Positions 1 to 52,141 of a stretch of 52,141 nucleotides of DNA are shown in pieces. Made by a program: the position numbers and the translations under genes. The notes beneath the pieces are model-generated. The model searched no databases. It was not told where the DNA came from and saw only the letters and a list, made by a program, of their open reading frames with translations. Every line of letters starts with the position of its first letter. Position 1 is the first letter of the stretch. Origin of the DNA: Candidatus Symbiothrix dinenymphae (GTDB lineage Bacteria > Bacteroidota > Bacteroidia > Bacteroidales > Azobacteroidaceae); assembly GCA_001417715.1 (NCBI GenBank), contig BBRT01000111.1, positions 1-52,141 of the forward strand. Reading direction: 5' to 3'.

Positions 1-1
1 T

Positions 2-1615
2 CGGCTGACGTTGGAGTTTGCCGACAACCCGCTTGAATATGCTGTGCAGGCATATCCCAAGTTGATTGCGCCGCAGACGGACGATGTAATTTCATGGTTT
101 TCAGCCTATTACGCGGCAAGTGTGGCGACTAAACTGGATGTGTCGGCGGATGTCAACAAAGCCAATTATGTGCGGTCGCAAGCATTGGAAAAATTGCGCG
201 AATTACAGGCGGAAGATGGCGGCTGGGAATGGTTTAAGGGCATGAGTAGCAATGTTTCTATCACGCAATGGGTGCTTTACAGTATGGGCTGTCTCGACAT
301 GGCTCAATCCGGCGGGGGATTGCGGGTCAAGCCCGCAATGACAGATAATGTGGCAGATGTGAAGGCAATGAAAGAAAGGGCGGTGCGCTTTATTGACAAA
401 AAATTTGCAGAGCATTTCGCCGATTTGAAGAAATACAATAAAAATTGGGAGAAAACACAATCCATTTCAACCTACGAATTGGAATATCTGCTGGTGCGCG
501 GGCTTTACAACGACATCCCATTGGGCGACAACCAAGTAGCAGTCGATTTTTACACCAATTTGACAGAGAAATATTGGGCAAAAAATTCCAATTTGTACGA
601 CCGTGCCATTGCCGCAATGGTGCTCGTGGGGGCAAATCAGAAGTTGCCCGCGCAAGCCATCATCAAATCACTGCGCGAACACGCCACCGAAAAGCCCGAC
701 CTCGGCATGTACTGGGCAAACAACACCATGAACTGCTTCATGACGCAAAGCGCAGTGAGCGTACACACCTTCATCATGGACGCATTCCAAAAAGTGGGTG
801 CAAGCGAACCCGTCATTGCGGGCGCGACCCGCAACCCCCTGCAAAAAGAGCAGGACGCGATGAAACTCTGGCTGCTGCAACAAAAACGCACCCAAGAATG
901 GGAAAGCGTTCCGGCAACGGTCAACGCCATTCAAGCCCTGCTAACAACGGGCAGTAATTGGGTGAAGGGTGAAGGGTCGAAGGAGCAGGGCGCAACAATT
1001 ACGGTCAATAAGCAGGTTGTAGAAACCAGTCAGAGCAAAGAAAAAACGGGCTACATCCGCAAATCGTGGAACGAGCCAAAGATATTTTCCGACAAAGTAA
1101 CGGTAACAAAAACAGGCAACGCCCCCGCCTGGGGTGCCGTATATTGGCAATACTACGAAGACCTGAACAAAATAAAAACAACAAAAACCGCAAAATCAGG
1201 CCTATCAGTAACAAAAACCCTCATACCCTCCACCCTCCACCCTTCACCCCTAACCCCTTCACCCACAACCCCTTCCCCCCTCCAAGTGGGCGACAAAGTA
1301 ACCATCCGCCTGACAGTCAAAAGCGACCGCGACATGGAATACGTGCAACTCACAGATATGCGAGCCGCCTGCATGGAACCGGTCAATCAACTCTCCGGCA
1401 CGCAATGGAAGCCGGGCATCGTGTATTATCAGGCACCAAAAGACGAATCCACAACTTTCTTCATCCAAGCATTGCCCAAAGGGACGTACAACTTTGATTA
1501 TGATGTGTGGATTACGCGCGCAGGCGATTATTCAAGCGGCATTTGCACGGTTGAGTGTTTGTATGCACCGGCTTTTGCGGGGCATTCGGAAGGCGGGCGA
1601 GTAAGGGTGAAATGA
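2..1615 (+). CDS. Alpha-2-macroglobulin family protein, C-terminal part (5' end outside window)
   Basis: The frame is open from the window edge (codons from base 2), so the start lies upstream; the TTG at base 11 is internal. About 535 residues remain. The tail resembles large bacterial alpha-2-macroglobulins, envelope proteins thought to trap or inhibit proteases: a helical TED-like section (GGWEWFKGM, ITQWVLYSMG, MKLWLLQQK) followed by a beta-rich end with the family-typical VGDKVTIRL, VQLTDMRAAC and FDYDVWITRAGDYSSG. Any thioester CxEQ motif would be upstream and cannot be judged. Three in-frame insertions look foreign to the family: residues from a dispersed palindrome near bases 315-342 (GLRVKPAMTD), another near 811-841 (VIAGATRNPL), and a Pro/Ser/Thr-rich stretch at about 1215-1285. 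The family call rests on remembered family patterns, not a search. Confidence 0.82.
   Translation, partial: RLTLEFADNPLEYAVQAYPKLIAPQTDDVISWFSAYYAASVATKLDVSADVNKANYVRSQALEKLRELQAEDGGWEWFKGMSSNVSITQWVLYSMGCLDMAQSGGGLRVKPAMTDNVADVKAMKERAVRFIDKKFAEHFADLKKYNKNWEKTQSISTYELEYLLVRGLYNDIPLGDNQVAVDFYTNLTEKYWAKNSNLYDRAIAAMVLVGANQKLPAQAIIKSLREHATEKPDLGMYWANNTMNCFMTQSAVSVHTFIMDAFQKVGASEPVIAGATRNPLQKEQDAMKLWLLQQKRTQEWESVPATVNAIQALLTTGSNWVKGEGSKEQGATITVNKQVVETSQSKEKTGYIRKSWNEPKIFSDKVTVTKTGNAPAWGAVYWQYYEDLNKIKTTKTAKSGLSVTKTLIPSTLHPSPLTPSPTTPSPLQVGDKVTIRLTVKSDRDMEYVQLTDMRAACMEPVNQLSGTQWKPGIVYYQAPKDESTTFFIQALPKGTYNFDYDVWITRAGDYSSGICTVECLYAPAFAGHSEGGRVRVK
315..342. repeat. Dispersed palindrome, ATTGCGGG family, inside the alpha-2-macroglobulin gene
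   Basis: The inverted repeat ATTGCGGG-tcaag-CCCGCAAT is flanked by GGGG and GAC. It is read in frame and gives GLRVKPAMT. The same core recurs at 811, 7349, 7402, 8896, 9608, 22456, 26608 and 26665. Confidence 0.85.
811..841. repeat. Dispersed palindrome, ATTGCGGG family, reverse orientation, inside the alpha-2-macroglobulin gene
   Basis: GTCATTGCGGGC...ACCCGCAACCCCCT is a degenerate reverse-orientation copy of the element at 315. It is translated as VIAGATRNPL just before the helix MKLWLLQQK, so the gene has absorbed two copies without a frameshift. Confidence 0.75.
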
Positions 1616-1716
1616 TGGAAATGCTCAATTGAGCAAAGAATTTTGCAAGAAGTTGGTGCAAAATTAGAAAGCGCAGGGATTGCGGATAAAAAATTCTGTT
1701 ATTCAGAAACTTTTAT

Positions 1717-1724
1717 TACCTTTG
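1717..1724 (+). promoter_or_regulatory. Bacteroidota -7 box (TACCTTTG) for the small PIN operon
   Basis: TACCTTTG lies 34 bases before the chosen ATG at 1758. It matches the TAnnTTTG consensus. Because transcription should start a few bases downstream, the ATG at 1758 is favoured over an upstream start at 1680. Confidence 0.6.
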
Positions 1725-1757
1725 CAGCAGAAATGTCACAGCAAAAAAAACAATATT

Positions 1758-1985
1758 ATGGATACTATTTTAACAGCAGAAAAAAAAGTCGCCACCGTTA
1801 CTGACCGGCGCAGAGACAAAGTGAACCCTGAGTTCATCAGTGACCTCTTTTGCCTCGCCGGAAACAGGTTTTTCATACTCAATCAAACCCCACGTGGTCG
1901 CATGTCGGATATTCCTCTCCAAAAAAATAAACACGGCATCAGTTCTACAGATGTGCTTAATTATCTGCGGGAGGAAAAATGTTAG
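1758..1985 (+). CDS. Small protein of 75 residues upstream of PIN toxin, putative antitoxin
   Basis: The product is a short, charged protein that I do not recognise. It sits directly before the PIN-domain gene and overlaps it by 7 bases (1979-1985), the usual geometry of an antitoxin-toxin pair, so an antitoxin role is inferred from position alone. The start at 1758 is chosen because the promoter at 1717-1724 lies between it and the next upstream start at 1680. The sequence has a basic centre (TDRRRDKVN) and a C-terminal part ISSTDVLNYLREEKC that could be the toxin-contacting helix. No clear AbrB, RHH or Phd/YefM motif was recognised. Confidence 0.6.
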   Translation: MDTILTAEKKVATVTDRRRDKVNPEFISDLFCLAGNRFFILNQTPRGRMSDIPLQKNKHGISSTDVLNYLREEKC

Positions 1986-2386
1986 TCTATTTCGATACAT
2001 CAGCGTTTATAAAGATGGTGCTCGAAGAAGAGTATTCCGCTGATGTACGCCACTATTTTGACTCCTTAGATTTAGAAGATATCCCTGTTTCTGCAGATTT
2101 ATTGAAGACAGAGGCTTTGCGTTCCATTATTAGACTTGAATTGGAGCGCGAGAATGTCTTGTTGGCACTCGAAAAAATTCAACTGATTCCTGTGGAACGT
2201 AGAGATTTTGATATTGCCGGAATTTTAGAGCCTCAAAATCGTCATCTACGCAGTTTAGACGCATTGCATCTTGCTGTAGCAAAGGCAACAGCGGTGGACA
2301 TTTTTGTAACCTACGACATCCGCCAAGCCCAAGCAGCAATCAACCTTGGGCTGAAAGTTGTTTCTCCGGGTAACCCCAATTTATAA
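1979..2386 (+). CDS. PIN-domain ribonuclease, VapC-like toxin
   Basis: The 135-residue protein is a typical PIN-domain nuclease, a metal-dependent RNase used by many type II toxins. The acidic residues expected for the active site are visible: D6 (VYFDTSAF), E45 (KTEALR), D94 (LRSLDALHLA) and D113 (VTYD). The length matches VapC toxins. The start overlaps the end of the small upstream gene by 7 bases, suggesting coupled translation and a toxin-antitoxin pair. All catalytic positions are present, so the gene looks intact. The RNA target cannot be told from sequence. Confidence 0.85.
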   Translation: MLVYFDTSAFIKMVLEEEYSADVRHYFDSLDLEDIPVSADLLKTEALRSIIRLELERENVLLALEKIQLIPVERRDFDIAGILEPQNRHLRSLDALHLAVAKATAVDIFVTYDIRQAQAAINLGLKVVSPGNPNL

Positions 2387-2402
2387 AAATTTTCATTCCC
2401 CG

Positions 2403-2433
2403 CTTGCCATGTAAAATATTATTCTTACTTTTG
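2403..2433 (+). promoter_or_regulatory. Promoter (CTTG-N19-TACTTTTG) before the 6S-like RNA
   Basis: TACTTTTG at 2426-2433 is preceded by CTTG at 2403-2406 with a 19-base spacer, the spacing of Bacteroidota housekeeping promoters. It would start transcription near 2440, about 30 bases before the paired 5' end of the structured RNA. Confidence 0.6.
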
Positions 2434-2471
2434 CGCCCGAATAATCAACAATAATAATAGATGACTAAAAA

Positions 2472-2648
2472 GACATGTTAAAAGATGGCGTAACGCTGTT
2501 CTTGCTTTCTGAAACGTAGGACTTTCAAGAAAATATAGTAAAGAATATGTGTAACGTGTGCAGCGATGCGGACTTACATATCTTACTATATAATACGGTC
2601 TCCTACGACCTCAGAAAGCGGATTTTTAAGTCCGTCTTTTTTCATGTC
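2472..2648 (+). ncRNA. ssrS: Structured RNA of ~177 nt, 6S RNA-like
   Basis: The two ends pair: GACATG and AAAAGA (2472-2485) with TCTTTT and CATGTC (2635-2648). Inside, CTTTCTGA (2505-2512) pairs with TCAGAAAG (2611-2618) and CGTAGGA (2515-2521) with TCCTACG (2601-2607). An open bubble (2522-2533 against 2591-2600) follows, then a terminal arm in which TATAGTAA (2534-2541) pairs with TTACTATA (2583-2590) and GTAA with TTAC. A rod with closed ends, a central bubble and a length near 180 nt is the hallmark of 6S RNA, which binds housekeeping RNA polymerase. A local hairpin at 2619-2634 followed by TCTTTTTT could act as a terminator. It might instead be a leader of the gene at 2694. The symbol is given on architecture only. 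Confidence 0.55.
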
Positions 2649-2693
2649 CAAATTGAAAAAATAGTAAGTTAAATTTTAAAAAATTATAAAGTT

Positions 2694-5600
2694 ATGAAAA
2701 AGAGAGTATTATCAATGGCATGTGTGGCAACAATGATGTTTGCCGGTGCCAACAGTGTGAACGCCCAATTTTCGGGCGGAGGAACGGGTACGGAGCAAAA
2801 TCCGTACAAAATTGTTACGGCAACCGATTTGAGCATCGTGCAGAATTTTGTGGGCGAAGAGTTTGCCGACAAGCACTTCCGCCTGATGAACAATGTGGAT
2901 TTGACCGCCTTCTTGAGCGGAGGCGGCAGTGGGTGGACACCCATAGGCGATGCCACAAACGCCTTTCACGGGCATATACACGGCGGCGGGTATGAAATTC
3001 AGGGCTTGTGGAGTAGCGGCAGCACCTACGCCGGCTTTGTGGGCTACCTGCGGGGCAGCATTGATAGCCTTGGTGTAAATGTGCCAAGCGGCAAAAGTGT
3101 AAGCGGCGGTAGTACAGGCGTTTTAGTTGGCTATAGTAATGGGGGTAGCATAACCAACTGCCACGCTACGGGTGATGTTTCGGGTAGCTCCTACGTTGGT
3201 GGATTGGTAGGATATGCTACGGGTGCTATTACCAATTGCTATGCTACAGGGACTGTGTCAGGGAGTTCTCAATACGCAGGTGGGCTGGTAGGATATGCTA
3301 CGGGTGCTATTACCAATTGCCACGCTACGAGCAATATATCAATAAGCACCTCTTCTACATCTTCTTATACATCTTCTTATACCGGTGGTTTGACTGGATA
3401 TGCTACGGGTGCTATTACCAACTGCTACGCTGTGGGTGATGTGTCGGTAACTATCTCCTCCTTCTCCACCTCCTTCTCCTCCTCCTCCTCCTACAGCTAC
3501 TCCTACGCCGGTGGGTTAGTAGGGTATGCTACGGGTGCTATTACCAATAGTCATGCTGTGGGCGATGTAATGGCTATTACCACTGCTGGTGACTCCTACT
3601 CCTCCTCCTTCTCCTCCTACTCCTATTCCGGTGGTTTGGTAGGGTATCAGAGTGGTGGGGCTATCACCCATAACTACGCTACGGGCAATGTAACAGCAAA
3701 TTCACAATACTACAGTGATACTTATCGCTACTGCATCCCCTCTTCCCACTCCGGCGGTTTGGTAGGGTATCAGACTGATGGTACTATCGCCAATAACTAC
3801 GCCACGGGCAATGTGACGGCAAATTCCACTGCCTACTCTTCAGGTTACACGCGCAATTCTTATGCAGGCGGTTTGGTAGGGTATCAGGCAAGTGGCACAA
3901 ATACCTTATCACAATGCTACGCTACCGGAACAGTTGCTGCAAGTAACAGCCCTGCTGGTGGCAACTCTGCAAGCCAAGGCGGTGTACTTGGCTATAGGGT
4001 ATCAAGCAGTAGCAATGTTTCCCGCTGCTACTACGACAAAGATATTACCGGCGCAGGCGTAAGCCCCATTGGCAATGAAAGCGGCACCGCCAACACGGCG
4101 GCCCAAGGAATGACTACCTCAAGTATGAAACTGTCAGCCCTGTTTATGACTTGGGATTTCAACTCTGTATGGGATATTGCCGAAGGCACCACCTATCCCT
4201 ATTTGCAGAGCAATGCGGAGGCAGGATTATCAGCCCTCAATATTATTCTGGGCAAACTACAAGTATGCGCCAACTCGCAAGAAGCGTACACCGCCCAATC
4301 GGGCAACACGGGTTATATCTGGACTGTCACCGGCGGCATCATCACTTTGGGGCAATATACCGACAAAATAACCGTGCGATGGGATGCCGATGCCACAGCG
4401 GGGACGTTGGGCGTGTCGCACAGCGGCGGAACAGTGAGCAAAGCGATAACCATCGCCACCGTGCAATCGTCCATCACCGGCAATATGAATCCTCTTGCGG
4501 GCGATACGCTGAGCTACATCACCGAAAGCGGCATGAACAATTACACATGGACAGCCACAGAAGGCAGCATTGTGTCGGGGCAAGGCACAAACGAAGTGCA
4601 GGTGAAATGGGATTGCACACCTTCGAGCAGTGCGCACATCACGGTCAATTACACCAACGCCAACGGTTGCACAGCTTCTGCACCCACCGACAGCGCGGTT
4701 GTAATTGGTGCCAATCCCATACCGACTATTTCAGGCGAAGTAAACCCCGTTTCAGGCTTTGTAGGTGCATATCAAACCGAAACGGGCAAAACGGATTATC
4801 AATGGACGGTCACCGGCGGGACAATTCTTTCGGGACAAGGCACCTATTATATCACGATACAATGGGGCGATACCACACCGGACGGTCTGCTTGGTGTCAG
4901 CTACGTCAATGCCAATGGCTGCACGGTGAGCACGCAGACCGATGGTAACAACACCGTCATAAATATTGACGTGCCTGTTAGCACCGATGCCTCGCTCAGC
5001 GACCTTGGCGTATCTGTAGGCGACCTTGATTTTGATGGCACAGCATCTCAATACAACGTTTATGTGGCAAATACAGTATCAAGTTTGGCAATTCAAGCCA
5101 CAGCCACCAAATCGACTTCTACAATCGCAGGAACAGGAGTAAAAACACTCAATGTAGGGCAAAACAATTTCGAGATAGTCATAACCGCAGAAGACGGCGT
5201 GACAACGCAAACCTACACGGTAATGGTATACAGAGCCGATGCCATTGTGCAAAACGACTTACTGGCGCAACTGCAAGCACACGTTGCAGCATTGCAAGCA
5301 GACAGCACAAGCAAACAAGGACAAATAACAACCTTGCAAACTGAAAAAGATGCATTGCAAACACATGTGAGCATTCTGCAAACAGACAGCACAAGCAAGC
5401 AAGGACAAATAACAACCTTGGAAAGTGAAAAAGATGCGCTGCAAACACATGTGAGCACCCTGCAAACAGACAGCACAAGCAAACAAGGGCAAATAACAAC
5501 CTTGCAAACTGAAACGACTACGTTGCAGACTGAAATTGCCGATTTGCAAGCTCAAATTGCAACTTTGCAGGCGCAGCTTGACGAATGTGGCGGAACCGAA

Positions 5601-5816
5601 GTTCGCTCCGTTAAATCCACACCTGAGGTGTATCCCAACCCCACCACCGGCATCGTGTATGTGGATAACGCTAACAACGCAGAGATAAAAGTGCACAACT
5701 TGAAAGGCGAATTGCTGCAAACGACCCGCGAAAGCCGCATAGACTTGTCAGGCAAACCGAATGGTGTTTATCTGCTGCGGATAGAGGATGTGACTTTGAA
5801 AGTGGTGAAGCAGTAG
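2694..5816 (+). CDS. T9SS-exported GLUG-repeat surface protein with coiled coil
   Basis: The product has 1040 residues. Residues 1-24 form a signal peptide (MKKRVLSMACVATMMFAG). Residues ~94-445 hold about ten GLUG-type repeats (GGLVGYATGAITNCYATG), found in bacterial surface adhesins. Next come Ig/PKD-like sections (~515-755, W-containing ITVRWDADA, EVQVKWD, ITIQWGD), a cadherin-like beta-sandwich (~760-845), a coiled coil (~858-962) built from 28-residue repeats around LQTDSTSKQGQITTL, and a C-terminal type A T9SS sorting domain (VYPNPTTG to LKVVKQ, ~978-1040). It is likely secreted and anchored at the cell surface; ligand unknown. Variable Ser/Tyr-rich loops between GLUG units come from TCC-rich DNA. 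No -7 box was found between the RNA at 2472-2648 and the start, so read-through from that unit is possible. The stop codon lies inside a dispersed palindrome. Confidence 0.88.
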   Translation: MKKRVLSMACVATMMFAGANSVNAQFSGGGTGTEQNPYKIVTATDLSIVQNFVGEEFADKHFRLMNNVDLTAFLSGGGSGWTPIGDATNAFHGHIHGGGYEIQGLWSSGSTYAGFVGYLRGSIDSLGVNVPSGKSVSGGSTGVLVGYSNGGSITNCHATGDVSGSSYVGGLVGYATGAITNCYATGTVSGSSQYAGGLVGYATGAITNCHATSNISISTSSTSSYTSSYTGGLTGYATGAITNCYAVGDVSVTISSFSTSFSSSSSYSYSYAGGLVGYATGAITNSHAVGDVMAITTAGDSYSSSFSSYSYSGGLVGYQSGGAITHNYATGNVTANSQYYSDTYRYCIPSSHSGGLVGYQTDGTIANNYATGNVTANSTAYSSGYTRNSYAGGLVGYQASGTNTLSQCYATGTVAASNSPAGGNSASQGGVLGYRVSSSSNVSRCYYDKDITGAGVSPIGNESGTANTAAQGMTTSSMKLSALFMTWDFNSVWDIAEGTTYPYLQSNAEAGLSALNIILGKLQVCANSQEAYTAQSGNTGYIWTVTGGIITLGQYTDKITVRWDADATAGTLGVSHSGGTVSKAITIATVQSSITGNMNPLAGDTLSYITESGMNNYTWTATEGSIVSGQGTNEVQVKWDCTPSSSAHITVNYTNANGCTASAPTDSAVVIGANPIPTISGEVNPVSGFVGAYQTETGKTDYQWTVTGGTILSGQGTYYITIQWGDTTPDGLLGVSYVNANGCTVSTQTDGNNTVINIDVPVSTDASLSDLGVSVGDLDFDGTASQYNVYVANTVSSLAIQATATKSTSTIAGTGVKTLNVGQNNFEIVITAEDGVTTQTYTVMVYRADAIVQNDLLAQLQAHVAALQADSTSKQGQITTLQTEKDALQTHVSILQTDSTSKQGQITTLESEKDALQTHVSTLQTDSTSKQGQITTLQTETTTLQTEIADLQAQIATLQAQLDECGGTEVRSVKSTPEVYPNPTTGIVYVDNANNAEIKVHNLKGELLQTTRESRIDLSGKPNGVYLLRIEDVTLKVVKQ

Positions 5817-5840
5817 AGACGTGGCGCGCCACGTCTCTAC
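5813..5840. repeat. Palindrome family P1 (GTAGAGACG...), overlapping the stop codon
   Basis: This is a perfect 28-bp palindrome centred on GGCGCGCC with arms GTAGAGACGT. The TAG stop of the preceding gene is bases 5814-5816, inside the palindrome. Related copies are at 20673-20700 (one mismatch) and 40026-40053 (one mismatch). It may work as a bidirectional transcript end although no T-run follows. Confidence 0.9.
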
Positions 5841-5852
5841 CATAAATTTAAG

Positions 5853-5905
5853 ATGATTTTATTGATTTGTATGATTAAAACAATCATACAAATCAATAAA
5901 ATCAT
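5853..5905. repeat. Inverted repeat family P2 (24-bp arms)
   Basis: Perfect 24-bp arms beginning ATGATTTTATTGATTTG are separated by a 5-base loop. A second copy with one mismatch lies at 40069-40120, again directly after a P1 palindrome, so P1 and P2 travel or accumulate together. Confidence 0.9.
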
Positions 5906-5928
5906 ACGAAAATCAAAGTTCAGACAAC

Positions 5929-5989
5929 AGGATTGGCAGGATTGATAATAATCCTGCCAATCCTTTCATCTTGAAAATCCTGATTCAGA
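5929..5989. repeat. Inverted repeat family P3 (AGGATTGGCAGGATT)
   Basis: Arms of 15 bp (5929-5943 and 5950-5964) are followed by a conserved tail ending CTGATTCAGA. A second copy is at 20710-20770, also just after a T9SS protein gene. The rest of 5817-6077 holds only these repeats and the promoter of the next gene. Confidence 0.88.
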
Positions 5990-6028
5990 CAAGGGAGGGA
6001 GAGGGGTGCCATCTACCACGCACTGCGC

Positions 6029-6059
6029 TTTGAAATCTCAAAATTTTCATGTAATTTTG
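6029..6059 (+). promoter_or_regulatory. Promoter TTTG-N19-TAATTTTG
   Basis: TTTG at 6029-6032 and TAATTTTG at 6052-6059 are separated by exactly 19 bases, an ideal Bacteroidota promoter, 18 bases before the ATG at 6078. Confidence 0.72.
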
Positions 6060-6077
6060 CACAAAAAATAAACAACA

Positions 6078-6914
6078 ATGAAAGCAAAAACAACATTCAA
6101 ATCATTATCAGCAATCACAAGCCTGTTGCTGACAACCTCTATGCAGGCACAAACTGCCCCACAGATAAGTTCGGAGGGCTATCTCCCCCGATATGCATCT
6201 GATTATGCCGAGCAGCATCGGTCGGATTTTTTGACAAAAAACAGGGAGGCGGCTTCGGATGTTACTTATCGGTTTTTCTACGACAAAAATGATGATGCCT
6301 GCCTTGAAGCTACGGTCGTGTCCAAAGGCAAATATGTTTGGAAAACTCCTACTTATGTTTGCAGAACTTGGGCGGGTGGCAACGGTTCTGTTGGCTTGGA
6401 TGCTATCACTTACAGGCAAACAAAAAAGAATTTTGATGCGGCAGAAGCGCGAATGGAGGAGCGAAGGCGCGACCCCGCTTTTGCCGCTGTGGAAAAAATT
6501 GTGTTGCAAATAGCCACTGCGTATGATTATGACTACTACGCGGCTTACGGGAAGGTGGTGAAATATCACGACCCGAATGTAAAAAAAGCCGTCTGCGATG
6601 GCTATACCGATGCCACCATAGCGGCATTTGAAGGTCATCCTTTAGTTGAACGTGTTGAAAAGTGGGCGGGTAGAAATCATACTTGGAACGTGGTGGTGCT
6701 CAAAGATGGGCGAAAAATTTACACCGACGCGACCTGGTATGACGGCAACCGCATTGATGAAGCCGACTACGTTGTGCATGAGCCACGTCGCGCCCCCGTT
6801 GACTTGACGTTTGACCTGGACGAGTTCAATAGTTTGGGGTTTGCCACTGATACGCGCACCGGCAAGCTGTTACAGGTGCATTTTGCGTTTTCTGATGCAC
6901 ATCAAGTGAAATAA
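6078..6914 (+). CDS. Exported transglutaminase-like (papain-fold) protein
   Basis: The 278-residue protein starts with a signal peptide (SLSAITSLLLTTSMQAQ), so it acts outside the cytoplasm. A Cys-His-Asp triad in the order and spacing of transglutaminase-like peptidases is visible: C173 (KKAVCDGYTDA), H201 (NHTWNVVVLKDG) and D217 (IYTDATWYD). Such proteins usually cleave or rearrange peptide bonds, and the substrate here is unknown. The region before the triad (~30-165) is not recognised. It is a single-gene unit with its own promoter between a repeat cluster and the convergent rRNA methyltransferase gene, whose end lies 6 bases away. Family assignment rests on the triad pattern; I am fairly sure of the fold and unsure of the reaction. 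Confidence 0.72.
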   Translation: MKAKTTFKSLSAITSLLLTTSMQAQTAPQISSEGYLPRYASDYAEQHRSDFLTKNREAASDVTYRFFYDKNDDACLEATVVSKGKYVWKTPTYVCRTWAGGNGSVGLDAITYRQTKKNFDAAEARMEERRRDPAFAAVEKIVLQIATAYDYDYYAAYGKVVKYHDPNVKKAVCDGYTDATIAAFEGHPLVERVEKWAGRNHTWNVVVLKDGRKIYTDATWYDGNRIDEADYVVHEPRRAPVDLTFDLDEFNSLGFATDTRTGKLLQVHFAFSDAHQVK

Positions 6915-6920
6915 GAAGTT

Positions 6921-8261
6921 TCAACCCACCGCCATCCGAATGCGCCACTCATGCGGATAAAGATTGTTGGCGCGGTTGCCAATGTTTTTGATAAATCCCA
7001 GCGGACTGCCCTTGTAACGCACTAAAACGTGCCCTTTGGGCAAATCATTGGGGATGTTTTGCAAGGCTTCTGCTTTTAAATAGTGCAAAGCAGTTGGTTT
7101 ATCCAAATCCCATGTAGGGAAAGCATTGCTATTCAGGGCGGTGGACATTGCCAGACTGTGCGCCGGGATGAAATCTTTGCCTCGCATCTCACCCGGATGC
7201 ACGCCTGCTGACACAATTTTCAAATGCGCTTTTAGAAACACATAATCGGCTACATTGATTGTAGGGATGGCTGTCAGCCCGCTTTTGTCTTCAAACAGGC
7301 TGAATTTTTCGGGGTTTTGTAAGGTCGCGGCACACCGCGACCCTACGGTGGCGTTGGGTACTTGACCCACAATCCCCTGCCGACCATGCCTCCCTTGCTT
7401 TTCATTGGATTGCGGGTCATGTCCACAATGATAGTTTTTTTGCACCGCTGCAATAAAAAAGCCTTCGCCTTTGGTGCGGTGCGGCAAAAATCGGCGCGGT
7501 TCTTCTGCCACCGTAGCCCCCAATTCCGAACACATCCGGTCGATATTTTCCTCGTTTTCTTCGCGATTGTAGGTGCAGGTGCTGTAAATAAGCAGTCCGC
7601 CGGGCTTGAGTGCAGCCCACACATCGGCAACAATCCGCCATTGTCGTTCGGCGCACAATCGGACGTTGGTGACCGACCATTCGCCGATAGAAGCGGGGTT
7701 TTTGCGAAACATTCCCTCGCCCGAACAAGGTGCATCCACGACAATCACATCAAAAAACGCACCGAGCCGACCAATTTCCGCAGGGGCGTTGTTGGTCACA
7801 ATCGTGTGCGGATTGCCCCACTTGGTCAGGTTTTCCGACAGAATATTGGAACGTGTCCTAATCACCTCATTGGCAACCAAAAGGCTGTCCTCAGGCAATA
7901 TGGACGACAATTGTGTGGATTTTCCACCCGGAGCAGCGCACAAATCCAGCACCCGCACAGGAGCCGTCACCTGTCGCCCGATGATGCCTTCCAGCGACAT
8001 GGAAGCCGCCTCCTGCACATAATAAATGCCCGCATGAAACAGCGGGTCGAGCGTAAATGACGGGCGTTCGGCTAAATAACAGGCATTGGAAGCCCACGGC
8101 ACAAGTTCCTCACCTTCGGGGAGAGTTGGGGAGGGGTTTTTAAACGGATTGAAACGGATGCTCGTAGGGCTGTCGGCGTTCAAAGCCTGCTCAAAAGCAT
8201 CCCATTCTGCACCCAACAACTGTTTGGTACGTGCAACAAATTCGGCAGGGAGGTTCATCAT
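6921..8261 (-). CDS. rRNA cytosine-C5 methyltransferase, RsmF/NOL1-NOP2-Sun family
   Basis: The 446-residue enzyme should transfer a methyl group from SAM to a cytosine of 16S rRNA. Visible motifs are the SAM loop [14 protein letters not shown], motif [12 protein letters not shown] with one catalytic Cys, and motif [15 protein letters not shown] with the other. The C-terminal part ([40 protein letters not shown]) fits the PUA-like tail of RsmF-type proteins. Between residues ~275 and 315 the sequence is unusual ([17 protein letters not shown] and [16 protein letters not shown]). It is encoded by three palindromic repeats (7323-7432) inserted in frame, so that stretch is probably a disordered loop. 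Either of two adjacent ATGs (8261 or 8258) could be the start. The gene is divergent from panD. Confidence 0.88.
7323..7432. repeat. Cluster of three palindromic repeats inside the rRNA methyltransferase gene
   Basis: GGTCGCGG-caca-CCGCGACC (7323-7342) is followed by a degenerate ATTGCGGG-family copy (7349-7379, GGGTACTTGACCCACAATCCCC) and another in the opposite orientation (7402-7432, ATTGGATTGCGGGTCATG). All are translated in frame. Confidence 0.75.
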
Positions 8262-8296
8262 CGCAATTGTTTGTGCAAAGGTAGCAAATTATTTAC

Positions 8297-8304
8297 TACC
8301 TTTG
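8297..8304 (+). promoter_or_regulatory. -7 box TACCTTTG for panD
   Basis: TACCTTTG lies 25 bases before the ATG at 8329. It shows that the long upstream extension of the same frame into the methyltransferase gene is not part of panD. Confidence 0.65.
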
Positions 8305-8328
8305 CGGCGTTTTTACACTAAGGAAAGT

Positions 8329-8679
8329 ATGATGATTCAAGTAATTAAATCGAAATTGCATTGCGTGACCGTTACGGAAGCCAACCTACACTACATTGGG
8401 AGCATCACTATTGATGAAAATCTGATGGATGCCGCCAATCTGATTGAGGGCGAAAAAGTTCACGTTGTGAACAACAACAATGGCGAACGCCTCGAAACGT
8501 ACGTCATCAAGGGTGCGCGGGGCTCCGGCACGATATGCCTGAACGGTGCGGCGGCGCGAAAAGTGCTGCCCGGCGATGTGGTGATTATCATGTCGTATGC
8601 GCTGATGGATTTGGCGGAAGCCAAAACGTTCAAGCCGACGATAGTTTTTCCTGATACTGCAACCAATAAACTTGTTTGA
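8329..8679 (+). CDS. panD: Aspartate 1-decarboxylase
   Basis: The 116-residue proenzyme converts L-aspartate to beta-alanine for pantothenate and CoA synthesis. It is recognised from [20 protein letters not shown] and [17 protein letters not shown]. The self-cleavage Gly24-Ser25 (YIGS), which makes the pyruvoyl cofactor, is at the canonical position if the first of two adjacent ATGs (8329) is used; AGGAAAG at 8321-8327 is a plausible ribosome site for that start or for the second ATG at 8332. Length is normal for the family. The DUF2156 gene follows after 7 bases, so the two are likely co-transcribed. Confidence 0.95.
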
Positions 8680-8686
8680 CCCAATT

Positions 8687-9625
8687 ATGCTTGATTTTGA
8701 GCCTGTTACTATCAACGACAAAGACCTGATTCAGACTTTTTTCGACAAAAGTATGTTTCGCAACTGCGATTTCTCGTTTTCCAACATTTTCTGCTGGAAA
8801 CATGCCTACGACACCACTTTTGCAATAGAAAACGACCGGCTCTACATCCGCTTTCAGGCAAAAAACAAAAAGCCGGGCTACCTCTTTCCCATCTGTCTTT
8901 GCGGACTTGACCCGCAATCTCCTCCTCCATCTCCGGATGGGTTGACGCAAGCCCTTGAGCGGATTTTGCGGGATGCTGCGCTTCGGGGTGAGGAGGTGCG
9001 ACTGTATGCCATCACGCCGGAGATGTTTGCGCTCATTGATGCCGCGATGCCGGATAAATTTGCGTACACCACCGACCGCTCGTGGTCGGAATATCTCTAC
9101 CGCTCGGAAAATTTGATTTCGCTGGTCGGCAAAAAATACCAGCCTAAGCGCAACCACATCAACAAATTCAAACGCACCTACCCCGATTGGGAATATGTGC
9201 CAATCACGCGGGCGATTATCCCCGAGTGCGAGGATTTGTATCGCCGCTGGTGCGAACAGGACGGCAACAACACCCACGAAAACTCGTTGCTGGAAGAACA
9301 TATCGCCACCGAAAAAGCTTTTTCCGAATACGAAAAATTGGGCTTAATCGGCGGCGCACTACGCATCAAGGGCGAATTGGTCGCCTATTCCTACGGGCAA
9401 CCGCTGACCGCCGACACCTTTGGCGTGCATGCCGAAAAAAGCCTCTACGCGGTAGACGGCGGCTTCACAATGATAAATCAGCAGTTCGCCGAACACAACT
9501 GCGCCAACTACCTCTATATCAACCGCGAAGAAGACCTCGGCATCGAGTCGCTACGCAAAGCCAAAGAGTCGTATCACCCTGATTTGATGTTAAATAAGGG
9601 CTTTGTGTCGCCATTGTCGACTTGA
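8687..9625 (+). CDS. DUF2156 / phosphatidylglycerol lysyltransferase C-terminal-like protein
   Basis: The 312-residue cytoplasmic protein resembles the GNAT-fold DUF2156 family, related to the aminoacyl-transfer domain of MprF. Typical stretches are FSFSNIFCWKH near the N terminus, KKYQPKRNHINKFKR in the middle, and YLYINREEDLGIESLRKAK with YHPDLMLNKGFV at the end. The reaction is not established for this family. Residues ~70-80 (CLCGLDPQSP) come from a dispersed palindrome read in frame, and the last residues SPLST also come from a degenerate copy that begins at the 3' end. The ATG at 8687 is chosen because an upstream TTG overlaps panD. The acetyltransferase gene follows after 31 bases; such pairs are common in Bacteroidota. 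Confidence 0.75.
   Translation: MLDFEPVTINDKDLIQTFFDKSMFRNCDFSFSNIFCWKHAYDTTFAIENDRLYIRFQAKNKKPGYLFPICLCGLDPQSPPPSPDGLTQALERILRDAALRGEEVRLYAITPEMFALIDAAMPDKFAYTTDRSWSEYLYRSENLISLVGKKYQPKRNHINKFKRTYPDWEYVPITRAIIPECEDLYRRWCEQDGNNTHENSLLEEHIATEKAFSEYEKLGLIGGALRIKGELVAYSYGQPLTADTFGVHAEKSLYAVDGGFTMINQQFAEHNCANYLYINREEDLGIESLRKAKESYHPDLMLNKGFVSPLST
8896..8922. repeat. Dispersed palindrome, ATTGCGGG family, inside the DUF2156 gene
   Basis: CTTTGCGGACTTGACCCGCAAT is a slightly degenerate reverse-orientation copy and is read in frame as CGLDPQS. Confidence 0.7.
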
Positions 9626-9640
9626 CCTGCAACCCCCTGC
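9608..9640. repeat. Dispersed palindrome, ATTGCGGG family, at the gene junction
   Basis: GCCATTGTCGACTTGACC and CTGCAACCCCCTGC form a degenerate copy. It spans the stop codon of the DUF2156 gene and fills most of the gap to the acetyltransferase gene. Confidence 0.6.
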
Positions 9641-9656
9641 TAAAAATTTCAAAATT

Positions 9657-10262
9657 ATGATACAACAAGGAACAAACAAACACAAACCCGCACTCATCGC
9701 TCTCTGGAAACAATGTTTCCCGGACGATACAGACCTGTTTATCAACCTGTATTTCAACAAGTTATACAAAAACGAAGAGGCTTTAATCGCTGTGGAGAAC
9801 GACCGCCCGGTCGCCTTTTTGCAGATGCTGCCCTGCGAGGTGAAAATTGATGAAAAACAATATCCCGCGCGCTATATATATGGTGTGATGACGCATCCCA
9901 AGTATCGCCGCAAGGGCTATATGCACCAACTTTTGACCGCCGCACTCTCCCAATTGGACACTATGGGGGCAGATTGCGGCTATGCTTTTCTGATTCCGCA
10001 AACGCCCGAATTAGCCCGGACTTATGCCAAATACGGCTTTTTCAATTGCGAAGAACGAAGCACGAAGCACGAAGAATTGCCGGTCGTGCAAATCATCCCC
10101 TCCGCGCCACAGCGTATGGTTGCCCTGCAAGATTATATCAACGAGGGCGGCACGAAATTTGATGGGGATGCTCTTATCGGCAAATCACCCGGCATGTTGC
10201 GCTACACCAACGATTATGCTCCGGCAGTGTCCGGTTGGGAAGCATTTATGATGCTTGATTAA
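9657..10262 (+). CDS. GNAT-family N-acetyltransferase
   Basis: The 201-residue protein shows the GNAT core: a beta strand ARYIYGVMTHPKY followed by the acetyl-CoA loop RRKGYMHQLL (Q/RxxGxG/A type) and a later strand CGYAFLIPQTPELARTYAKYGF. It should move an acetyl group from acetyl-CoA to an unknown amine. The N-terminal IALWKQCFPDDTDLFINLYFNKLY resembles Eis-like two-domain acetyltransferases but the C-terminal half is short. The start at 9657 is chosen because the upstream extension of the frame is repeat sequence overlapping the previous gene. The gene probably belongs to the panD-DUF2156 transcript. Confidence 0.82.
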   Translation: MIQQGTNKHKPALIALWKQCFPDDTDLFINLYFNKLYKNEEALIAVENDRPVAFLQMLPCEVKIDEKQYPARYIYGVMTHPKYRRKGYMHQLLTAALSQLDTMGADCGYAFLIPQTPELARTYAKYGFFNCEERSTKHEELPVVQIIPSAPQRMVALQDYINEGGTKFDGDALIGKSPGMLRYTNDYAPAVSGWEAFMMLD

Positions 10263-10358
10263 GGGTTTAAGTTCAGGACAAACCGCATTTTTTAACATAA
10301 ATTAAGACATTCATAAAAAAAACTCATAATTCATGACTCATAATTAAAAAACTATTCG

Positions 10359-10366
10359 TACCTTTG
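10359..10366 (+). promoter_or_regulatory. -7 box TACCTTTG for the InlB-repeat gene
   Basis: TACCTTTG lies 35 bases before the ATG at 10402; no TTTG was found at the ideal upstream spacing. It probably also drives the following giant gene. Confidence 0.6.
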
Positions 10367-10401
10367 CGCTCTAATGTCGGTAAAAAAAAAGAAAATATGG
10401 T

Positions 10402-13400
10402 ATGAAAAAAACAACTTTACTCTCAATTACAAGTTTGCTGCTTACTGTAAGCGGCTTTGCACAACAAACATGGAACATCGGCTACCCAACGGCAACCGAT
10501 GTGACGGCTACGTTCAGTGCGGACGGAACGACCCTTACCATTAGTGGTACAGGGGCAATGGCTGATTTTGGCAATGGTGTTGGAGAAATCCCTGCGCCTT
10601 GGTTCGCAGATTCTATTAGGAATGTGGTTATCTATCCGGGCGTTACCACTATAGGGAAAAATGCCTTTGCCGGTGGTCACCATCTCACTTTCGTTTCAAT
10701 TCCTGAAAGTGTTACCTACATTGGTTTGGGTGCTTTTGATACTGCCTACAGGCTTCCCCTGGTAGTCTGTTTTGCCACTACGCCGCCGACAAGAGAAGAT
10801 ACAATTGCGAGTGATCAGGTGCACGACACGCTGCTTGTGCCTGCAACCTCGCTAAATCTGTACGAAACCAACATGGCATGGCGCTTTTCGTTTGCTGCAA
10901 TTCTTCCTATTCCGAAAATTCCGGGGAGCGTTTTATGTGGGGGATGTGATGTTATTACTTCGTACCCCTACATCAACATCTCCGACCTCCCCCCCACGTT
11001 CATTGATCCAGTGGTTATATTTGATGCGCAGAGTGGTTACTGGGACAGTGATGCCAGCGATAGTCTTCGCTATGCTTCAGCAATAACAGATTCACTGATA
11101 GTCAAGCCGGAAGACCCTGTACGCGATGGATATGTTTTTGGTGGTTGGTATAAAGAAGCTGAGTGCATCAATGCATGGAATTTTGAAAGTGATGTCTTTG
11201 AAGTTGGAATTACGTTATACGCCAAGTGGACAGAGTTAGATCCGGAAACACCAGAAGAAGCTGACATAGATTATGAACCGGAGAAGATGCCAGAACCGGA
11301 ACCACCAAGGCCACCCGTAGGGAAACTTTATGTGTGGTTCTACTTACAAGATGGCAGTCGTTTTGAAGGCGAATTTCTTTCAGGTTCAGGTTTGATAGTC
11401 AAGCCGGAAGACCCTGTACGCGATGGATATGTTTTTGGTGGTTGGTATAAAGAAGCTGCGTGCATCAATGCATGGAATTTTGAAAGTGATGTCTATCATA
11501 TTTGGCTTGCCAATACGTTATACGCCAAGTGGACAGAGTTAGATCCGGACCCACCAATATTCGCAGGGGGATATAATGTGTGGTTCGACTTACAAGATGG
11601 CAGTTATTTTGAAGGCGAATTTCTTTCAGGTCGCCTGATTGCCAAACCGGAAGACCCTGTACGCGATGGATATGTTTTTGGTGGTTGGTATAAAGAAGCT
11701 GAGTGCATCAATGAATGGAATTTTGAAAGTGATGTCTTTGTAATCAAAGATCATCGGTTTGCGATTAGGTTATACGCCAAGTGGACAGAGTTAGATCCGG
11801 AAACACCGGAAGTTCTCGAAACGGATGAAGAAGACACGCATGAAGAACCGGAATGGATACCGGAACCACCAGAGCCATACGAAGGGGGATATCATGTGTG
11901 GTTCGACTTACAAGATGGCAGTTATTTTGAAGGCGAATTTCTTTCAGGTCGCCTGATTGCCAAGCCGGAAGACCCTGTGAGCGATGGATATGTTTTTGGT
12001 GGTTGGTATAAAGAAGCTGAGTGCATCAATGAATGGAATTTTGAAAGTGATGTCTTTGTAATCAAAGATCATCGGTTTGCGATTAGGTTATACGCCAAGT
12101 GGACAGAGTTAGATCCGGAAACACCGGAAGTTCCTGATGCGCCAACATCGGAAGTACCGGAAACAGCAACACCTGAAGTTCCTGATGCACCGGAAGTACC
12201 GGAAGTACCGGAAGTACCGGAAGTTCCAGAAGCTCCTGATGCACCGGAAGTGCCGGAAGTGCCGGAAGTACCGGAAGTTCCTGATACACCTGAAGTTCCC
12301 GAAGTTCCTGATGCGCCAACACCCGAAGTTCCGGCCATTGTTGAAGACAACAGCGTTATCATCACAGAAAGCGAACCGGCCGGGAGCAATCATACCGGAA
12401 GCATCAACTTTAGCATACCGGCGTCCTTTTCTAACATCAATTTTGCAGGCTCTTTCCATGCTGAATTGCCCGCCGGATTAAGTTTGGATGTGGCACGAAC
12501 AGCATTGGATGCCGACCTTGTTGCGGATTATAACTTAAATATATCCTCTCTGGCAGGCGGAAAATGGTTGTTTGAAATCACGCCAAAGGCAGGATTGAAA
12601 AGTGCACGATTAAGAAATTTCGTGGCACAGACAGGCTCACGCAATATTGTGAATATCATTTACACCATTGCAGAAGACTTTGCGGAGGGCTCTTATAATG
12701 TGGTAATTTCCAACCTGAAATTGGATTTTGCTGATGAAAAAACAATTGCGAAAAAAAGCGTTATCGTGCCGGTGAAAGTTGCGTATGAATATATATCACC
12801 AACCACACCGCTTATAGAAACTTTTGAAACCGGCAACGGCACCACTCTCGCCGGTTGGACGTTTGCAAACGGCAATCAGACCAACAAATGGCATGTAGGC
12901 TCTGCAACCAACAAAGGAGGCAGCAAAGCCGCTTACATTTCCAACAATGGCAACAGCAACGACTACACTATAAATAGCTATAGCATGGTACACCTCTATC
13001 GCGACATCACGTTCCCCGCTTCAACCAACGAATATACGCTTAGTTTTGATTGGAAAGGTGTTGGAGAAAAGGATATTGATTATTTGGCTGTCTATTTAGT
13101 GGAAACTTCTACCAAACCGGCGACCGGTGCGCAACTGAGTGAAGTTCCGCTGGGAACCTACAATCTGTCCGGTTCATGGCAAAAAGCGGTCATTGCTCTA
13201 CCAACACTGCCGGAGGGTGCCACAAAGCGCCTGGTATTCACTTGGAGAAACAACGGCATGGTCGGGACACAGACTCCTGCTGCGATAGACAATGTGGTCA
13301 TTTCCACGCTTGCAACCTATTCAACCGCCGGCGGCGATGCCACCGGCATCGTAGAAACATTGCCGGCAACGTCTTTACAGCCATATCCCAACCCCACGTC

Positions 13401-13569
13401 TGATGTTGTTTATATCAACAATGTTGATGGCGCGGAAGTGAGGGTATATAACCTCGTTGGTATGTTGCTGCACCGCACGACCGGTAGCCGCATAGATTTG
13501 TCAAACGAGCCCAATGGTGTTTACATCTTGCGAGTGGGCGGACAAACCTTGAAAGTGGTGAAAAAATAA
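10402..13569 (+). CDS. T9SS-exported surface protein with LRR-like, InlB B-repeat and Pro-Glu-Val regions
   Basis: The 1055-residue protein begins with a signal peptide (TTLLSITSLLLTVSGFAQ). Residues ~70-130 resemble a BspA-type leucine-rich repeat (TTIGKNAFAGG, SIPESVTYIGLGAF). Four InlB B-repeats (Listeria-Bacteroides repeat) follow at ~232-282, 332-382, 413-465 and 517-570 (GYVFGGWYKEAECIN, LYAKWTELDP). The last two are almost identical, a recent duplication. A PEVP-rich spacer (~572-645) leads to an unrecognised beta region and then a MAM or choice-of-anchor-like domain (~796-975, ETFETGNGTTLAGWTF). The C-terminal type A T9SS sorting domain is at ~993-1055 (PYPNPTSDVV to LKVVKK). It is likely surface-anchored and adhesive. 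The giant repeat gene begins 66 bases after the stop if its signal-peptide start is used. Confidence 0.87.
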   Translation: MKKTTLLSITSLLLTVSGFAQQTWNIGYPTATDVTATFSADGTTLTISGTGAMADFGNGVGEIPAPWFADSIRNVVIYPGVTTIGKNAFAGGHHLTFVSIPESVTYIGLGAFDTAYRLPLVVCFATTPPTREDTIASDQVHDTLLVPATSLNLYETNMAWRFSFAAILPIPKIPGSVLCGGCDVITSYPYINISDLPPTFIDPVVIFDAQSGYWDSDASDSLRYASAITDSLIVKPEDPVRDGYVFGGWYKEAECINAWNFESDVFEVGITLYAKWTELDPETPEEADIDYEPEKMPEPEPPRPPVGKLYVWFYLQDGSRFEGEFLSGSGLIVKPEDPVRDGYVFGGWYKEAACINAWNFESDVYHIWLANTLYAKWTELDPDPPIFAGGYNVWFDLQDGSYFEGEFLSGRLIAKPEDPVRDGYVFGGWYKEAECINEWNFESDVFVIKDHRFAIRLYAKWTELDPETPEVLETDEEDTHEEPEWIPEPPEPYEGGYHVWFDLQDGSYFEGEFLSGRLIAKPEDPVSDGYVFGGWYKEAECINEWNFESDVFVIKDHRFAIRLYAKWTELDPETPEVPDAPTSEVPETATPEVPDAPEVPEVPEVPEVPEAPDAPEVPEVPEVPEVPDTPEVPEVPDAPTPEVPAIVEDNSVIITESEPAGSNHTGSINFSIPASFSNINFAGSFHAELPAGLSLDVARTALDADLVADYNLNISSLAGGKWLFEITPKAGLKSARLRNFVAQTGSRNIVNIIYTIAEDFAEGSYNVVISNLKLDFADEKTIAKKSVIVPVKVAYEYISPTTPLIETFETGNGTTLAGWTFANGNQTNKWHVGSATNKGGSKAAYISNNGNSNDYTINSYSMVHLYRDITFPASTNEYTLSFDWKGVGEKDIDYLAVYLVETSTKPATGAQLSEVPLGTYNLSGSWQKAVIALPTLPEGATKRLVFTWRNNGMVGTQTPAAIDNVVISTLATYSTAGGDATGIVETLPATSLQPYPNPTSDVVYINNVDGAEVRVYNLVGMLLHRTTGSRIDLSNEPNGVYILRVGGQTLKVVKK
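11571..12125 (+). repeat. Near-identical tandem duplication of an InlB-repeat module
   Basis: Bases ~11571-11815 and ~11886-12130 are nearly identical (TGTGGTTCGACTTACAAG to the codons for LDPETPEV). They are separated by a different acidic linker. The high identity marks a recent in-frame duplication. Confidence 0.85.
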
Positions 13570-13635
13570 TCTGATTAGAAGATGATGATAAGAAATGATA
13601 CATATCAGATAAATGCTCCGGCTGCTAAAGCAGGT

Positions 13636-16600
13636 ATGAGAAAGTTATTTATTCTTATCATTGCCGCCTTGTGCAGCACAAATATTGCCTCTTCCGCTTC
13701 GCTAAGTAGCCTTTCTGTGGCCGGGTATAGTCTTTCGCCGGCTTTCGGTACGGACATAACCAACTATTCACTCACCATAGATGAAAAAGATAGCGTTCAT
13801 ATTGCAGCCGAGGCTGCATTGCTTAATGATACGGTTGCGGTGAGCGATACCGGAACATTCATTTTGAATTATGGCATAAATACATTTCTCATCCATGTTA
13901 CAGACGACAGTGGAGGAGAAGCAACCTACACGATAACTATACAACGGGGAGTTTATACAGTAACATTTGCCGACACGGGTTTGAGCAACATAGCCACGCA
14001 AACCATAATTCACGGTACAGCAGCCACTGCACCGAGCCCGCCCGGTCGCGATGGCTACACTTTTGAAGGTTGGTACGACGGCGAAGCAGAATATGACTTC
14101 GACACTCCTGTAACCGCCGACCTCACACTCACGGCAAAATGGAAACAAACGCCGGTCATCACTTTTAATGCACTGCCAGTCAAGGTTTATGGCGATGCCG
14201 ATTTTATATTGACCGCCACAAGTAGTCCATCGCCTGAGCCGATAGTCTTTACCAGCAGCAACGAAGCTGTAGCAACCATTTCTTCAGGCGATATGATAAC
14301 TTTCACTGGTGCTATGGTAACTATCACGGGTGTAGGGCAAACGCACATTACGGCTACGCAGGCAGGTAATGCAGATTACAATGCCGCCACACCGGTAACG
14401 CACACATTGACCGTCAATCCAGGCGAGCAGACCATTACTTGGAGCGCCATCCCATCACCAACTTACGGCGATGCCGATTTTTCTTTGCCGGACACGACCA
14501 ACAGAGGATTGGTGATTGTTTATACTTCCGACAACCCATCTGTGGCTACCGTTACGGATAATCAAGTGCACATAGTCGGCGGGGGAACGGCTCAAATTAC
14601 GGCTACGCAGGCAGGTAACACCAATTACAATGCCGCCGACTCGGTGACGCACACATTGACTGTCAATAAAGCCGCTCAGATCATCGTCTGGGACTCCATC
14701 CCATCAAAAACTTACGGCGCTGCCGATTTTTCTTTGCCGGACACGACCGACATGGGCTTGACGATTGTTTACGCTTCGGGCAACCCATCTGTGGCTACCG
14801 TTACGGATAATCAAGTGCACATAGTCGGCGGGGGAACGGCTCAAATTACGGCTACGCAGGCAGGTAACACCAATTACGCAGCCGCCACACCGATAACGCA
14901 CACATTGACGGTCAATCCAGCCACTCAGACCATTAATTGGGGCACCATCCCAACACAAACCTACGGCGATGCCGCTTTTGATTTGCCGCAAAAAACAGAT
15001 AAAAATTTGAATATCAGTTATGAAAGTTCGAATTTGGATGTAGCCACCACTTCAGGCAACACGGTAATTATCACGGGTGCAGGGCAAGCGGAAATTACTG
15101 CCAATCAGGCAGGTGATGCGAATTACAGTGCCGCTACACCGGAAACGCGCACATTGATTGTCAATCAAGCCACTCAGACCATTACTTGGATCGATATTCC
15201 AACACAAACCTACGGCGATGCCGCTTTTGATTTGCCGCAAAAAACAGATAAAAATTTGAATATCAGTTATGCAAGTTCGAATTTGAATGTAGCCACCATT
15301 TCAGGCAACACGGTAACTATCACGGGTGCAGGGCAAACGCAAATTACGGCTACGCAGGCAGGTAACACGAATTACAATGCCGCTACGTCGGTAACGGACA
15401 CATTGACCGTCAATCAAGCCACTCAGACCATTACTTGGATCGATATCCCAACAAAAACCTACGGCGATACCGCTTTTTCTTTGCCATCAACAACAGATAA
15501 AAATTTGTCTATCAGTTATATAAGTTCGAATACGAATGTAGCAACCATTTCAGGCAACATGGTAACTATCACGGGTGCCGGGCACACGGAAATTACGGCT
15601 ACGCAGGCAGGTGATGCGAATTACACTGCCGCCGCGTCGGTAGCGCACACATTGACTGTCGCTAAAGCCGCTCAGACCATCGTCTGGGTCACCATCCCAT
15701 CACCAACCTACGGCGATGCTGCTTTTGATTTGCCGCTCAAAACAGATAAAAATTGGACTATCAGTTATGCAAGTTCGGATGCGAATGTAGCCACCATTTC
15801 AGGCAACACGGTAACTATCAAGGGTGCCGGGCAAACGCAAATCACGGCTACGCAGGCAGGTGACACGAATTACAATGCCGCTACGTCGGTAACGCACACA
15901 TTGACCGTCAATAAAGCCGATCAGAACATCGTTTGGGACTCCATCCCATCAAAAACCTACGGCGATGTTGATTTTGATTTGCCGGACACGACCGACATGG
16001 GCTTGACGATTGTTTACGCTTCGGGCAACACAGCTGTGGCTACCGTCACGGATAATCATGTGCACATAGTTGGCGCGGGCACGGCTCAAATTACGGCTAC
16101 GCAGTCAGGTAACACCAATTACAATGCCGCTACATCGGTAACGCACACATTGACCGTCCATAAAGCCGATCAGACCATCGGCTGGGACTCCATCCCATCA
16201 AAAACCTACGGCGATGCCGATTTTGATTTGCCGGACACGACCAGCAGGGGATTGACGATTGTTTATACTTCCGGTAACCTATCTGTGGCTACCGTTACGG
16301 ATAATCATGTGCACATAGTCGGCGCGGGCACGGCTCAAATTACGGCAACGCAGGCAGGTAACACCAATTACAATGCCGCCACATCGGTAACGCACACATT
16401 GACTGTCAATAAAGCCGATCAGACCATCGGCTGGGACTCCATCCCATCAAAAACCTACGGCGATGTTGATTTTGATTTGCCGGACACGACCGACATGGGC
16501 TTGACGATTGTTTATACTTCCAAGAATCATTCTGTGGCTACCGTTACGGGTAATTATGTGCACATAGTCGGCGCGGGCACGGCTCAAATTACGGCAACGC

Positions 16601-19600
16601 AGCCAGGTAATGCAAATTACAATGCCGCCGACTCGGTAACGCACACATTGACCGTCAATAAAGCCGATCAGACCATCGTCTGGGACTCCATCCCATCAAA
16701 AACTTACGGCGATGTTGATTTTGATTTGCCGGACACGACCGACATGGGATGGACGATTGTTTACGCTTCGGGCAACCCATCTGTGGCTACCGTTACGGAT
16801 AATCATGTGCACATACTTGGCGCGGGCACGGCTCAAATTACGGCTACGCAGGCAGGTAACACCAATTACAATGCCGCCGACTCGGTAACGCACACATTGA
16901 CTGTCAATAAAGCATATCAGACCATCGGCTGGGACTCCATTCCATCAAAAACTTACGGCGATGCCGATTTTGATTTGCCGGACACGACCGACATGGGCTT
17001 GACGATTGTTTATGCTTCGGGCAACCCATCTGTGGCTACCGTTGCGGATAATCGAGTGCACATAGTCGGCGGGGGGACGGTGCAAATTACGGCAACGCAG
17101 GCAGGTAACACCAATTACAATGCCGCTGCAGCGGTAACGCACACATTGACCGTCAATAAAGCCGATCAGACCATTACTTGGGACTCCATCCCATCAAAAA
17201 CCTACGGTGATGCCAATTTTTCTTTGCCGGACACGACCAACAGGGGATTGACGATTGTTTATACTTCGGGCAACACATCTGTGGCTACCGTTGCGGATAA
17301 TCGAGTGCACATAGTCGGCGCGGGCACGGCTCAAATTACGGCAACGCAGGCAGGTAACACCAATTACAATGCCGCTGCAGCGGTAACGCACACATTGACC
17401 GTCAATAAAGCCGATCAGACCATTACTTGGGACTCCATCCCATCAAAAACTTACGGCGATGCCAATTTTTCTTTGCAGCCATCAAGAACAGATAAAAATT
17501 TGACTATCAGTTATGAAAGTTTGAATACGAGTGTAGCAACCATTTCAGGCAACAGGGTAACTATCACGGGTGCAGGGCAAACGTATATTATTGCCACTCA
17601 GGCAGGTAACACCAATTACAATGCCGCCGACTCGGTAACGCACACCTTGACCGTCAATAAAGCCAATCAGACCATCGTCTGGAACTCCATCCCATCAAAA
17701 ACCTACGGCGATGTTGATTTTAGTTTGCCGGACACGACCAACAGTGGATTGACGATTGTTTATGCTTCGGGCAACCCATCTGTGGCTACCGTTACGGGTA
17801 ATTATATGCACATAGTTGGCGCGGGCACGGCTCAAATTACGGCTACGCAGGCAGGTGATGCCAATTACAATGCCGCCGACTCGGTAACGCACACATTGAC
17901 CGTTTCTAAAGCTAATCAAACCATTGTTTCGAGCAGCATATCAAAGACTTACGGCGAAGCCGAGTTTGATTTGCCGGACACGACCAACATGGGATTGACG
18001 ATTGTTTATGCTTCCGACAACACGTCTGTGGCTACCGTTACGGGTAATCGAGTGCATCTCACCGGCGCGGACACGGCTCGAATTACGGCAACGCAGGCAG
18101 GTGATTTGAATCACAATCCCGCCTCGGTAACACGTCTTTTGACTGTTAAAAAGAGCGATTCAGCGATTACTTTTGCTGATTTGCCGATGAAAACGTATGG
18201 CAATGCGCCGTTTGCATTGGTTGCCACCAGTATAGCACCGGAACCAATTACCTTTATTAGCAGCGATACCAGCATAGTATCAATTTCGGATACTACGGCA
18301 ACCATACACAAGGCAGGTGTAGTTTCTATCACGGCATCTCAAGCCGGCGGAGCAGCAACGCGCATTCGCGCATTAACCATCGACAAAGCCACAGTAACAA
18401 TTACCGTTAATGACACCTCAATGTTTTACGGCGATGCTACGCCAACATCATTTACATACCAATATTCCGGCTTCGTGAATGGTGAAACAGAAGCAGTATT
18501 GGATTCATTTCCAACATTTGTTTGTAACTACAACGGTGGTAATGTCGGCGACTATGCCATCAAACCGAACCTCAATCAGAGCTATGGTAATTACAAATTC
18601 TCTTTTCAGGACGGAACATTGACTGTAAATAAAGCCAATGCAGGAGTCATTGCTTTTTGGAAAAATGATACAACGGTTACCTACGGCCCAAATTTACGTT
18701 TAGAATTACCGAGCAGCACTGACAAGGGGCAGTCTATCACCTATACCAGCGACAATGCAGATGTGGCAACTACTCCGGTCGGTTATGTTAACATTCACAA
18801 AATCGGTACGGCTCACATCACAGCAACGGTGGCGGATACGGTCAATTACGATGCCGTGACACCGGTCACTCGCACCCTGACTGTGACCAAAAGTGATGCA
18901 GGAGTCATTGATTTTTGGGGAAAAGATACAACGGTTACCTACGAAGTTAATAGTTTAAGCTTACCGAGCACAACAGACAAGGGGCGGCCTATCACTTATA
19001 CCAGCGACAATGCAGATGTGGCAACAACTTCGAGCAATAATGTTTACATTCACAAAGTTGGTACGGTTCACATCACAGCAACGGTAGCGGTTAATGAGAA
19101 TTACAATGCTGTGACACCGGTCACTCACGCCCTGACAGTGAACAAAAGTGATGCAGGAGTCATTGATTTTTGGAAAAATGATACAGCGGTTATCTACGGC
19201 GAAGTTTCGAGTTTAAGCTTACCGAGCAAAACAGACAAGGGGCGGACTATCACTTACACCGGCGACAATCCAAATGTGGCAACCACTTCAAGCAATAATG
19301 TTTCCATCCACAAAGCCGGTACGGTTCACATCACGGCAACGGTAGCGGTTAATGCGAATTACACTGCCGTGACTCCGGTCACTCGCACTCTGATTGTGAA
19401 CAAAATAGATGCAGGAGTCATTGATTTTTGGGGAAAAGATACAACAATTACCTACGGCGAAGTTTCGAGTTTTAACTTACCGAGCACAACAGACAAGGGG
19501 CGGCCTATCACCTATACCAGCGACAATCCAAATGTGGCAAGTACTTCAGGCAATTCTGTTCGCATTAACAAAGTCGGTACGGCTCACATCACAGCAACGG

Positions 19601-20676
19601 TAGCGGATAATGAGAATTACACTGCCGTGGCACCGGTCACTCGCACCCTGACTGTAAACAAAGCCAATGCAGAAGACATTGATTTTTGGAAAAATGATAC
19701 AACAATTACCTACGGCGAAGTTAGGAATTTAAGCTTACCGCGCACAACAGACAAGGGGCGTTCTATCACTTATACCAGCGACAATCCAAGTGTGGCAAGT
19801 ACTTCAGGCAATGTTGTCAACATTAACAAAGTCGGTACGGCTCACATCACAGCAACGGTAACGGATAACGAGAATTTCACTGCCGTGGCACCGGTCACTC
19901 GCACTGTGACAGTTACCTCCGTAGCGGTAACAGGCGTAACGCTCACCGATACTACCGCCACACTGAGCATAAGCACCACACAGCAATTCACCACACAGCA
20001 ACTCACCGCCATCGTGACACCCGCCACTGCCACCGACAAAACGGTGACATGGAGCAGTAGCAACACAAGCATTGCCACGGTGAGTGCGAGTGGTGAAGTA
20101 ACAGCAAAGGCGGCAGGCACAGCCACCATCACGGCGACCACAGCCGATGGAGGCAAACAGGCAACTTGCATGGTGACAGTGACAGTGTCTGCACCACCGG
20201 TAATTGCACCGGTAATTGTAACGTACACCGTAGCGTTCAACTCTCGCGGCGGTAGCACGGTAGCCTCACAAACAGTCAATAGCGGCGCAACGGCAAGCAA
20301 ACCGGCAGACCCGGAGCGCGAAGGCTACACCTTTGCAGGCTGGTTCTACGAGCTGTCGTATAAAAACGAGTGGTTTGAAAATGAACTAATCACCCGCAAC
20401 ATCACGCTGTATGCCCAGTGGACAGAAGACAGCCCCGAAGAGTCGGCACCCGCCACCGCCATAGAAACGGTTACCGTTAAATTGCAACTGTACCCCAACC
20501 CAACGACAGACGTGGTGCACATCAAAAACGCCAACGGCGCAGAGGTGAAGGTATATAACCTGAGCGGCGAATGCCTGCAAAGCACCACCGAAAGCCGCAT
20601 AGATTTGTCAGCATATCCTAGCGGCATTTATCTGCTGAAGATAGGAGGGCAGACTTTGAAAGTGGTGAAGCAGTAG
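13636..20676 (+). CDS. Giant T9SS-exported Ig-like repeat protein (2346 residues)
   Basis: The ATG at 13636 is chosen because it starts a signal peptide (MRKLFILIIAALCSTNIASS); an ATG at 13582 in the same frame would bury it. Domains in order: a cadherin-like beta-sandwich (LSSLSVAGYSLSPAFG); an InlB B-repeat (GYTFEGWYDGEAEYDFD); 17 Ig-like units of about 83 residues (IPSKTYGD ... HTLTVNKA); an MBG-type domain (VTITVNDTSMFYGDATP); five 86-residue units (AGVIDFWGKDTTVTYG); a Big_2 domain (VTGVTLTDTTATLS); another InlB B-repeat; and a type A T9SS sorting domain (YPNPTTDVVHIKNANG to LKVVKQ). It should form a long fibre-like stalk on the cell surface; the ligand is unknown. It probably shares a transcript with the preceding surface-protein gene. 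The TAG stop lies inside a P1 palindrome. Confidence 0.9.
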   Translation: MRKLFILIIAALCSTNIASSASLSSLSVAGYSLSPAFGTDITNYSLTIDEKDSVHIAAEAALLNDTVAVSDTGTFILNYGINTFLIHVTDDSGGEATYTITIQRGVYTVTFADTGLSNIATQTIIHGTAATAPSPPGRDGYTFEGWYDGEAEYDFDTPVTADLTLTAKWKQTPVITFNALPVKVYGDADFILTATSSPSPEPIVFTSSNEAVATISSGDMITFTGAMVTITGVGQTHITATQAGNADYNAATPVTHTLTVNPGEQTITWSAIPSPTYGDADFSLPDTTNRGLVIVYTSDNPSVATVTDNQVHIVGGGTAQITATQAGNTNYNAADSVTHTLTVNKAAQIIVWDSIPSKTYGAADFSLPDTTDMGLTIVYASGNPSVATVTDNQVHIVGGGTAQITATQAGNTNYAAATPITHTLTVNPATQTINWGTIPTQTYGDAAFDLPQKTDKNLNISYESSNLDVATTSGNTVIITGAGQAEITANQAGDANYSAATPETRTLIVNQATQTITWIDIPTQTYGDAAFDLPQKTDKNLNISYASSNLNVATISGNTVTITGAGQTQITATQAGNTNYNAATSVTDTLTVNQATQTITWIDIPTKTYGDTAFSLPSTTDKNLSISYISSNTNVATISGNMVTITGAGHTEITATQAGDANYTAAASVAHTLTVAKAAQTIVWVTIPSPTYGDAAFDLPLKTDKNWTISYASSDANVATISGNTVTIKGAGQTQITATQAGDTNYNAATSVTHTLTVNKADQNIVWDSIPSKTYGDVDFDLPDTTDMGLTIVYASGNTAVATVTDNHVHIVGAGTAQITATQSGNTNYNAATSVTHTLTVHKADQTIGWDSIPSKTYGDADFDLPDTTSRGLTIVYTSGNLSVATVTDNHVHIVGAGTAQITATQAGNTNYNAATSVTHTLTVNKADQTIGWDSIPSKTYGDVDFDLPDTTDMGLTIVYTSKNHSVATVTGNYVHIVGAGTAQITATQPGNANYNAADSVTHTLTVNKADQTIVWDSIPSKTYGDVDFDLPDTTDMGWTIVYASGNPSVATVTDNHVHILGAGTAQITATQAGNTNYNAADSVTHTLTVNKAYQTIGWDSIPSKTYGDADFDLPDTTDMGLTIVYASGNPSVATVADNRVHIVGGGTVQITATQAGNTNYNAAAAVTHTLTVNKADQTITWDSIPSKTYGDANFSLPDTTNRGLTIVYTSGNTSVATVADNRVHIVGAGTAQITATQAGNTNYNAAAAVTHTLTVNKADQTITWDSIPSKTYGDANFSLQPSRTDKNLTISYESLNTSVATISGNRVTITGAGQTYIIATQAGNTNYNAADSVTHTLTVNKANQTIVWNSIPSKTYGDVDFSLPDTTNSGLTIVYASGNPSVATVTGNYMHIVGAGTAQITATQAGDANYNAADSVTHTLTVSKANQTIVSSSISKTYGEAEFDLPDTTNMGLTIVYASDNTSVATVTGNRVHLTGADTARITATQAGDLNHNPASVTRLLTVKKSDSAITFADLPMKTYGNAPFALVATSIAPEPITFISSDTSIVSISDTTATIHKAGVVSITASQAGGAATRIRALTIDKATVTITVNDTSMFYGDATPTSFTYQYSGFVNGETEAVLDSFPTFVCNYNGGNVGDYAIKPNLNQSYGNYKFSFQDGTLTVNKANAGVIAFWKNDTTVTYGPNLRLELPSSTDKGQSITYTSDNADVATTPVGYVNIHKIGTAHITATVADTVNYDAVTPVTRTLTVTKSDAGVIDFWGKDTTVTYEVNSLSLPSTTDKGRPITYTSDNADVATTSSNNVYIHKVGTVHITATVAVNENYNAVTPVTHALTVNKSDAGVIDFWKNDTAVIYGEVSSLSLPSKTDKGRTITYTGDNPNVATTSSNNVSIHKAGTVHITATVAVNANYTAVTPVTRTLIVNKIDAGVIDFWGKDTTITYGEVSSFNLPSTTDKGRPITYTSDNPNVASTSGNSVRINKVGTAHITATVADNENYTAVAPVTRTLTVNKANAEDIDFWKNDTTITYGEVRNLSLPRTTDKGRSITYTSDNPSVASTSGNVVNINKVGTAHITATVTDNENFTAVAPVTRTVTVTSVAVTGVTLTDTTATLSISTTQQFTTQQLTAIVTPATATDKTVTWSSSNTSIATVSASGEVTAKAAGTATITATTADGGKQATCMVTVTVSAPPVIAPVIVTYTVAFNSRGGSTVASQTVNSGATASKPADPEREGYTFAGWFYELSYKNEWFENELITRNITLYAQWTEDSPEESAPATAIETVTVKLQLYPNPTTDVVHIKNANGAEVKVYNLSGECLQSTTESRIDLSAYPSGIYLLKIGGQTLKVVKQ
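14157..18395 (+). repeat. Seventeen tandem ~249-bp units coding for Ig-like domains
   Basis: Most units are exactly 249 bp (83 codons). Two sequence types alternate: one with DTTDMGLTIVYASGN and VTDNHVHIVG, the other with KTDKNLTISYASSN and ISGNTVTITG. Unit 14 (near 17410-17650) carries the second type's middle inside first-type flanks, a sign of recombination between units. The first and last units are diverged. Confidence 0.92.
18640..19915 (+). repeat. Five tandem ~258-bp units (AGVIDFW type)
   Basis: Each unit is about 86 codons with FWKNDTTITYGEV near its start, TDKGRPITYTSDN in the middle and HITATVAVN near its end. This second array is distinct from the 249-bp one and separated from it by an MBG-type domain. 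Confidence 0.88.
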
Positions 20677-20700
20677 AGACGTGGCGCGCCACGTCTGTAC
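20673..20700. repeat. Palindrome family P1, overlapping the stop codon
   Basis: This copy of the 5813-5840 palindrome has one mismatch. The TAG stop of the giant gene is bases 20674-20676, as in the first copy, and the codons before it (LKVVKQ) also match. Confidence 0.88.
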
Positions 20701-20709
20701 TCTGACAAA

Positions 20710-20770
20710 AGGATTGGCAGGATTATCAAAAATCCTGCCAATCCTTTAATCTTGCAAATCCTGATTCAGA
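20710..20770. repeat. Inverted repeat family P3
   Basis: AGGATTGGCAGGATT (20710-20724) and its complement (20731-20745) are followed by the conserved tail ending CTGATTCAGA. It abuts the -33 element of the pckA promoter. Confidence 0.88.
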
Positions 20771-20771
20771 T

Positions 20772-20802
20772 TTTGCCATATCAAAAAAAAAGACTAATTT
20801 TG
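20772..20802 (+). promoter_or_regulatory. Promoter TTTG-N19-TAATTTTG for pckA
   Basis: TTTG at 20772-20775 and TAATTTTG at 20795-20802 are spaced by 19 bases. The leader to the ATG at 20863 is about 55 bases. Confidence 0.75.
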
Positions 20803-20862
20803 TGCGCCGAAAAAAGGCATCATACGAAGAAATATAAACAATTAAATACATATTTACAAAAA

Positions 20863-22452
20863 ATGGCAACATTAGATTTGAGCAAGTACGGCATCAACAA
20901 GGACATTCCTGTTGTGTATAACCCGTCTTATGAGGAGCTTTTTCAAGCCGAAATCGACCCTGCAAATCAGGGCTTCGAAAAAGGCACAGTAACAACTACC
21001 GGCTCGGTGAGCGTGGACACGGGTAAATTTACCGGTCGTTCGCCCAAAGACCGCTTTATCGTGAAGGACAAAACGTCGGAAAACACGATTTGGTGGGACG
21101 GTAACATCAACAAACCCACCACGCCGGAGGTTTGGAAAGACTTGAAAGCCAACACTATCAAGCAATTGAACACGGCGAAAAAATTGTACGTGGTGGATGC
21201 CTACTGCGGCACCAACGAAGACACGCGCATGAAGGTGCGTTTCATCGTGGAAGTGGCATGGCAGGCGCATTTTGTGACCAATATGTTTATCCGCCCGTCG
21301 CACTACGAATTGGCGAACTACGGCGATCCTGATTTCGTGGTCTTCAACGGTTCAAAAACCACCGACCCCGATTGGCAAAAGCACAATTTGAACTCCGAAG
21401 TGTATGTGCTGTTCAACCTCACCGAACGCGAACAAATCATCGGCGGCACGTGGTACGGCGGCGAAATGAAAAAAGGGATGTTCTCTATGCAGAACTATTA
21501 CCTGCCCCTGCGCGGCATCGCCTCTATGCACTGCTCGGCAAATGTGGGCAAAGACGGCGACGTAGCCATCTTCTTCGGCTTGTCGGGAACAGGCAAAACA
21601 ACCCTCTCGGCTGACCCGAAACGCTATTTGATTGGCGACGACGAGCACGGCTGGGACAACAACGGCGTATTCAACTACGAAGGTGGCTGCTACGCCAAAG
21701 TAATTGACCTGAGCAAGGAAAACGAGCCGGACATCTGGCGTGCCATCCGCCGCGATGCCCTTTTGGAAAACGTGACGGTGAAAGCCGACGGCACACCCGA
21801 CTATTCCAAGGAAGCCTCGAAGACGGAAAACACCCGCGTGTCGTATCCGATTTACCACATCAACAAGATTGTGTTGCCTTCCCGTGCCGGTCACGCGAAG
21901 AAAATCATCTACCTGAGTGCGGATGCCTTCGGCGTGTTGCCTCCCGTATCTATTTTGGACGAAAAATCGGCACAATACCACTTCCTGTGCGGCTACACCT
22001 CCAAGTTGGCGGGCACCGAACGCGGCATCACTGAGCCTGTTCCATCGTTCTCACCGGCATTCGGCGAAGCGTTCCTGACCTTGCACCCGACCCAATACGC
22101 CGGCGTGTTGGCAAAGAAAATGAAGGAACACGGCGCAAAAGCCTATCTGGTGAACACCGGTTGGAACGGCACCGGCAAGCGTATCTCCTTGAAGGACACG
22201 CGCGCCATCATCGACGCCATCATCGACGGCTCCATCGAAAAAGCCCCGACCATCAAAGTGCCAATCTTGAATTTGGTTGCTCCAAAAACATTGCCGGGCG
22301 TTTCCGACATCCTCGACCCGCGCACCACTTACGGCGCAAACGTGGCAGAATGGGAAACGAAAGCGAAGTCGCTGGGCGCAAAATATATCAAGAACTTTGA
22401 ACAATACCTGCCGGAAGGCAAGGATTTGATTCCGTCAGGTCCGCAGTTGTAA
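20863..22452 (+). CDS. pckA: Phosphoenolpyruvate carboxykinase (ATP)
   Basis: The 529-residue cytoplasmic enzyme interconverts oxaloacetate plus ATP with PEP, CO2 and ADP. In Bacteroidota it often runs toward oxaloacetate as part of succinate fermentation. Motifs present are R59 in GRSPKDRF, H223 in SMHCSANVG, the P-loop [15 protein letters not shown] (~238-252), the metal-binding GDDEHGWD (D259-D260), and RVSYPIYHI with the C-terminal [17 protein letters not shown]. Length is normal. The start at 20863 lies downstream of the promoter; the longer frame upstream is excluded because it begins before that promoter. A strong terminator follows at 22492. Confidence 0.97.
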
Positions 22453-22455
22453 TCA

Positions 22456-22483
22456 GGGGATTGCGGGTCAAGCCCGCAATGAC
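22456..22483. repeat. Dispersed palindrome, ATTGCGGG family, intergenic
   Basis: GGGGATTGCGGGTCAAGC continues to CCGCAATGAC. It is essentially identical to the copy at 315-342 in the alpha-2-macroglobulin gene. Confidence 0.88.
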
Positions 22484-22491
22484 AATATGTT

Positions 22492-22528
22492 AGGGGCGCG
22501 GTTTATCGCGCCCCTTTTCATTCATTTT
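22492..22528 (+). terminator. Rho-independent terminator of pckA
   Basis: AGGGGCGCG (22492-22500) pairs with CGCGCCCCT (22507-22515) around a 6-base loop and is followed by TTTCATTCATTTTTT. Confidence 0.85.
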
Positions 22529-22530
22529 TT

Positions 22531-22756
22531 AATGAATACCGGATATATTACCTATTTTCCCTCTGTGTTTATCCCGTAGGGATTATAGCTCGGTAGAAAT
22601 GGAATACCCTCCCCATTCCTGCATCCCGTAGGGATGCAACCGATTGCGGATGATGTTGCATCCCTACGGGATGCCGTGTGGCGGTGAAGGTTCGCATTTC
22701 TACCGAGCTATAATCCCTACGGGATTGCAATATAGGTAATATATCCGGTATTCATT
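22531..22756. repeat. 226-bp foldback element with three nested perfect inverted repeats
   Basis: The outer arms of 25 bp (22531-22555, 22732-22756; AATGAATACCGGATAT...), middle arms of 31 bp (22571-22601, 22695-22725; ATCCCGTAGGGATTATAG...) and inner arms of 20 bp (22621-22640, 22655-22674) are all perfect. It has no coding potential. It looks like a non-autonomous MITE-like element or a long structured RNA. No clear target-site duplication is seen. The rest of 22757-22944 shows nothing beyond AT-rich DNA. Confidence 0.92.
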
Positions 22757-22944
22757 TACTTTTTTATTTAACTTCCTCAAAATCAAGGAAAAAGAAAAAG
22801 GAAATTCTCCCGAACTCCCTAGATCAATCTTTATTAACCTTAAATTTAATACTATTATGAAAAAACTACGCGCAAAGGTACGGCATATTTTGATACAAGC
22901 CAAATGTTTTTCCATAAAAATGTTTAATTTAGTGTTAAATATCA

Positions 22945-23919
22945 TTATTTTTGTTCAATTTGCTGCATTATTCCAAATAATTCGTCCAAAGTGTTAGCGC
23001 GAAGCATCGCTATTCGGGTGGGTTTGAAGTCGGGAATGCCCTTGAAAAGGGGGCTGGCGGCAATATGACGGCGGCTGTGCAAAATGCCGCGCCGTTCGTC
23101 CAATCGTTCGACACTTTCGCGGATTTGTCGCTGCAAAATAGACAAATAGTCTGCAAATGTTTGTTTTTCAGGCATTTCGCCGTGTTTCAGGTAGTGCTTC
23201 ACCTCCCTGAAAATCCATGGAGCGCCGATGCTGCCGCGACCAATCATCACCGCATCCACGCCGTAGCGGTCGAATGCCTGTTTTGCCTTTTGGGGCGAGG
23301 TGATGTCGCCGTTGCCGATGATGGGAATTTGCATTCGCGGGTTGTTTTTTACCTCGCCAATCAGAGTCCAGTCGGCTTCTCCGGTGTACATTTGGGCGCG
23401 AGTTCGTCCGTGAATAGTGAGAGCTGCGATGCCGCAATCCTGCAATTTTTCTGCTAAATCTACGATGATTTTGTTGTCGTTATCCCACCCCAGACGTGTT
23501 TTGACTGTTACCGGAACATTCACCGCCTTGACAACCGCCGCCGTAATCGCCACCAATTTGTCGGGCGTGCGCAACATCCCCGAACCGGCACCCTTGACGG
23601 CCACTTTCTTGACCGGACAACCAAAATTCAGGTCGATAACGTCCGGATGCGCCGCCTCGCAAATCTGCGCCGCCTCCACCAGCGGCTCCACCTCCCGACC
23701 ATAAATTTGCATCGCCACGGGGCGTTCCGCGTTCGACACATCTAACTTGCTCTCTGTCTTGTTGATATGCCTAATCAGCGCATCGCTCGAAATAAATTCT
23801 GTGTAAACCATATCCGCCCCAAACTCCTTGCACAGCAGGCGAAAAGCAATGTCCGTCACATCCTCCATCGGTGCCAAAAACACGGGATAATCGTCAAATA
23901 TCAGGTTTCCTATTGTCAT
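22945..23919 (-). CDS. dusB: tRNA-dihydrouridine synthase
   Basis: The 324-residue FMN enzyme reduces uridines in the tRNA D-loop with NADPH. Visible features are the N-terminal FLAPMEDVTDIAFR, the catalytic Cys101 in DLNFGCPVKKVAVKGAGSG, TVKTRLGWDN, the FMN/tRNA-contact LTIHGRTRAQMY, IIGNGDI, and AVMIGRGSIGAPWIF. The helical C-terminal domain is present and the length matches DusB-like proteins. It lies 30 bases after the second ABC permease gene in the same direction and is probably the last gene of that transcript. The B subtype is inferred from overall resemblance. Confidence 0.93.
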   Translation of the reverse strand: MTIGNLIFDDYPVFLAPMEDVTDIAFRLLCKEFGADMVYTEFISSDALIRHINKTESKLDVSNAERPVAMQIYGREVEPLVEAAQICEAAHPDVIDLNFGCPVKKVAVKGAGSGMLRTPDKLVAITAAVVKAVNVPVTVKTRLGWDNDNKIIVDLAEKLQDCGIAALTIHGRTRAQMYTGEADWTLIGEVKNNPRMQIPIIGNGDITSPQKAKQAFDRYGVDAVMIGRGSIGAPWIFREVKHYLKHGEMPEKQTFADYLSILQRQIRESVERLDERRGILHSRRHIAASPLFKGIPDFKPTRIAMLRANTLDELFGIMQQIEQK

Positions 23920-23949
23920 CTGTCTATGTGTTTTTGCTAAATTTCCCCC

Positions 23950-25203
23950 TCATTCTTCCCTAATCGCATCTATCGCCTTGATTTTCAAAGCACGAACAGT
24001 GGGGATGGCTCCTGCAATTAAGCCGCTGATTAGCAAGATGATGGAGGCAACTATGGCTGTCCAGAAGCCTACGCGCGGCTCGGCAATGAACATGTTTTCT
24101 GCTTGCTGCACCCAATAGACATCGGCGATGTGCAACGTCAATACCCCTAATGCTAAGCCTAAGATGCCGGCGAGTGCCGTCAGGAGCAGACTTTCCGACA
24201 TGATTTGTGCTATGATTGTGAGGGGCTTCGCCCCCAGTGCGCGGCGCACGCCAATTTCTTTGGTGCGCTCCTTCACGGTAACCATCATGATGTTGCTCAC
24301 GCCCACTATGCCGGCTATCAGGGTTCCGGAGCCTACTATCCATATCAGGATGGCGATGCCGATAAACAGGGCATCAAACATGGCGAACTGTTCGCCCATA
24401 TTGAAGCCCCAGATGGCTTGTTGGTCGGTTGGCGCGATGTCGTGATGCGCTTTGAGCAGCGATTTCATCTGGTCTTCCACAATTTTGACGGGGATGCTGC
24501 CCTTTGCTGTGGCTGCCAGCATGTGGATGACATCGCCCTGATTGTTAATCTGTTGCATCGTGGTGAACGGGATGCCGATGGATTCGGACGTGCGCCCGTT
24601 GAAACTCATGTCTTCCACGCCTTTCGCCACGCCAATTACTTGATAATAAATGCCATTGACCCGTATATATTTGCCAAGTGGATTGTCTTTTGTTGGGAAA
24701 AGTTCCTCATAGACTTTCACGCCGATGACGCATACTTTGCGGTGCTGCTTTATGTCGATGTCGTTGATAAATCGTCCGTGTGTGAGAAATTGGTTCTCGA
24801 TGTATTCGTAGTTGGAATGCAAACCGCGCACGTTGTGTGTGCCGGCATTATCGCCATAAACCACATTATTGTCGGTGCGCGCACCAAACAGCAGTGGCGA
24901 CAGCACATCCAATTCGGGGATGGATTTCGTCAGGATGTCTAAATCAGGGTTGCGTATGTTCCACTGCCGCCCCTTCTGGAAGCCTTTGTAAGGCTCGCCG
25001 GTGGTGCTGCTGCCCATGATGCAACAGTTGGTGGCGAAGCCTTCGATGCCCTGAAACATCCCCCGCTGCATCCCTTCGCCAAAGCCCATCATCACTATCA
25101 ACATAAAAATACCCCAAAACACGCCAAAGCCTGTCAGGAAGCTACGCACCTTGTTACGGGTGATTGTAACCCATATCTCTTCAAACCTGTCAATATCAAA
25201 CAT
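23950..25203 (-). CDS. MacB-like ABC transporter permease (second of two)
   Basis: The 417-residue membrane protein has the MacB/FtsX layout: one N-terminal membrane segment (VRSFLTGFGVFWGIFMLIVMMGFG), a periplasmic domain (~50-260), and three C-terminal segments (LIWIVGSGTLIAGIVGVSNIMM, SLLLTALAGILGLALGVL, AIVASIILLISGLIAGAIP). The cytoplasmic loop VKERTKEIGVRRALGAKP is the typical coupling region for the ATPase. Such transporters use ATP hydrolysis to drive periplasmic or outer-membrane export of peptides, lipoproteins or drugs; the substrate here is unknown. It is related to the neighbouring permease at 25306, suggesting a heterodimer with the ATPase at 26583. Confidence 0.9.
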   Translation of the reverse strand: MFDIDRFEEIWVTITRNKVRSFLTGFGVFWGIFMLIVMMGFGEGMQRGMFQGIEGFATNCCIMGSSTTGEPYKGFQKGRQWNIRNPDLDILTKSIPELDVLSPLLFGARTDNNVVYGDNAGTHNVRGLHSNYEYIENQFLTHGRFINDIDIKQHRKVCVIGVKVYEELFPTKDNPLGKYIRVNGIYYQVIGVAKGVEDMSFNGRTSESIGIPFTTMQQINNQGDVIHMLAATAKGSIPVKIVEDQMKSLLKAHHDIAPTDQQAIWGFNMGEQFAMFDALFIGIAILIWIVGSGTLIAGIVGVSNIMMVTVKERTKEIGVRRALGAKPLTIIAQIMSESLLLTALAGILGLALGVLTLHIADVYWVQQAENMFIAEPRVGFWTAIVASIILLISGLIAGAIPTVRALKIKAIDAIREE

Positions 25204-25210
25204 TTTCTAT

Positions 25211-25304
25211 CAGTTACCAGTTATCAGTTACCAGTTACCAGTTACCAGTTACCAGTTACCAGTGACCATTGGACTGGTAACTGGTAACTGATAACTGGTA
25301 ACTG
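25211..25304. repeat. CAGTTAC heptamer tandem with inverted second half
   Basis: Eight or so copies of CAGTTAC/CAGTTAT run from 25211 to 25266. Bases 25273-25304 are an exact reverse complement of the first 32 bases (25211-25242), so the spacer between the two permease genes can fold into a long hairpin. Confidence 0.9.
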
Positions 25305-25305
25305 T

Positions 25306-26562
25306 TCATTCGTTTCTCATTGCTTCCACGGGTGATACACTCACGGCTTTCCATGCGGGGAAATAGCCTGCCACTAATCCTGAAAATACTAACACCAACA
25401 TCGCTCCAACGGCAACGGAAACGTCTATCGTGGGGCTTTGAATCGGTGATTCGGGGATGTTTTCCAACACGCCGCTCACTAATTCGCCCAAGCCTACGCC
25501 CAAAAACATCCCCAAGTAGCCGAAAACGGAGGTGATAAACACCGATTCCAGCAGGATGCCGCTCAGTATCGCGCGGGGCTTAGCACCCAAGGCTTTGCGA
25601 ATACCTATCTCGCGGGTGCGCTCTTTGACGGTGATGAGCATGATGTTGCTTACGCCGATGATGCCCGCAATGAGCGTGCCGATGCCGATTATCCAGATGA
25701 ATGCCGACAAGCCGTTGAAAATGCCAATAAATTGTAAATAGTTTTGCAACTGGTTCCACATGCCGATGGCACGCTTGTCTTTGGGGTCGTAACGATGCAC
25801 CTTGGCGAGTTGTTCTCTAAACCGCTCCTCGAATTGTTTGTTGGCTTCCTCAGTGTCTAAGCCTTTGATAGTGAACGCAATATCTCCTGGCGACCGTGAG
25901 CCTCTGTCGTACAGTGTTTTACCTGTCGTATAGGGGATGTAGGCTTTGGCATTATTGCCCCACGTTTTTTCTTCAAAAACACCTATCACCGTGTAACTTA
26001 TATAACTTGCTCCCCCTCCGTACTGGAATTTTTTCCCTACGGGGTTTTCATCTTTGAAAAGCACCTCGCGCAGTCGGGCGTTGATGACTGCCACTTTTCG
26101 CTTCTCCCTCATATCCAAGTCGTTGAGCCATCGCCCCTGCCCGTCTTTTATCTTGATGCCGTTTATTCTCATGTATTCGGGCGTTACTCCGGTGAAGCCG
26201 CACGCTGTACTAAATGTTTCATAACCGGCTGTGAGTCCGACATCCATTATGGGGACTATCTCGTCGGCTTCGGGCACTTTATGCTTGAGTAGAGGAACAT
26301 CTTTGTCTTCATCCAAGTCGATACGGCGATTTTTAGGCAGCCCTTCATACGGCACCGACATCCAGCGACCCCAATACTGCACACTATTGACAGAGCGCGA
26401 ACCAAACTGCTTCAACATCCCATTGCGCAGTCCATTGCCGGCAGACAAAAGGATGCAAAACATGAAAATGCCCCACGAGATAGCAAACCCGGTGAGGAAC
26501 GTCCGCATCTTGTTCTTTTGTATCGTGCTAAATATCTCAATCCAACTTTCCCTGTCAAACAT
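25306..26562 (-). CDS. MacB-like ABC transporter permease (first of two)
   Basis: The 418-residue protein has the same design as its neighbour: an N-terminal membrane segment (MRTFLTGFAISWGIFMFCILLSAGNG), a large periplasmic domain, and C-terminal segments including FIWIIGIGTLIAGIIGVSNIML and VGAMLVLVFSGLVAGYFP. The loop VKERTREIGIRKALGAKPRAIL contacts the ATPase. The periplasmic half differs clearly from that of the second permease, so the two are diverged paralogues rather than a recent duplication. It starts 20 bases after the ATPase gene. Confidence 0.9.
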   Translation of the reverse strand: MFDRESWIEIFSTIQKNKMRTFLTGFAISWGIFMFCILLSAGNGLRNGMLKQFGSRSVNSVQYWGRWMSVPYEGLPKNRRIDLDEDKDVPLLKHKVPEADEIVPIMDVGLTAGYETFSTACGFTGVTPEYMRINGIKIKDGQGRWLNDLDMREKRKVAVINARLREVLFKDENPVGKKFQYGGGASYISYTVIGVFEEKTWGNNAKAYIPYTTGKTLYDRGSRSPGDIAFTIKGLDTEEANKQFEERFREQLAKVHRYDPKDKRAIGMWNQLQNYLQFIGIFNGLSAFIWIIGIGTLIAGIIGVSNIMLITVKERTREIGIRKALGAKPRAILSGILLESVFITSVFGYLGMFLGVGLGELVSGVLENIPESPIQSPTIDVSVAVGAMLVLVFSGLVAGYFPAWKAVSVSPVEAMRNE

Positions 26563-26582
26563 TTTTTTTTAGTTATTAGTTA

Positions 26583-27365
26583 TTAGAGTTTAGAGTTTAG
26601 TTTTTTTTCATTGCGGGCTTGAGCTGCAATCCCTTGTTTGTTCTCGACTATTCTTTCGGCTTTTTCATTGCGGGCTTGACCCGCAATCCCCTGTTCGTTC
26701 TCGACTATCCGTTCAATTACGCCGTCTTTTAGGTAGATGATTTTGTCGGTGGCATCTGCTACGCTTTGTTCGTGGGTGACTATTATCATTGTCATGCCTG
26801 TTCGGTTTACTTCGCGTAGTAATTGTATTACTTCTTCGGAAGTTTTGCTGTCTAATGCTCCTGTGGGCTCGTCGGCGAGGATTACTCTTGGCTTGGCTAT
26901 TAGGGCGCGGGCTATGGCTATGCGTTGTTTTTGTCCGCCGGATAGTTCGTTGGGGAGGTGGTGTGCCCACTCTTTTAAGCCTAATTGGTCGAGGTATTCC
27001 AGTGCGGTGGCGTTGCGTTGTTTACGGTTCACACCCTGATAGTAGAGCGGCAGTGCCACGTTTTCTACGGCATTTTTGTAGCCGATGAGGTTGAATGACT
27101 GGAAGATAAAGCCTATCATCTTGTTGCGCACCTCAGCAGCCCGCGTTTCGCTCAAGTCTTTCATCAGCTGACCATTGAGATAATATTCCCCTGTGTCGTA
27201 GGTGTCCAAAATGCCCAAAATATTGAGCAAAGTGGATTTTCCCGACCCCGACGCACCCATAATCGACACCATCTCGCCACGCTTGATGTCGAGATTTATC
27301 CCTTTCAGCACATGGAGCGGTGTGCCGGTGTTGTAAGTCTTGTTTATGTTGTTTAATTTAATCAT
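26583..27365 (-). CDS. ABC transporter ATP-binding protein (MacB/LolD type)
   Basis: The 260-residue ATPase powers the two FtsX-type permeases encoded downstream. Walker A is GASGSGKST (residues ~37-45), the Q-loop is FIFQSFNLI, the signature is LSGGQKQRIAIARAL, and Walker B is VILADEPTGALD followed by the switch His in MIIVTHEQ. The core ends near residue 225 (IIYLKDGVIERIVE), as usual for LolD-type proteins. The remaining ~35 residues are two tandem repeats (RIVENEQGIAGQARNEK and RIVENKQGIAAQARNEK) encoded by two palindromic elements at 26608-26693. That tail is probably a repeat-derived extension without transport function. Confidence 0.93.
   Translation of the reverse strand: MIKLNNINKTYNTGTPLHVLKGINLDIKRGEMVSIMGASGSGKSTLLNILGILDTYDTGEYYLNGQLMKDLSETRAAEVRNKMIGFIFQSFNLIGYKNAVENVALPLYYQGVNRKQRNATALEYLDQLGLKEWAHHLPNELSGGQKQRIAIARALIAKPRVILADEPTGALDSKTSEEVIQLLREVNRTGMTMIIVTHEQSVADATDKIIYLKDGVIERIVENEQGIAGQARNEKAERIVENKQGIAAQARNEKKLNSKL
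26608..26693. repeat. Two tandem ATTGCGGG-family palindromes forming the C-terminal tail of the ABC ATPase
   Basis: TCATTGCGGGCTTGAGCTGC (26608 on) and TCATTGCGGGCTTGACCCGC (26665 on) are 57 bases apart. They are part of a 57-bp direct duplication that is in frame and gives two near-identical 19-residue repeats. Confidence 0.85.
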
Positions 27366-27404
27366 TTAACAATAAATCGTGCCATAATTTGCTTTTCTTG
27401 GGTG

Positions 27405-27412
27405 CAAAGGTA
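27405..27412 (-). promoter_or_regulatory. -7 box TACCTTTG for the ABC transporter operon
   Basis: The complement of 27405-27412 reads TACCTTTG, 40 bases before the ATG at 27365. It likely drives the ATPase, both permeases and dusB. Confidence 0.65.
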
Positions 27413-27450
27413 GTAAATAGTTATGAGTTGGAAGTTATGCAGGCAACCCC

Positions 27451-28593
27451 TCATCTCATCTTAAAATAATCCTTTTTCAGCCATCTTGCAAACATAGGGT
27501 CTTGAATGACAATGCGTTGTGCATTCACATCAATGATTTCTTTCGACAGCAGTGCTTCTCTGATTTTAATAACATTGCCGGAAGTCCCCAATTTGTATTT
27601 TTCCAAAACTTCTTGCGAACTTAAAGCCGTTTCGCCGGACACAACCGCCTTTAGAAAATCAATTTGCTTGTTGCCAAGTGATTCTATCAAGCCCACAAAA
27701 AGCAAACTCAACTGATTGATAATGCCTTCATAAGCATCCATAATGATGCTTTCATCGCAATGTTTGTCTGTTCGCAGCCATGCCTGCTGGGCTAACTGCT
27801 GCACGTAATAGGAGTGATTTTCAACTAATTGGGCTAACATTCGGGCATCATGTTTCGTGATTTTTTTCCCTGTATCCAGAAATCGTTTTTGTACGAAATT
27901 TGCCCAAACAGGATTGCTTATTTTTTCCAAAAACATAATATCCCCAAATTTGTAAAACGGCATCGAAGGGTTTGAAAAAATATCTAACAACATGTGCCGT
28001 TTGCTTCCATAAAGGCAATAGCTAACATGTTGATGCTTTTGCCAATGCGAACGTAATTTGCGTTGAAAAGCCAGTGGATTTTCAAATTCGTTAATGCTTT
28101 GAAATTCGTCAATACAAACAACGATACGCACTTTTTTTGCTTTAGCAATGGTTTCTGCTAGGTCTAAAATGACATCCACATTTTTATCCAACTCTGCCCA
28201 ATTGATGCCAAATGAAATTTCTGACACAGAATCCGGAGAAAATGATATTTTGGGCAGTAAATGAGAAAGAAACTGTTTGGCATTTTCGGCTAATTCTTCC
28301 CATTTGTTGGAGGTAGATTGCAAAACGGCTTGCGCTAAGGATAAATAAAAATCCATTTCACTTTTTACATTGAAAATATCTAACTCACAGACTTTTATGT
28401 TTTTATTTTCTGCCATTATCGCTTGTGCCACACTGTTTACCAATGAGGTTTTTCCCCACCGTCTGGGTGAGATAATGATGGTGTTGATAAGCGACTCAAA
28501 ATTTTGACGCAAGCGTTTACGCTCTGCCTCTCTGCCGGTAAAGTTCATTGTATCAGCAATTTTGCCAAAAACAAAAGGTGCATTTTCTTTCAT
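27451..28593 (-). CDS. AAA ATPase of the archaeal-type/DEXX-box family
   Basis: The 380-residue protein resembles P-loop ATPases of the PF01637-like group: Walker A ISPRRWGKTSLV (~41-52), Walker B RIVVCIDEFQSI, sensor region SYCLYGSKRHML, and a C-terminal winged-helix part (SSQEVLEKYKLGTSGNVIKIREAL) that may bind DNA. The role of this family is poorly defined; many members are linked to mobile or defence regions. The start at 28593 is preferred over 28611 because the -7 box at 28609-28616 overlaps the earlier ATG. It is a single-gene unit, and a 30-bp tandem repeat lies directly upstream. Confidence 0.8.
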   Translation of the reverse strand: MKENAPFVFGKIADTMNFTGREAERKRLRQNFESLINTIIISPRRWGKTSLVNSVAQAIMAENKNIKVCELDIFNVKSEMDFYLSLAQAVLQSTSNKWEELAENAKQFLSHLLPKISFSPDSVSEISFGINWAELDKNVDVILDLAETIAKAKKVRIVVCIDEFQSINEFENPLAFQRKLRSHWQKHQHVSYCLYGSKRHMLLDIFSNPSMPFYKFGDIMFLEKISNPVWANFVQKRFLDTGKKITKHDARMLAQLVENHSYYVQQLAQQAWLRTDKHCDESIIMDAYEGIINQLSLLFVGLIESLGNKQIDFLKAVVSGETALSSQEVLEKYKLGTSGNVIKIREALLSKEIIDVNAQRIVIQDPMFARWLKKDYFKMR

Positions 28594-28608
28594 AAGAATA
28601 ATTTTCTG

Positions 28609-28616
28609 CAAAGGTA
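28609..28616 (-). promoter_or_regulatory. -7 box TACCTTTG for the AAA ATPase at 27451
   Basis: The reverse complement of 28609-28616 is TACCTTTG, giving a leader of only ~10 bases to the ATG at 28593 and ruling out a start at 28611. Confidence 0.65.
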
Positions 28617-28640
28617 AGTGTTTTTTTTCAACTTACCAAA

Positions 28641-28766
28641 TAGTAAGTTACTATTTGGTAACTTACCTTTTAGTAAGTTACCATTTGGTAACTTACCTTT
28701 TAGTAAGTTACTATTTGGTAACTTACCTTTTAGTAAGTTACCATTTGGTAACTTACCTTTTAGTAA
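28641..28766. repeat. Four tandem 30-bp repeats with internal GTAAGTTAC symmetry
   Basis: The unit TTTGGTAACTTACCTTTTAG continues to AAGTTACY. The base before TTTGG alternates between T and C (TATTTGG, CATTTGG), giving a 60-bp higher-order unit. The array starts ~25 bases upstream of the ATPase -7 box, and each unit can form small hairpins. Confidence 0.9.
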
Positions 28767-28796
28767 CCAGGCATAATCTCATCCATAACTATTTTA

Positions 28797-30590
28797 TTAT
28801 TGCCGAACAAATTTTATCACAATAGATTTTTCAACTGTGATGAAGCCATTGGATACTCGCGCCCAAAGCCTTATTCCAGTGTTAATTAACATATCTGAAG
28901 GAACTGCATTCGCATGCGAAATAGATGTAGATAGTGATGTATCGGTGAAAATACCCAAAAAACTGCCTGAAAATTGCACATCAGCATAATAGGTCAAACC
29001 AAAAGATGGTGTTGTCCAAAGGATTATTTCATTCTGTAATCCACCGGTTAGATCCGGTTTCCAGCGCACCCCCAAGGGCTTTGTTATAAAAGTATGGCTT
29101 GCTACATTAGTGAACACAACGAGAGTGTCGTCGGTAAAGAGGGTAGCACCTGCCGTCGGGTCACCATTGTAAAACTCAATCTTTGCGGAATCTACATTCG
29201 CCTGCTGAACTATAATTTTGCGCGTTAATCGACCCGCTTTAACGGTGATTTCGGCAGTGCGAATATCTGTCGCATCTGTTGCTATACCGGCTTGATAGGG
29301 AGCTACCTGAAATCTTGCAATTTTTCCTATTGTTGAACTATCGCCTGATGCATCTGATGGTATCAACCACGTTGCATCTGATGATGTCATTTCCCACCCA
29401 CCTGGGAAGTTGGTTTTTATGATTACGGCAGAATCTATTGCCTCTTTTGAAAATGTAAATGAGTTTTGTGTGACTGCCAAATAGTATTGGTCATTCATCA
29501 CCACATCATCGTTGGGATCGCCAGTGTCATCCCAATCCAGAACATCGGCATCAATGCTTGCTGACTTTGCTGCAAACGCTTGCTCTTTGGTCTCGTAACC
29601 GTGTCCGTTGACGGCTTTGATGTTTACTTTATATTGATGATTGCGCAAAATGTCGCGGTATTTGAGACTGTCTCTGTCGATGAAATCAACGCGATAGTAG
29701 GTCGTTGGGCTTGTGATTCCGTTGTATTTGCCACCTATCACCAAACACGTTGCTTTCGCATGACTGTTTGCGTTACCAAGTGGGGAGCCTACTGTTTCAA
29801 AGGTGTAAATGGCACCTGCAAGATTATTACCCGGTATGCCTGAGTATTCGATGGGACCGAGGGTTGGAGTTACTCCGGTGGGGATGCTCGCGGTTGTTAC
29901 GCTGTCTTTGTTGCTCACGTTTTTAACAACACTGTCGGGCACTACCTGCCCTGTTGTATTGGTGTTGTAGAGATAAACAATATCAAGGCTGAATGTTCCC
30001 GCAGTAGCAGAGGCATCCACATCAATGCGCGCCACCATGCGGAGCAAGGTAATGGGGACGTTTTTAGCACCCTTGTCTTTTTGTGCAATGGTGACAGTGT
30101 CGCTTTCACCCCACATGGGGAATTTTCTGAAATCAGAGCTACTTGTGGCATTCCATTTTCCGGGATTTGTTGCAATCAACTTGGAGAGGTCTGATTTGCG
30201 ATAGATATTTTGGATTATGTTTGTTGTGTCAAAATTGGCTATGACTACAAATCGTTGCTTAATGTCCGGCATAACTACCGCAACTATTTTATTAGTAGTC
30301 CTGTTAAACGCTATGTTAGCCTTGTAAAGGAGGGTATCATTCGCCTCATCCGCATCAAAAGCCAACACACTGATGCTGTCCAATGCTTCTTCTTCCGGTT
30401 GTCCTATTGCCCGCAATGCCGTTTGCATTTGCCCGGAGATATTCAAAGTGATATGCACCTCCGCTTCGCCATCCTTCACAGGGGGTGAGGGACGGTCGTA
30501 ATCGACTGTGTCTTGACAGCCTGAAAAAACCAATGCGCCTGAGAGCATCAAACTCCACGCACTTTTGAAAATACCATTTACTCGTTTCAT
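28797..30590 (-). CDS. Fimbrillin-like lipoprotein with BACON-like insert
   Basis: The 597-residue protein has a lipoprotein signal (LSGALVFSGC, Cys25) and an N-terminal fimbrillin-like beta domain (EVHITLNISGQMQ, LDSISVLAFDADE). In Fim/Mfa pili a propeptide is removed after an Arg by a gingipain-type protease. Here R60 in TALRAIG sits where FimA is cut, so similar processing is likely. Conserved fimbrillin features are FRKFPMWGESDTV, ITLLRMVARIDVDA and YYRVDFIDRD...LRNHQYKVNIKAVNGHGY. Residues ~365-450 (VTQNSFTFSKEAIDSAVIIK, ITVKAGRLTRKIIVQQAN) look like a BACON-type Ig domain, perhaps for glycan or mucin binding. It is the last gene of the fimbrial operon, suggesting an accessory or tip subunit. 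Confidence 0.8.
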   Translation of the reverse strand: MKRVNGIFKSAWSLMLSGALVFSGCQDTVDYDRPSPPVKDGEAEVHITLNISGQMQTALRAIGQPEEEALDSISVLAFDADEANDTLLYKANIAFNRTTNKIVAVVMPDIKQRFVVIANFDTTNIIQNIYRKSDLSKLIATNPGKWNATSSSDFRKFPMWGESDTVTIAQKDKGAKNVPITLLRMVARIDVDASATAGTFSLDIVYLYNTNTTGQVVPDSVVKNVSNKDSVTTASIPTGVTPTLGPIEYSGIPGNNLAGAIYTFETVGSPLGNANSHAKATCLVIGGKYNGITSPTTYYRVDFIDRDSLKYRDILRNHQYKVNIKAVNGHGYETKEQAFAAKSASIDADVLDWDDTGDPNDDVVMNDQYYLAVTQNSFTFSKEAIDSAVIIKTNFPGGWEMTSSDATWLIPSDASGDSSTIGKIARFQVAPYQAGIATDATDIRTAEITVKAGRLTRKIIVQQANVDSAKIEFYNGDPTAGATLFTDDTLVVFTNVASHTFITKPLGVRWKPDLTGGLQNEIILWTTPSFGLTYYADVQFSGSFLGIFTDTSLSTSISHANAVPSDMLINTGIRLWARVSNGFITVEKSIVIKFVRQ

Positions 30591-30608
30591 ATTTGTCTTT
30601 ATTTAGTG

Positions 30609-31757
30609 TTATAAATCAAGTTCTTCGTCCTGAGTCTCTGTTTCCCAAGGAGTAGTAATGTTGGTGGTTATAAAACTCACCGATTTAGCTCCAAAAGCCT
30701 CTTCTACGGTGTCATAACCCGCTCCCGTAACATCTTTTATATTGATATTGTATTGATAATTGCGCAAAAGAGGAAAATAATTGTCGCTGCTATTAACAAA
30801 ATCAACGCGATAGTAGGTGATTGTGACACTACCATTGAAACGCCCGCCAATCACCACACAAGTAGCTTTGTCCTGTGCGGTGTGCGCGACCGCATCACTC
30901 TCAAACGTGTAAATTGTGTTCTCCATTAATAAATCGTTCGAAGCCGGATAAACAACATAAGCATCTTTCCCCCGCTTCATTTCCAAACCCGGAGGGATGC
31001 TCGGTGCTGTTACACAAACCTCCCCGTTTGCATTTCTACCCACATTGGCGGTATCCGGCACAATCAAACCCGCCGCATTGGAGTTGAACAAATAAACCGA
31101 ATCAAGTTTGAACTTATTAAGTACAAGTGCTATGTCGGTCACTTTCACATTTATTCGTGCCACCATGCGCAGCAATTCTATGGGCGAATCGTCATCGCCT
31201 TCAATACCATGAATGCTTCCGGTTTCTTTGGTGATAACGGCGGGAACACTTTCGCCCCACATGGGCAAAGCCTTAAATGTGGTTTCATCAACATTCCATA
31301 GCTCACCTTCGTTCAACGACACTTTCAATTGGGCGAGCAAATTGGATTTTGAAACACCCCGCCGGTCGGTTTGCAACAGTTCGATGATTTCCGCATCGGC
31401 ATTGGCAATCACCACAAATTGCTGAAGCGTATCATACTTTGTTTCAGCGACTACCACCAAAGTATCCTTATTTGCACCATAGAGCGTCCCCGGCTTGCTA
31501 TACATGAACGCAGGTTCCATGCCGGGGTCCACTTTAAAAGCCAATACATTAATGCTTCTAATAGCACTTTCGTCGTCATCGGAAATCGCCCGCAAGCCCG
31601 ACTGAAAGGAGCCCGGAACATGCAAGCCAATGTGCAATTCCACCTCATTCGCATTCAAAACAGCAGAACCAGGCAACGTATCAGACAAAGAATCCCGACA
31701 CCCCGCCACAACCAACAGAGCCAAACCAACCACATAAATAACCAATCTTTTCATCAT
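30609..31757 (-). CDS. Fimbrillin-like lipoprotein (Mfa1/FimA-like subunit)
   Basis: The 382-residue protein has a lipobox LLVVAGC (Cys20) and the same design as its downstream neighbour: EVELHIGLHVPG, a putative Arg-processing site R56 in SGLRAIS, then SAIRSINVLAFKVD, FKALPMWGESVP, IELLRMVARINVKV and YYRVDFVNS...LLRNYQYNINIKDVTGAGYD. It lacks the BACON-like extension and ends shortly after the fimbrillin fold (WETETQDEELDL), so it is the better candidate for the main polymerising subunit. It lies 29 bases downstream of the Mfa2-like gene and 18 bases upstream of the second fimbrillin. Confidence 0.82.
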   Translation of the reverse strand: MMKRLVIYVVGLALLVVAGCRDSLSDTLPGSAVLNANEVELHIGLHVPGSFQSGLRAISDDDESAIRSINVLAFKVDPGMEPAFMYSKPGTLYGANKDTLVVVAETKYDTLQQFVVIANADAEIIELLQTDRRGVSKSNLLAQLKVSLNEGELWNVDETTFKALPMWGESVPAVITKETGSIHGIEGDDDSPIELLRMVARINVKVTDIALVLNKFKLDSVYLFNSNAAGLIVPDTANVGRNANGEVCVTAPSIPPGLEMKRGKDAYVVYPASNDLLMENTIYTFESDAVAHTAQDKATCVVIGGRFNGSVTITYYRVDFVNSSDNYFPLLRNYQYNINIKDVTGAGYDTVEEAFGAKSVSFITTNITTPWETETQDEELDL

Positions 31758-31786
31758 AATTCTAAACTCTAAACACTAAACTCTAA

Positions 31787-32788
31787 CTATAGCTCAAGTA
31801 CAACCTCAAAATCCGAACCATCCGGCTTAATCTTACCCCAATCATTAACACTAAAACTTGCCCCACGCGCTCCTTTCAAGTCAATGACGATGTCAAATTT
31901 GTGGTATCGGTCAAAATCAAGCGAATCCGTGTGCGACTGCCGGAAAGATGCCTGAATGAGCGATACCAAACTGATATTGTCCGGCGCACCAAAAATGGTT
32001 TGTCCACTCATCGTCACCGTTAAATCGGGTTTTGGGGCTTCCGGCGCGGTCGATAACTTTAAAATGTGCAACTTTGCCGCCACTGTACTATCGGTTGAAC
32101 TCGGTGATACCCCCTCGATACGATAAAACATATCGGTATTAGATGCTATAATATCATTGTCAAACGAATATTCTGCCTGCTTATCGCGAATTTCAAATTT
32201 ATACCGCACAGAGCCGGCAACTTGTGCTGCATTTAATCCTGTTATTTTGACATTGATTTCATTAGTCTGCCGGTAAACAGGAATTTGCACCACTCTCGAT
32301 AAATCTGTCGTAAATTCATAGTTCGTGTTTTTGCCATAAAAGTAGGGTAAAAAAGGACGTGTCGCATCAATTTCGCTGTCGGGCAGATAAAAGCGGTTCC
32401 CTGCCTGCGTCTTAGCGGTCGAATCCACCATATATTTATAGGGGTAGGTGGCATCATCTACATCAATATTGTGCCAAACCACAAAATTATAGATATTATT
32501 GGGCTTCAAGTTCACATCGGACAGCGTTTGCACCATTGTATCCACCGGATTTATACTGTATGAATTAACGAAAATGCCGGTGGTGTCAAAAATGAACAGG
32601 GTTGCATTCCTTCTAACATCTTCCGCAGAAGCGGCGTCCAATGTGTCGCTATACACCAACCGGATATTCAAACTGGCAATGAAACTGCCCGGCGGGCATC
32701 CATCCAGCTCGCCATTGATGCACCCTGTGGGCAACAGTGCCAGCACAGCGACAATGGAAAGGAATATGATATGTTTAATGTATTTCAT
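31787..32788 (-). CDS. FimB/Mfa2-family fimbrial anchor lipoprotein
   Basis: The 333-residue protein resembles FimB/Mfa2, which caps and anchors the fimbria in the outer membrane and limits its length. It has a lipobox LLPTGC (Cys ~23) followed by the family-typical GELDGCPPGSF and LNIRLVYSD, then ATLFIFDTTGIFVNSY, IYNFVVWHNIDVDD, PFLPYFYGK and EINVKITGLN. Unlike the two fimbrillins it has no LRAI-type processing site after the lipobox, consistent with an anchor that keeps its lipid. Its start overlaps the stop of the OmpA-type gene by 4 bases, so translation is probably coupled. Confidence 0.88.
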   Translation of the reverse strand: MKYIKHIIFLSIVAVLALLPTGCINGELDGCPPGSFIASLNIRLVYSDTLDAASAEDVRRNATLFIFDTTGIFVNSYSINPVDTMVQTLSDVNLKPNNIYNFVVWHNIDVDDATYPYKYMVDSTAKTQAGNRFYLPDSEIDATRPFLPYFYGKNTNYEFTTDLSRVVQIPVYRQTNEINVKITGLNAAQVAGSVRYKFEIRDKQAEYSFDNDIIASNTDMFYRIEGVSPSSTDSTVAAKLHILKLSTAPEAPKPDLTVTMSGQTIFGAPDNISLVSLIQASFRQSHTDSLDFDRYHKFDIVIDLKGARGASFSVNDWGKIKPDGSDFEVVLEL

Positions 32789-33978
32789 TTTTTCGTATTT
32801 GCACTGTTTGTTGTCGGTATCGTGTATTGAATTTTGTATTCCAAACGCCTGATTTTCGGATACACCACATCCACAAAATATTGATTTGACTTGCCTCCAT
32901 CCAATTCTTTCAACCTCTTTTTGCGTTCGGAAACAGAAGGTAGCTTGATAATTTCGAGCACTTTTTGTTTGTTTGGCACATGGCTGTCGGCTTTGACGAG
33001 TGCCTCAAACTTCGTCCAATCTTCGCCCAAGCCGTTAGCCACAATGCGCATGTTCGCCGGAAATTGATATTTTTCTGTCACATAAGCCATCAACTCTGCC
33101 GCCCGTCGTTCCGACAACTCCAAGTTGTCTTTCGTGTCGCCCACCGGAGAGGCAAAGGCTTTAATATTCATCCCCACAAGCACCGCTCCCGGAACTTCCC
33201 GCACCTGTTGTAGATTTTGAGCTATTTTTGCCAATTCGGCTGCATTGTTTGATAGATTTGGCATGATTTCCGCGCTGCCCGAGTTAAAATACACGTATGC
33301 TGCGCCATCAACTGTAATATATCTGAGACCATCATCGGTTTTCGGACGAGTGGGCGCAGGTGTGGGTGCAGGTGCAGGCGGTGACGGAGCCTGTGATGGT
33401 GATGGTGCCGGAGCCGGTGACGGAGCCTCTGCCGGAGTCGGCTCAGGCTTAGTTTTTGGCAGTATCAACAATTCTTCATGACCATATTCTTCGCCGCAGC
33501 AGGCACTCATATCCTTGATAAGATATAAATCGGCGTTATTCATCCATGATTCGTAGGGGATTTCATCGCTGTAAATGGTAACTTCTTCTACTTCTTTTTG
33601 TGTGGATATCACCACCTCACTGGCCAACTCATCTGTTTGGATGCCGTTAAAATTAAGCGAACGCAGATACAGGTTGTTGCGTCGGCTTCCATTGATGATT
33701 AGAGGCCGCATTCGCCTTTCCTTTGTTCCGTCTTTGGAACGCAAAGCGGGAGTGAAAACCAACTGATTATCGGACGGTAATGCTATTTTGTGCGGTTTTA
33801 TTTGTAAATCCACCTGCAAAGTGTTTTTTGTCAATGTTATGGCATGGTTTGGCACCTCCATTGACGTTGCCGTTTGACTGCTTTGCGCCTGCCATTGGCT
33901 TTGAGCATCCGCCGCAAACAGGAAAAAGAGCAGAATTGCCGTGATTGCTATATGTGTATGTGAGCGTGTTTTGTGCAT
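32785..33978 (-). CDS. DUF3868 and OmpA-domain protein of the fimbrial operon
   Basis: The 397-residue protein has a signal peptide (HIAITAILLFFLFAADAQS). Next is a DUF3868-like beta region (~40-165; LPSDNQLVFTPALRSKDG, SLNFNGIQTDELASEVVI), then a Pro/Ala/Ser-rich linker (~170-215) that should span the peptidoglycan or periplasm. The C-terminal OmpA-like domain (~225-385; YVYFNSGSAEIMPNLSNNAAE, LELSERRAAELMAYV) probably binds peptidoglycan. Genes of this type sit upstream of mfa2/fimB-like genes in Bacteroidales, where they are thought to help outer-membrane anchoring or assembly. It follows the DUF3575 gene by 9 bases. Confidence 0.85.
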   Translation of the reverse strand: MHKTRSHTHIAITAILLFFLFAADAQSQWQAQSSQTATSMEVPNHAITLTKNTLQVDLQIKPHKIALPSDNQLVFTPALRSKDGTKERRMRPLIINGSRRNNLYLRSLNFNGIQTDELASEVVISTQKEVEEVTIYSDEIPYESWMNNADLYLIKDMSACCGEEYGHEELLILPKTKPEPTPAEAPSPAPAPSPSQAPSPPAPAPTPAPTRPKTDDGLRYITVDGAAYVYFNSGSAEIMPNLSNNAAELAKIAQNLQQVREVPGAVLVGMNIKAFASPVGDTKDNLELSERRAAELMAYVTEKYQFPANMRIVANGLGEDWTKFEALVKADSHVPNKQKVLEIIKLPSVSERKKRLKELDGGKSNQYFVDVVYPKIRRLEYKIQYTIPTTNSANTKK

Positions 33979-33987
33979 CCTGTCCTC

Positions 33988-34596
33988 CTATTTTATGATG
34001 TAAATTAAAGAAAGTCCTGCTTGCGTAGGTCCCAAATAGTTGTTGTGGTCGCTACCTATTTTGTCGCCACAGTCGCGACATCCATACTGACTGTAATTGC
34101 TGTAGGCATACCCTATCCCAATATTCGCTTCCAAATTCCAATGCGGGGCAAGGTAAAAATCATAGCCGTAAGACACCCCCAGACCAAACGTATCGCCCTC
34201 ATAACGAGTGCTAACACCCCGTCCGCAGATATTTGTGCGCGCATAAATGAGGTGAGCACCAAAGAAATGACCTTCATAAGGCTCGCCCACCCACTTGCGA
34301 AATTCGGGCTGAACCATCAAAAATCGAAATTTATCGTTGCCCCAAAGCCCCCAAGCATTGTATGTGACAGGCAGTTTCAACGTAGTGTGCTTCCAAAGCG
34401 GGTTGAGATGTTTCAGATTGTATTCCACCGCCACATCCACGCTTGAAGTGGCATCATATAGCAAATTGCTGCTCACCGCTATTGTAGGTGCCGTATTATG
34501 GAGTACAGGGCGGGCACGCTGAGCCACTGCTGAGCCAACAGCGAGTAGTAGCCAGACAACCAAAACCATTGATTTATATCCCTTTAAGTTTACCAT
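33988..34596 (-). CDS. DUF3575 outer-membrane-type protein, first gene of the fimbrial operon
   Basis: The ATG at 34596 is chosen because it starts the signal peptide (SMVLVVWLLLAVGSAVAQ) and lies downstream of the -7 box at 34621-34628; a longer frame to 34653 would precede the promoter. The 202-residue product matches DUF3575: SSNLLYDATSSVDVAVEYNL, TYNAWGLWGNDKFRF, MVQPEFRKWVGEPYEGHFFGAH, and alternating amphipathic strands ending LGPTQAGLSLIYIIK, as in small beta-barrel proteins. Such proteins precede DUF3868-OmpA genes in fimbrial loci. A pair of cysteines (YGCRDCGD) near the end may form a disulphide. Confidence 0.82.
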   Translation of the reverse strand: MVNLKGYKSMVLVVWLLLAVGSAVAQRARPVLHNTAPTIAVSSNLLYDATSSVDVAVEYNLKHLNPLWKHTTLKLPVTYNAWGLWGNDKFRFLMVQPEFRKWVGEPYEGHFFGAHLIYARTNICGRGVSTRYEGDTFGLGVSYGYDFYLAPHWNLEANIGIGYAYSNYSQYGCRDCGDKIGSDHNNYLGPTQAGLSLIYIIK

Positions 34597-34620
34597 AATG
34601 CAACTTAGCATAAACGGGTG

Positions 34621-34628
34621 CAAAGGTA
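34621..34628 (-). promoter_or_regulatory. -7 box TACCTTTG for the five-gene fimbrial operon
   Basis: The reverse complement of 34621-34628 is TACCTTTG, 25 bases before the start at 34596. The five genes downstream are separated by -4 to 29 bases, so this is probably their common promoter. Confidence 0.68.
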
Positions 34629-34750
34629 CAAAATAGTTTTGAGTTATACCCATATTGTATCTGAAAATTTATTTGTTGCCGGGATTCAATCCAATAATTG
34701 TTTTCTTTTCAATGCCCACTGCGCAGTTGTCTGCATGAGGTGGTTGATAT

Positions 34751-35845
34751 TCATATATTTAGTAGATAGTTTGTACTTCGTCCTGCAAGGTTTTGGGTTA
34801 AAATGTTGAGTTCTGCAAGTTCCTGTAAGTCGCGGGTGGCGGTTGCTTTGGTGGTTTTGGCGATTGAAATGTATTTTTTCGCTGTCATTCCGCCTTCAAA
34901 GCCGTCTTTACCCGCATCAAGCATTTTGTTGATTACTTTTGTCTGCCGCTCGTTGAGTTGCGGGTTAAATTTGTCGAAAAAATGTGTTTTTTTTACCGAA
35001 AACTCCAAAATATCTATTGCATTTTGCTGTGCCTCAATCAGTAATTCTGAAAAATAGAGTAGCCAGCTGTCGATTTCGAGTGTTGACTGTACTTTTTTGA
35101 GTTCATCGTAATACCGATTTTTGTCTTTTTCGATAATCTGCGAAATAGACATAATTATCTGTCGTCCAAGAGATTCTGACAAACATTTTTCTATCAGTGC
35201 TCTGCCAACACGTCCGTTACCGTCTTCAAACGGGTGAATACTCTCAAAATACAAGTGTGTAATTGCCGTTTTAGCAATAATTTTTTGTATGTTCTCTTTG
35301 GTTTTGAATGAGTTATACCACTGAACAAAATTTTTCATCTCTTGCGGAACCTGTTTTGAGGGCGGCGCTTCAAAATGCACTTTTTCCTTGCCCATTGCGC
35401 CCGAAATAATTTGCATCGGCTCTTCGCTGCTTCGATAAACACCTGCATTTATGTACTTTGAGTTTGAAAACAACATTCCGTGCCACTGCTTGATTAGTTT
35501 TTCGGACAGTTTTGTTTGAAAATTGTTGCGAACATCCAACATCAGCAGGGCAACATTTTCGGCTCGCCTGTCCTTAATGTTTTTTATGGTTGTTGTCAGC
35601 CCAAGTTTTTTCAGAAATGACGAGCGAACATCATCTCTCGACAGCATTTCGCCTTCTATTGCCGACGTTTTTATTGCCTCCGAAATCATAATGTCGAGGA
35701 TTTCGTTTTGCTGTTTTGCAGAATTAAAGGTCTTAAACACGCCAAATATTTCGCCCGAAAGTTCTGCGAATTTCAACGCATTATTGCTTATAATATCTTC
35801 ATTATAAACAAATTTTGCCCATTTTTCAAATTGCCAATTATACAT
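34751..35845 (-). CDS. Fic-family protein (class II, N-terminal inhibitory helix)
   Basis: The 364-residue protein contains the Fic active-site motif HPFEDGNGR (H204 on), which transfers AMP or another nucleotide phosphate to hydroxyl groups of target proteins. The inhibitory motif S/TxxxE(G/N) is present near the N terminus (T60-SAI-E64-G65), so the enzyme is class II and self-inhibited. The flap region is near GVYRSSEEPMQIISG. The C-terminal ~80 residues (NERQTKVINKMLDAGKDGF, SIAKTTKATATRDLQELAEL) form a winged helix that may bind DNA, as in other Fic-wHTH proteins. It is a single-gene unit with its own -7 box at 35876. Target unknown. Confidence 0.92.
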   Translation of the reverse strand: MYNWQFEKWAKFVYNEDIISNNALKFAELSGEIFGVFKTFNSAKQQNEILDIMISEAIKTSAIEGEMLSRDDVRSSFLKKLGLTTTIKNIKDRRAENVALLMLDVRNNFQTKLSEKLIKQWHGMLFSNSKYINAGVYRSSEEPMQIISGAMGKEKVHFEAPPSKQVPQEMKNFVQWYNSFKTKENIQKIIAKTAITHLYFESIHPFEDGNGRVGRALIEKCLSESLGRQIIMSISQIIEKDKNRYYDELKKVQSTLEIDSWLLYFSELLIEAQQNAIDILEFSVKKTHFFDKFNPQLNERQTKVINKMLDAGKDGFEGGMTAKKYISIAKTTKATATRDLQELAELNILTQNLAGRSTNYLLNI

Positions 35846-35875
35846 ATTTGAGCCGTTTAATTAAATTTATCGGTG

Positions 35876-35883
35876 CAAAGATA
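35876..35883 (-). promoter_or_regulatory. -7 box TATCTTTG for the Fic gene
   Basis: The reverse complement of 35876-35883 is TATCTTTG, 31 bases before the ATG at 35845. Confidence 0.6.
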
Positions 35884-36032
35884 CGACTTTTTTGAGCCGA
35901 ATACAACTATTTTTCGGCTCAAAGTGATTTATTTCAAAAATATTTTTTTGAAGATTTCGCTTTCTTTTCGATAAATATTCCAAAGTTTTGATTCAAAGTC
36001 GAATGCGATTTTGTGCTACAGTTCAGTTTTTC

Positions 36033-36917
36033 TTATTTTTTCGTCCGTTCATTTACCACTTCTTTCAGGATATTCGTCCCGTTAATTGCTGACGGAAAAC
36101 CTGCGTAAACAGTCATCAGCAGCATAATTTCTCTTATGTTCTCAACTGTCAAACCAATGTTCAGTCCTGCGCTGATATGAAATTTGAGTTGCGGTTGTGC
36201 ATTGCCCAAAGCCGTCAAAGCCGCAATGGTGGCTATTTGTCGGTGTTTTACATCCAGGTTGTCCCGTGAAAAAATGTCAGCGTAACCAAATTCAAGCATC
36301 AGTTTTACTAATTCAGGCGAAAACTCATCGTAAGCGTTCCTTAGTCTGTCCTCCTGCAAACTATCCAGCTTTGATAATTCCTGCTCGCCTAATTTCAGTC
36401 TGTCGGCTTGACTTGTGTCAGTTGCAGTTTTGCCGATGTTGTCGTTAATTCCGTGTTCTTGCCTTTCTTTCAGAACCTCTTTTAACGCGTTCATTCCGTT
36501 AATACAACTTGGGAAACCTGAGTAAACTGCCATTTGTAAAATCACTTCTTTGACTTCGCTAATACTGCTTCCTGTGTTCAACGCTCCGTTAATATGCACT
36601 TTCAGTTGTGGTTGGGCAGTTCCCATTGCGGTCAATGCAGCAACTACGGCAATTTCTTTGGATTTCAGGTCAAGTCCGTCCCGTGTGTAAATGTCGCCAA
36701 ACGAATATTCAATAATAAATTTCCCTAAGTCCGGGGAAATGTCTTTTAATCCGTTGATGACTTTTTCGCCGGCTTCACCGTCAATTTCTTTGAGTTTTTC
36801 CCAACCCTGTTTGTATCTGTCTGATTGTTCCATTTTCGTTTGTCCGTTAGTTTTCTGTCCGTAACAAAGTTGTCCGAAAAGAAAGAGTAAAATTACGTTT
36901 AGTGTCGTTACTTTCAT
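36033..36917 (-). CDS. Exported protein with two carboxymuconolactone decarboxylase-like domains
   Basis: The 294-residue protein starts with a signal peptide (TTLNVILLFLFGQLCYGQ), so it is exported, unusual for a family best known from cytoplasmic enzymes. Two homologous all-helical CMD/AhpD-like units follow: residues ~55-150 (LGKFIIEYSFGDIYTRDGLD, AALTAMGTAQPQLKVHI) and ~200-290 (LVKLMLEFGYADIFSRDNLD, AALTALGNAQPQLKFHI). Neither has the CxxC redox motif of AhpD; only one Cys (GFPSCINGMN) is present in the first unit. A peroxidase role is therefore unlikely and the activity is unknown. It has its own -7 box. Confidence 0.85.
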   Translation of the reverse strand: MKVTTLNVILLFLFGQLCYGQKTNGQTKMEQSDRYKQGWEKLKEIDGEAGEKVINGLKDISPDLGKFIIEYSFGDIYTRDGLDLKSKEIAVVAALTAMGTAQPQLKVHINGALNTGSSISEVKEVILQMAVYSGFPSCINGMNALKEVLKERQEHGINDNIGKTATDTSQADRLKLGEQELSKLDSLQEDRLRNAYDEFSPELVKLMLEFGYADIFSRDNLDVKHRQIATIAALTALGNAQPQLKFHISAGLNIGLTVENIREIMLLMTVYAGFPSAINGTNILKEVVNERTKK

Positions 36918-36981
36918 TATATTTATGTATATTTTTCAATTCAAGCATACTATCTCGTTTATTTTTTCTGAAATAACGCCG

Positions 36982-36989
36982 CAAAGTTA
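36982..36989 (-). promoter_or_regulatory. -7 box TAACTTTG for the exported CMD protein
   Basis: The reverse complement of 36982-36989 is TAACTTTG. The leader is ~60 bases to the ATG at 36917. Confidence 0.5.
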
Positions 36990-37051
36990 CAAATAATTAT
37001 TTTGAAAATGCGACTTTCAAAATAAAAAACTCATAACTCATAACTTTTTCG

Positions 37052-37059
37052 TATCTTTG
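37052..37059 (+). promoter_or_regulatory. -7 box TATCTTTG for the M16 peptidase
   Basis: TATCTTTG lies 27 bases before the ATG at 37087. Confidence 0.62.
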
Positions 37060-37086
37060 CCCCCAAACTAAAAAAATGATTTTCAA

Positions 37087-40011
37087 ATGAAAAAGACAAT
37101 GTTGTTATTCAGCGCGGCACTTTTGTTGGTGGCGTGCGGCGGGAAAGGCTACGAGACCGTGTCCAAGACGGACGGGGGAGGGTATGCCTACGAGGAAGTG
37201 ACGAACGACCCTTACAAGGCGCGCGTTTACACTTTGAAAAATGGGCTGAAGGTGTATCTTTCGAAAAACACGGATGAGCCTCGTATTCAGACGGTTATCG
37301 CTGTGCGGGCGGGGTCGAAAGATGAGCCGCGCGACAATACCGGTTTGGCGCACTACCTTGAACACATGATGTTTAAGGGCACGGACAGTTTTGGTACGTC
37401 CGATTGGACGAAGGAGAAACTGCTGTTGGACAGCATTTTCAACCTGTTTGAGGCGCACAAAAAGGCGGGTAATCCGCAGGCGCGGAAGGCAATCTACAAG
37501 CAGATTGATGCCGCTTCCTACGAGGCTTCCAAGTATGCGATTTCCAACGAATACGACAAATTGGCGGGTGCCATCGGGGCTTCGGGGACGAATGCTTTCA
37601 CGAGTTACGACCTCACGGCTTATGTTAATGAGATACCTGCCAACAAGTTAGAGCCGTTCATCAAGTTGGAATACGACCGCTTTCTCAATATGCAGCTGCG
37701 GCTGTTTCATACGGAATTGGAAACCGTTTACGAGGAATATAATCGCAGTCAGGACAATGGCTATTCGCTGATGTGGAACAAAGTTTTTGCCGGTCTGTTT
37801 GAAAAACACCCCTATCAAACGAGTGTTATTGGCTTGCCGGAACACCTGAAATCGCCTTCGATGTACAGCGTGATGGCTTTTCAGAAAAAATATTATGTGC
37901 CGGACAATATGGCGGTGCTGATGACCGGCGATTTGGATTTTGAAAAGACGATTAAAATTGTGGATACCTATTTTGGTCAGATGCAGGCGAGTGGCGAAGT
38001 GCTTCACAGTGAGCCGATTAAAGAAGAGCCTGTTACTGCGGCAAAGACTTTTGAGATTGCCACGCCCGACCAGGAGCGGGTGATTGTGGCTTACCGCTTT
38101 GGCGATGCTAAGTCGAAGGATGCCTTGTATTTAGACCTGATTGGCGATATTTTTAACAATGGAAAAGCGGGCTTGATTGACCTCGATTTGTTGCAAAAGC
38201 AAAAAGTGCTGGGGCTGAATGCCGGAGCCGAATCGCTGACCGATTACGGGATTTTCGTCTTTATGGGTACGCCGCGCGAAGGTCAGTCGCTGGAAGAAAT
38301 CAGCGGGCTGATTCAGGACGAAATTCAAAAACTGAAGGCAGGCGATTTTGACGAGGAACTATTGCAGGCGATTATCAACAACAAAAAATTGAGCGTGGTC
38401 AAAATCACCGACAGTCGTCAGGCGTGCTACAATTTTTTGGATGCGTTCATCACTCAGGTTTCGTGGAAAGACTATGTGTCGAAAATCGACGAAATGGCAA
38501 AAATAACCAAGGCGCAAGTAGTGGATTTCGCCAACACATTCTTCGCCGAAAACTATGTAACTGTCTATAAACGAACGGGTGAGAACAAGGAAAAAGTGGT
38601 GGTGGAAAAGCCAAGTATCACCGCCGTGCTGGTCAATCGCGACAACGAATCGTCCTTTGCCAAAGACCTGTTGGCAATCGAAACCGAACCCATCGAACCG
38701 GTATTTGTGGACTTCAAGGAAGCCATCAAAAAGGAGTCGGTCAAAGACGGCATCGATTTTTATTACACCAAAAACGTGTCCAATAAGGTGTATTCGCTCA
38801 ACCAGTTTGTGGAAATTTCCAACATCACCGACAAAAAATTGGCATTGGCGTTCCGCTATTTGCCCTATTTGGGTACGTCCAAATACACGCCCGAAGCGTT
38901 GAAAATGGAGATGTACAAATTGGCGATGTCGTTCAACACCCATTCTTCGGCGGGTCGCTCGTATGTCAACCTCTCCGGTCTGGACGAAACGATGCCGCGC
39001 TCGCTGGCGTTGATGGAAGAAATGATGCAGGACGCGGTTGTGAACAAGGAGGCTTATGATAATCTGGTCAACGACATCCTCAAAGAGCGTGCCAATGCCA
39101 AGCTGAACAAAGGGCAAATTTTGCGGGGAGGTTTGGTGAATTATGCTAAATTCGGTGCCAAATCGGCGTTTACGGACATCCTGACGGAGCAGGAATTACG
39201 CGCGATAGACCCGCAGGAATTGGTGGACATCGTCAAACGTTTTGCCTCCTACAAGCACGGATTTGCCTATTACGGTCCCGACACGCAGGGCAAAGTGCTT
39301 TCGCTGGTCAAGAAATTTAAAACGCCGGATGTGTTGCAGGACGTTCCCGCCCGCGTGGAATATCCCGAACTGCCTATGGACAAGCCGGTTGTCTATTTTG
39401 CCGACTACGATATGGTGCAGGCAGAGATTTTCTTCTTAGCCAAAGACAAACCGTTTGACCCGGCACTGATGCCCGCCGAAATGATGTTTAACACCTATTA
39501 CGGCGGCGGCATGAACTCCATCGTCTTTCAGGAAATCCGCGAAGCCCGCGCGTTGGCTTATTCGGCGTATGCCTACGTGTCCAACCCCGCCAGAAAAGGC
39601 TTTTCCAACTACGTGCAGGCGTATGTGGGCACGCAAGCCGACAAGATGGCGAACGCGATGGATGCCTTCCGCGAACTTTTGGTCAATATGCCAAGTTCGG
39701 AAAAAGCCTTTGAAATAAGCAAAGAAACGGCATTAAACAATATGCGCTCGGAACGATGGACGAAATCAAGCGTTTTCTGGAACTACCTGTGGTTAAAGGA
39801 TTTAGGCATCGACTACGACCACCGCAAACCGGTCTTCGAAGGCATCCAAGCGATGACCCTAAGCGACGTGCAAACCTATTTCGACCAACACGTGAAACCG
39901 GCGCAATATTCCGTCCTGCTCATCGGAAAGCGCGACAAGATTGATTTCAAATATCTGAATAAGATTGCGACTGTGAAGGAATTGTCGCTGGACGAACTGT
40001 TTGGGTATTGA
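37087..40011 (+). CDS. Lipoprotein M16-family zinc metallopeptidase
   Basis: The 974-residue protein has a lipoprotein signal (MLLFSAALLLVACGG, Cys17), so it should sit in the outer or inner membrane facing the periplasm. The inverted zinc motif HxxEH of M16 peptidases is visible (H89-YLE-H93), with the usual distal Glu region (ELETVYEEYNRSQDNG). The full four-domain length is present; the second half holds the inactive M16C-like half with the R/Y-containing GGGMNSIVFQEIREARALAYSAYA. Such enzymes degrade peptides of ~10-70 residues inside a closed chamber. It is monocistronic, followed by P1 and P2 palindromes. Confidence 0.94.
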   Translation: MKKTMLLFSAALLLVACGGKGYETVSKTDGGGYAYEEVTNDPYKARVYTLKNGLKVYLSKNTDEPRIQTVIAVRAGSKDEPRDNTGLAHYLEHMMFKGTDSFGTSDWTKEKLLLDSIFNLFEAHKKAGNPQARKAIYKQIDAASYEASKYAISNEYDKLAGAIGASGTNAFTSYDLTAYVNEIPANKLEPFIKLEYDRFLNMQLRLFHTELETVYEEYNRSQDNGYSLMWNKVFAGLFEKHPYQTSVIGLPEHLKSPSMYSVMAFQKKYYVPDNMAVLMTGDLDFEKTIKIVDTYFGQMQASGEVLHSEPIKEEPVTAAKTFEIATPDQERVIVAYRFGDAKSKDALYLDLIGDIFNNGKAGLIDLDLLQKQKVLGLNAGAESLTDYGIFVFMGTPREGQSLEEISGLIQDEIQKLKAGDFDEELLQAIINNKKLSVVKITDSRQACYNFLDAFITQVSWKDYVSKIDEMAKITKAQVVDFANTFFAENYVTVYKRTGENKEKVVVEKPSITAVLVNRDNESSFAKDLLAIETEPIEPVFVDFKEAIKKESVKDGIDFYYTKNVSNKVYSLNQFVEISNITDKKLALAFRYLPYLGTSKYTPEALKMEMYKLAMSFNTHSSAGRSYVNLSGLDETMPRSLALMEEMMQDAVVNKEAYDNLVNDILKERANAKLNKGQILRGGLVNYAKFGAKSAFTDILTEQELRAIDPQELVDIVKRFASYKHGFAYYGPDTQGKVLSLVKKFKTPDVLQDVPARVEYPELPMDKPVVYFADYDMVQAEIFFLAKDKPFDPALMPAEMMFNTYYGGGMNSIVFQEIREARALAYSAYAYVSNPARKGFSNYVQAYVGTQADKMANAMDAFRELLVNMPSSEKAFEISKETALNNMRSERWTKSSVFWNYLWLKDLGIDYDHRKPVFEGIQAMTLSDVQTYFDQHVKPAQYSVLLIGKRDKIDFKYLNKIATVKELSLDELFGY

Positions 40012-40025
40012 TGACTTTTTTGTCT

Positions 40026-40120
40026 GTACAGACGTGGCGCGCCACGTCTCTACAATTAGGTATGATGATGATTTCATTGATTTGTATGATTCAAAATAAT
40101 CATACAAATCACTGAAATCA
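40026..40120. repeat. P1 plus P2 palindrome pair
   Basis: P1 is at 40026-40053 (one mismatch from perfect) and P2 at 40069-40120 (arms 40069-40091 and 40098-40120, one mismatch). The order and spacing are the same as at 5813-5905. Confidence 0.88.
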
Positions 40121-40131
40121 TTTTTGCAAAT

Positions 40132-41034
40132 CTATTTGTATAATTTCGTCATTGCCTTACCCTGTTTTGCCATTTCATTGCGAAAATCCGGCGGCGAGAG
40201 CACCTCAATTTCTGCACCGTGCGACAAAAGTTCCTGCTTGAAGTCGTAGGTGGGGCTGAGGAAATAGCGAAAAATGGCGTAATCGTCAAAAGTGCCCTCC
40301 TCTTCCTGCGAATGGTGCAGGGGGAGGGCGCGAAAATACTTGCTCTTCGTGCCAAAAGCCTTGATGCGCACCGTGCAGGGCGGGATATTTTCGTCCACGA
40401 TGATGCCAAAACTTTGCGCAAAATAACTTTCGGGGTCAAAATCTTTGGGGATTTCAAACTGAGTGTCGGTCGTGCGCAGGTTTTGGATGCGGTCTAAGCC
40501 GTAAATGCGCAGAGCATCGTAATAGGCGTTGTAAGCCAGCACATACCAGCGTTGCTTGAAAATTTTAACACAATAGGGGTCGATTTCAAAGGTGTAAGCC
40601 TCGTCGCGCCAAAAACTCTGATGGGTGATTTCAATCGTCAAACCGTCGCGCATCGCCTCAATAATCGGCGTGAGAAACCGCTGTCCCGACGGGATTTCCT
40701 CAAACAGGATGCGCCGTTTCAACTTGTGGCTTTCGTTGATGAGGTTGTTCACGGCAAACGTGTTGAGCAGCCACGAGCGCACGCCGCCTTTCTCCATATC
40801 GTCCTGATTGGCAATGAAATAGACATAGTTGTTGCGCCGGTCGCAGTCGATATTGATGTCGAACAGCTCCTCAATCGCCTGCCGGTGGTTGTGAAACGTG
40901 CGCAGAGGCATCTCCTCGCCGCCGCTCATGTCGTTGCGCACCCACTTCCGGTTGATGTCTGCAAGCGTAATTTTCCCCGCGCGGTAGATAGTATCCACCA
41001 GCCAAACGTAGCGATTGTAGAGGTCTTTTGCCAT
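40132..41034 (-). CDS. WYL-domain transcriptional regulator
   Basis: The 300-residue protein has an N-terminal winged helix (YNRYVWLVDTIYRAGKITLADIN, LRTFHNHRQAIEEL) that should bind DNA. A WYL domain follows (~120-210; LTIEITHQSFW, FEIDPYCVKIFKQRWYVLAYN, LRIYGLDRIQNL), thought to sense nucleic-acid or nucleotide ligands. A C-terminal WCX-like part ends the protein. It lies 43 bases downstream of rtcB in the same direction but has its own -7 box, so rtcB is a plausible target. WYL regulators often control defence or DNA/RNA-damage genes; that role is inferred from context. Confidence 0.9.
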   Translation of the reverse strand: MAKDLYNRYVWLVDTIYRAGKITLADINRKWVRNDMSGGEEMPLRTFHNHRQAIEELFDINIDCDRRNNYVYFIANQDDMEKGGVRSWLLNTFAVNNLINESHKLKRRILFEEIPSGQRFLTPIIEAMRDGLTIEITHQSFWRDEAYTFEIDPYCVKIFKQRWYVLAYNAYYDALRIYGLDRIQNLRTTDTQFEIPKDFDPESYFAQSFGIIVDENIPPCTVRIKAFGTKSKYFRALPLHHSQEEEGTFDDYAIFRYFLSPTYDFKQELLSHGAEIEVLSPPDFRNEMAKQGKAMTKLYK

Positions 41035-41059
41035 AATTATATTGTTTTAATTTTTTTTG

Positions 41060-41067
41060 CAAAGATA
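41060..41067 (-). promoter_or_regulatory. -7 box TATCTTTG for the WYL regulator
   Basis: The reverse complement of 41060-41067 is TATCTTTG in the gap between rtcB and the regulator, 26 bases before the start at 41034. Confidence 0.6.
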
Positions 41068-41077
41068 CGCATAAAAA

Positions 41078-42250
41078 TCACCCTTTCACCACAGCCAGCG
41101 GGCTCAACTCCACTTTAATCTGCACTAAATCTGCCTGAAACGCCATCACTTGCTCGATGTCTTTGTAGGCAGACGCGGCTTCTTCGAGGTCGGATTTGCC
41201 TCGGATAGAGTGGATGATGCCTTGCTCGTCTAATTTGCGCATTTCGGCTTCCAAATCCAACTTGCGAATGGCGGCTGAGCGGCTCATCAGGCGACCTGCG
41301 CCGTGCGAGCAACTCATAAAACTGTCGGGGTTGCCCAAACCCTCCACGATGTAGGATTTTGTGCCTTGCGAGCCGGGTATGATGCCGATTTCGCCGAGTT
41401 GGGCGGAGGTTGCTCCCTTGCGATGCACAATTACTTTACGGTCGAAATGCTTTTCCCACGCGGCATAATTGTGTGCAATATTGATGATTGGTTCATATTC
41501 TACGCCCGACAGAACGGCTGAAACCACGTTTTGTATGCGCTCCATCATCAGTTTGCGGTTGGCAAGCGCAAACGCGGTGCAATACTGCATCTCCTTGTAA
41601 TAGGCGTGCGCCTCGTCGGTCACAAATGGCAGAAACGCCAAATCGGCTTTCGGGTCGATGGTCGAAAAATACATTGCGTTCAGTTTTTTTGCCACCTTAT
41701 TGTAATGTTCAGCCACCTGCAAGCCCAAATTGCGACTGCCGGAGTGAATCATCAGCCACAAATAACCGTCGTTGCAGCGTTGCAATTCAATGAAATGATT
41801 GCCGCCGCCGAGCGTGCCAATCTGCTTGAGAGCCGACCCATATTGCCGCTTCACAATCAGCAATTCGTCTATGTTAAAGTTCTGTGGCATAAGGCTTTCG
41901 TCCTGCCGTTCTTTATGGTGGTCAAAACCGAGCGGAACCACTCCGCGAATGCCGCGCATAATCGCAGTCAAATGTTCACGTTGCAGTGTTTCCACGCGGA
42001 TATTGGTTTTGAGGGCACACATACCACAGCCAATGTCCACCCCCACAGCATTGGGTATAATCACGTTGTCGGCTGCCAGCACCCCACCAATCGGCATCCC
42101 ATAGCCTTGATGCGTATCGGGCATCAAGCAGATATGGCTCACGGCAAACGGCAAATTAGCCAAATGGCGCGCCTGTTCCAAAGAGCCCTGCTCCGGCTCG
42201 TCCAACCACATTTTGATTGGGAGATTCTCTGTTGCTATTACTTTTTGCAT
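41078..42250 (-). CDS. rtcB: RNA-splicing ligase RtcB
   Basis: The 390-residue enzyme joins RNA 2',3'-cyclic phosphate or 3'-phosphate ends to 5'-OH ends with GTP and Mn2+, repairing cleaved tRNA or rRNA. Active-site residues are visible: D72 and C75 (GVDIGCGMCA), H152 (GTLGGGNHFIE), H169 (HSGSRN), H260 (INIAHNYA), H276 (VHRKGATSA) and the guanylated H316 (SCSHGAGRLMSR). The length fits the shorter bacterial RtcB group. Expression probably depends on the palindrome-linked promoter at 42273-42312, which it shares with two genes of the downstream accessory cluster. The WYL regulator follows. Confidence 0.95.
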   Translation of the reverse strand: MQKVIATENLPIKMWLDEPEQGSLEQARHLANLPFAVSHICLMPDTHQGYGMPIGGVLAADNVIIPNAVGVDIGCGMCALKTNIRVETLQREHLTAIMRGIRGVVPLGFDHHKERQDESLMPQNFNIDELLIVKRQYGSALKQIGTLGGGNHFIELQRCNDGYLWLMIHSGSRNLGLQVAEHYNKVAKKLNAMYFSTIDPKADLAFLPFVTDEAHAYYKEMQYCTAFALANRKLMMERIQNVVSAVLSGVEYEPIINIAHNYAAWEKHFDRKVIVHRKGATSAQLGEIGIIPGSQGTKSYIVEGLGNPDSFMSCSHGAGRLMSRSAAIRKLDLEAEMRKLDEQGIIHSIRGKSDLEEAASAYKDIEQVMAFQADLVQIKVELSPLAVVKG

Positions 42251-42272
42251 AATGTATAAATTAAATTTTCTG

Positions 42273-42312
42273 CAAAGGTACGATTAACTTGTGCAAAACT
42301 GCGGCATAAGTT
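42273..42312 (-). promoter_or_regulatory. Palindrome-linked promoter A (rtcB)
   Basis: On the minus strand an inverted repeat AACTTATGCcgcagttttGC...AAGTT (42286-42312) is followed at once by ATCG and the -7 box TACCTTTG (42280-42273), 23 bases before the rtcB start. About 40 bases match sites B (47445-47484) and C (49840-49878) almost exactly. The palindrome lies over the expected -33 region, so it is probably an operator. Confidence 0.72.
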
Positions 42313-42319
42313 GAAAAAA

Positions 42320-42384
42320 AATACTTTTGGATTATTTCACTGTAAATGTCTTTCAACACTTGCACAAATTTGTGTTTTGTGCTG
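42320..42384 (-). pseudogene. Relic of an abiEii-type toxin gene (both ends fused, middle deleted)
   Basis: Bases 42320-42336 (TACTTTTGGATTATT) match the 3' end of the abiEii gene at 49888-49905. Bases 42337-42380 (TCACTGTAAATGTCTTTC...) match its 5' part at 50531-50576. About 625 bases between are missing. The relic therefore keeps only the last few codons and an early segment, and cannot make a toxin. Confidence 0.7.
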
Positions 42385-42538
42385 CTATCAGTCGCTCAAC
42401 CCAGCGTTTTGTTGGCTCTTTGAGTTTGTTTCCCTCTATGCAATGCATCTCTTTCAGATTTGAGCAATGTCCAATCAGCAGGTTGACAAGCCCGTTATCC
42501 TCGCAATCTAACACTTGCAGGGCTGCATTTTTTCGCAA
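42381..42538 (-). pseudogene. Fragment of a leucine-rich-repeat protein gene
   Basis: The minus strand encodes ALQVLDCEDNGLVNLLIGHC and NLKEMHCIEGNKLKEP, which look like the LxxLxCxxNxL repeats of Bacteroidota LRR surface proteins. There is no signal peptide and only two repeats, and the frame runs into the abiEii relic. It is best read as a fragment. The rest of 42539-42644 shows no gene. Confidence 0.5.
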
Positions 42539-42644
42539 ATCTCATCTCTACTTGCTTTGAGGAAAAAATCACAGATAGCACCATAAGACCATTGTATGGT
42601 TACAGCGTTAAATGTGATTTTGGTGCATACATACTTGTTCCATG

Positions 42645-43349
42645 TTACCCCCACAAAAATTCTTTTTCTAATATTTTTGTAATTTCTTTGTCTTTGCCAT
42701 CAGAATAATATTTAGCTGTCCGTCCTGAACTTGGATGCGGAATTGCAATAATTTTTTTACCATTTAAAGTGCCGGTTTTTACGCCATATCCCAATGCAGT
42801 TATACCTTTGACATTCATTTTACTCAATTTTCTATAGTCGCTCGTAAAAAAAAGAATGTTTTGGGGATGCAGAATTTCAATGAATTCGTTTGTTTTATTC
42901 TGACAATATTCAATAATCTCTTTGGGAAATTTATACAAATCACGTTCTTGGCGCGTATTGAAGTATACCATATTCATTATGGTTGCTTTCTCTAAAGCTG
43001 AAAATGATTTTTTAGAATTAAATATAAGTTTAAGGCGATCTCTCAGGGCATATTTCCCTGTCCCCGTTTGGGTAAGAGTATTCACATCATAATACAAAGA
43101 ATCTATAGTTCTTTTTTTATAGTCTCGCTGCAAATCTTTTGCTTTCTCCTCTAATGCTTGTGAATAAGATTTGAACCCACCCGGATTGATGCCGATTATT
43201 AAAATATCGGGATTGTAATTTGCGGGGAGAGGTGTTTGAAACACATAAAAATCCACGTCAATTTGCTTTGCAAATTCATGACATTGGTCACATACCTCTG
43301 TTAACCAACTGTTGAGTTTTTCTTCAAAACTCTTACCTTCTAATTTCAT
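42645..43349 (-). CDS. Uracil-DNA glycosylase-like superfamily protein
   Basis: The 234-residue protein has motif-like segments of the UDG superfamily: LIIGINPGGFKS (~50-60; motif I GxNPG) and a late IPHPSSGR (motif II HPS), with LGYGVKTGTL between. The catalytic Asp/Asn of classical UDGs is not obvious, so base excision is possible but unproven. The N-terminal DQCHEFAKQIDVDF is unrecognised. The gene is AT-rich compared with pckA or the M16 gene. It stands between the LRR relic and the membrane protein gene, all on the same strand. The family call is moderate. Confidence 0.5.
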   Translation of the reverse strand: MKLEGKSFEEKLNSWLTEVCDQCHEFAKQIDVDFYVFQTPLPANYNPDILIIGINPGGFKSYSQALEEKAKDLQRDYKKRTIDSLYYDVNTLTQTGTGKYALRDRLKLIFNSKKSFSALEKATIMNMVYFNTRQERDLYKFPKEIIEYCQNKTNEFIEILHPQNILFFTSDYRKLSKMNVKGITALGYGVKTGTLNGKKIIAIPHPSSGRTAKYYSDGKDKEITKILEKEFLWG

Positions 43350-43409
43350 TGTTTTTTAATTTAGATATTGCCTCCACTTCATGGCTATCGGCACCTCCAT
43401 TTATCATTT

Positions 43410-44540
43410 TTATAAATTATTTCTTTCTGCAATTTTCTGAAACTTTTTGATACACGTATCAATTTCTTCAGCAAGTCCTTCGATAAATCTTTCTCGTTGA
43501 CGAGGGTCTTTAAGCTTGTTAAAACCTTCAGAATTGAGACTTTCAAAATTAAGGCAGTACTCCGGACTCGGAAGTTTTCTACCAAACCACCATTTAGTAC
43601 AGTGTCCAAAACCTCCTATTTCGTTCAAACACTCACTAATTTCTTTGTTTTCCTCTTTTTCTTTTGCGCGGCGAAATCCATAATAAAACTCTCTATCAAT
43701 TTCAATTTTAAAACATACAGATTTAACTTCAAAAGTTAGCCCATAAAATCTATCACTACCTTTTCCACCATCGTAATAATTTTTTATCTTGAGCGCAAAA
43801 TCCTCTTCCGGATTCTCTATTGGATACCCTTTGCTTATTAACTGCTTACGAAGCTCATCCCAAAAATATTGTTGCAAATCATATTTGTCAAAATCCGTTG
43901 TTTCTACAGATAAACCACATTTTTTGAAAATCTCATCCATCTTATCTGTTGCAATCGGGTCACTGTCTTCTCCGTACAAATCTTTTTTCAAAACAGAAAC
44001 AATTTTGAAAAGAGCCTGTGACAAATTAAAATAAAAAGTCGGTAAGGCTTTTTGCTTGTCCTTTTCTTTGTTATAAACATTCATACATCGAATCATTTCT
44101 GCCAATTGCTCTAAAATATCGTTAATTGTTCCTTCCAAAGTGTGCATTTGCAAATAACCCAATTGAAAAATCAAATCTTTCAGTTCGTCTATAGTTCTGT
44201 CAATTTTACCATCAGCACTTTGGACACCAATTTTTATTTCTCCGTCCTGAATGATTCCTTGCAATTTTCCCAAAAAATTGTGGTAAACTTCTTGTTTTTT
44301 CTCAAAAATTTTTCCATTCTTCTCTTTTTTCTCTTCTTGCGAAGTCTGACCTGTCAATAAAAAGTAGGTCATCAAAGCCGTTATTACTGCTTCGAGCAGT
44401 GCTCCTGATATTCGTACAGGTAAGTCGCCACTACTGAATAGATTTGTAACGATTGCAATGCCGACAAATGTTACTACGCCGACAAACATCACAATACCGA
44501 CAGTAAAGCCATTTTTGCCAAAAGGATTCTTCATATTCAT
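43410..44540 (-). CDS. Membrane-anchored protein of unknown function (376 residues)
   Basis: I do not recognise this protein. It starts with two predicted membrane segments (TVGIVMFVGVVTFVGIAIVT and ISGALLEAVITALMTYFLL), then a charged Lys/Glu-rich linker (SQEEKKEKNGKIFEKKQEVY). A long, mainly helical cytoplasmic domain with coiled-coil character follows (~75-180), and a C-terminal mixed region (YYGFRRAKEKEENKEISECL, FGHCTKWWFGRKLPSPEY) could be a catalytic or sensor domain. It has its own -7 box at 44574-44581. AT-rich composition and neighbours suggest an accessory, perhaps transferred, gene. A membrane-tethered effector is conceivable but not shown. Confidence 0.75.
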   Translation of the reverse strand: MNMKNPFGKNGFTVGIVMFVGVVTFVGIAIVTNLFSSGDLPVRISGALLEAVITALMTYFLLTGQTSQEEKKEKNGKIFEKKQEVYHNFLGKLQGIIQDGEIKIGVQSADGKIDRTIDELKDLIFQLGYLQMHTLEGTINDILEQLAEMIRCMNVYNKEKDKQKALPTFYFNLSQALFKIVSVLKKDLYGEDSDPIATDKMDEIFKKCGLSVETTDFDKYDLQQYFWDELRKQLISKGYPIENPEEDFALKIKNYYDGGKGSDRFYGLTFEVKSVCFKIEIDREFYYGFRRAKEKEENKEISECLNEIGGFGHCTKWWFGRKLPSPEYCLNFESLNSEGFNKLKDPRQRERFIEGLAEEIDTCIKKFQKIAERNNL

Positions 44541-44573
44541 ATAATTTTAATTTATTTATCGTTTTTTACCGCG

Positions 44574-44581
44574 CAAAGGTA
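44574..44581 (-). promoter_or_regulatory. -7 box TACCTTTG for the membrane protein gene
   Basis: The reverse complement of 44574-44581 is TACCTTTG, 33 bases before the ATG at 44540. It directly follows the terminator of the previous transcript. Confidence 0.65.
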
Positions 44582-44600
44582 CAATAATTATTTTAATTAA

Positions 44601-44635
44601 ACAAGCCCGCCCTTGCTCTCCAAGAGCAGGCTTGT
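44601..44635 (-). terminator. Rho-independent terminator of the small zinc-ribbon gene
   Basis: ACAAGCC and GGCTTGT form the outer stem, TGCTCT and AGAGCA the inner stem. On the minus strand the hairpin is followed by TTTAATTAAAATAATT. Confidence 0.7.
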
Positions 44636-44654
44636 CGTTCAGTTCACAGGCTAA

Positions 44655-44771
44655 TTACTTTTTCTTAGCGTCTGTTTCACATTTTTTGCCACAGTAGGAC
44701 AGTGACAATGTAGCTCCGGATTTTGATGATTCATACTCATCACCACACCATTTACATACTTTTTTTGCCAT
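44655..44771 (-). CDS. Small zinc-ribbon-like protein (38 residues)
   Basis: The minus strand encodes a 38-residue protein, MAKKVCKWCGDEYESS...SYCGKKCETDAKKK. Two cysteine pairs (C6-xx-C9 and C27-xxx-C31) can bind one zinc ion, and the ends are Lys-rich, suggesting nucleic-acid or protein binding. A strong terminator starts 20 bases after the stop, and a near-consensus -7 box (CATCTTTG, minus strand, ~44882-44889) lies ~110 bases upstream. Its small size and compact Cys pattern make it easy to miss. Function unknown. Confidence 0.75.
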   Translation of the reverse strand: MAKKVCKWCGDEYESSKSGATLSLSYCGKKCETDAKKK

Positions 44772-44897
44772 GATAAAATAGTTTTTGATTATGCTTCAAC
44801 TTTCGGGTTTCCGCTTCCCCGTTGCGTTCAACGCACATTCTCTCGTATTTTGATGATTCATTCATCGTTCATTATAATTGTGCAAAGATGCAAATAA

Positions 44898-45113
44898 TTA
44901 TTTTCTAAAATCAGAAAGTGTAGCCCAAGGCGAATGCAACCCACCCCATTTACCCGCATTCAATCTAACATTCTGCTTGACAAAGAATGGGTCTTTCTCT
45001 TGCTCAATGCGCTGTTTAGAAACTCGCCTGAACATACGATTGTGTATCTGTTTCTTCTGTTTTGCAGAACCTCCTTCCCAACAATACGGATATTTTTTCT
45101 TACTTTTTCCCAT
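44898..45113 (-). CDS. Small basic protein of unknown function (71 residues)
   Basis: The protein reads MGKSKKKYPYCWEGGSAKQ... and continues with a basic helix (KKQIHNRMFRRVSKQRIEQE) and a C-terminal part KWGGLHSPWATLSDFRK. A run of charged residues followed by aromatic and glycine-rich parts suggests a small RNA- or ribosome-associated protein, but I do not recognise the family. An ATG four codons earlier (45125) is an alternative start. It lies 26 bases downstream of the paralogue gene at 45140 and probably shares its transcript. Confidence 0.55.
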   Translation of the reverse strand: MGKSKKKYPYCWEGGSAKQKKQIHNRMFRRVSKQRIEQEKDPFFVKQNVRLNAGKWGGLHSPWATLSDFRK

Positions 45114-45139
45114 TTCTATAATCATTTATGCGCAAAACA

Positions 45140-45865
45140 TTAGAATAATTCTACAAAATGCTGCTGCCTTGTTGTTACTTCGCCCCAAAGAAAATTGATG
45201 CGGACGATGTCTGAAAGGCTGAAAAGCGAATGGTCGACCAATTCGTGTATGCCGTAGCCGATGTAAAAATCGGCTAATTCGCCGTTGCCGGGCATATCAC
45301 ATTCATTCCAATTCAGTTCTTTGTTAAAATATAGACTATGCTCTCGCAAATCATCGTTGGCTGCATGAAACTGCAACATGTATTCGTTCCACATAAGATG
45401 CAGCAGACCGTCTATTCCTTCAGTCGCTTCTTGCATCTCTCCCGTTTCTTCATCTTTGACATAAATGAAGGGATGAATATTGCAGTCTATCTCATAATCG
45501 TGAAGAAAAGCATTGTTGCCTGCTTTTTTCTGATTCAAATACACGGTTTCTTGCTCGGCTTCTTGACGTAACTTTTCCAGACAATCCATGAGTTGCTCAT
45601 TGAGGCGGAGGATTTTTGTAGTATTCTCCGGCGTAAACACAAATTCTGCGTTTAACTTTTGTTTTCTGCATTGAAGCATCAACTTCAACAATTCATGTTC
45701 AGGCGTGTTTTCTTTTGAATATGCCCGCTCCAAAACCATGGCTGTTTCTTCCAGTTCTTTTGCGGAATAGCCCCACAAAACATCATGAAGTTCTGTGCAA
45801 TATTTTTTCTCCCAATCCGTTCCCATTAGTTCAATGAGTTGCTGCACTTTTTCTTTTGTATTCAT
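45140..45865 (-). CDS. Uncharacterised protein, paralogue 1 of a tandem pair (241 residues)
   Basis: The protein is not recognised but is clearly homologous to its upstream neighbour over the full length: both start MNTKEK(V/T)QQLIELM, share AEFV(F/Y)TP and AFLHDY, and end FSLSDI(V/I)RIN(F/Y)L(W/R)GE. It is mainly helical, cytoplasmic and acidic, without signal or membrane segments. The pair probably arose by gene duplication and has since diverged strongly. It lies 17 bases downstream of paralogue 2, with a poly-T/A run just before the start. A role in the accessory cluster is likely but unknown. Confidence 0.72.
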   Translation of the reverse strand: MNTKEKVQQLIELMGTDWEKKYCTELHDVLWGYSAKELEETAMVLERAYSKENTPEHELLKLMLQCRKQKLNAEFVFTPENTTKILRLNEQLMDCLEKLRQEAEQETVYLNQKKAGNNAFLHDYEIDCNIHPFIYVKDEETGEMQEATEGIDGLLHLMWNEYMLQFHAANDDLREHSLYFNKELNWNECDMPGNGELADFYIGYGIHELVDHSLFSLSDIVRINFLWGEVTTRQQHFVELF

Positions 45866-45882
45866 ATTTTTTTTTTTTTAAT

Positions 45883-46587
45883 TTATACTTCTACAACGTG
45901 CCGATGAATCGTTTTTATTTCGCCCCGAAGATAATTAATGCGGATGATGTCTGAAAGGCTAAAAAACGAATAAGCCCACAAAGCATACATGCTGTAACTA
46001 ATACTGAAGTCAGCTAATTCAACTTGACTTGGCATGTTCAGCCTCCAGCTCCATTCATCCCAATCCGATACAAACGGATGCCATTCATCGTCAGTTTTTC
46101 CGTCAAAGGATACCATACCTTTAGTCAAAATCTCATCTACGCCATCATAAGCATCATATAGATACCCCAATTCGGCATCTTTTGGGAAAATGTAGGGTGT
46201 CACCTTATACTCCATGTCGTAATCGTGCAGAAAAGCATCGTCATTTGCTTTTCTCGCTTTCAGAATCGCAAGTTCTTGTTGCGTTTCTTGAGATAGTTTT
46301 TCCAAACAATTCATAATCCGCTCATTAATCTGACTTATCTTGTCAATAGCAGTTGGCGTGTACACAAATTCGGCATCCAATTTCCATTTTCGATGTGAGA
46401 GTATCAATTCCAACAACTTGTATTCGGGTGCGTGTTTTTCTGAGCATGCCGCACAATCCAAAAACATTGCCATTTTTTCCAGTTCGTCCACAGAAGAAGT
46501 CCCCAAAACTACCCGCAGTTCATCGTCACTCTCTTTACAATCCTTTTTCATTAGTTCAATAAGTTGTTGCGTTTTTTCTTTTGTATT
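45883..46587 (-). CDS. Uncharacterised protein, paralogue 2 of a tandem pair (234 residues)
   Basis: This is homologous to the gene at 45140, with KLDAEFVYTPTAIDKISQIN, KANDDAFLHDYDMEYKVTPYIF and SFFSLSDIIRINYLRGE as the most conserved parts. The start at 46587 (MNTKEKTQQLIEL) is chosen to match the paralogue; ATGs at 46593 and 46617 are alternatives. Between residues ~150 and 190 it carries an acidic/aromatic section (DEWHPFVSDWDEWSWRLN) that differs from paralogue 1, which may be the specificity part. It follows the WG-repeat gene by 61 bases in the same direction. No known family recognised. Confidence 0.7.
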   Translation of the reverse strand, partial: NTKEKTQQLIELMKKDCKESDDELRVVLGTSSVDELEKMAMFLDCAACSEKHAPEYKLLELILSHRKWKLDAEFVYTPTAIDKISQINERIMNCLEKLSQETQQELAILKARKANDDAFLHDYDMEYKVTPYIFPKDAELGYLYDAYDGVDEILTKGMVSFDGKTDDEWHPFVSDWDEWSWRLNMPSQVELADFSISYSMYALWAYSFFSLSDIIRINYLRGEIKTIHRHVVEV

Positions 46588-46648
46588 CATTTTCATTGTT
46601 TTATTACTGTTTCCCATTTATTGTCTTTTCACCCATGCCAAGCCATTT

Positions 46649-47419
46649 TCAAAACGGCGAGCATTGGTCATAGATGGGCGGTATAATCAGATTGTTGTTA
46701 CGGTCAATATAGCCGTATTTTTTATTCAATCGAATCATGAAAAAATCATCGTTCGGACGGATACTGTCGTATCCAAATGGAATCACAACTTTATTTTGTT
46801 TATCTATAACGCCCGCTTTGCCGTTTTTGAAGACAACAGCGATGTCGTCCTCAAAAGCAACTGTCAAATCGTATTCGGCAGGGATGATTTTTTCGCCTTT
46901 TTTATTCATAAATCCATACCGACCATTCTCCCGATAACTTGCCAGTCCACATTGAAAATACTGCGGAAATTCAATATCGCGCCAATCAGGGTCATCCACA
47001 TCTGTGTGAAAATAAGGAATCACCAAATTATCGTTTCTGTCAATATAACCGGCGCGAGTGATTGTTCCGTCCGTTCCTGTGCAAACAACATAAGCCAATC
47101 CTTCCGAAAATGACTGGGCGATGTCGTATTTTATCGGAACAACAACCTCACCCGCCTGATTGATGTAGCCCCATTTGCCGTTTAATTCCACTTCGGCAAG
47201 ACCCTCCGAAAATTTCTTGGAGGCATCATCACACTCCGGAGGGGATATTTCATTCCCGTTAGGGTCAATCCAGCCCTGTTTATCGCCGTTTACAACAAAA
47301 AACCGATTGTCTTCAAAAAAGGTTATCTTATCGTATAGACAAGGAACAACTTGGTCGCCATTTCTGTCCACCAATCCCCATTTGCCGTAGGCAAAAACTT
47401 TGTATCGTGCGTTGTTCAT
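46649..47419 (-). CDS. WG-repeat protein (256 residues)
   Basis: The protein consists of WG beta-repeats, visible as KWGLVDRNGDQVVPCLYD, QGWIDPNGNEISPP, KWGYINQAGEVVVPIKYD, RYGFMNKKGEKIIPAEYD, AGVIDKQNKVVIPFGYD and KYGYIDRNNNLIIPPIYD. WG repeats probably form a beta-solenoid or propeller used for binding; no catalytic part is present. There is no signal peptide, so it is likely cytoplasmic. Its start overlaps the exonuclease stop by 4 bases (ATGA), yet a promoter with the shared palindrome lies inside the exonuclease 3' end, so it can be expressed both with and apart from that gene. Confidence 0.88.
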   Translation of the reverse strand: MNNARYKVFAYGKWGLVDRNGDQVVPCLYDKITFFEDNRFFVVNGDKQGWIDPNGNEISPPECDDASKKFSEGLAEVELNGKWGYINQAGEVVVPIKYDIAQSFSEGLAYVVCTGTDGTITRAGYIDRNDNLVIPYFHTDVDDPDWRDIEFPQYFQCGLASYRENGRYGFMNKKGEKIIPAEYDLTVAFEDDIAVVFKNGKAGVIDKQNKVVIPFGYDSIRPNDDFFMIRLNKKYGYIDRNNNLIIPPIYDQCSPF

Positions 47420-48030
47420 ATTTTTATGTTTTTAAATTTTTCTGCAAAGGTACGATAAACTTGTGCCAAACTGCGGCACAAGTTGAAAACTTTCTCAACT
47501 AATCTGCGCGGCGGCGGCTTTTCCCCCTCCGACTGCCACAATTTCAGTGCAATCACCGCGCAAGCCTCAGCATCCGCCAAAGCATGGTGATGATGCGTCA
47601 AATCGAAGCCACAATGTGCTGCAACGGTGTGCAACTGATGATTGGGCAGCAAATCCTTGTGAATTTGTCGCGAGGCACGGCAGGTGCAATGGAACGTGTA
47701 GTTGGGATATTCCATGCCATAGACGGCGTGCACGGCTCGCAGACAGCCCTCGTCAAACGGGCTGTTGTGCGCCACCAGCGGCAGGTCGGCAATCTTTGGG
47801 GCAATCTGTGCCCACACATCGGGAAATGCTTCGGCGTGCGCGGTGTCGGCAAAACCTATCCCGTGAATTTCGGTCGTGAACCGATGCAAATAATAATTGG
47901 GCGTGGGGCGAACGAGGTGGTAAATCCGGTCCACGATTTGTCCGTTACGAACAATCACTACGCCAATGCTGCACACACTTGACCGCGAATAGTTGGCGGT
48001 TTCAAAATCAATTGCTGCGAAATTTTTCAT
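47416..48030 (-). CDS. DEDDh 3'-5' exonuclease (DnaQ-like)
   Basis: The 204-residue protein has all DEDDh exonuclease motifs: D8 and E10 (AAIDFETANYS), D93 (LVAHNSPFDEGCL), and H148 with D153 (HHHALADAEA). It should remove nucleotides from 3' ends of DNA or RNA. The exonuclease core ends near residue 170. The last 28 residues (LVEKVFNLCRSLAQVYRT and on) are encoded by the palindrome-promoter block B (47445-47484) plus leader sequence of the next gene, so this C terminus looks accidental. It follows the metallophosphoesterase by 5 bases and overlaps the WG gene by 4. Confidence 0.9.
   Translation of the reverse strand: MKNFAAIDFETANYSRSSVCSIGVVIVRNGQIVDRIYHLVRPTPNYYLHRFTTEIHGIGFADTAHAEAFPDVWAQIAPKIADLPLVAHNSPFDEGCLRAVHAVYGMEYPNYTFHCTCRASRQIHKDLLPNHQLHTVAAHCGFDLTHHHHALADAEACAVIALKLWQSEGEKPPPRRLVEKVFNLCRSLAQVYRTFAEKFKNIKI
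47445..47484 (-). promoter_or_regulatory. Palindrome-linked promoter B (WG-repeat gene), inside the exonuclease 3' end
   Basis: Perfect 10-bp arms (AACTTGTGCC at 47458-47467 and its complement at 47475-47484) flank a 7-base centre. On the minus strand they are followed by TATCG and the -7 box TACCTTTG (47452-47445), 25 bases before the WG start. Confidence 0.75.
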
Positions 48031-48035
48031 ATTTT

Positions 48036-48674
48036 TTATTTTTTTAAGTATTTAAAAACTACCGGCTCATTGCGCATCACATCCAGGTCATCCAGCACAG
48101 AGCCATTCACAAACGTTGTTTCACCCGATTGAACCGTGCCGTAGGCTTCATGAATATGTCCGAATAAGTGGTAGCGAGGCTTTATCTGATTCACTGCTTT
48201 TAATAAATCTTCGCAACCGGAGTGCCCCCCGCTTATCGTCCGGTCTAATATGCCGAAAGGAGGCGTATGAGTGATTAAAACGTCCACATCTTTGTCGATT
48301 AGTTGCCAATGTTTCCTAATATCTTCACCTCTGTTGCGATTGAAAGCCCAGCCGAAAAACCACGGGCTGACCGGCGACCCCCAGAATTTGATGCCCTCAA
48401 TTTCCACGCCGGAATCGCAAAGATAACAGGCATTTTGGGGCAACATTCGTTGAACGCGCCGAACGGTTTCGTCCTCAAGCCAAAAATCATGATTTCCGGC
48501 AATGAAAATCTTATGCTTGTAATCCAAGCCGCCAAACCACTGCATAAAATCGTCCACTTCGTAGTCGGCACCCGAGCGGGAAACATCTCCGGCATGAATG
48601 AGCATATCTGCCGGAGGAAGATTTTTCAAACGGTGATGCTTGCCGTGCGTGTCTGATAGAAAAAGTATGTTCAT
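48036..48674 (-). CDS. Calcineurin-like metallophosphoesterase
   Basis: The 212-residue protein has the metallophosphoesterase motifs in order: D8 and H10 (LFLSDTHGKHH), GD (MLIHAGDVS), GNHD (IFIAGNHDFW), LITHTPPFG, and the final GHIH (HLFGHIHEAYG). It is a di-metal phosphatase or phosphodiesterase; substrate unknown, and cyclic or linear nucleotides and nucleic acids are all possible. The start at 48674 (MNILFLSD) is chosen because the fold begins there; the longer frame overlaps the ATPase end. It lies 8 bases after the ATPase and 5 before the exonuclease, so these three plus the WG gene form a likely operon. Confidence 0.9.
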   Translation of the reverse strand: MNILFLSDTHGKHHRLKNLPPADMLIHAGDVSRSGADYEVDDFMQWFGGLDYKHKIFIAGNHDFWLEDETVRRVQRMLPQNACYLCDSGVEIEGIKFWGSPVSPWFFGWAFNRNRGEDIRKHWQLIDKDVDVLITHTPPFGILDRTISGGHSGCEDLLKAVNQIKPRYHLFGHIHEAYGTVQSGETTFVNGSVLDDLDVMRNEPVVFKYLKK

Positions 48675-48682
48675 ATTTTTTT

Positions 48683-49810
48683 TCACGCCGATGCCCTTTC
48701 CTGCACTGCACACGATTGAAACCCAATCGTCCGCCTTGCAATCGGCTGAAAATCAGCCTCATCCTGATTGTAAATTGCCGTAAGTGTCATCGGCTTGTCA
48801 ATTTTTGACAAAAAGCCCAATTTGTCGGAAAGAGCTTGCGCCTTCGGTTGCGCCAACTCCAAAAATTCATATTTGGCAATCAGGCGACCTTTGCGCAGCA
48901 GGGCATTGTCTATCCGCGACAGGTCGGTGTTGAACGAACAAATAATTTGGATGTTGAGGCAGTCGGATAGCAAGCCATCAGCCAAATTCAGCAATGCCGA
49001 CACAGATGAGCCGCCGGTTTTGTTCCTGTCCATGATGATGTTTTCCGCATCTTCAATCACGAAAATGGAGTTGGGATGGTCTATCAGCACCGACATCAAG
49101 CCCGGGTCGGTGATTGCCGCCGCCATATTGGGGGGCAAAAAGATGATGTCTTTCTTCGTTTTGGAAATCAGATAGCGAATGTAGGAAGTCTTGCCTGTGC
49201 CCGGTTTGCCGTGCAGCAGCACCAATCCCTTATCGTTTTTCTTCGACAAGCGTTTGAGGATGGTTTCGTGGATTGGCAACAAATCATCGTTGTAATTGTC
49301 CTCAATTGCCAATTTGGGTTTGTTAATTTCCATTTCTTTTGTATCCAAACCGGACCTTTCATTGACCAGCAAGTTGATTTCGGGCTTGCGTCGGGTAGCC
49401 CGTTCGCGCTTCGGAAATTTCTTAATTGCCTGTATCAATGTCTCCACTTTCGCCACATCGGTTTTGCGAAACAAGAATGTCACCTGCGAGTCCTCAATGT
49501 TAAAATAAACCATCAAATCATCATACAACAGATAATACAAGTCGTCATATTCGGCGGCTTTATTCTTTTTCCACTGCCGCTTGATATAATGAAAATTGGT
49601 GATTTCATGTCTTACCGATTCTACAAACCAGTCATTGGCTTTCTTACAATCAATGTCCTTTGCCCGAGTCCAATTTGGAATGGTATTGAAATACATCATA
49701 AATAAAGCAGGCGGATTAAAAAAATCCTCCACCCTGTCATACACATCTGACCAACTTATAGCATTAGTAACTTCAAATTTTTGCGCTTGCAATTTTGCTA
49801 AATCTTTCAT
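48683..49810 (-). CDS. AAA+ ATPase with unrecognised N-terminal domain (375 residues)
   Basis: Residues ~1-170 are not recognised (many aromatic residues: YFNTIPNWTRAKDID, YDDLYYLLYDDLMVYF). Residues ~190-350 are an AAA core related to BCS1-like ATPases: Walker A HGKPGTGKTSY (G201-T208), Walker B IFVIEDAENI (~249-258), sensor 1 IICSFNTD and an arginine-finger candidate in IDNALLRKGRLIAKYEF. It likely remodels or senses a protein or nucleic acid. It is the first gene of the ATPase-phosphoesterase-exonuclease-WG set and is driven by palindrome-linked promoter C. A 5'-truncated second copy lies at 51456-52016. Confidence 0.87.
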   Translation of the reverse strand: MKDLAKLQAQKFEVTNAISWSDVYDRVEDFFNPPALFMMYFNTIPNWTRAKDIDCKKANDWFVESVRHEITNFHYIKRQWKKNKAAEYDDLYYLLYDDLMVYFNIEDSQVTFLFRKTDVAKVETLIQAIKKFPKRERATRRKPEINLLVNERSGLDTKEMEINKPKLAIEDNYNDDLLPIHETILKRLSKKNDKGLVLLHGKPGTGKTSYIRYLISKTKKDIIFLPPNMAAAITDPGLMSVLIDHPNSIFVIEDAENIIMDRNKTGGSSVSALLNLADGLLSDCLNIQIICSFNTDLSRIDNALLRKGRLIAKYEFLELAQPKAQALSDKLGFLSKIDKPMTLTAIYNQDEADFQPIARRTIGFQSCAVQERASA

Positions 49811-49839
49811 ATTTATTTGTTTTTTTAAGTTTCAGGCTG

Positions 49840-49878
49840 CAAAGGTACGATGCACTTGTGCCAAACTGCGGCATAAGC
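49840..49878 (-). promoter_or_regulatory. Palindrome-linked promoter C (AAA ATPase)
   Basis: On the minus strand GCTTATGCCgcagtttGGCA continues to CAAGTGC and is followed by ATCG and the -7 box TACCTTTG (49847-49840), 29 bases before the ATPase start. It begins 11 bases after the abiEii stop and matches sites A and B over ~40 bases. Confidence 0.72.
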
Positions 49879-49889
49879 TCATAAAAAAT

Positions 49890-50591
49890 TTACTTTTGGA
49901 TTATTGAAAATTCTTTGTAAAACTTCAACAATGTGATGGTTTCGGTGCGGAGTTTATTCCTGATAAATGCCTTTATATCGGGGTTCACCAACTCGCCTAA
50001 GCCATCTAACAGGCTCTTGTTTGGCAGATTTTCCATTGCATCAATGCACTCTTGCAGATAGTTCGGTAGTGATTTAACCATTCGTTGTTCGACAATTTCC
50101 TGATTGATTGGTGTTTGACGGCTCATAAAAAACCAACAGTCGAAAATATCCCTGTTTATAACGCTACTTCTGTCCAACAAGGCACAAAGTTTATTTGAAA
50201 ACATATTGGATAAAGTCATTACTTTTATGTTGATACCCAGCAAGTTGCAAATATCGTACTCGTTGTTGCCCGGACGGTTGGAAATCTCAATTTTCAATTT
50301 TCGTTCTGCAATGCCGTAATCAAGGACAATAATGCTTCCGTAAAATTTCTGCGCCTCATCGTGAATTTTACCATATTTGAGCACAATTTTGCGTATTTTC
50401 TGATAAACCGCATCGCTTGTGTCGGGAGTGAGCAAATTGAAGTCCAAATCGACCGAAAAGCGCGGCAATTCGTAGAAAAACATCAGCGCAGTTCCGCCTT
50501 TGAAACACAAGCAATTAGCCAATTCGGCATCACTGTAAATGTCTTTCAGCACTTGCACCATATAAAATTTGTGTTTAGTTATATCTAACAT
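49890..50591 (-). CDS. abiEii: AbiEii/AbiGii-type nucleotidyltransferase toxin
   Basis: The 233-residue protein has the nucleotidyltransferase signature of AbiEii toxins: K31-GGTAL (CLCFKGGTALMFFYELPR) and SVDLDF with D48 and D50, followed by KLKIEISNRPG and a helical C terminus. In type IV abortive-infection systems the toxin blocks growth by adding nucleotides to tRNA or a similar target. Its start overlaps the upstream antitoxin gene by 7 bases. The 3' end and part of the 5' end recur as a relic near rtcB (42320-42384). It looks intact. Confidence 0.88.
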   Translation of the reverse strand: MLDITKHKFYMVQVLKDIYSDAELANCLCFKGGTALMFFYELPRFSVDLDFNLLTPDTSDAVYQKIRKIVLKYGKIHDEAQKFYGSIIVLDYGIAERKLKIEISNRPGNNEYDICNLLGINIKVMTLSNMFSNKLCALLDRSSVINRDIFDCWFFMSRQTPINQEIVEQRMVKSLPNYLQECIDAMENLPNKSLLDGLGELVNPDIKAFIRNKLRTETITLLKFYKEFSIIQK

Positions 50592-51166
50592 ATTGAAAAT
50601 AAATTAGTTACTGTTTTTATTAGCGTTTGAGAACCATAAATCGGCAGGAGTTTTGCCACCGTTTTTTTGTTCAAAATATGCAGATTGTCGAAATAAAAAT
50701 GTTTGTTTAGATAGAGCATATCCAAAAAAGCACGTTCCGGTGTGGCAATGTTTATATTGTTTTTGTTCAGTATAATACCTGCCGTATTGGTCAAAATTTC
50801 ACCTTTTATTTGACGGTATCGAAACGTGAGATTGTCAATTTCGGTTTCGCGCGAGAGGTACGACACATTAGTTATTGCGCTGTCGTACTGAAAGATAACA
50901 CCTGCCCGCTGCAAAACATATTCAAGCGAAATGTAAGTTGGCGGGTAGAGCAAACAAGCCATTTCTTCGGGTTTATATCCCTCTTTGGCGTAAAAACCTT
51001 TGCGCGGATTGAGCAACTTGCCGGTTTGCACATAGTAAAACAGCTTCTTGTGCAAAGCAGAAGTTTTTTCATAGCCAAGCAGCAACGCTATATCGTTGAT
51101 TCTGAATACTGTCCGCGAATCGCGATAAATTTCAAAAACGATGTCTTTCTCTTTTTCGTAAACCAT
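50585..51166 (-). CDS. abiEi: AbiEi-type antitoxin / transcriptional regulator
   Basis: The 193-residue protein starts with a winged helix (VFRINDIALLLGYEKTSALHKKLFYYVQTG) and continues into an AbiEi-like C-terminal part (EEMACLLYPPTYISLEYVLQ, IATPERAFLDMLYLNK). In AbiE systems the antitoxin represses its own promoter and counteracts the nucleotidyltransferase without binding it. It overlaps the toxin start by 7 bases. A -7 box is at 51196-51203. The assignment fits both sequence and gene order. Confidence 0.85.
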   Translation of the reverse strand: MVYEKEKDIVFEIYRDSRTVFRINDIALLLGYEKTSALHKKLFYYVQTGKLLNPRKGFYAKEGYKPEEMACLLYPPTYISLEYVLQRAGVIFQYDSAITNVSYLSRETEIDNLTFRYRQIKGEILTNTAGIILNKNNINIATPERAFLDMLYLNKHFYFDNLHILNKKTVAKLLPIYGSQTLIKTVTNLFSIC

Positions 51167-51195
51167 ACATCTAAATTTTTTAGACTATCAGTTCG

Positions 51196-51203
51196 CAAAG
51201 GTA
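51196..51203 (-). promoter_or_regulatory. -7 box TACCTTTG for the abiE operon
   Basis: The reverse complement of 51196-51203 is TACCTTTG, 29 bases before the antitoxin start and directed away from the small RNA unit at 51255. Confidence 0.65.
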
Positions 51204-51254
51204 AGCAAAAATTTCTGAGAATAATATAAAAGTTACATATTGAAAAAAAAGTTG

Positions 51255-51262
51255 TACCTTTG
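51255..51262 (+). promoter_or_regulatory. -7 box TACCTTTG for a small RNA
   Basis: TACCTTTG on the plus strand is divergent from the abiE promoter 51 bases away. The only thing downstream on this strand is a folded region ending in a terminator. Confidence 0.65.
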
Positions 51263-51264
51263 CA

Positions 51265-51387
51265 TCACCATTAAGAGCAGAAAGGGCGCTGGCGGCTACG
51301 GTTTTTCCGTAGGACTGACGGTAGATTGACCGACTACCAATGGTATTTTAACTCTTATGTCGTTAAATTTGGCATAAGAGTTTTTTC
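51265..51387 (+). ncRNA. Candidate small RNA of ~120 nt between abiE and the truncated ATPase
   Basis: Between its own -7 box and a strong terminator the plus strand has no open frame of note but folds well. ACCATT (51267-51272) closes with AATGGT (51339-51344). Inside are the hairpins CTACGG-TTTTT-CCGTAG (51296-51312) and GGTAG...CTACC (51320-51338). The terminator stem follows at 51351-51381. I do not recognise a known RNA family. It could be a regulatory RNA, an RNA antitoxin or a structured element of a mobile unit. Confidence 0.65.
51351..51386 (+). terminator. Rho-independent terminator of the small RNA
   Basis: ACTCTTATG (51351-51359) pairs with CATAAGAGT (51373-51381) and runs into TTTTTT. 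Confidence 0.88.
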
Positions 51388-51455
51388 TTTGATTGAAAAA
51401 TGACTTATGAAGGACAATCTTTCCGTTTCTGCGTTAGAATGTTCATATTTGTTTT

Positions 51456-52016
51456 TCACGCCGATGTCCTCTCCTGCGCCGCACACGATTGAAACCCAAT
51501 CGTCCGCCTTGCAATCGGCTGAAAATCAGCCTCGTCCTGATTATAAATTGCCGTAAGCGTCATCGGCTTGTCAATCTTGGACGAGAAGCCTAATTTGTCG
51601 GAAAGTGCCTGCGCCTTCGGTTGCGCCAACTCCAAAAATTCATATTTCGCAATCAGGCGACCTTTGCGTAGCAGGGCATTGTCTATCCGCGACAAGTCGG
51701 TGTTGAACGAACAAATAATCTGGATGTTGAGGCAGTCGGAGAGCAAGCCGTCAGCCAAATTCAGGAGTGCCGACACAGACGAGCCGCCTGTTTTGTTTCT
51801 GTCCATGATGATGTTTTCCGCATCTTCAATCACGAAAATAGAGTTGGGATGGTCTATCAGCACCGACATCAAGCCCGGGTCGGTGATTGCCGCCGCCATG
51901 TTGGGGGGCAAAAAGATGATGTCCTTCTTCGTTTTGGAAATCAGATAGCGAATGTAGGAAGTCTTGCCCGTGCCCGGTTTGCCGTGCAGCAGTACCAAGC
52001 CCTTATCGTTTTTCTC
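51456..52016 (-). pseudogene. 5'-truncated second copy of the AAA+ ATPase
   Basis: The sequence matches residues ~191-375 of the ATPase at 48683 with only three amino-acid differences among the last ~180 residues, while DNA differences are more numerous and mostly silent. Homology stops abruptly near 52016 (before the codons for KNDKG). An in-frame TGA lies a few codons further upstream and there is no ATG, so the N-terminal half and a proper start are missing. Walker A, Walker B and sensor 1 are still intact. Homology also continues a few bases past the stop into the start of the phosphoesterase gene (GAACAT), showing that this is a duplicated DNA block. Confidence 0.85.
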
Positions 52017-52082
52017 CTGACTTCGTCATAACATAAATTAACATTTCCATAAAACACTGATAATCAGCTAAAAAGCGATTTT

Positions 52083-52128
52083 GCGACACCCATTTTGGGT
52101 GTCGCGCCCCCAAATTTCATTACCTTTG
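52083..52128 (+). promoter_or_regulatory. Perfect hairpin plus -7 box at the window edge
   Basis: GCGACACCCA (52083-52092) pairs with TGGGTGTCGC (52096-52105). TACCTTTG follows at 52121-52128, pointing out of the window. It probably belongs to the next gene or element. The stretch 52017-52082 shows nothing else. Confidence 0.55.
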
Positions 52129-52141
52129 TTCTGGAAATGTA

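Follow-up and report, generated by a model that had tools for sequence, protein, structure and literature searches.

Three promoters on the minus strand of the window (by which we mean the whole 52,141-nt stretch analysed here, from Candidatus Symbiothrix dinenymphae) carry closely similar blocks in which a palindrome stands at a fixed distance from a -7 box. One lies before an RNA ligase gene (rtcB), one before a WG-repeat gene and one before an AAA ATPase gene. This raises the question of which protein reads the block, and whether it ties RNA repair to the neighbouring ATPase-phosphoesterase-exonuclease-WG set. The window is one whole contig (C111) of a 3.52-Mb draft genome in 346 contigs (G000), whose source organism presumably inhabits the termite gut. 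The features that concern us are as follows.

40132..41034, minus strand: WYL+WCX regulator, 300 aa (PF13280, PF25583), 43 nt downstream of rtcB; probable reader of the palindrome
41078..42250, minus strand: RtcB RNA ligase (Pfam PF01139)
42273..42311, minus strand: putative operator-promoter block before rtcB(-WYL); palindrome 42287-42311, -7 box TACCTTTG at 42273-42280
42317..42365, minus strand: AbiEii-like gene remnant upstream of the rtcB block; 29 nt of it (42337-42365) are 97% identical to 50530-50558
46649..47419, minus strand: WG-repeat protein (Pfam PF14903)
47416..48030, minus strand: DEDDh-type 3'-5' exonuclease (Pfam PF00929; PADLOC PDC-S48 and DEDDh)
47445..47483, minus strand: putative operator-promoter block before the WG-repeat gene; palindrome 47459-47483, box 47445-47452
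48036..48713, minus strand: calcineurin-like phosphoesterase (Pfam PF00149; PADLOC PDC-S10)
48683..49810, minus strand: AAA ATPase, 375 aa (Pfam PF00004), first of the AAA-phosphoesterase-exonuclease-WG run
49840..49878, minus strand: putative operator-promoter block before the AAA ATPase gene; palindrome 49854-49878, box 49840-49847

Three palindrome-promoter blocks in the window

A preliminary description of this DNA had claimed three shared minus-strand blocks and had held that the other boxes of the window lack the palindrome; both claims are borne out. In all three blocks exactly 6 nt separate the end of the 25-bp palindrome from TACCTTTG, and the combined pattern of palindrome and box, matched three times in the window, would be expected 0.01 times by chance and reached three copies in none of 100 shuffles. 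The 9-N7-9 palindrome is perfect only in the WG block, the rtcB and AAA copies having two mismatches each, and the ATG follows the box at 22 nt (rtcB), 25 nt (WG) and 29 nt (AAA). Of 16 TACCTTTG boxes in the window, three are preceded by a palindrome that matches at 13-14 of the 14 arm positions; none of the other 13 scores above 6/14. The WG block lies within the exonuclease ORF, at its 3' end, and the terminal residues of that ORF, NLCRSLAQVYRTFAE..., are the translated palindrome and box; the exonucleases of G010, a relative of the same genus, and of locus L092 lack this palindrome-encoded C-terminal extension. At another locus, in a relative (L118), a single ORF fuses the exonuclease with WG repeats, starting about 1806 nt downstream of the site, with no promoter block between the two parts.

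Several further observations concern the surrounding genes. Two related genes stand in tandem after the WG gene (45140-45865 and 45883-46617; 71% identity over 151 nt). A cysteine-rich 38-aa peptide (MAKKVCKWCGDEYESSK...) is encoded at 44655-44771 without a palindrome, and in G010 a similar peptide with a similar leader lies behind a palindrome-promoter (L021, about 4884-5040). An AbiEi/AbiEii toxin-antitoxin pair (49890-51166) lies directly upstream of the AAA block, and a similar pair belongs to the run behind the palindrome at L092. PADLOC places the exonuclease and the phosphoesterase in candidate defence groups (PDC-S48 and PDC-S10), so that they may also act against foreign DNA.

Copies in the source genome

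The preliminary description had proposed scanning the whole genome with the pattern, and when this was done all four strong copies with a box were found to precede gene starts in the correct orientation. Besides the three in the window there is one further real copy, at C133:668-706, before the remnant of another AAA gene copy and beside transposase-like sequence. Two weaker palindrome matches (C1:2171 and C122:11961, 3 mismatches) are absent from the scans that require a box. A relaxed scan of the same genome with the box gave 17 more weak places (one with 2 and 16 with 3 mismatches) against 5 for the reversed-pattern control; ORFs of at least 100 aa contain 15 of these places, the two outside being L209 and L217. 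Within the limits of these own-genome scans, the regulon of the window genome seems to consist of rtcB-WYL, AAA-phosphoesterase-exonuclease and WG.

The copies within this genome probably arose by duplication of the block, since identity between the WG and rtcB blocks is 93% across 55 nt, bases outside the arms included, and an AbiEii remnant upstream of the rtcB block is paired with an intact AbiEii upstream of the AAA block. The AAA ATPase gene itself occurs in at least three copies or fragments (48683-49810, 51456-51998 at the contig end, and the C133 remnant, L025, near the transposase-like sequence). A mobile promoter cassette, the alternative offered in the preliminary description, is thus probably right in part for the local copies, as block duplication, but does not account for other genomes, where spacers and flanks have diverged.

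A Bacteroidales-wide motif with fixed geometry

The motif is a Bacteroidales-wide signal and is not peculiar to the window genome. A search of 84,980 species with TTRTGCC-N7-GGCAYAA-N8-TAnnTTTG returned 79 sites on 75 contigs where about 2-3 were expected by chance, and we therefore reject a chance origin. Seventy-three of the 75 contigs are titled Bacteroidota, the other two being Brachymonas and Acetatifactor MAGs. With the 9-base arms and the box, 295 genomes of the order yielded, beyond the window's genome, six weak matches (3 mismatches, six genomes; control 1), which shows the complete 39-base form to be rare and the common consensus to be shorter.

The distance between palindrome and box is constant. 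In the window, C133 and G010, all eight palindromes with a gene-sense TAnnTTTG have the box 6 nt past the 25-mer, which equals 8 nt past the 7-base arm, and two of the eight also have TACTTTTG at 10 or 12 nt on the opposite strand. The initial palindrome matches L007, L008, L020 and L023, with no box within 40 nt, were treated as background, and the other matches outside G000 and G010 (L009-L011, L013-L017) were left out of the assessment. To remove the bias of a box-requiring search, the arms alone were searched in 15 motif genomes, and TAnnTTTG stood at exactly +8 on one side in 27 of 47 palindromes, 20 of these 27 having served to choose the genomes. Among the 27 sites independent of that choice, the box is at +8 in 7 of the 9 that lie between genes and in none of the 18 that lie within them (Fisher 4e-5).

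Base composition was counted on 75 non-redundant sites (99 before removal of sites at least 80% identical), with the box columns fixed by selection and at least 13 of 14 arm positions required. The arms read TTRTGCC and GGCAYAA, A/T-rich bases lie upstream, and the spacer ends on its box side in a T-T-T run (60, 76 and 80% T). The paired R/Y arm positions, with 49 G-C, 10 G-T, 11 A-C and 5 A-T combinations, vary independently (p=0.29), as would be the case for a protein operator. Bacteroides promoters are described with a -7 element TAnnTTTG and a -33 element TTTG (PMC7366714). At the spacing of the -33 element (gap 19-21), TTTG occurs in 0 of 75 sites. By comparison with this published promoter, the centre of the operator falls at roughly the place expected of the -33 element.

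Genes behind the sites

Genes within 900 nt behind the 79 sites were assigned by similarity, as automatic choice of the first ORF gave spurious ORFs at several of them. A small acidic ORF is the most frequent (31 sites, against 1 in a reverse-strand control), followed by recA and WYL (6 each), AAA and a repeat protein (3 each) and an AddB-like gene (2); SbcD, DnaE, exonuclease, GyrB-like and AbiEi occur once each, and 23 sites have no assignment. A UvrD/AddA-like helicase gene lies behind a further site. The sequence upstream of recA could be used in 24 motif genomes; 7 of them have a site of 13-14/14 there, and five of these seven had been picked for their recA site. In other Bacteroidales, judging from these assignments, the site may mark a DNA-damage response comprising recA, AddA/AddB-like, SbcD, DnaE, recG-WYL and small proteins. 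A search of the draft genome of the window found no recA at E<=1e-40, although that query recovers the gene from 25 of 27 other Bacteroidales genomes; its absence reflects either a gap in the draft or true loss.

The small acidic ORF encodes a family of about 41 aa (MKNTEYNL..L.S.ISSE.S..AL.DMI.DMGLE; L079, L125, L129, L106 and 27 others), and is often convergent to a large Clp-type ATPase gene (checked at L129, by reading at others). Two kinds of small protein with a hydrophobic N-terminus, MWLAVI... and MGTLIYSIISVVVYAIILL..., also lie behind the site (L071, L119, L258; L251, L255), and these we take to be reminiscent of SOS-induced division inhibitors. The acidic proteins of about 41 residues are perhaps cell-cycle inhibitors.

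A WYL regulator as the candidate reader

The preliminary description had named the WYL regulator next to rtcB as one candidate for a common regulator, and it emerges as the best one by its autoregulatory sites, its operon links with recG and exonuclease genes, and its co-occurrence with the motif. The protein combines a WYL domain (PF13280, E 2.6e-14) with a WCX domain (PF25583, E 4e-09), as in class A (PMC6789036); its N-terminus has no Pfam HTH match, and the model there opens with three helices and a strand pair. Of 27 motif genomes, 24 have an orthologue (best E at or below 1.8e-54), as against 27 of 117 relatives that are not family-matched (E<=1e-30), giving a Fisher value of 2e-10, or 4e-9 minus three genomes that had been found via a WYL promoter. 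The three motif genomes with no WYL match (G341, G350, G351) may reflect chance sites, MAG gaps or another regulator. G010 has one WYL-domain protein and four box-bearing sites, one of them before the WYL gene itself, and the window genome has two such proteins.

WYL lies directly behind the palindrome at L039, L142, L148 and other loci, behind rtcB in the window, where it also has its own -7 box with no palindrome, and behind a phosphoesterase gene at L038 (site 12/14). It follows recG in 11 genomes (RecG confirmed), and its other neighbours are exonuclease, phosphoesterase and rtcB genes; a DEDDh-type exonuclease gene follows it in several relatives. Upstream of 59 WYL genes, 25 of which have TAnnTTTG within 160 nt (L065 was omitted as it has no upstream sequence), a best 7-7-7 inverted repeat of 6-7 pairs is seen for eight genes. 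All eight repeats are at offset 8, with score ties broken towards that offset; L039, L142 and L148 come from motif-picked loci, and L143 and L152 from genomes picked by another site. At L057 a distant WYL protein has a different putative recognition helix (RTFQRDL vs RTFHNHR) and a different palindrome (CCACGACATGTTTTGTCGTGG), the pattern expected if protein and site have co-evolved. In the recG-WYL genomes the protein is only about 33-39% identical to the window query, and a palindrome is present in 6 of 10 upstream stretches (L172-L181) at a lowered threshold (11-13/14) and in none of the other four. In five of these (L173, L174, L175, L177, L181) the -7 box runs into the left arm, which suggests autorepression there. 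We take a homodimer of the WYL regulator at 40132-41034 to be the likeliest reader of the palindrome.

Proposed mechanism and alternatives

We propose, with a probability of about 0.7, that the block is the operator-promoter of a homodimeric WYL regulator that acts as a DriD-like activator of a damage regulon. The operator TTRTGCC-N7-GGCAYAA would be fused to a sigma-ABfr-type promoter with the -7 box TAnnTTTG, the operator lying upstream in place of a -33 element, with about 22 nt between the two centres. A damage signal, single-stranded nucleic acid held in the WYL domain, would lead the dimer to bind DNA, and the simplest mechanism would then be activation, the bound dimer holding RNA polymerase at a promoter that has no -33 box. 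We infer direct binding, the ligand, and activation rather than repression; activation is favoured because the layout is as in DriD and PafBC and these two are the best Foldseek matches of the WYL model (pLDDT 75.7), ahead of CapW and BrxR. With a whole-chain TM of about 0.3, the match is at the level of domains only. The part of the preliminary interpretation that saw a common regulator at these promoters is supported, and its cassette idea survives for the local copies.

There are other possible explanations for a conserved palindrome at these promoters. The main rival keeps the same regulon and makes the WYL protein a BrxR/CapW-like repressor that covers the -33/-7 region and is released on binding nucleic acid. 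The fixed geometry and missing -33 element favour activation, but the recG-WYL palindromes of five genomes overlap the -7 box, a roadblock position that favours repression at those promoters, and BrxR and CapW are among the fold matches. A repressor would, however, have no need of a +8 spacing locked at unrelated promoters, and neither the complete lack of TTTG at -33 spacing nor the asymmetric spacer, with its TTT towards the -7 box, fits it well; the fold search also ranks DriD and PafBC first. We consider a repressor unlikely on balance, while taking it more seriously than any other alternative. Somewhat less probable is a different reader of the operator, an S24/LexA-like repressor or some further factor, for which the WYL gene would be just one target. 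The gene set is SOS-like, 15 of the 21 motif genomes examined have an S24 match above the cut-off, and three of 27 motif genomes have no WYL match at all; yet the palindrome (at least 12/14) is found at 0 of 26 S24 loci within the fetched stretch, and on this ground LexA/S24 was rejected as the reader. Moreover, four of the 21 genomes have no S24 at E<=0.001, among them G339 with its recA site and G342 with its sbcD/addA site (these MAGs may have gaps), and WYL genes have palindromes of the same geometry whose sequence differs when the putative recognition helix does.

A mobile or duplicating promoter cassette with no shared regulation could account for the near-identity of the WG and rtcB blocks, the AbiEii remnant and the several AAA copies, and is the likely origin of the local copies. 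As a full explanation it is very improbable, as the 75 non-redundant sites have the arms, the spacer T-run and the box in common but not the flanks, and the gene set recurs in many genomes. The viral_contigs collection has 0 exact matches, which also led us to reject a viral origin. That the palindrome is an RNA hairpin, a terminator or a 5' structure seems hardly credible: a stem could form on either strand, but the coding strand has no U-tract after it, the palindrome sits upstream of the -7 box, and the paired R/Y positions do not covary. The activator reading remains the one that we prefer.

Relation to known systems

DriD of Caulobacter is a homodimeric WYL activator whose sites overlap a poor -35 at one fixed distance from the -10 (PMC12340889). 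The resemblance, as far as that account goes, extends to the WYL-WCX architecture, with a putative wHTH in the window protein, the pseudo-palindrome of about 20 bp, a site upstream of its own gene, and targets among repair and small-protein genes. Here too a palindrome lies over the -33 region at a fixed distance from the core box, except at recG-WYL, where it overlaps the -7 box, and sites stand upstream of the candidate regulator's own gene or operon (rtcB-WYL in the window; WYL at 6 of 79 sites). The damage response under DriD is described as SOS-independent. The regulon here has recA, AddAB-like, recG and rtcB genes and sigma-ABfr-type -7 promoters; the two proteins share 15-19% identity in structural alignments, and activation by ssDNA, known for DriD, is assumed here by analogy (PMC12340889).

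PafBC of mycobacteria is likewise a WYL+WCX activator of the DNA-damage response, ssDNA-activated and working by sigma adaptation; it recognises a motif near -26 and takes up a position between sigma domain 4 and the promoter DNA (PMC11804915, PMC6789036). PafBC is a heterodimer with a non-palindromic motif according to these sources, in contrast to the single protein and palindrome here. BrxR and CapW are WYL regulators tied to phage-defence systems (PMC9122601), whereas the assigned sites here lie mainly before repair genes and the small ORF. The S24 (non-canonical LexA) repressors of Bacteroidetes govern an SOS-like gene set with recG and a COG0847 exonuclease among its targets, and their groups are reported absent from the order Bacteroidales (PMC8565304). 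Their published motifs are GGA-N5-TCC and CTAA-N5-TTAG; the element conserved at the present promoters is TTRTGCC-N7-GGCAYAA. A link between RNA repair and damage has a precedent in the Salmonella RNA-repair operon, for which a link with the SOS response is published (PMC9879122).

Implications

Both known groups of Bacteroidetes SOS regulators are reported absent from Bacteroidales (PMC8565304). Judged by titles and abstract openings, and with most subscription journals outside the scope, none of the papers retrieved by full-text search for WYL together with Bacteroidetes, Bacteroides or Bacteroidales describes the system proposed here. The present analysis puts forward a candidate regulator by name, together with its precise operator, a constant promoter geometry and a list of targets, and the Bacteroidales-wide reach of the site, next to recA, addB-like and other repair genes, goes beyond what a single window can reveal. 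In its widest form, to which we give even odds, the proposal is that the Bacteroidales damage response is run by a WYL activator that senses single-stranded nucleic acid and acts on TTRTGCC-N7-GGCAYAA at +8 above the -7 box, with new acidic damage proteins of about 41 residues in its core output and RtcB added in termite symbionts. If true, this would extend the WYL ssDNA-type damage control of DriD and PafBC to another phylum with RNA repair tied in, and would expose a family of tiny damage-linked proteins. The palindrome switch may thus be the missing damage alarm of a whole order.
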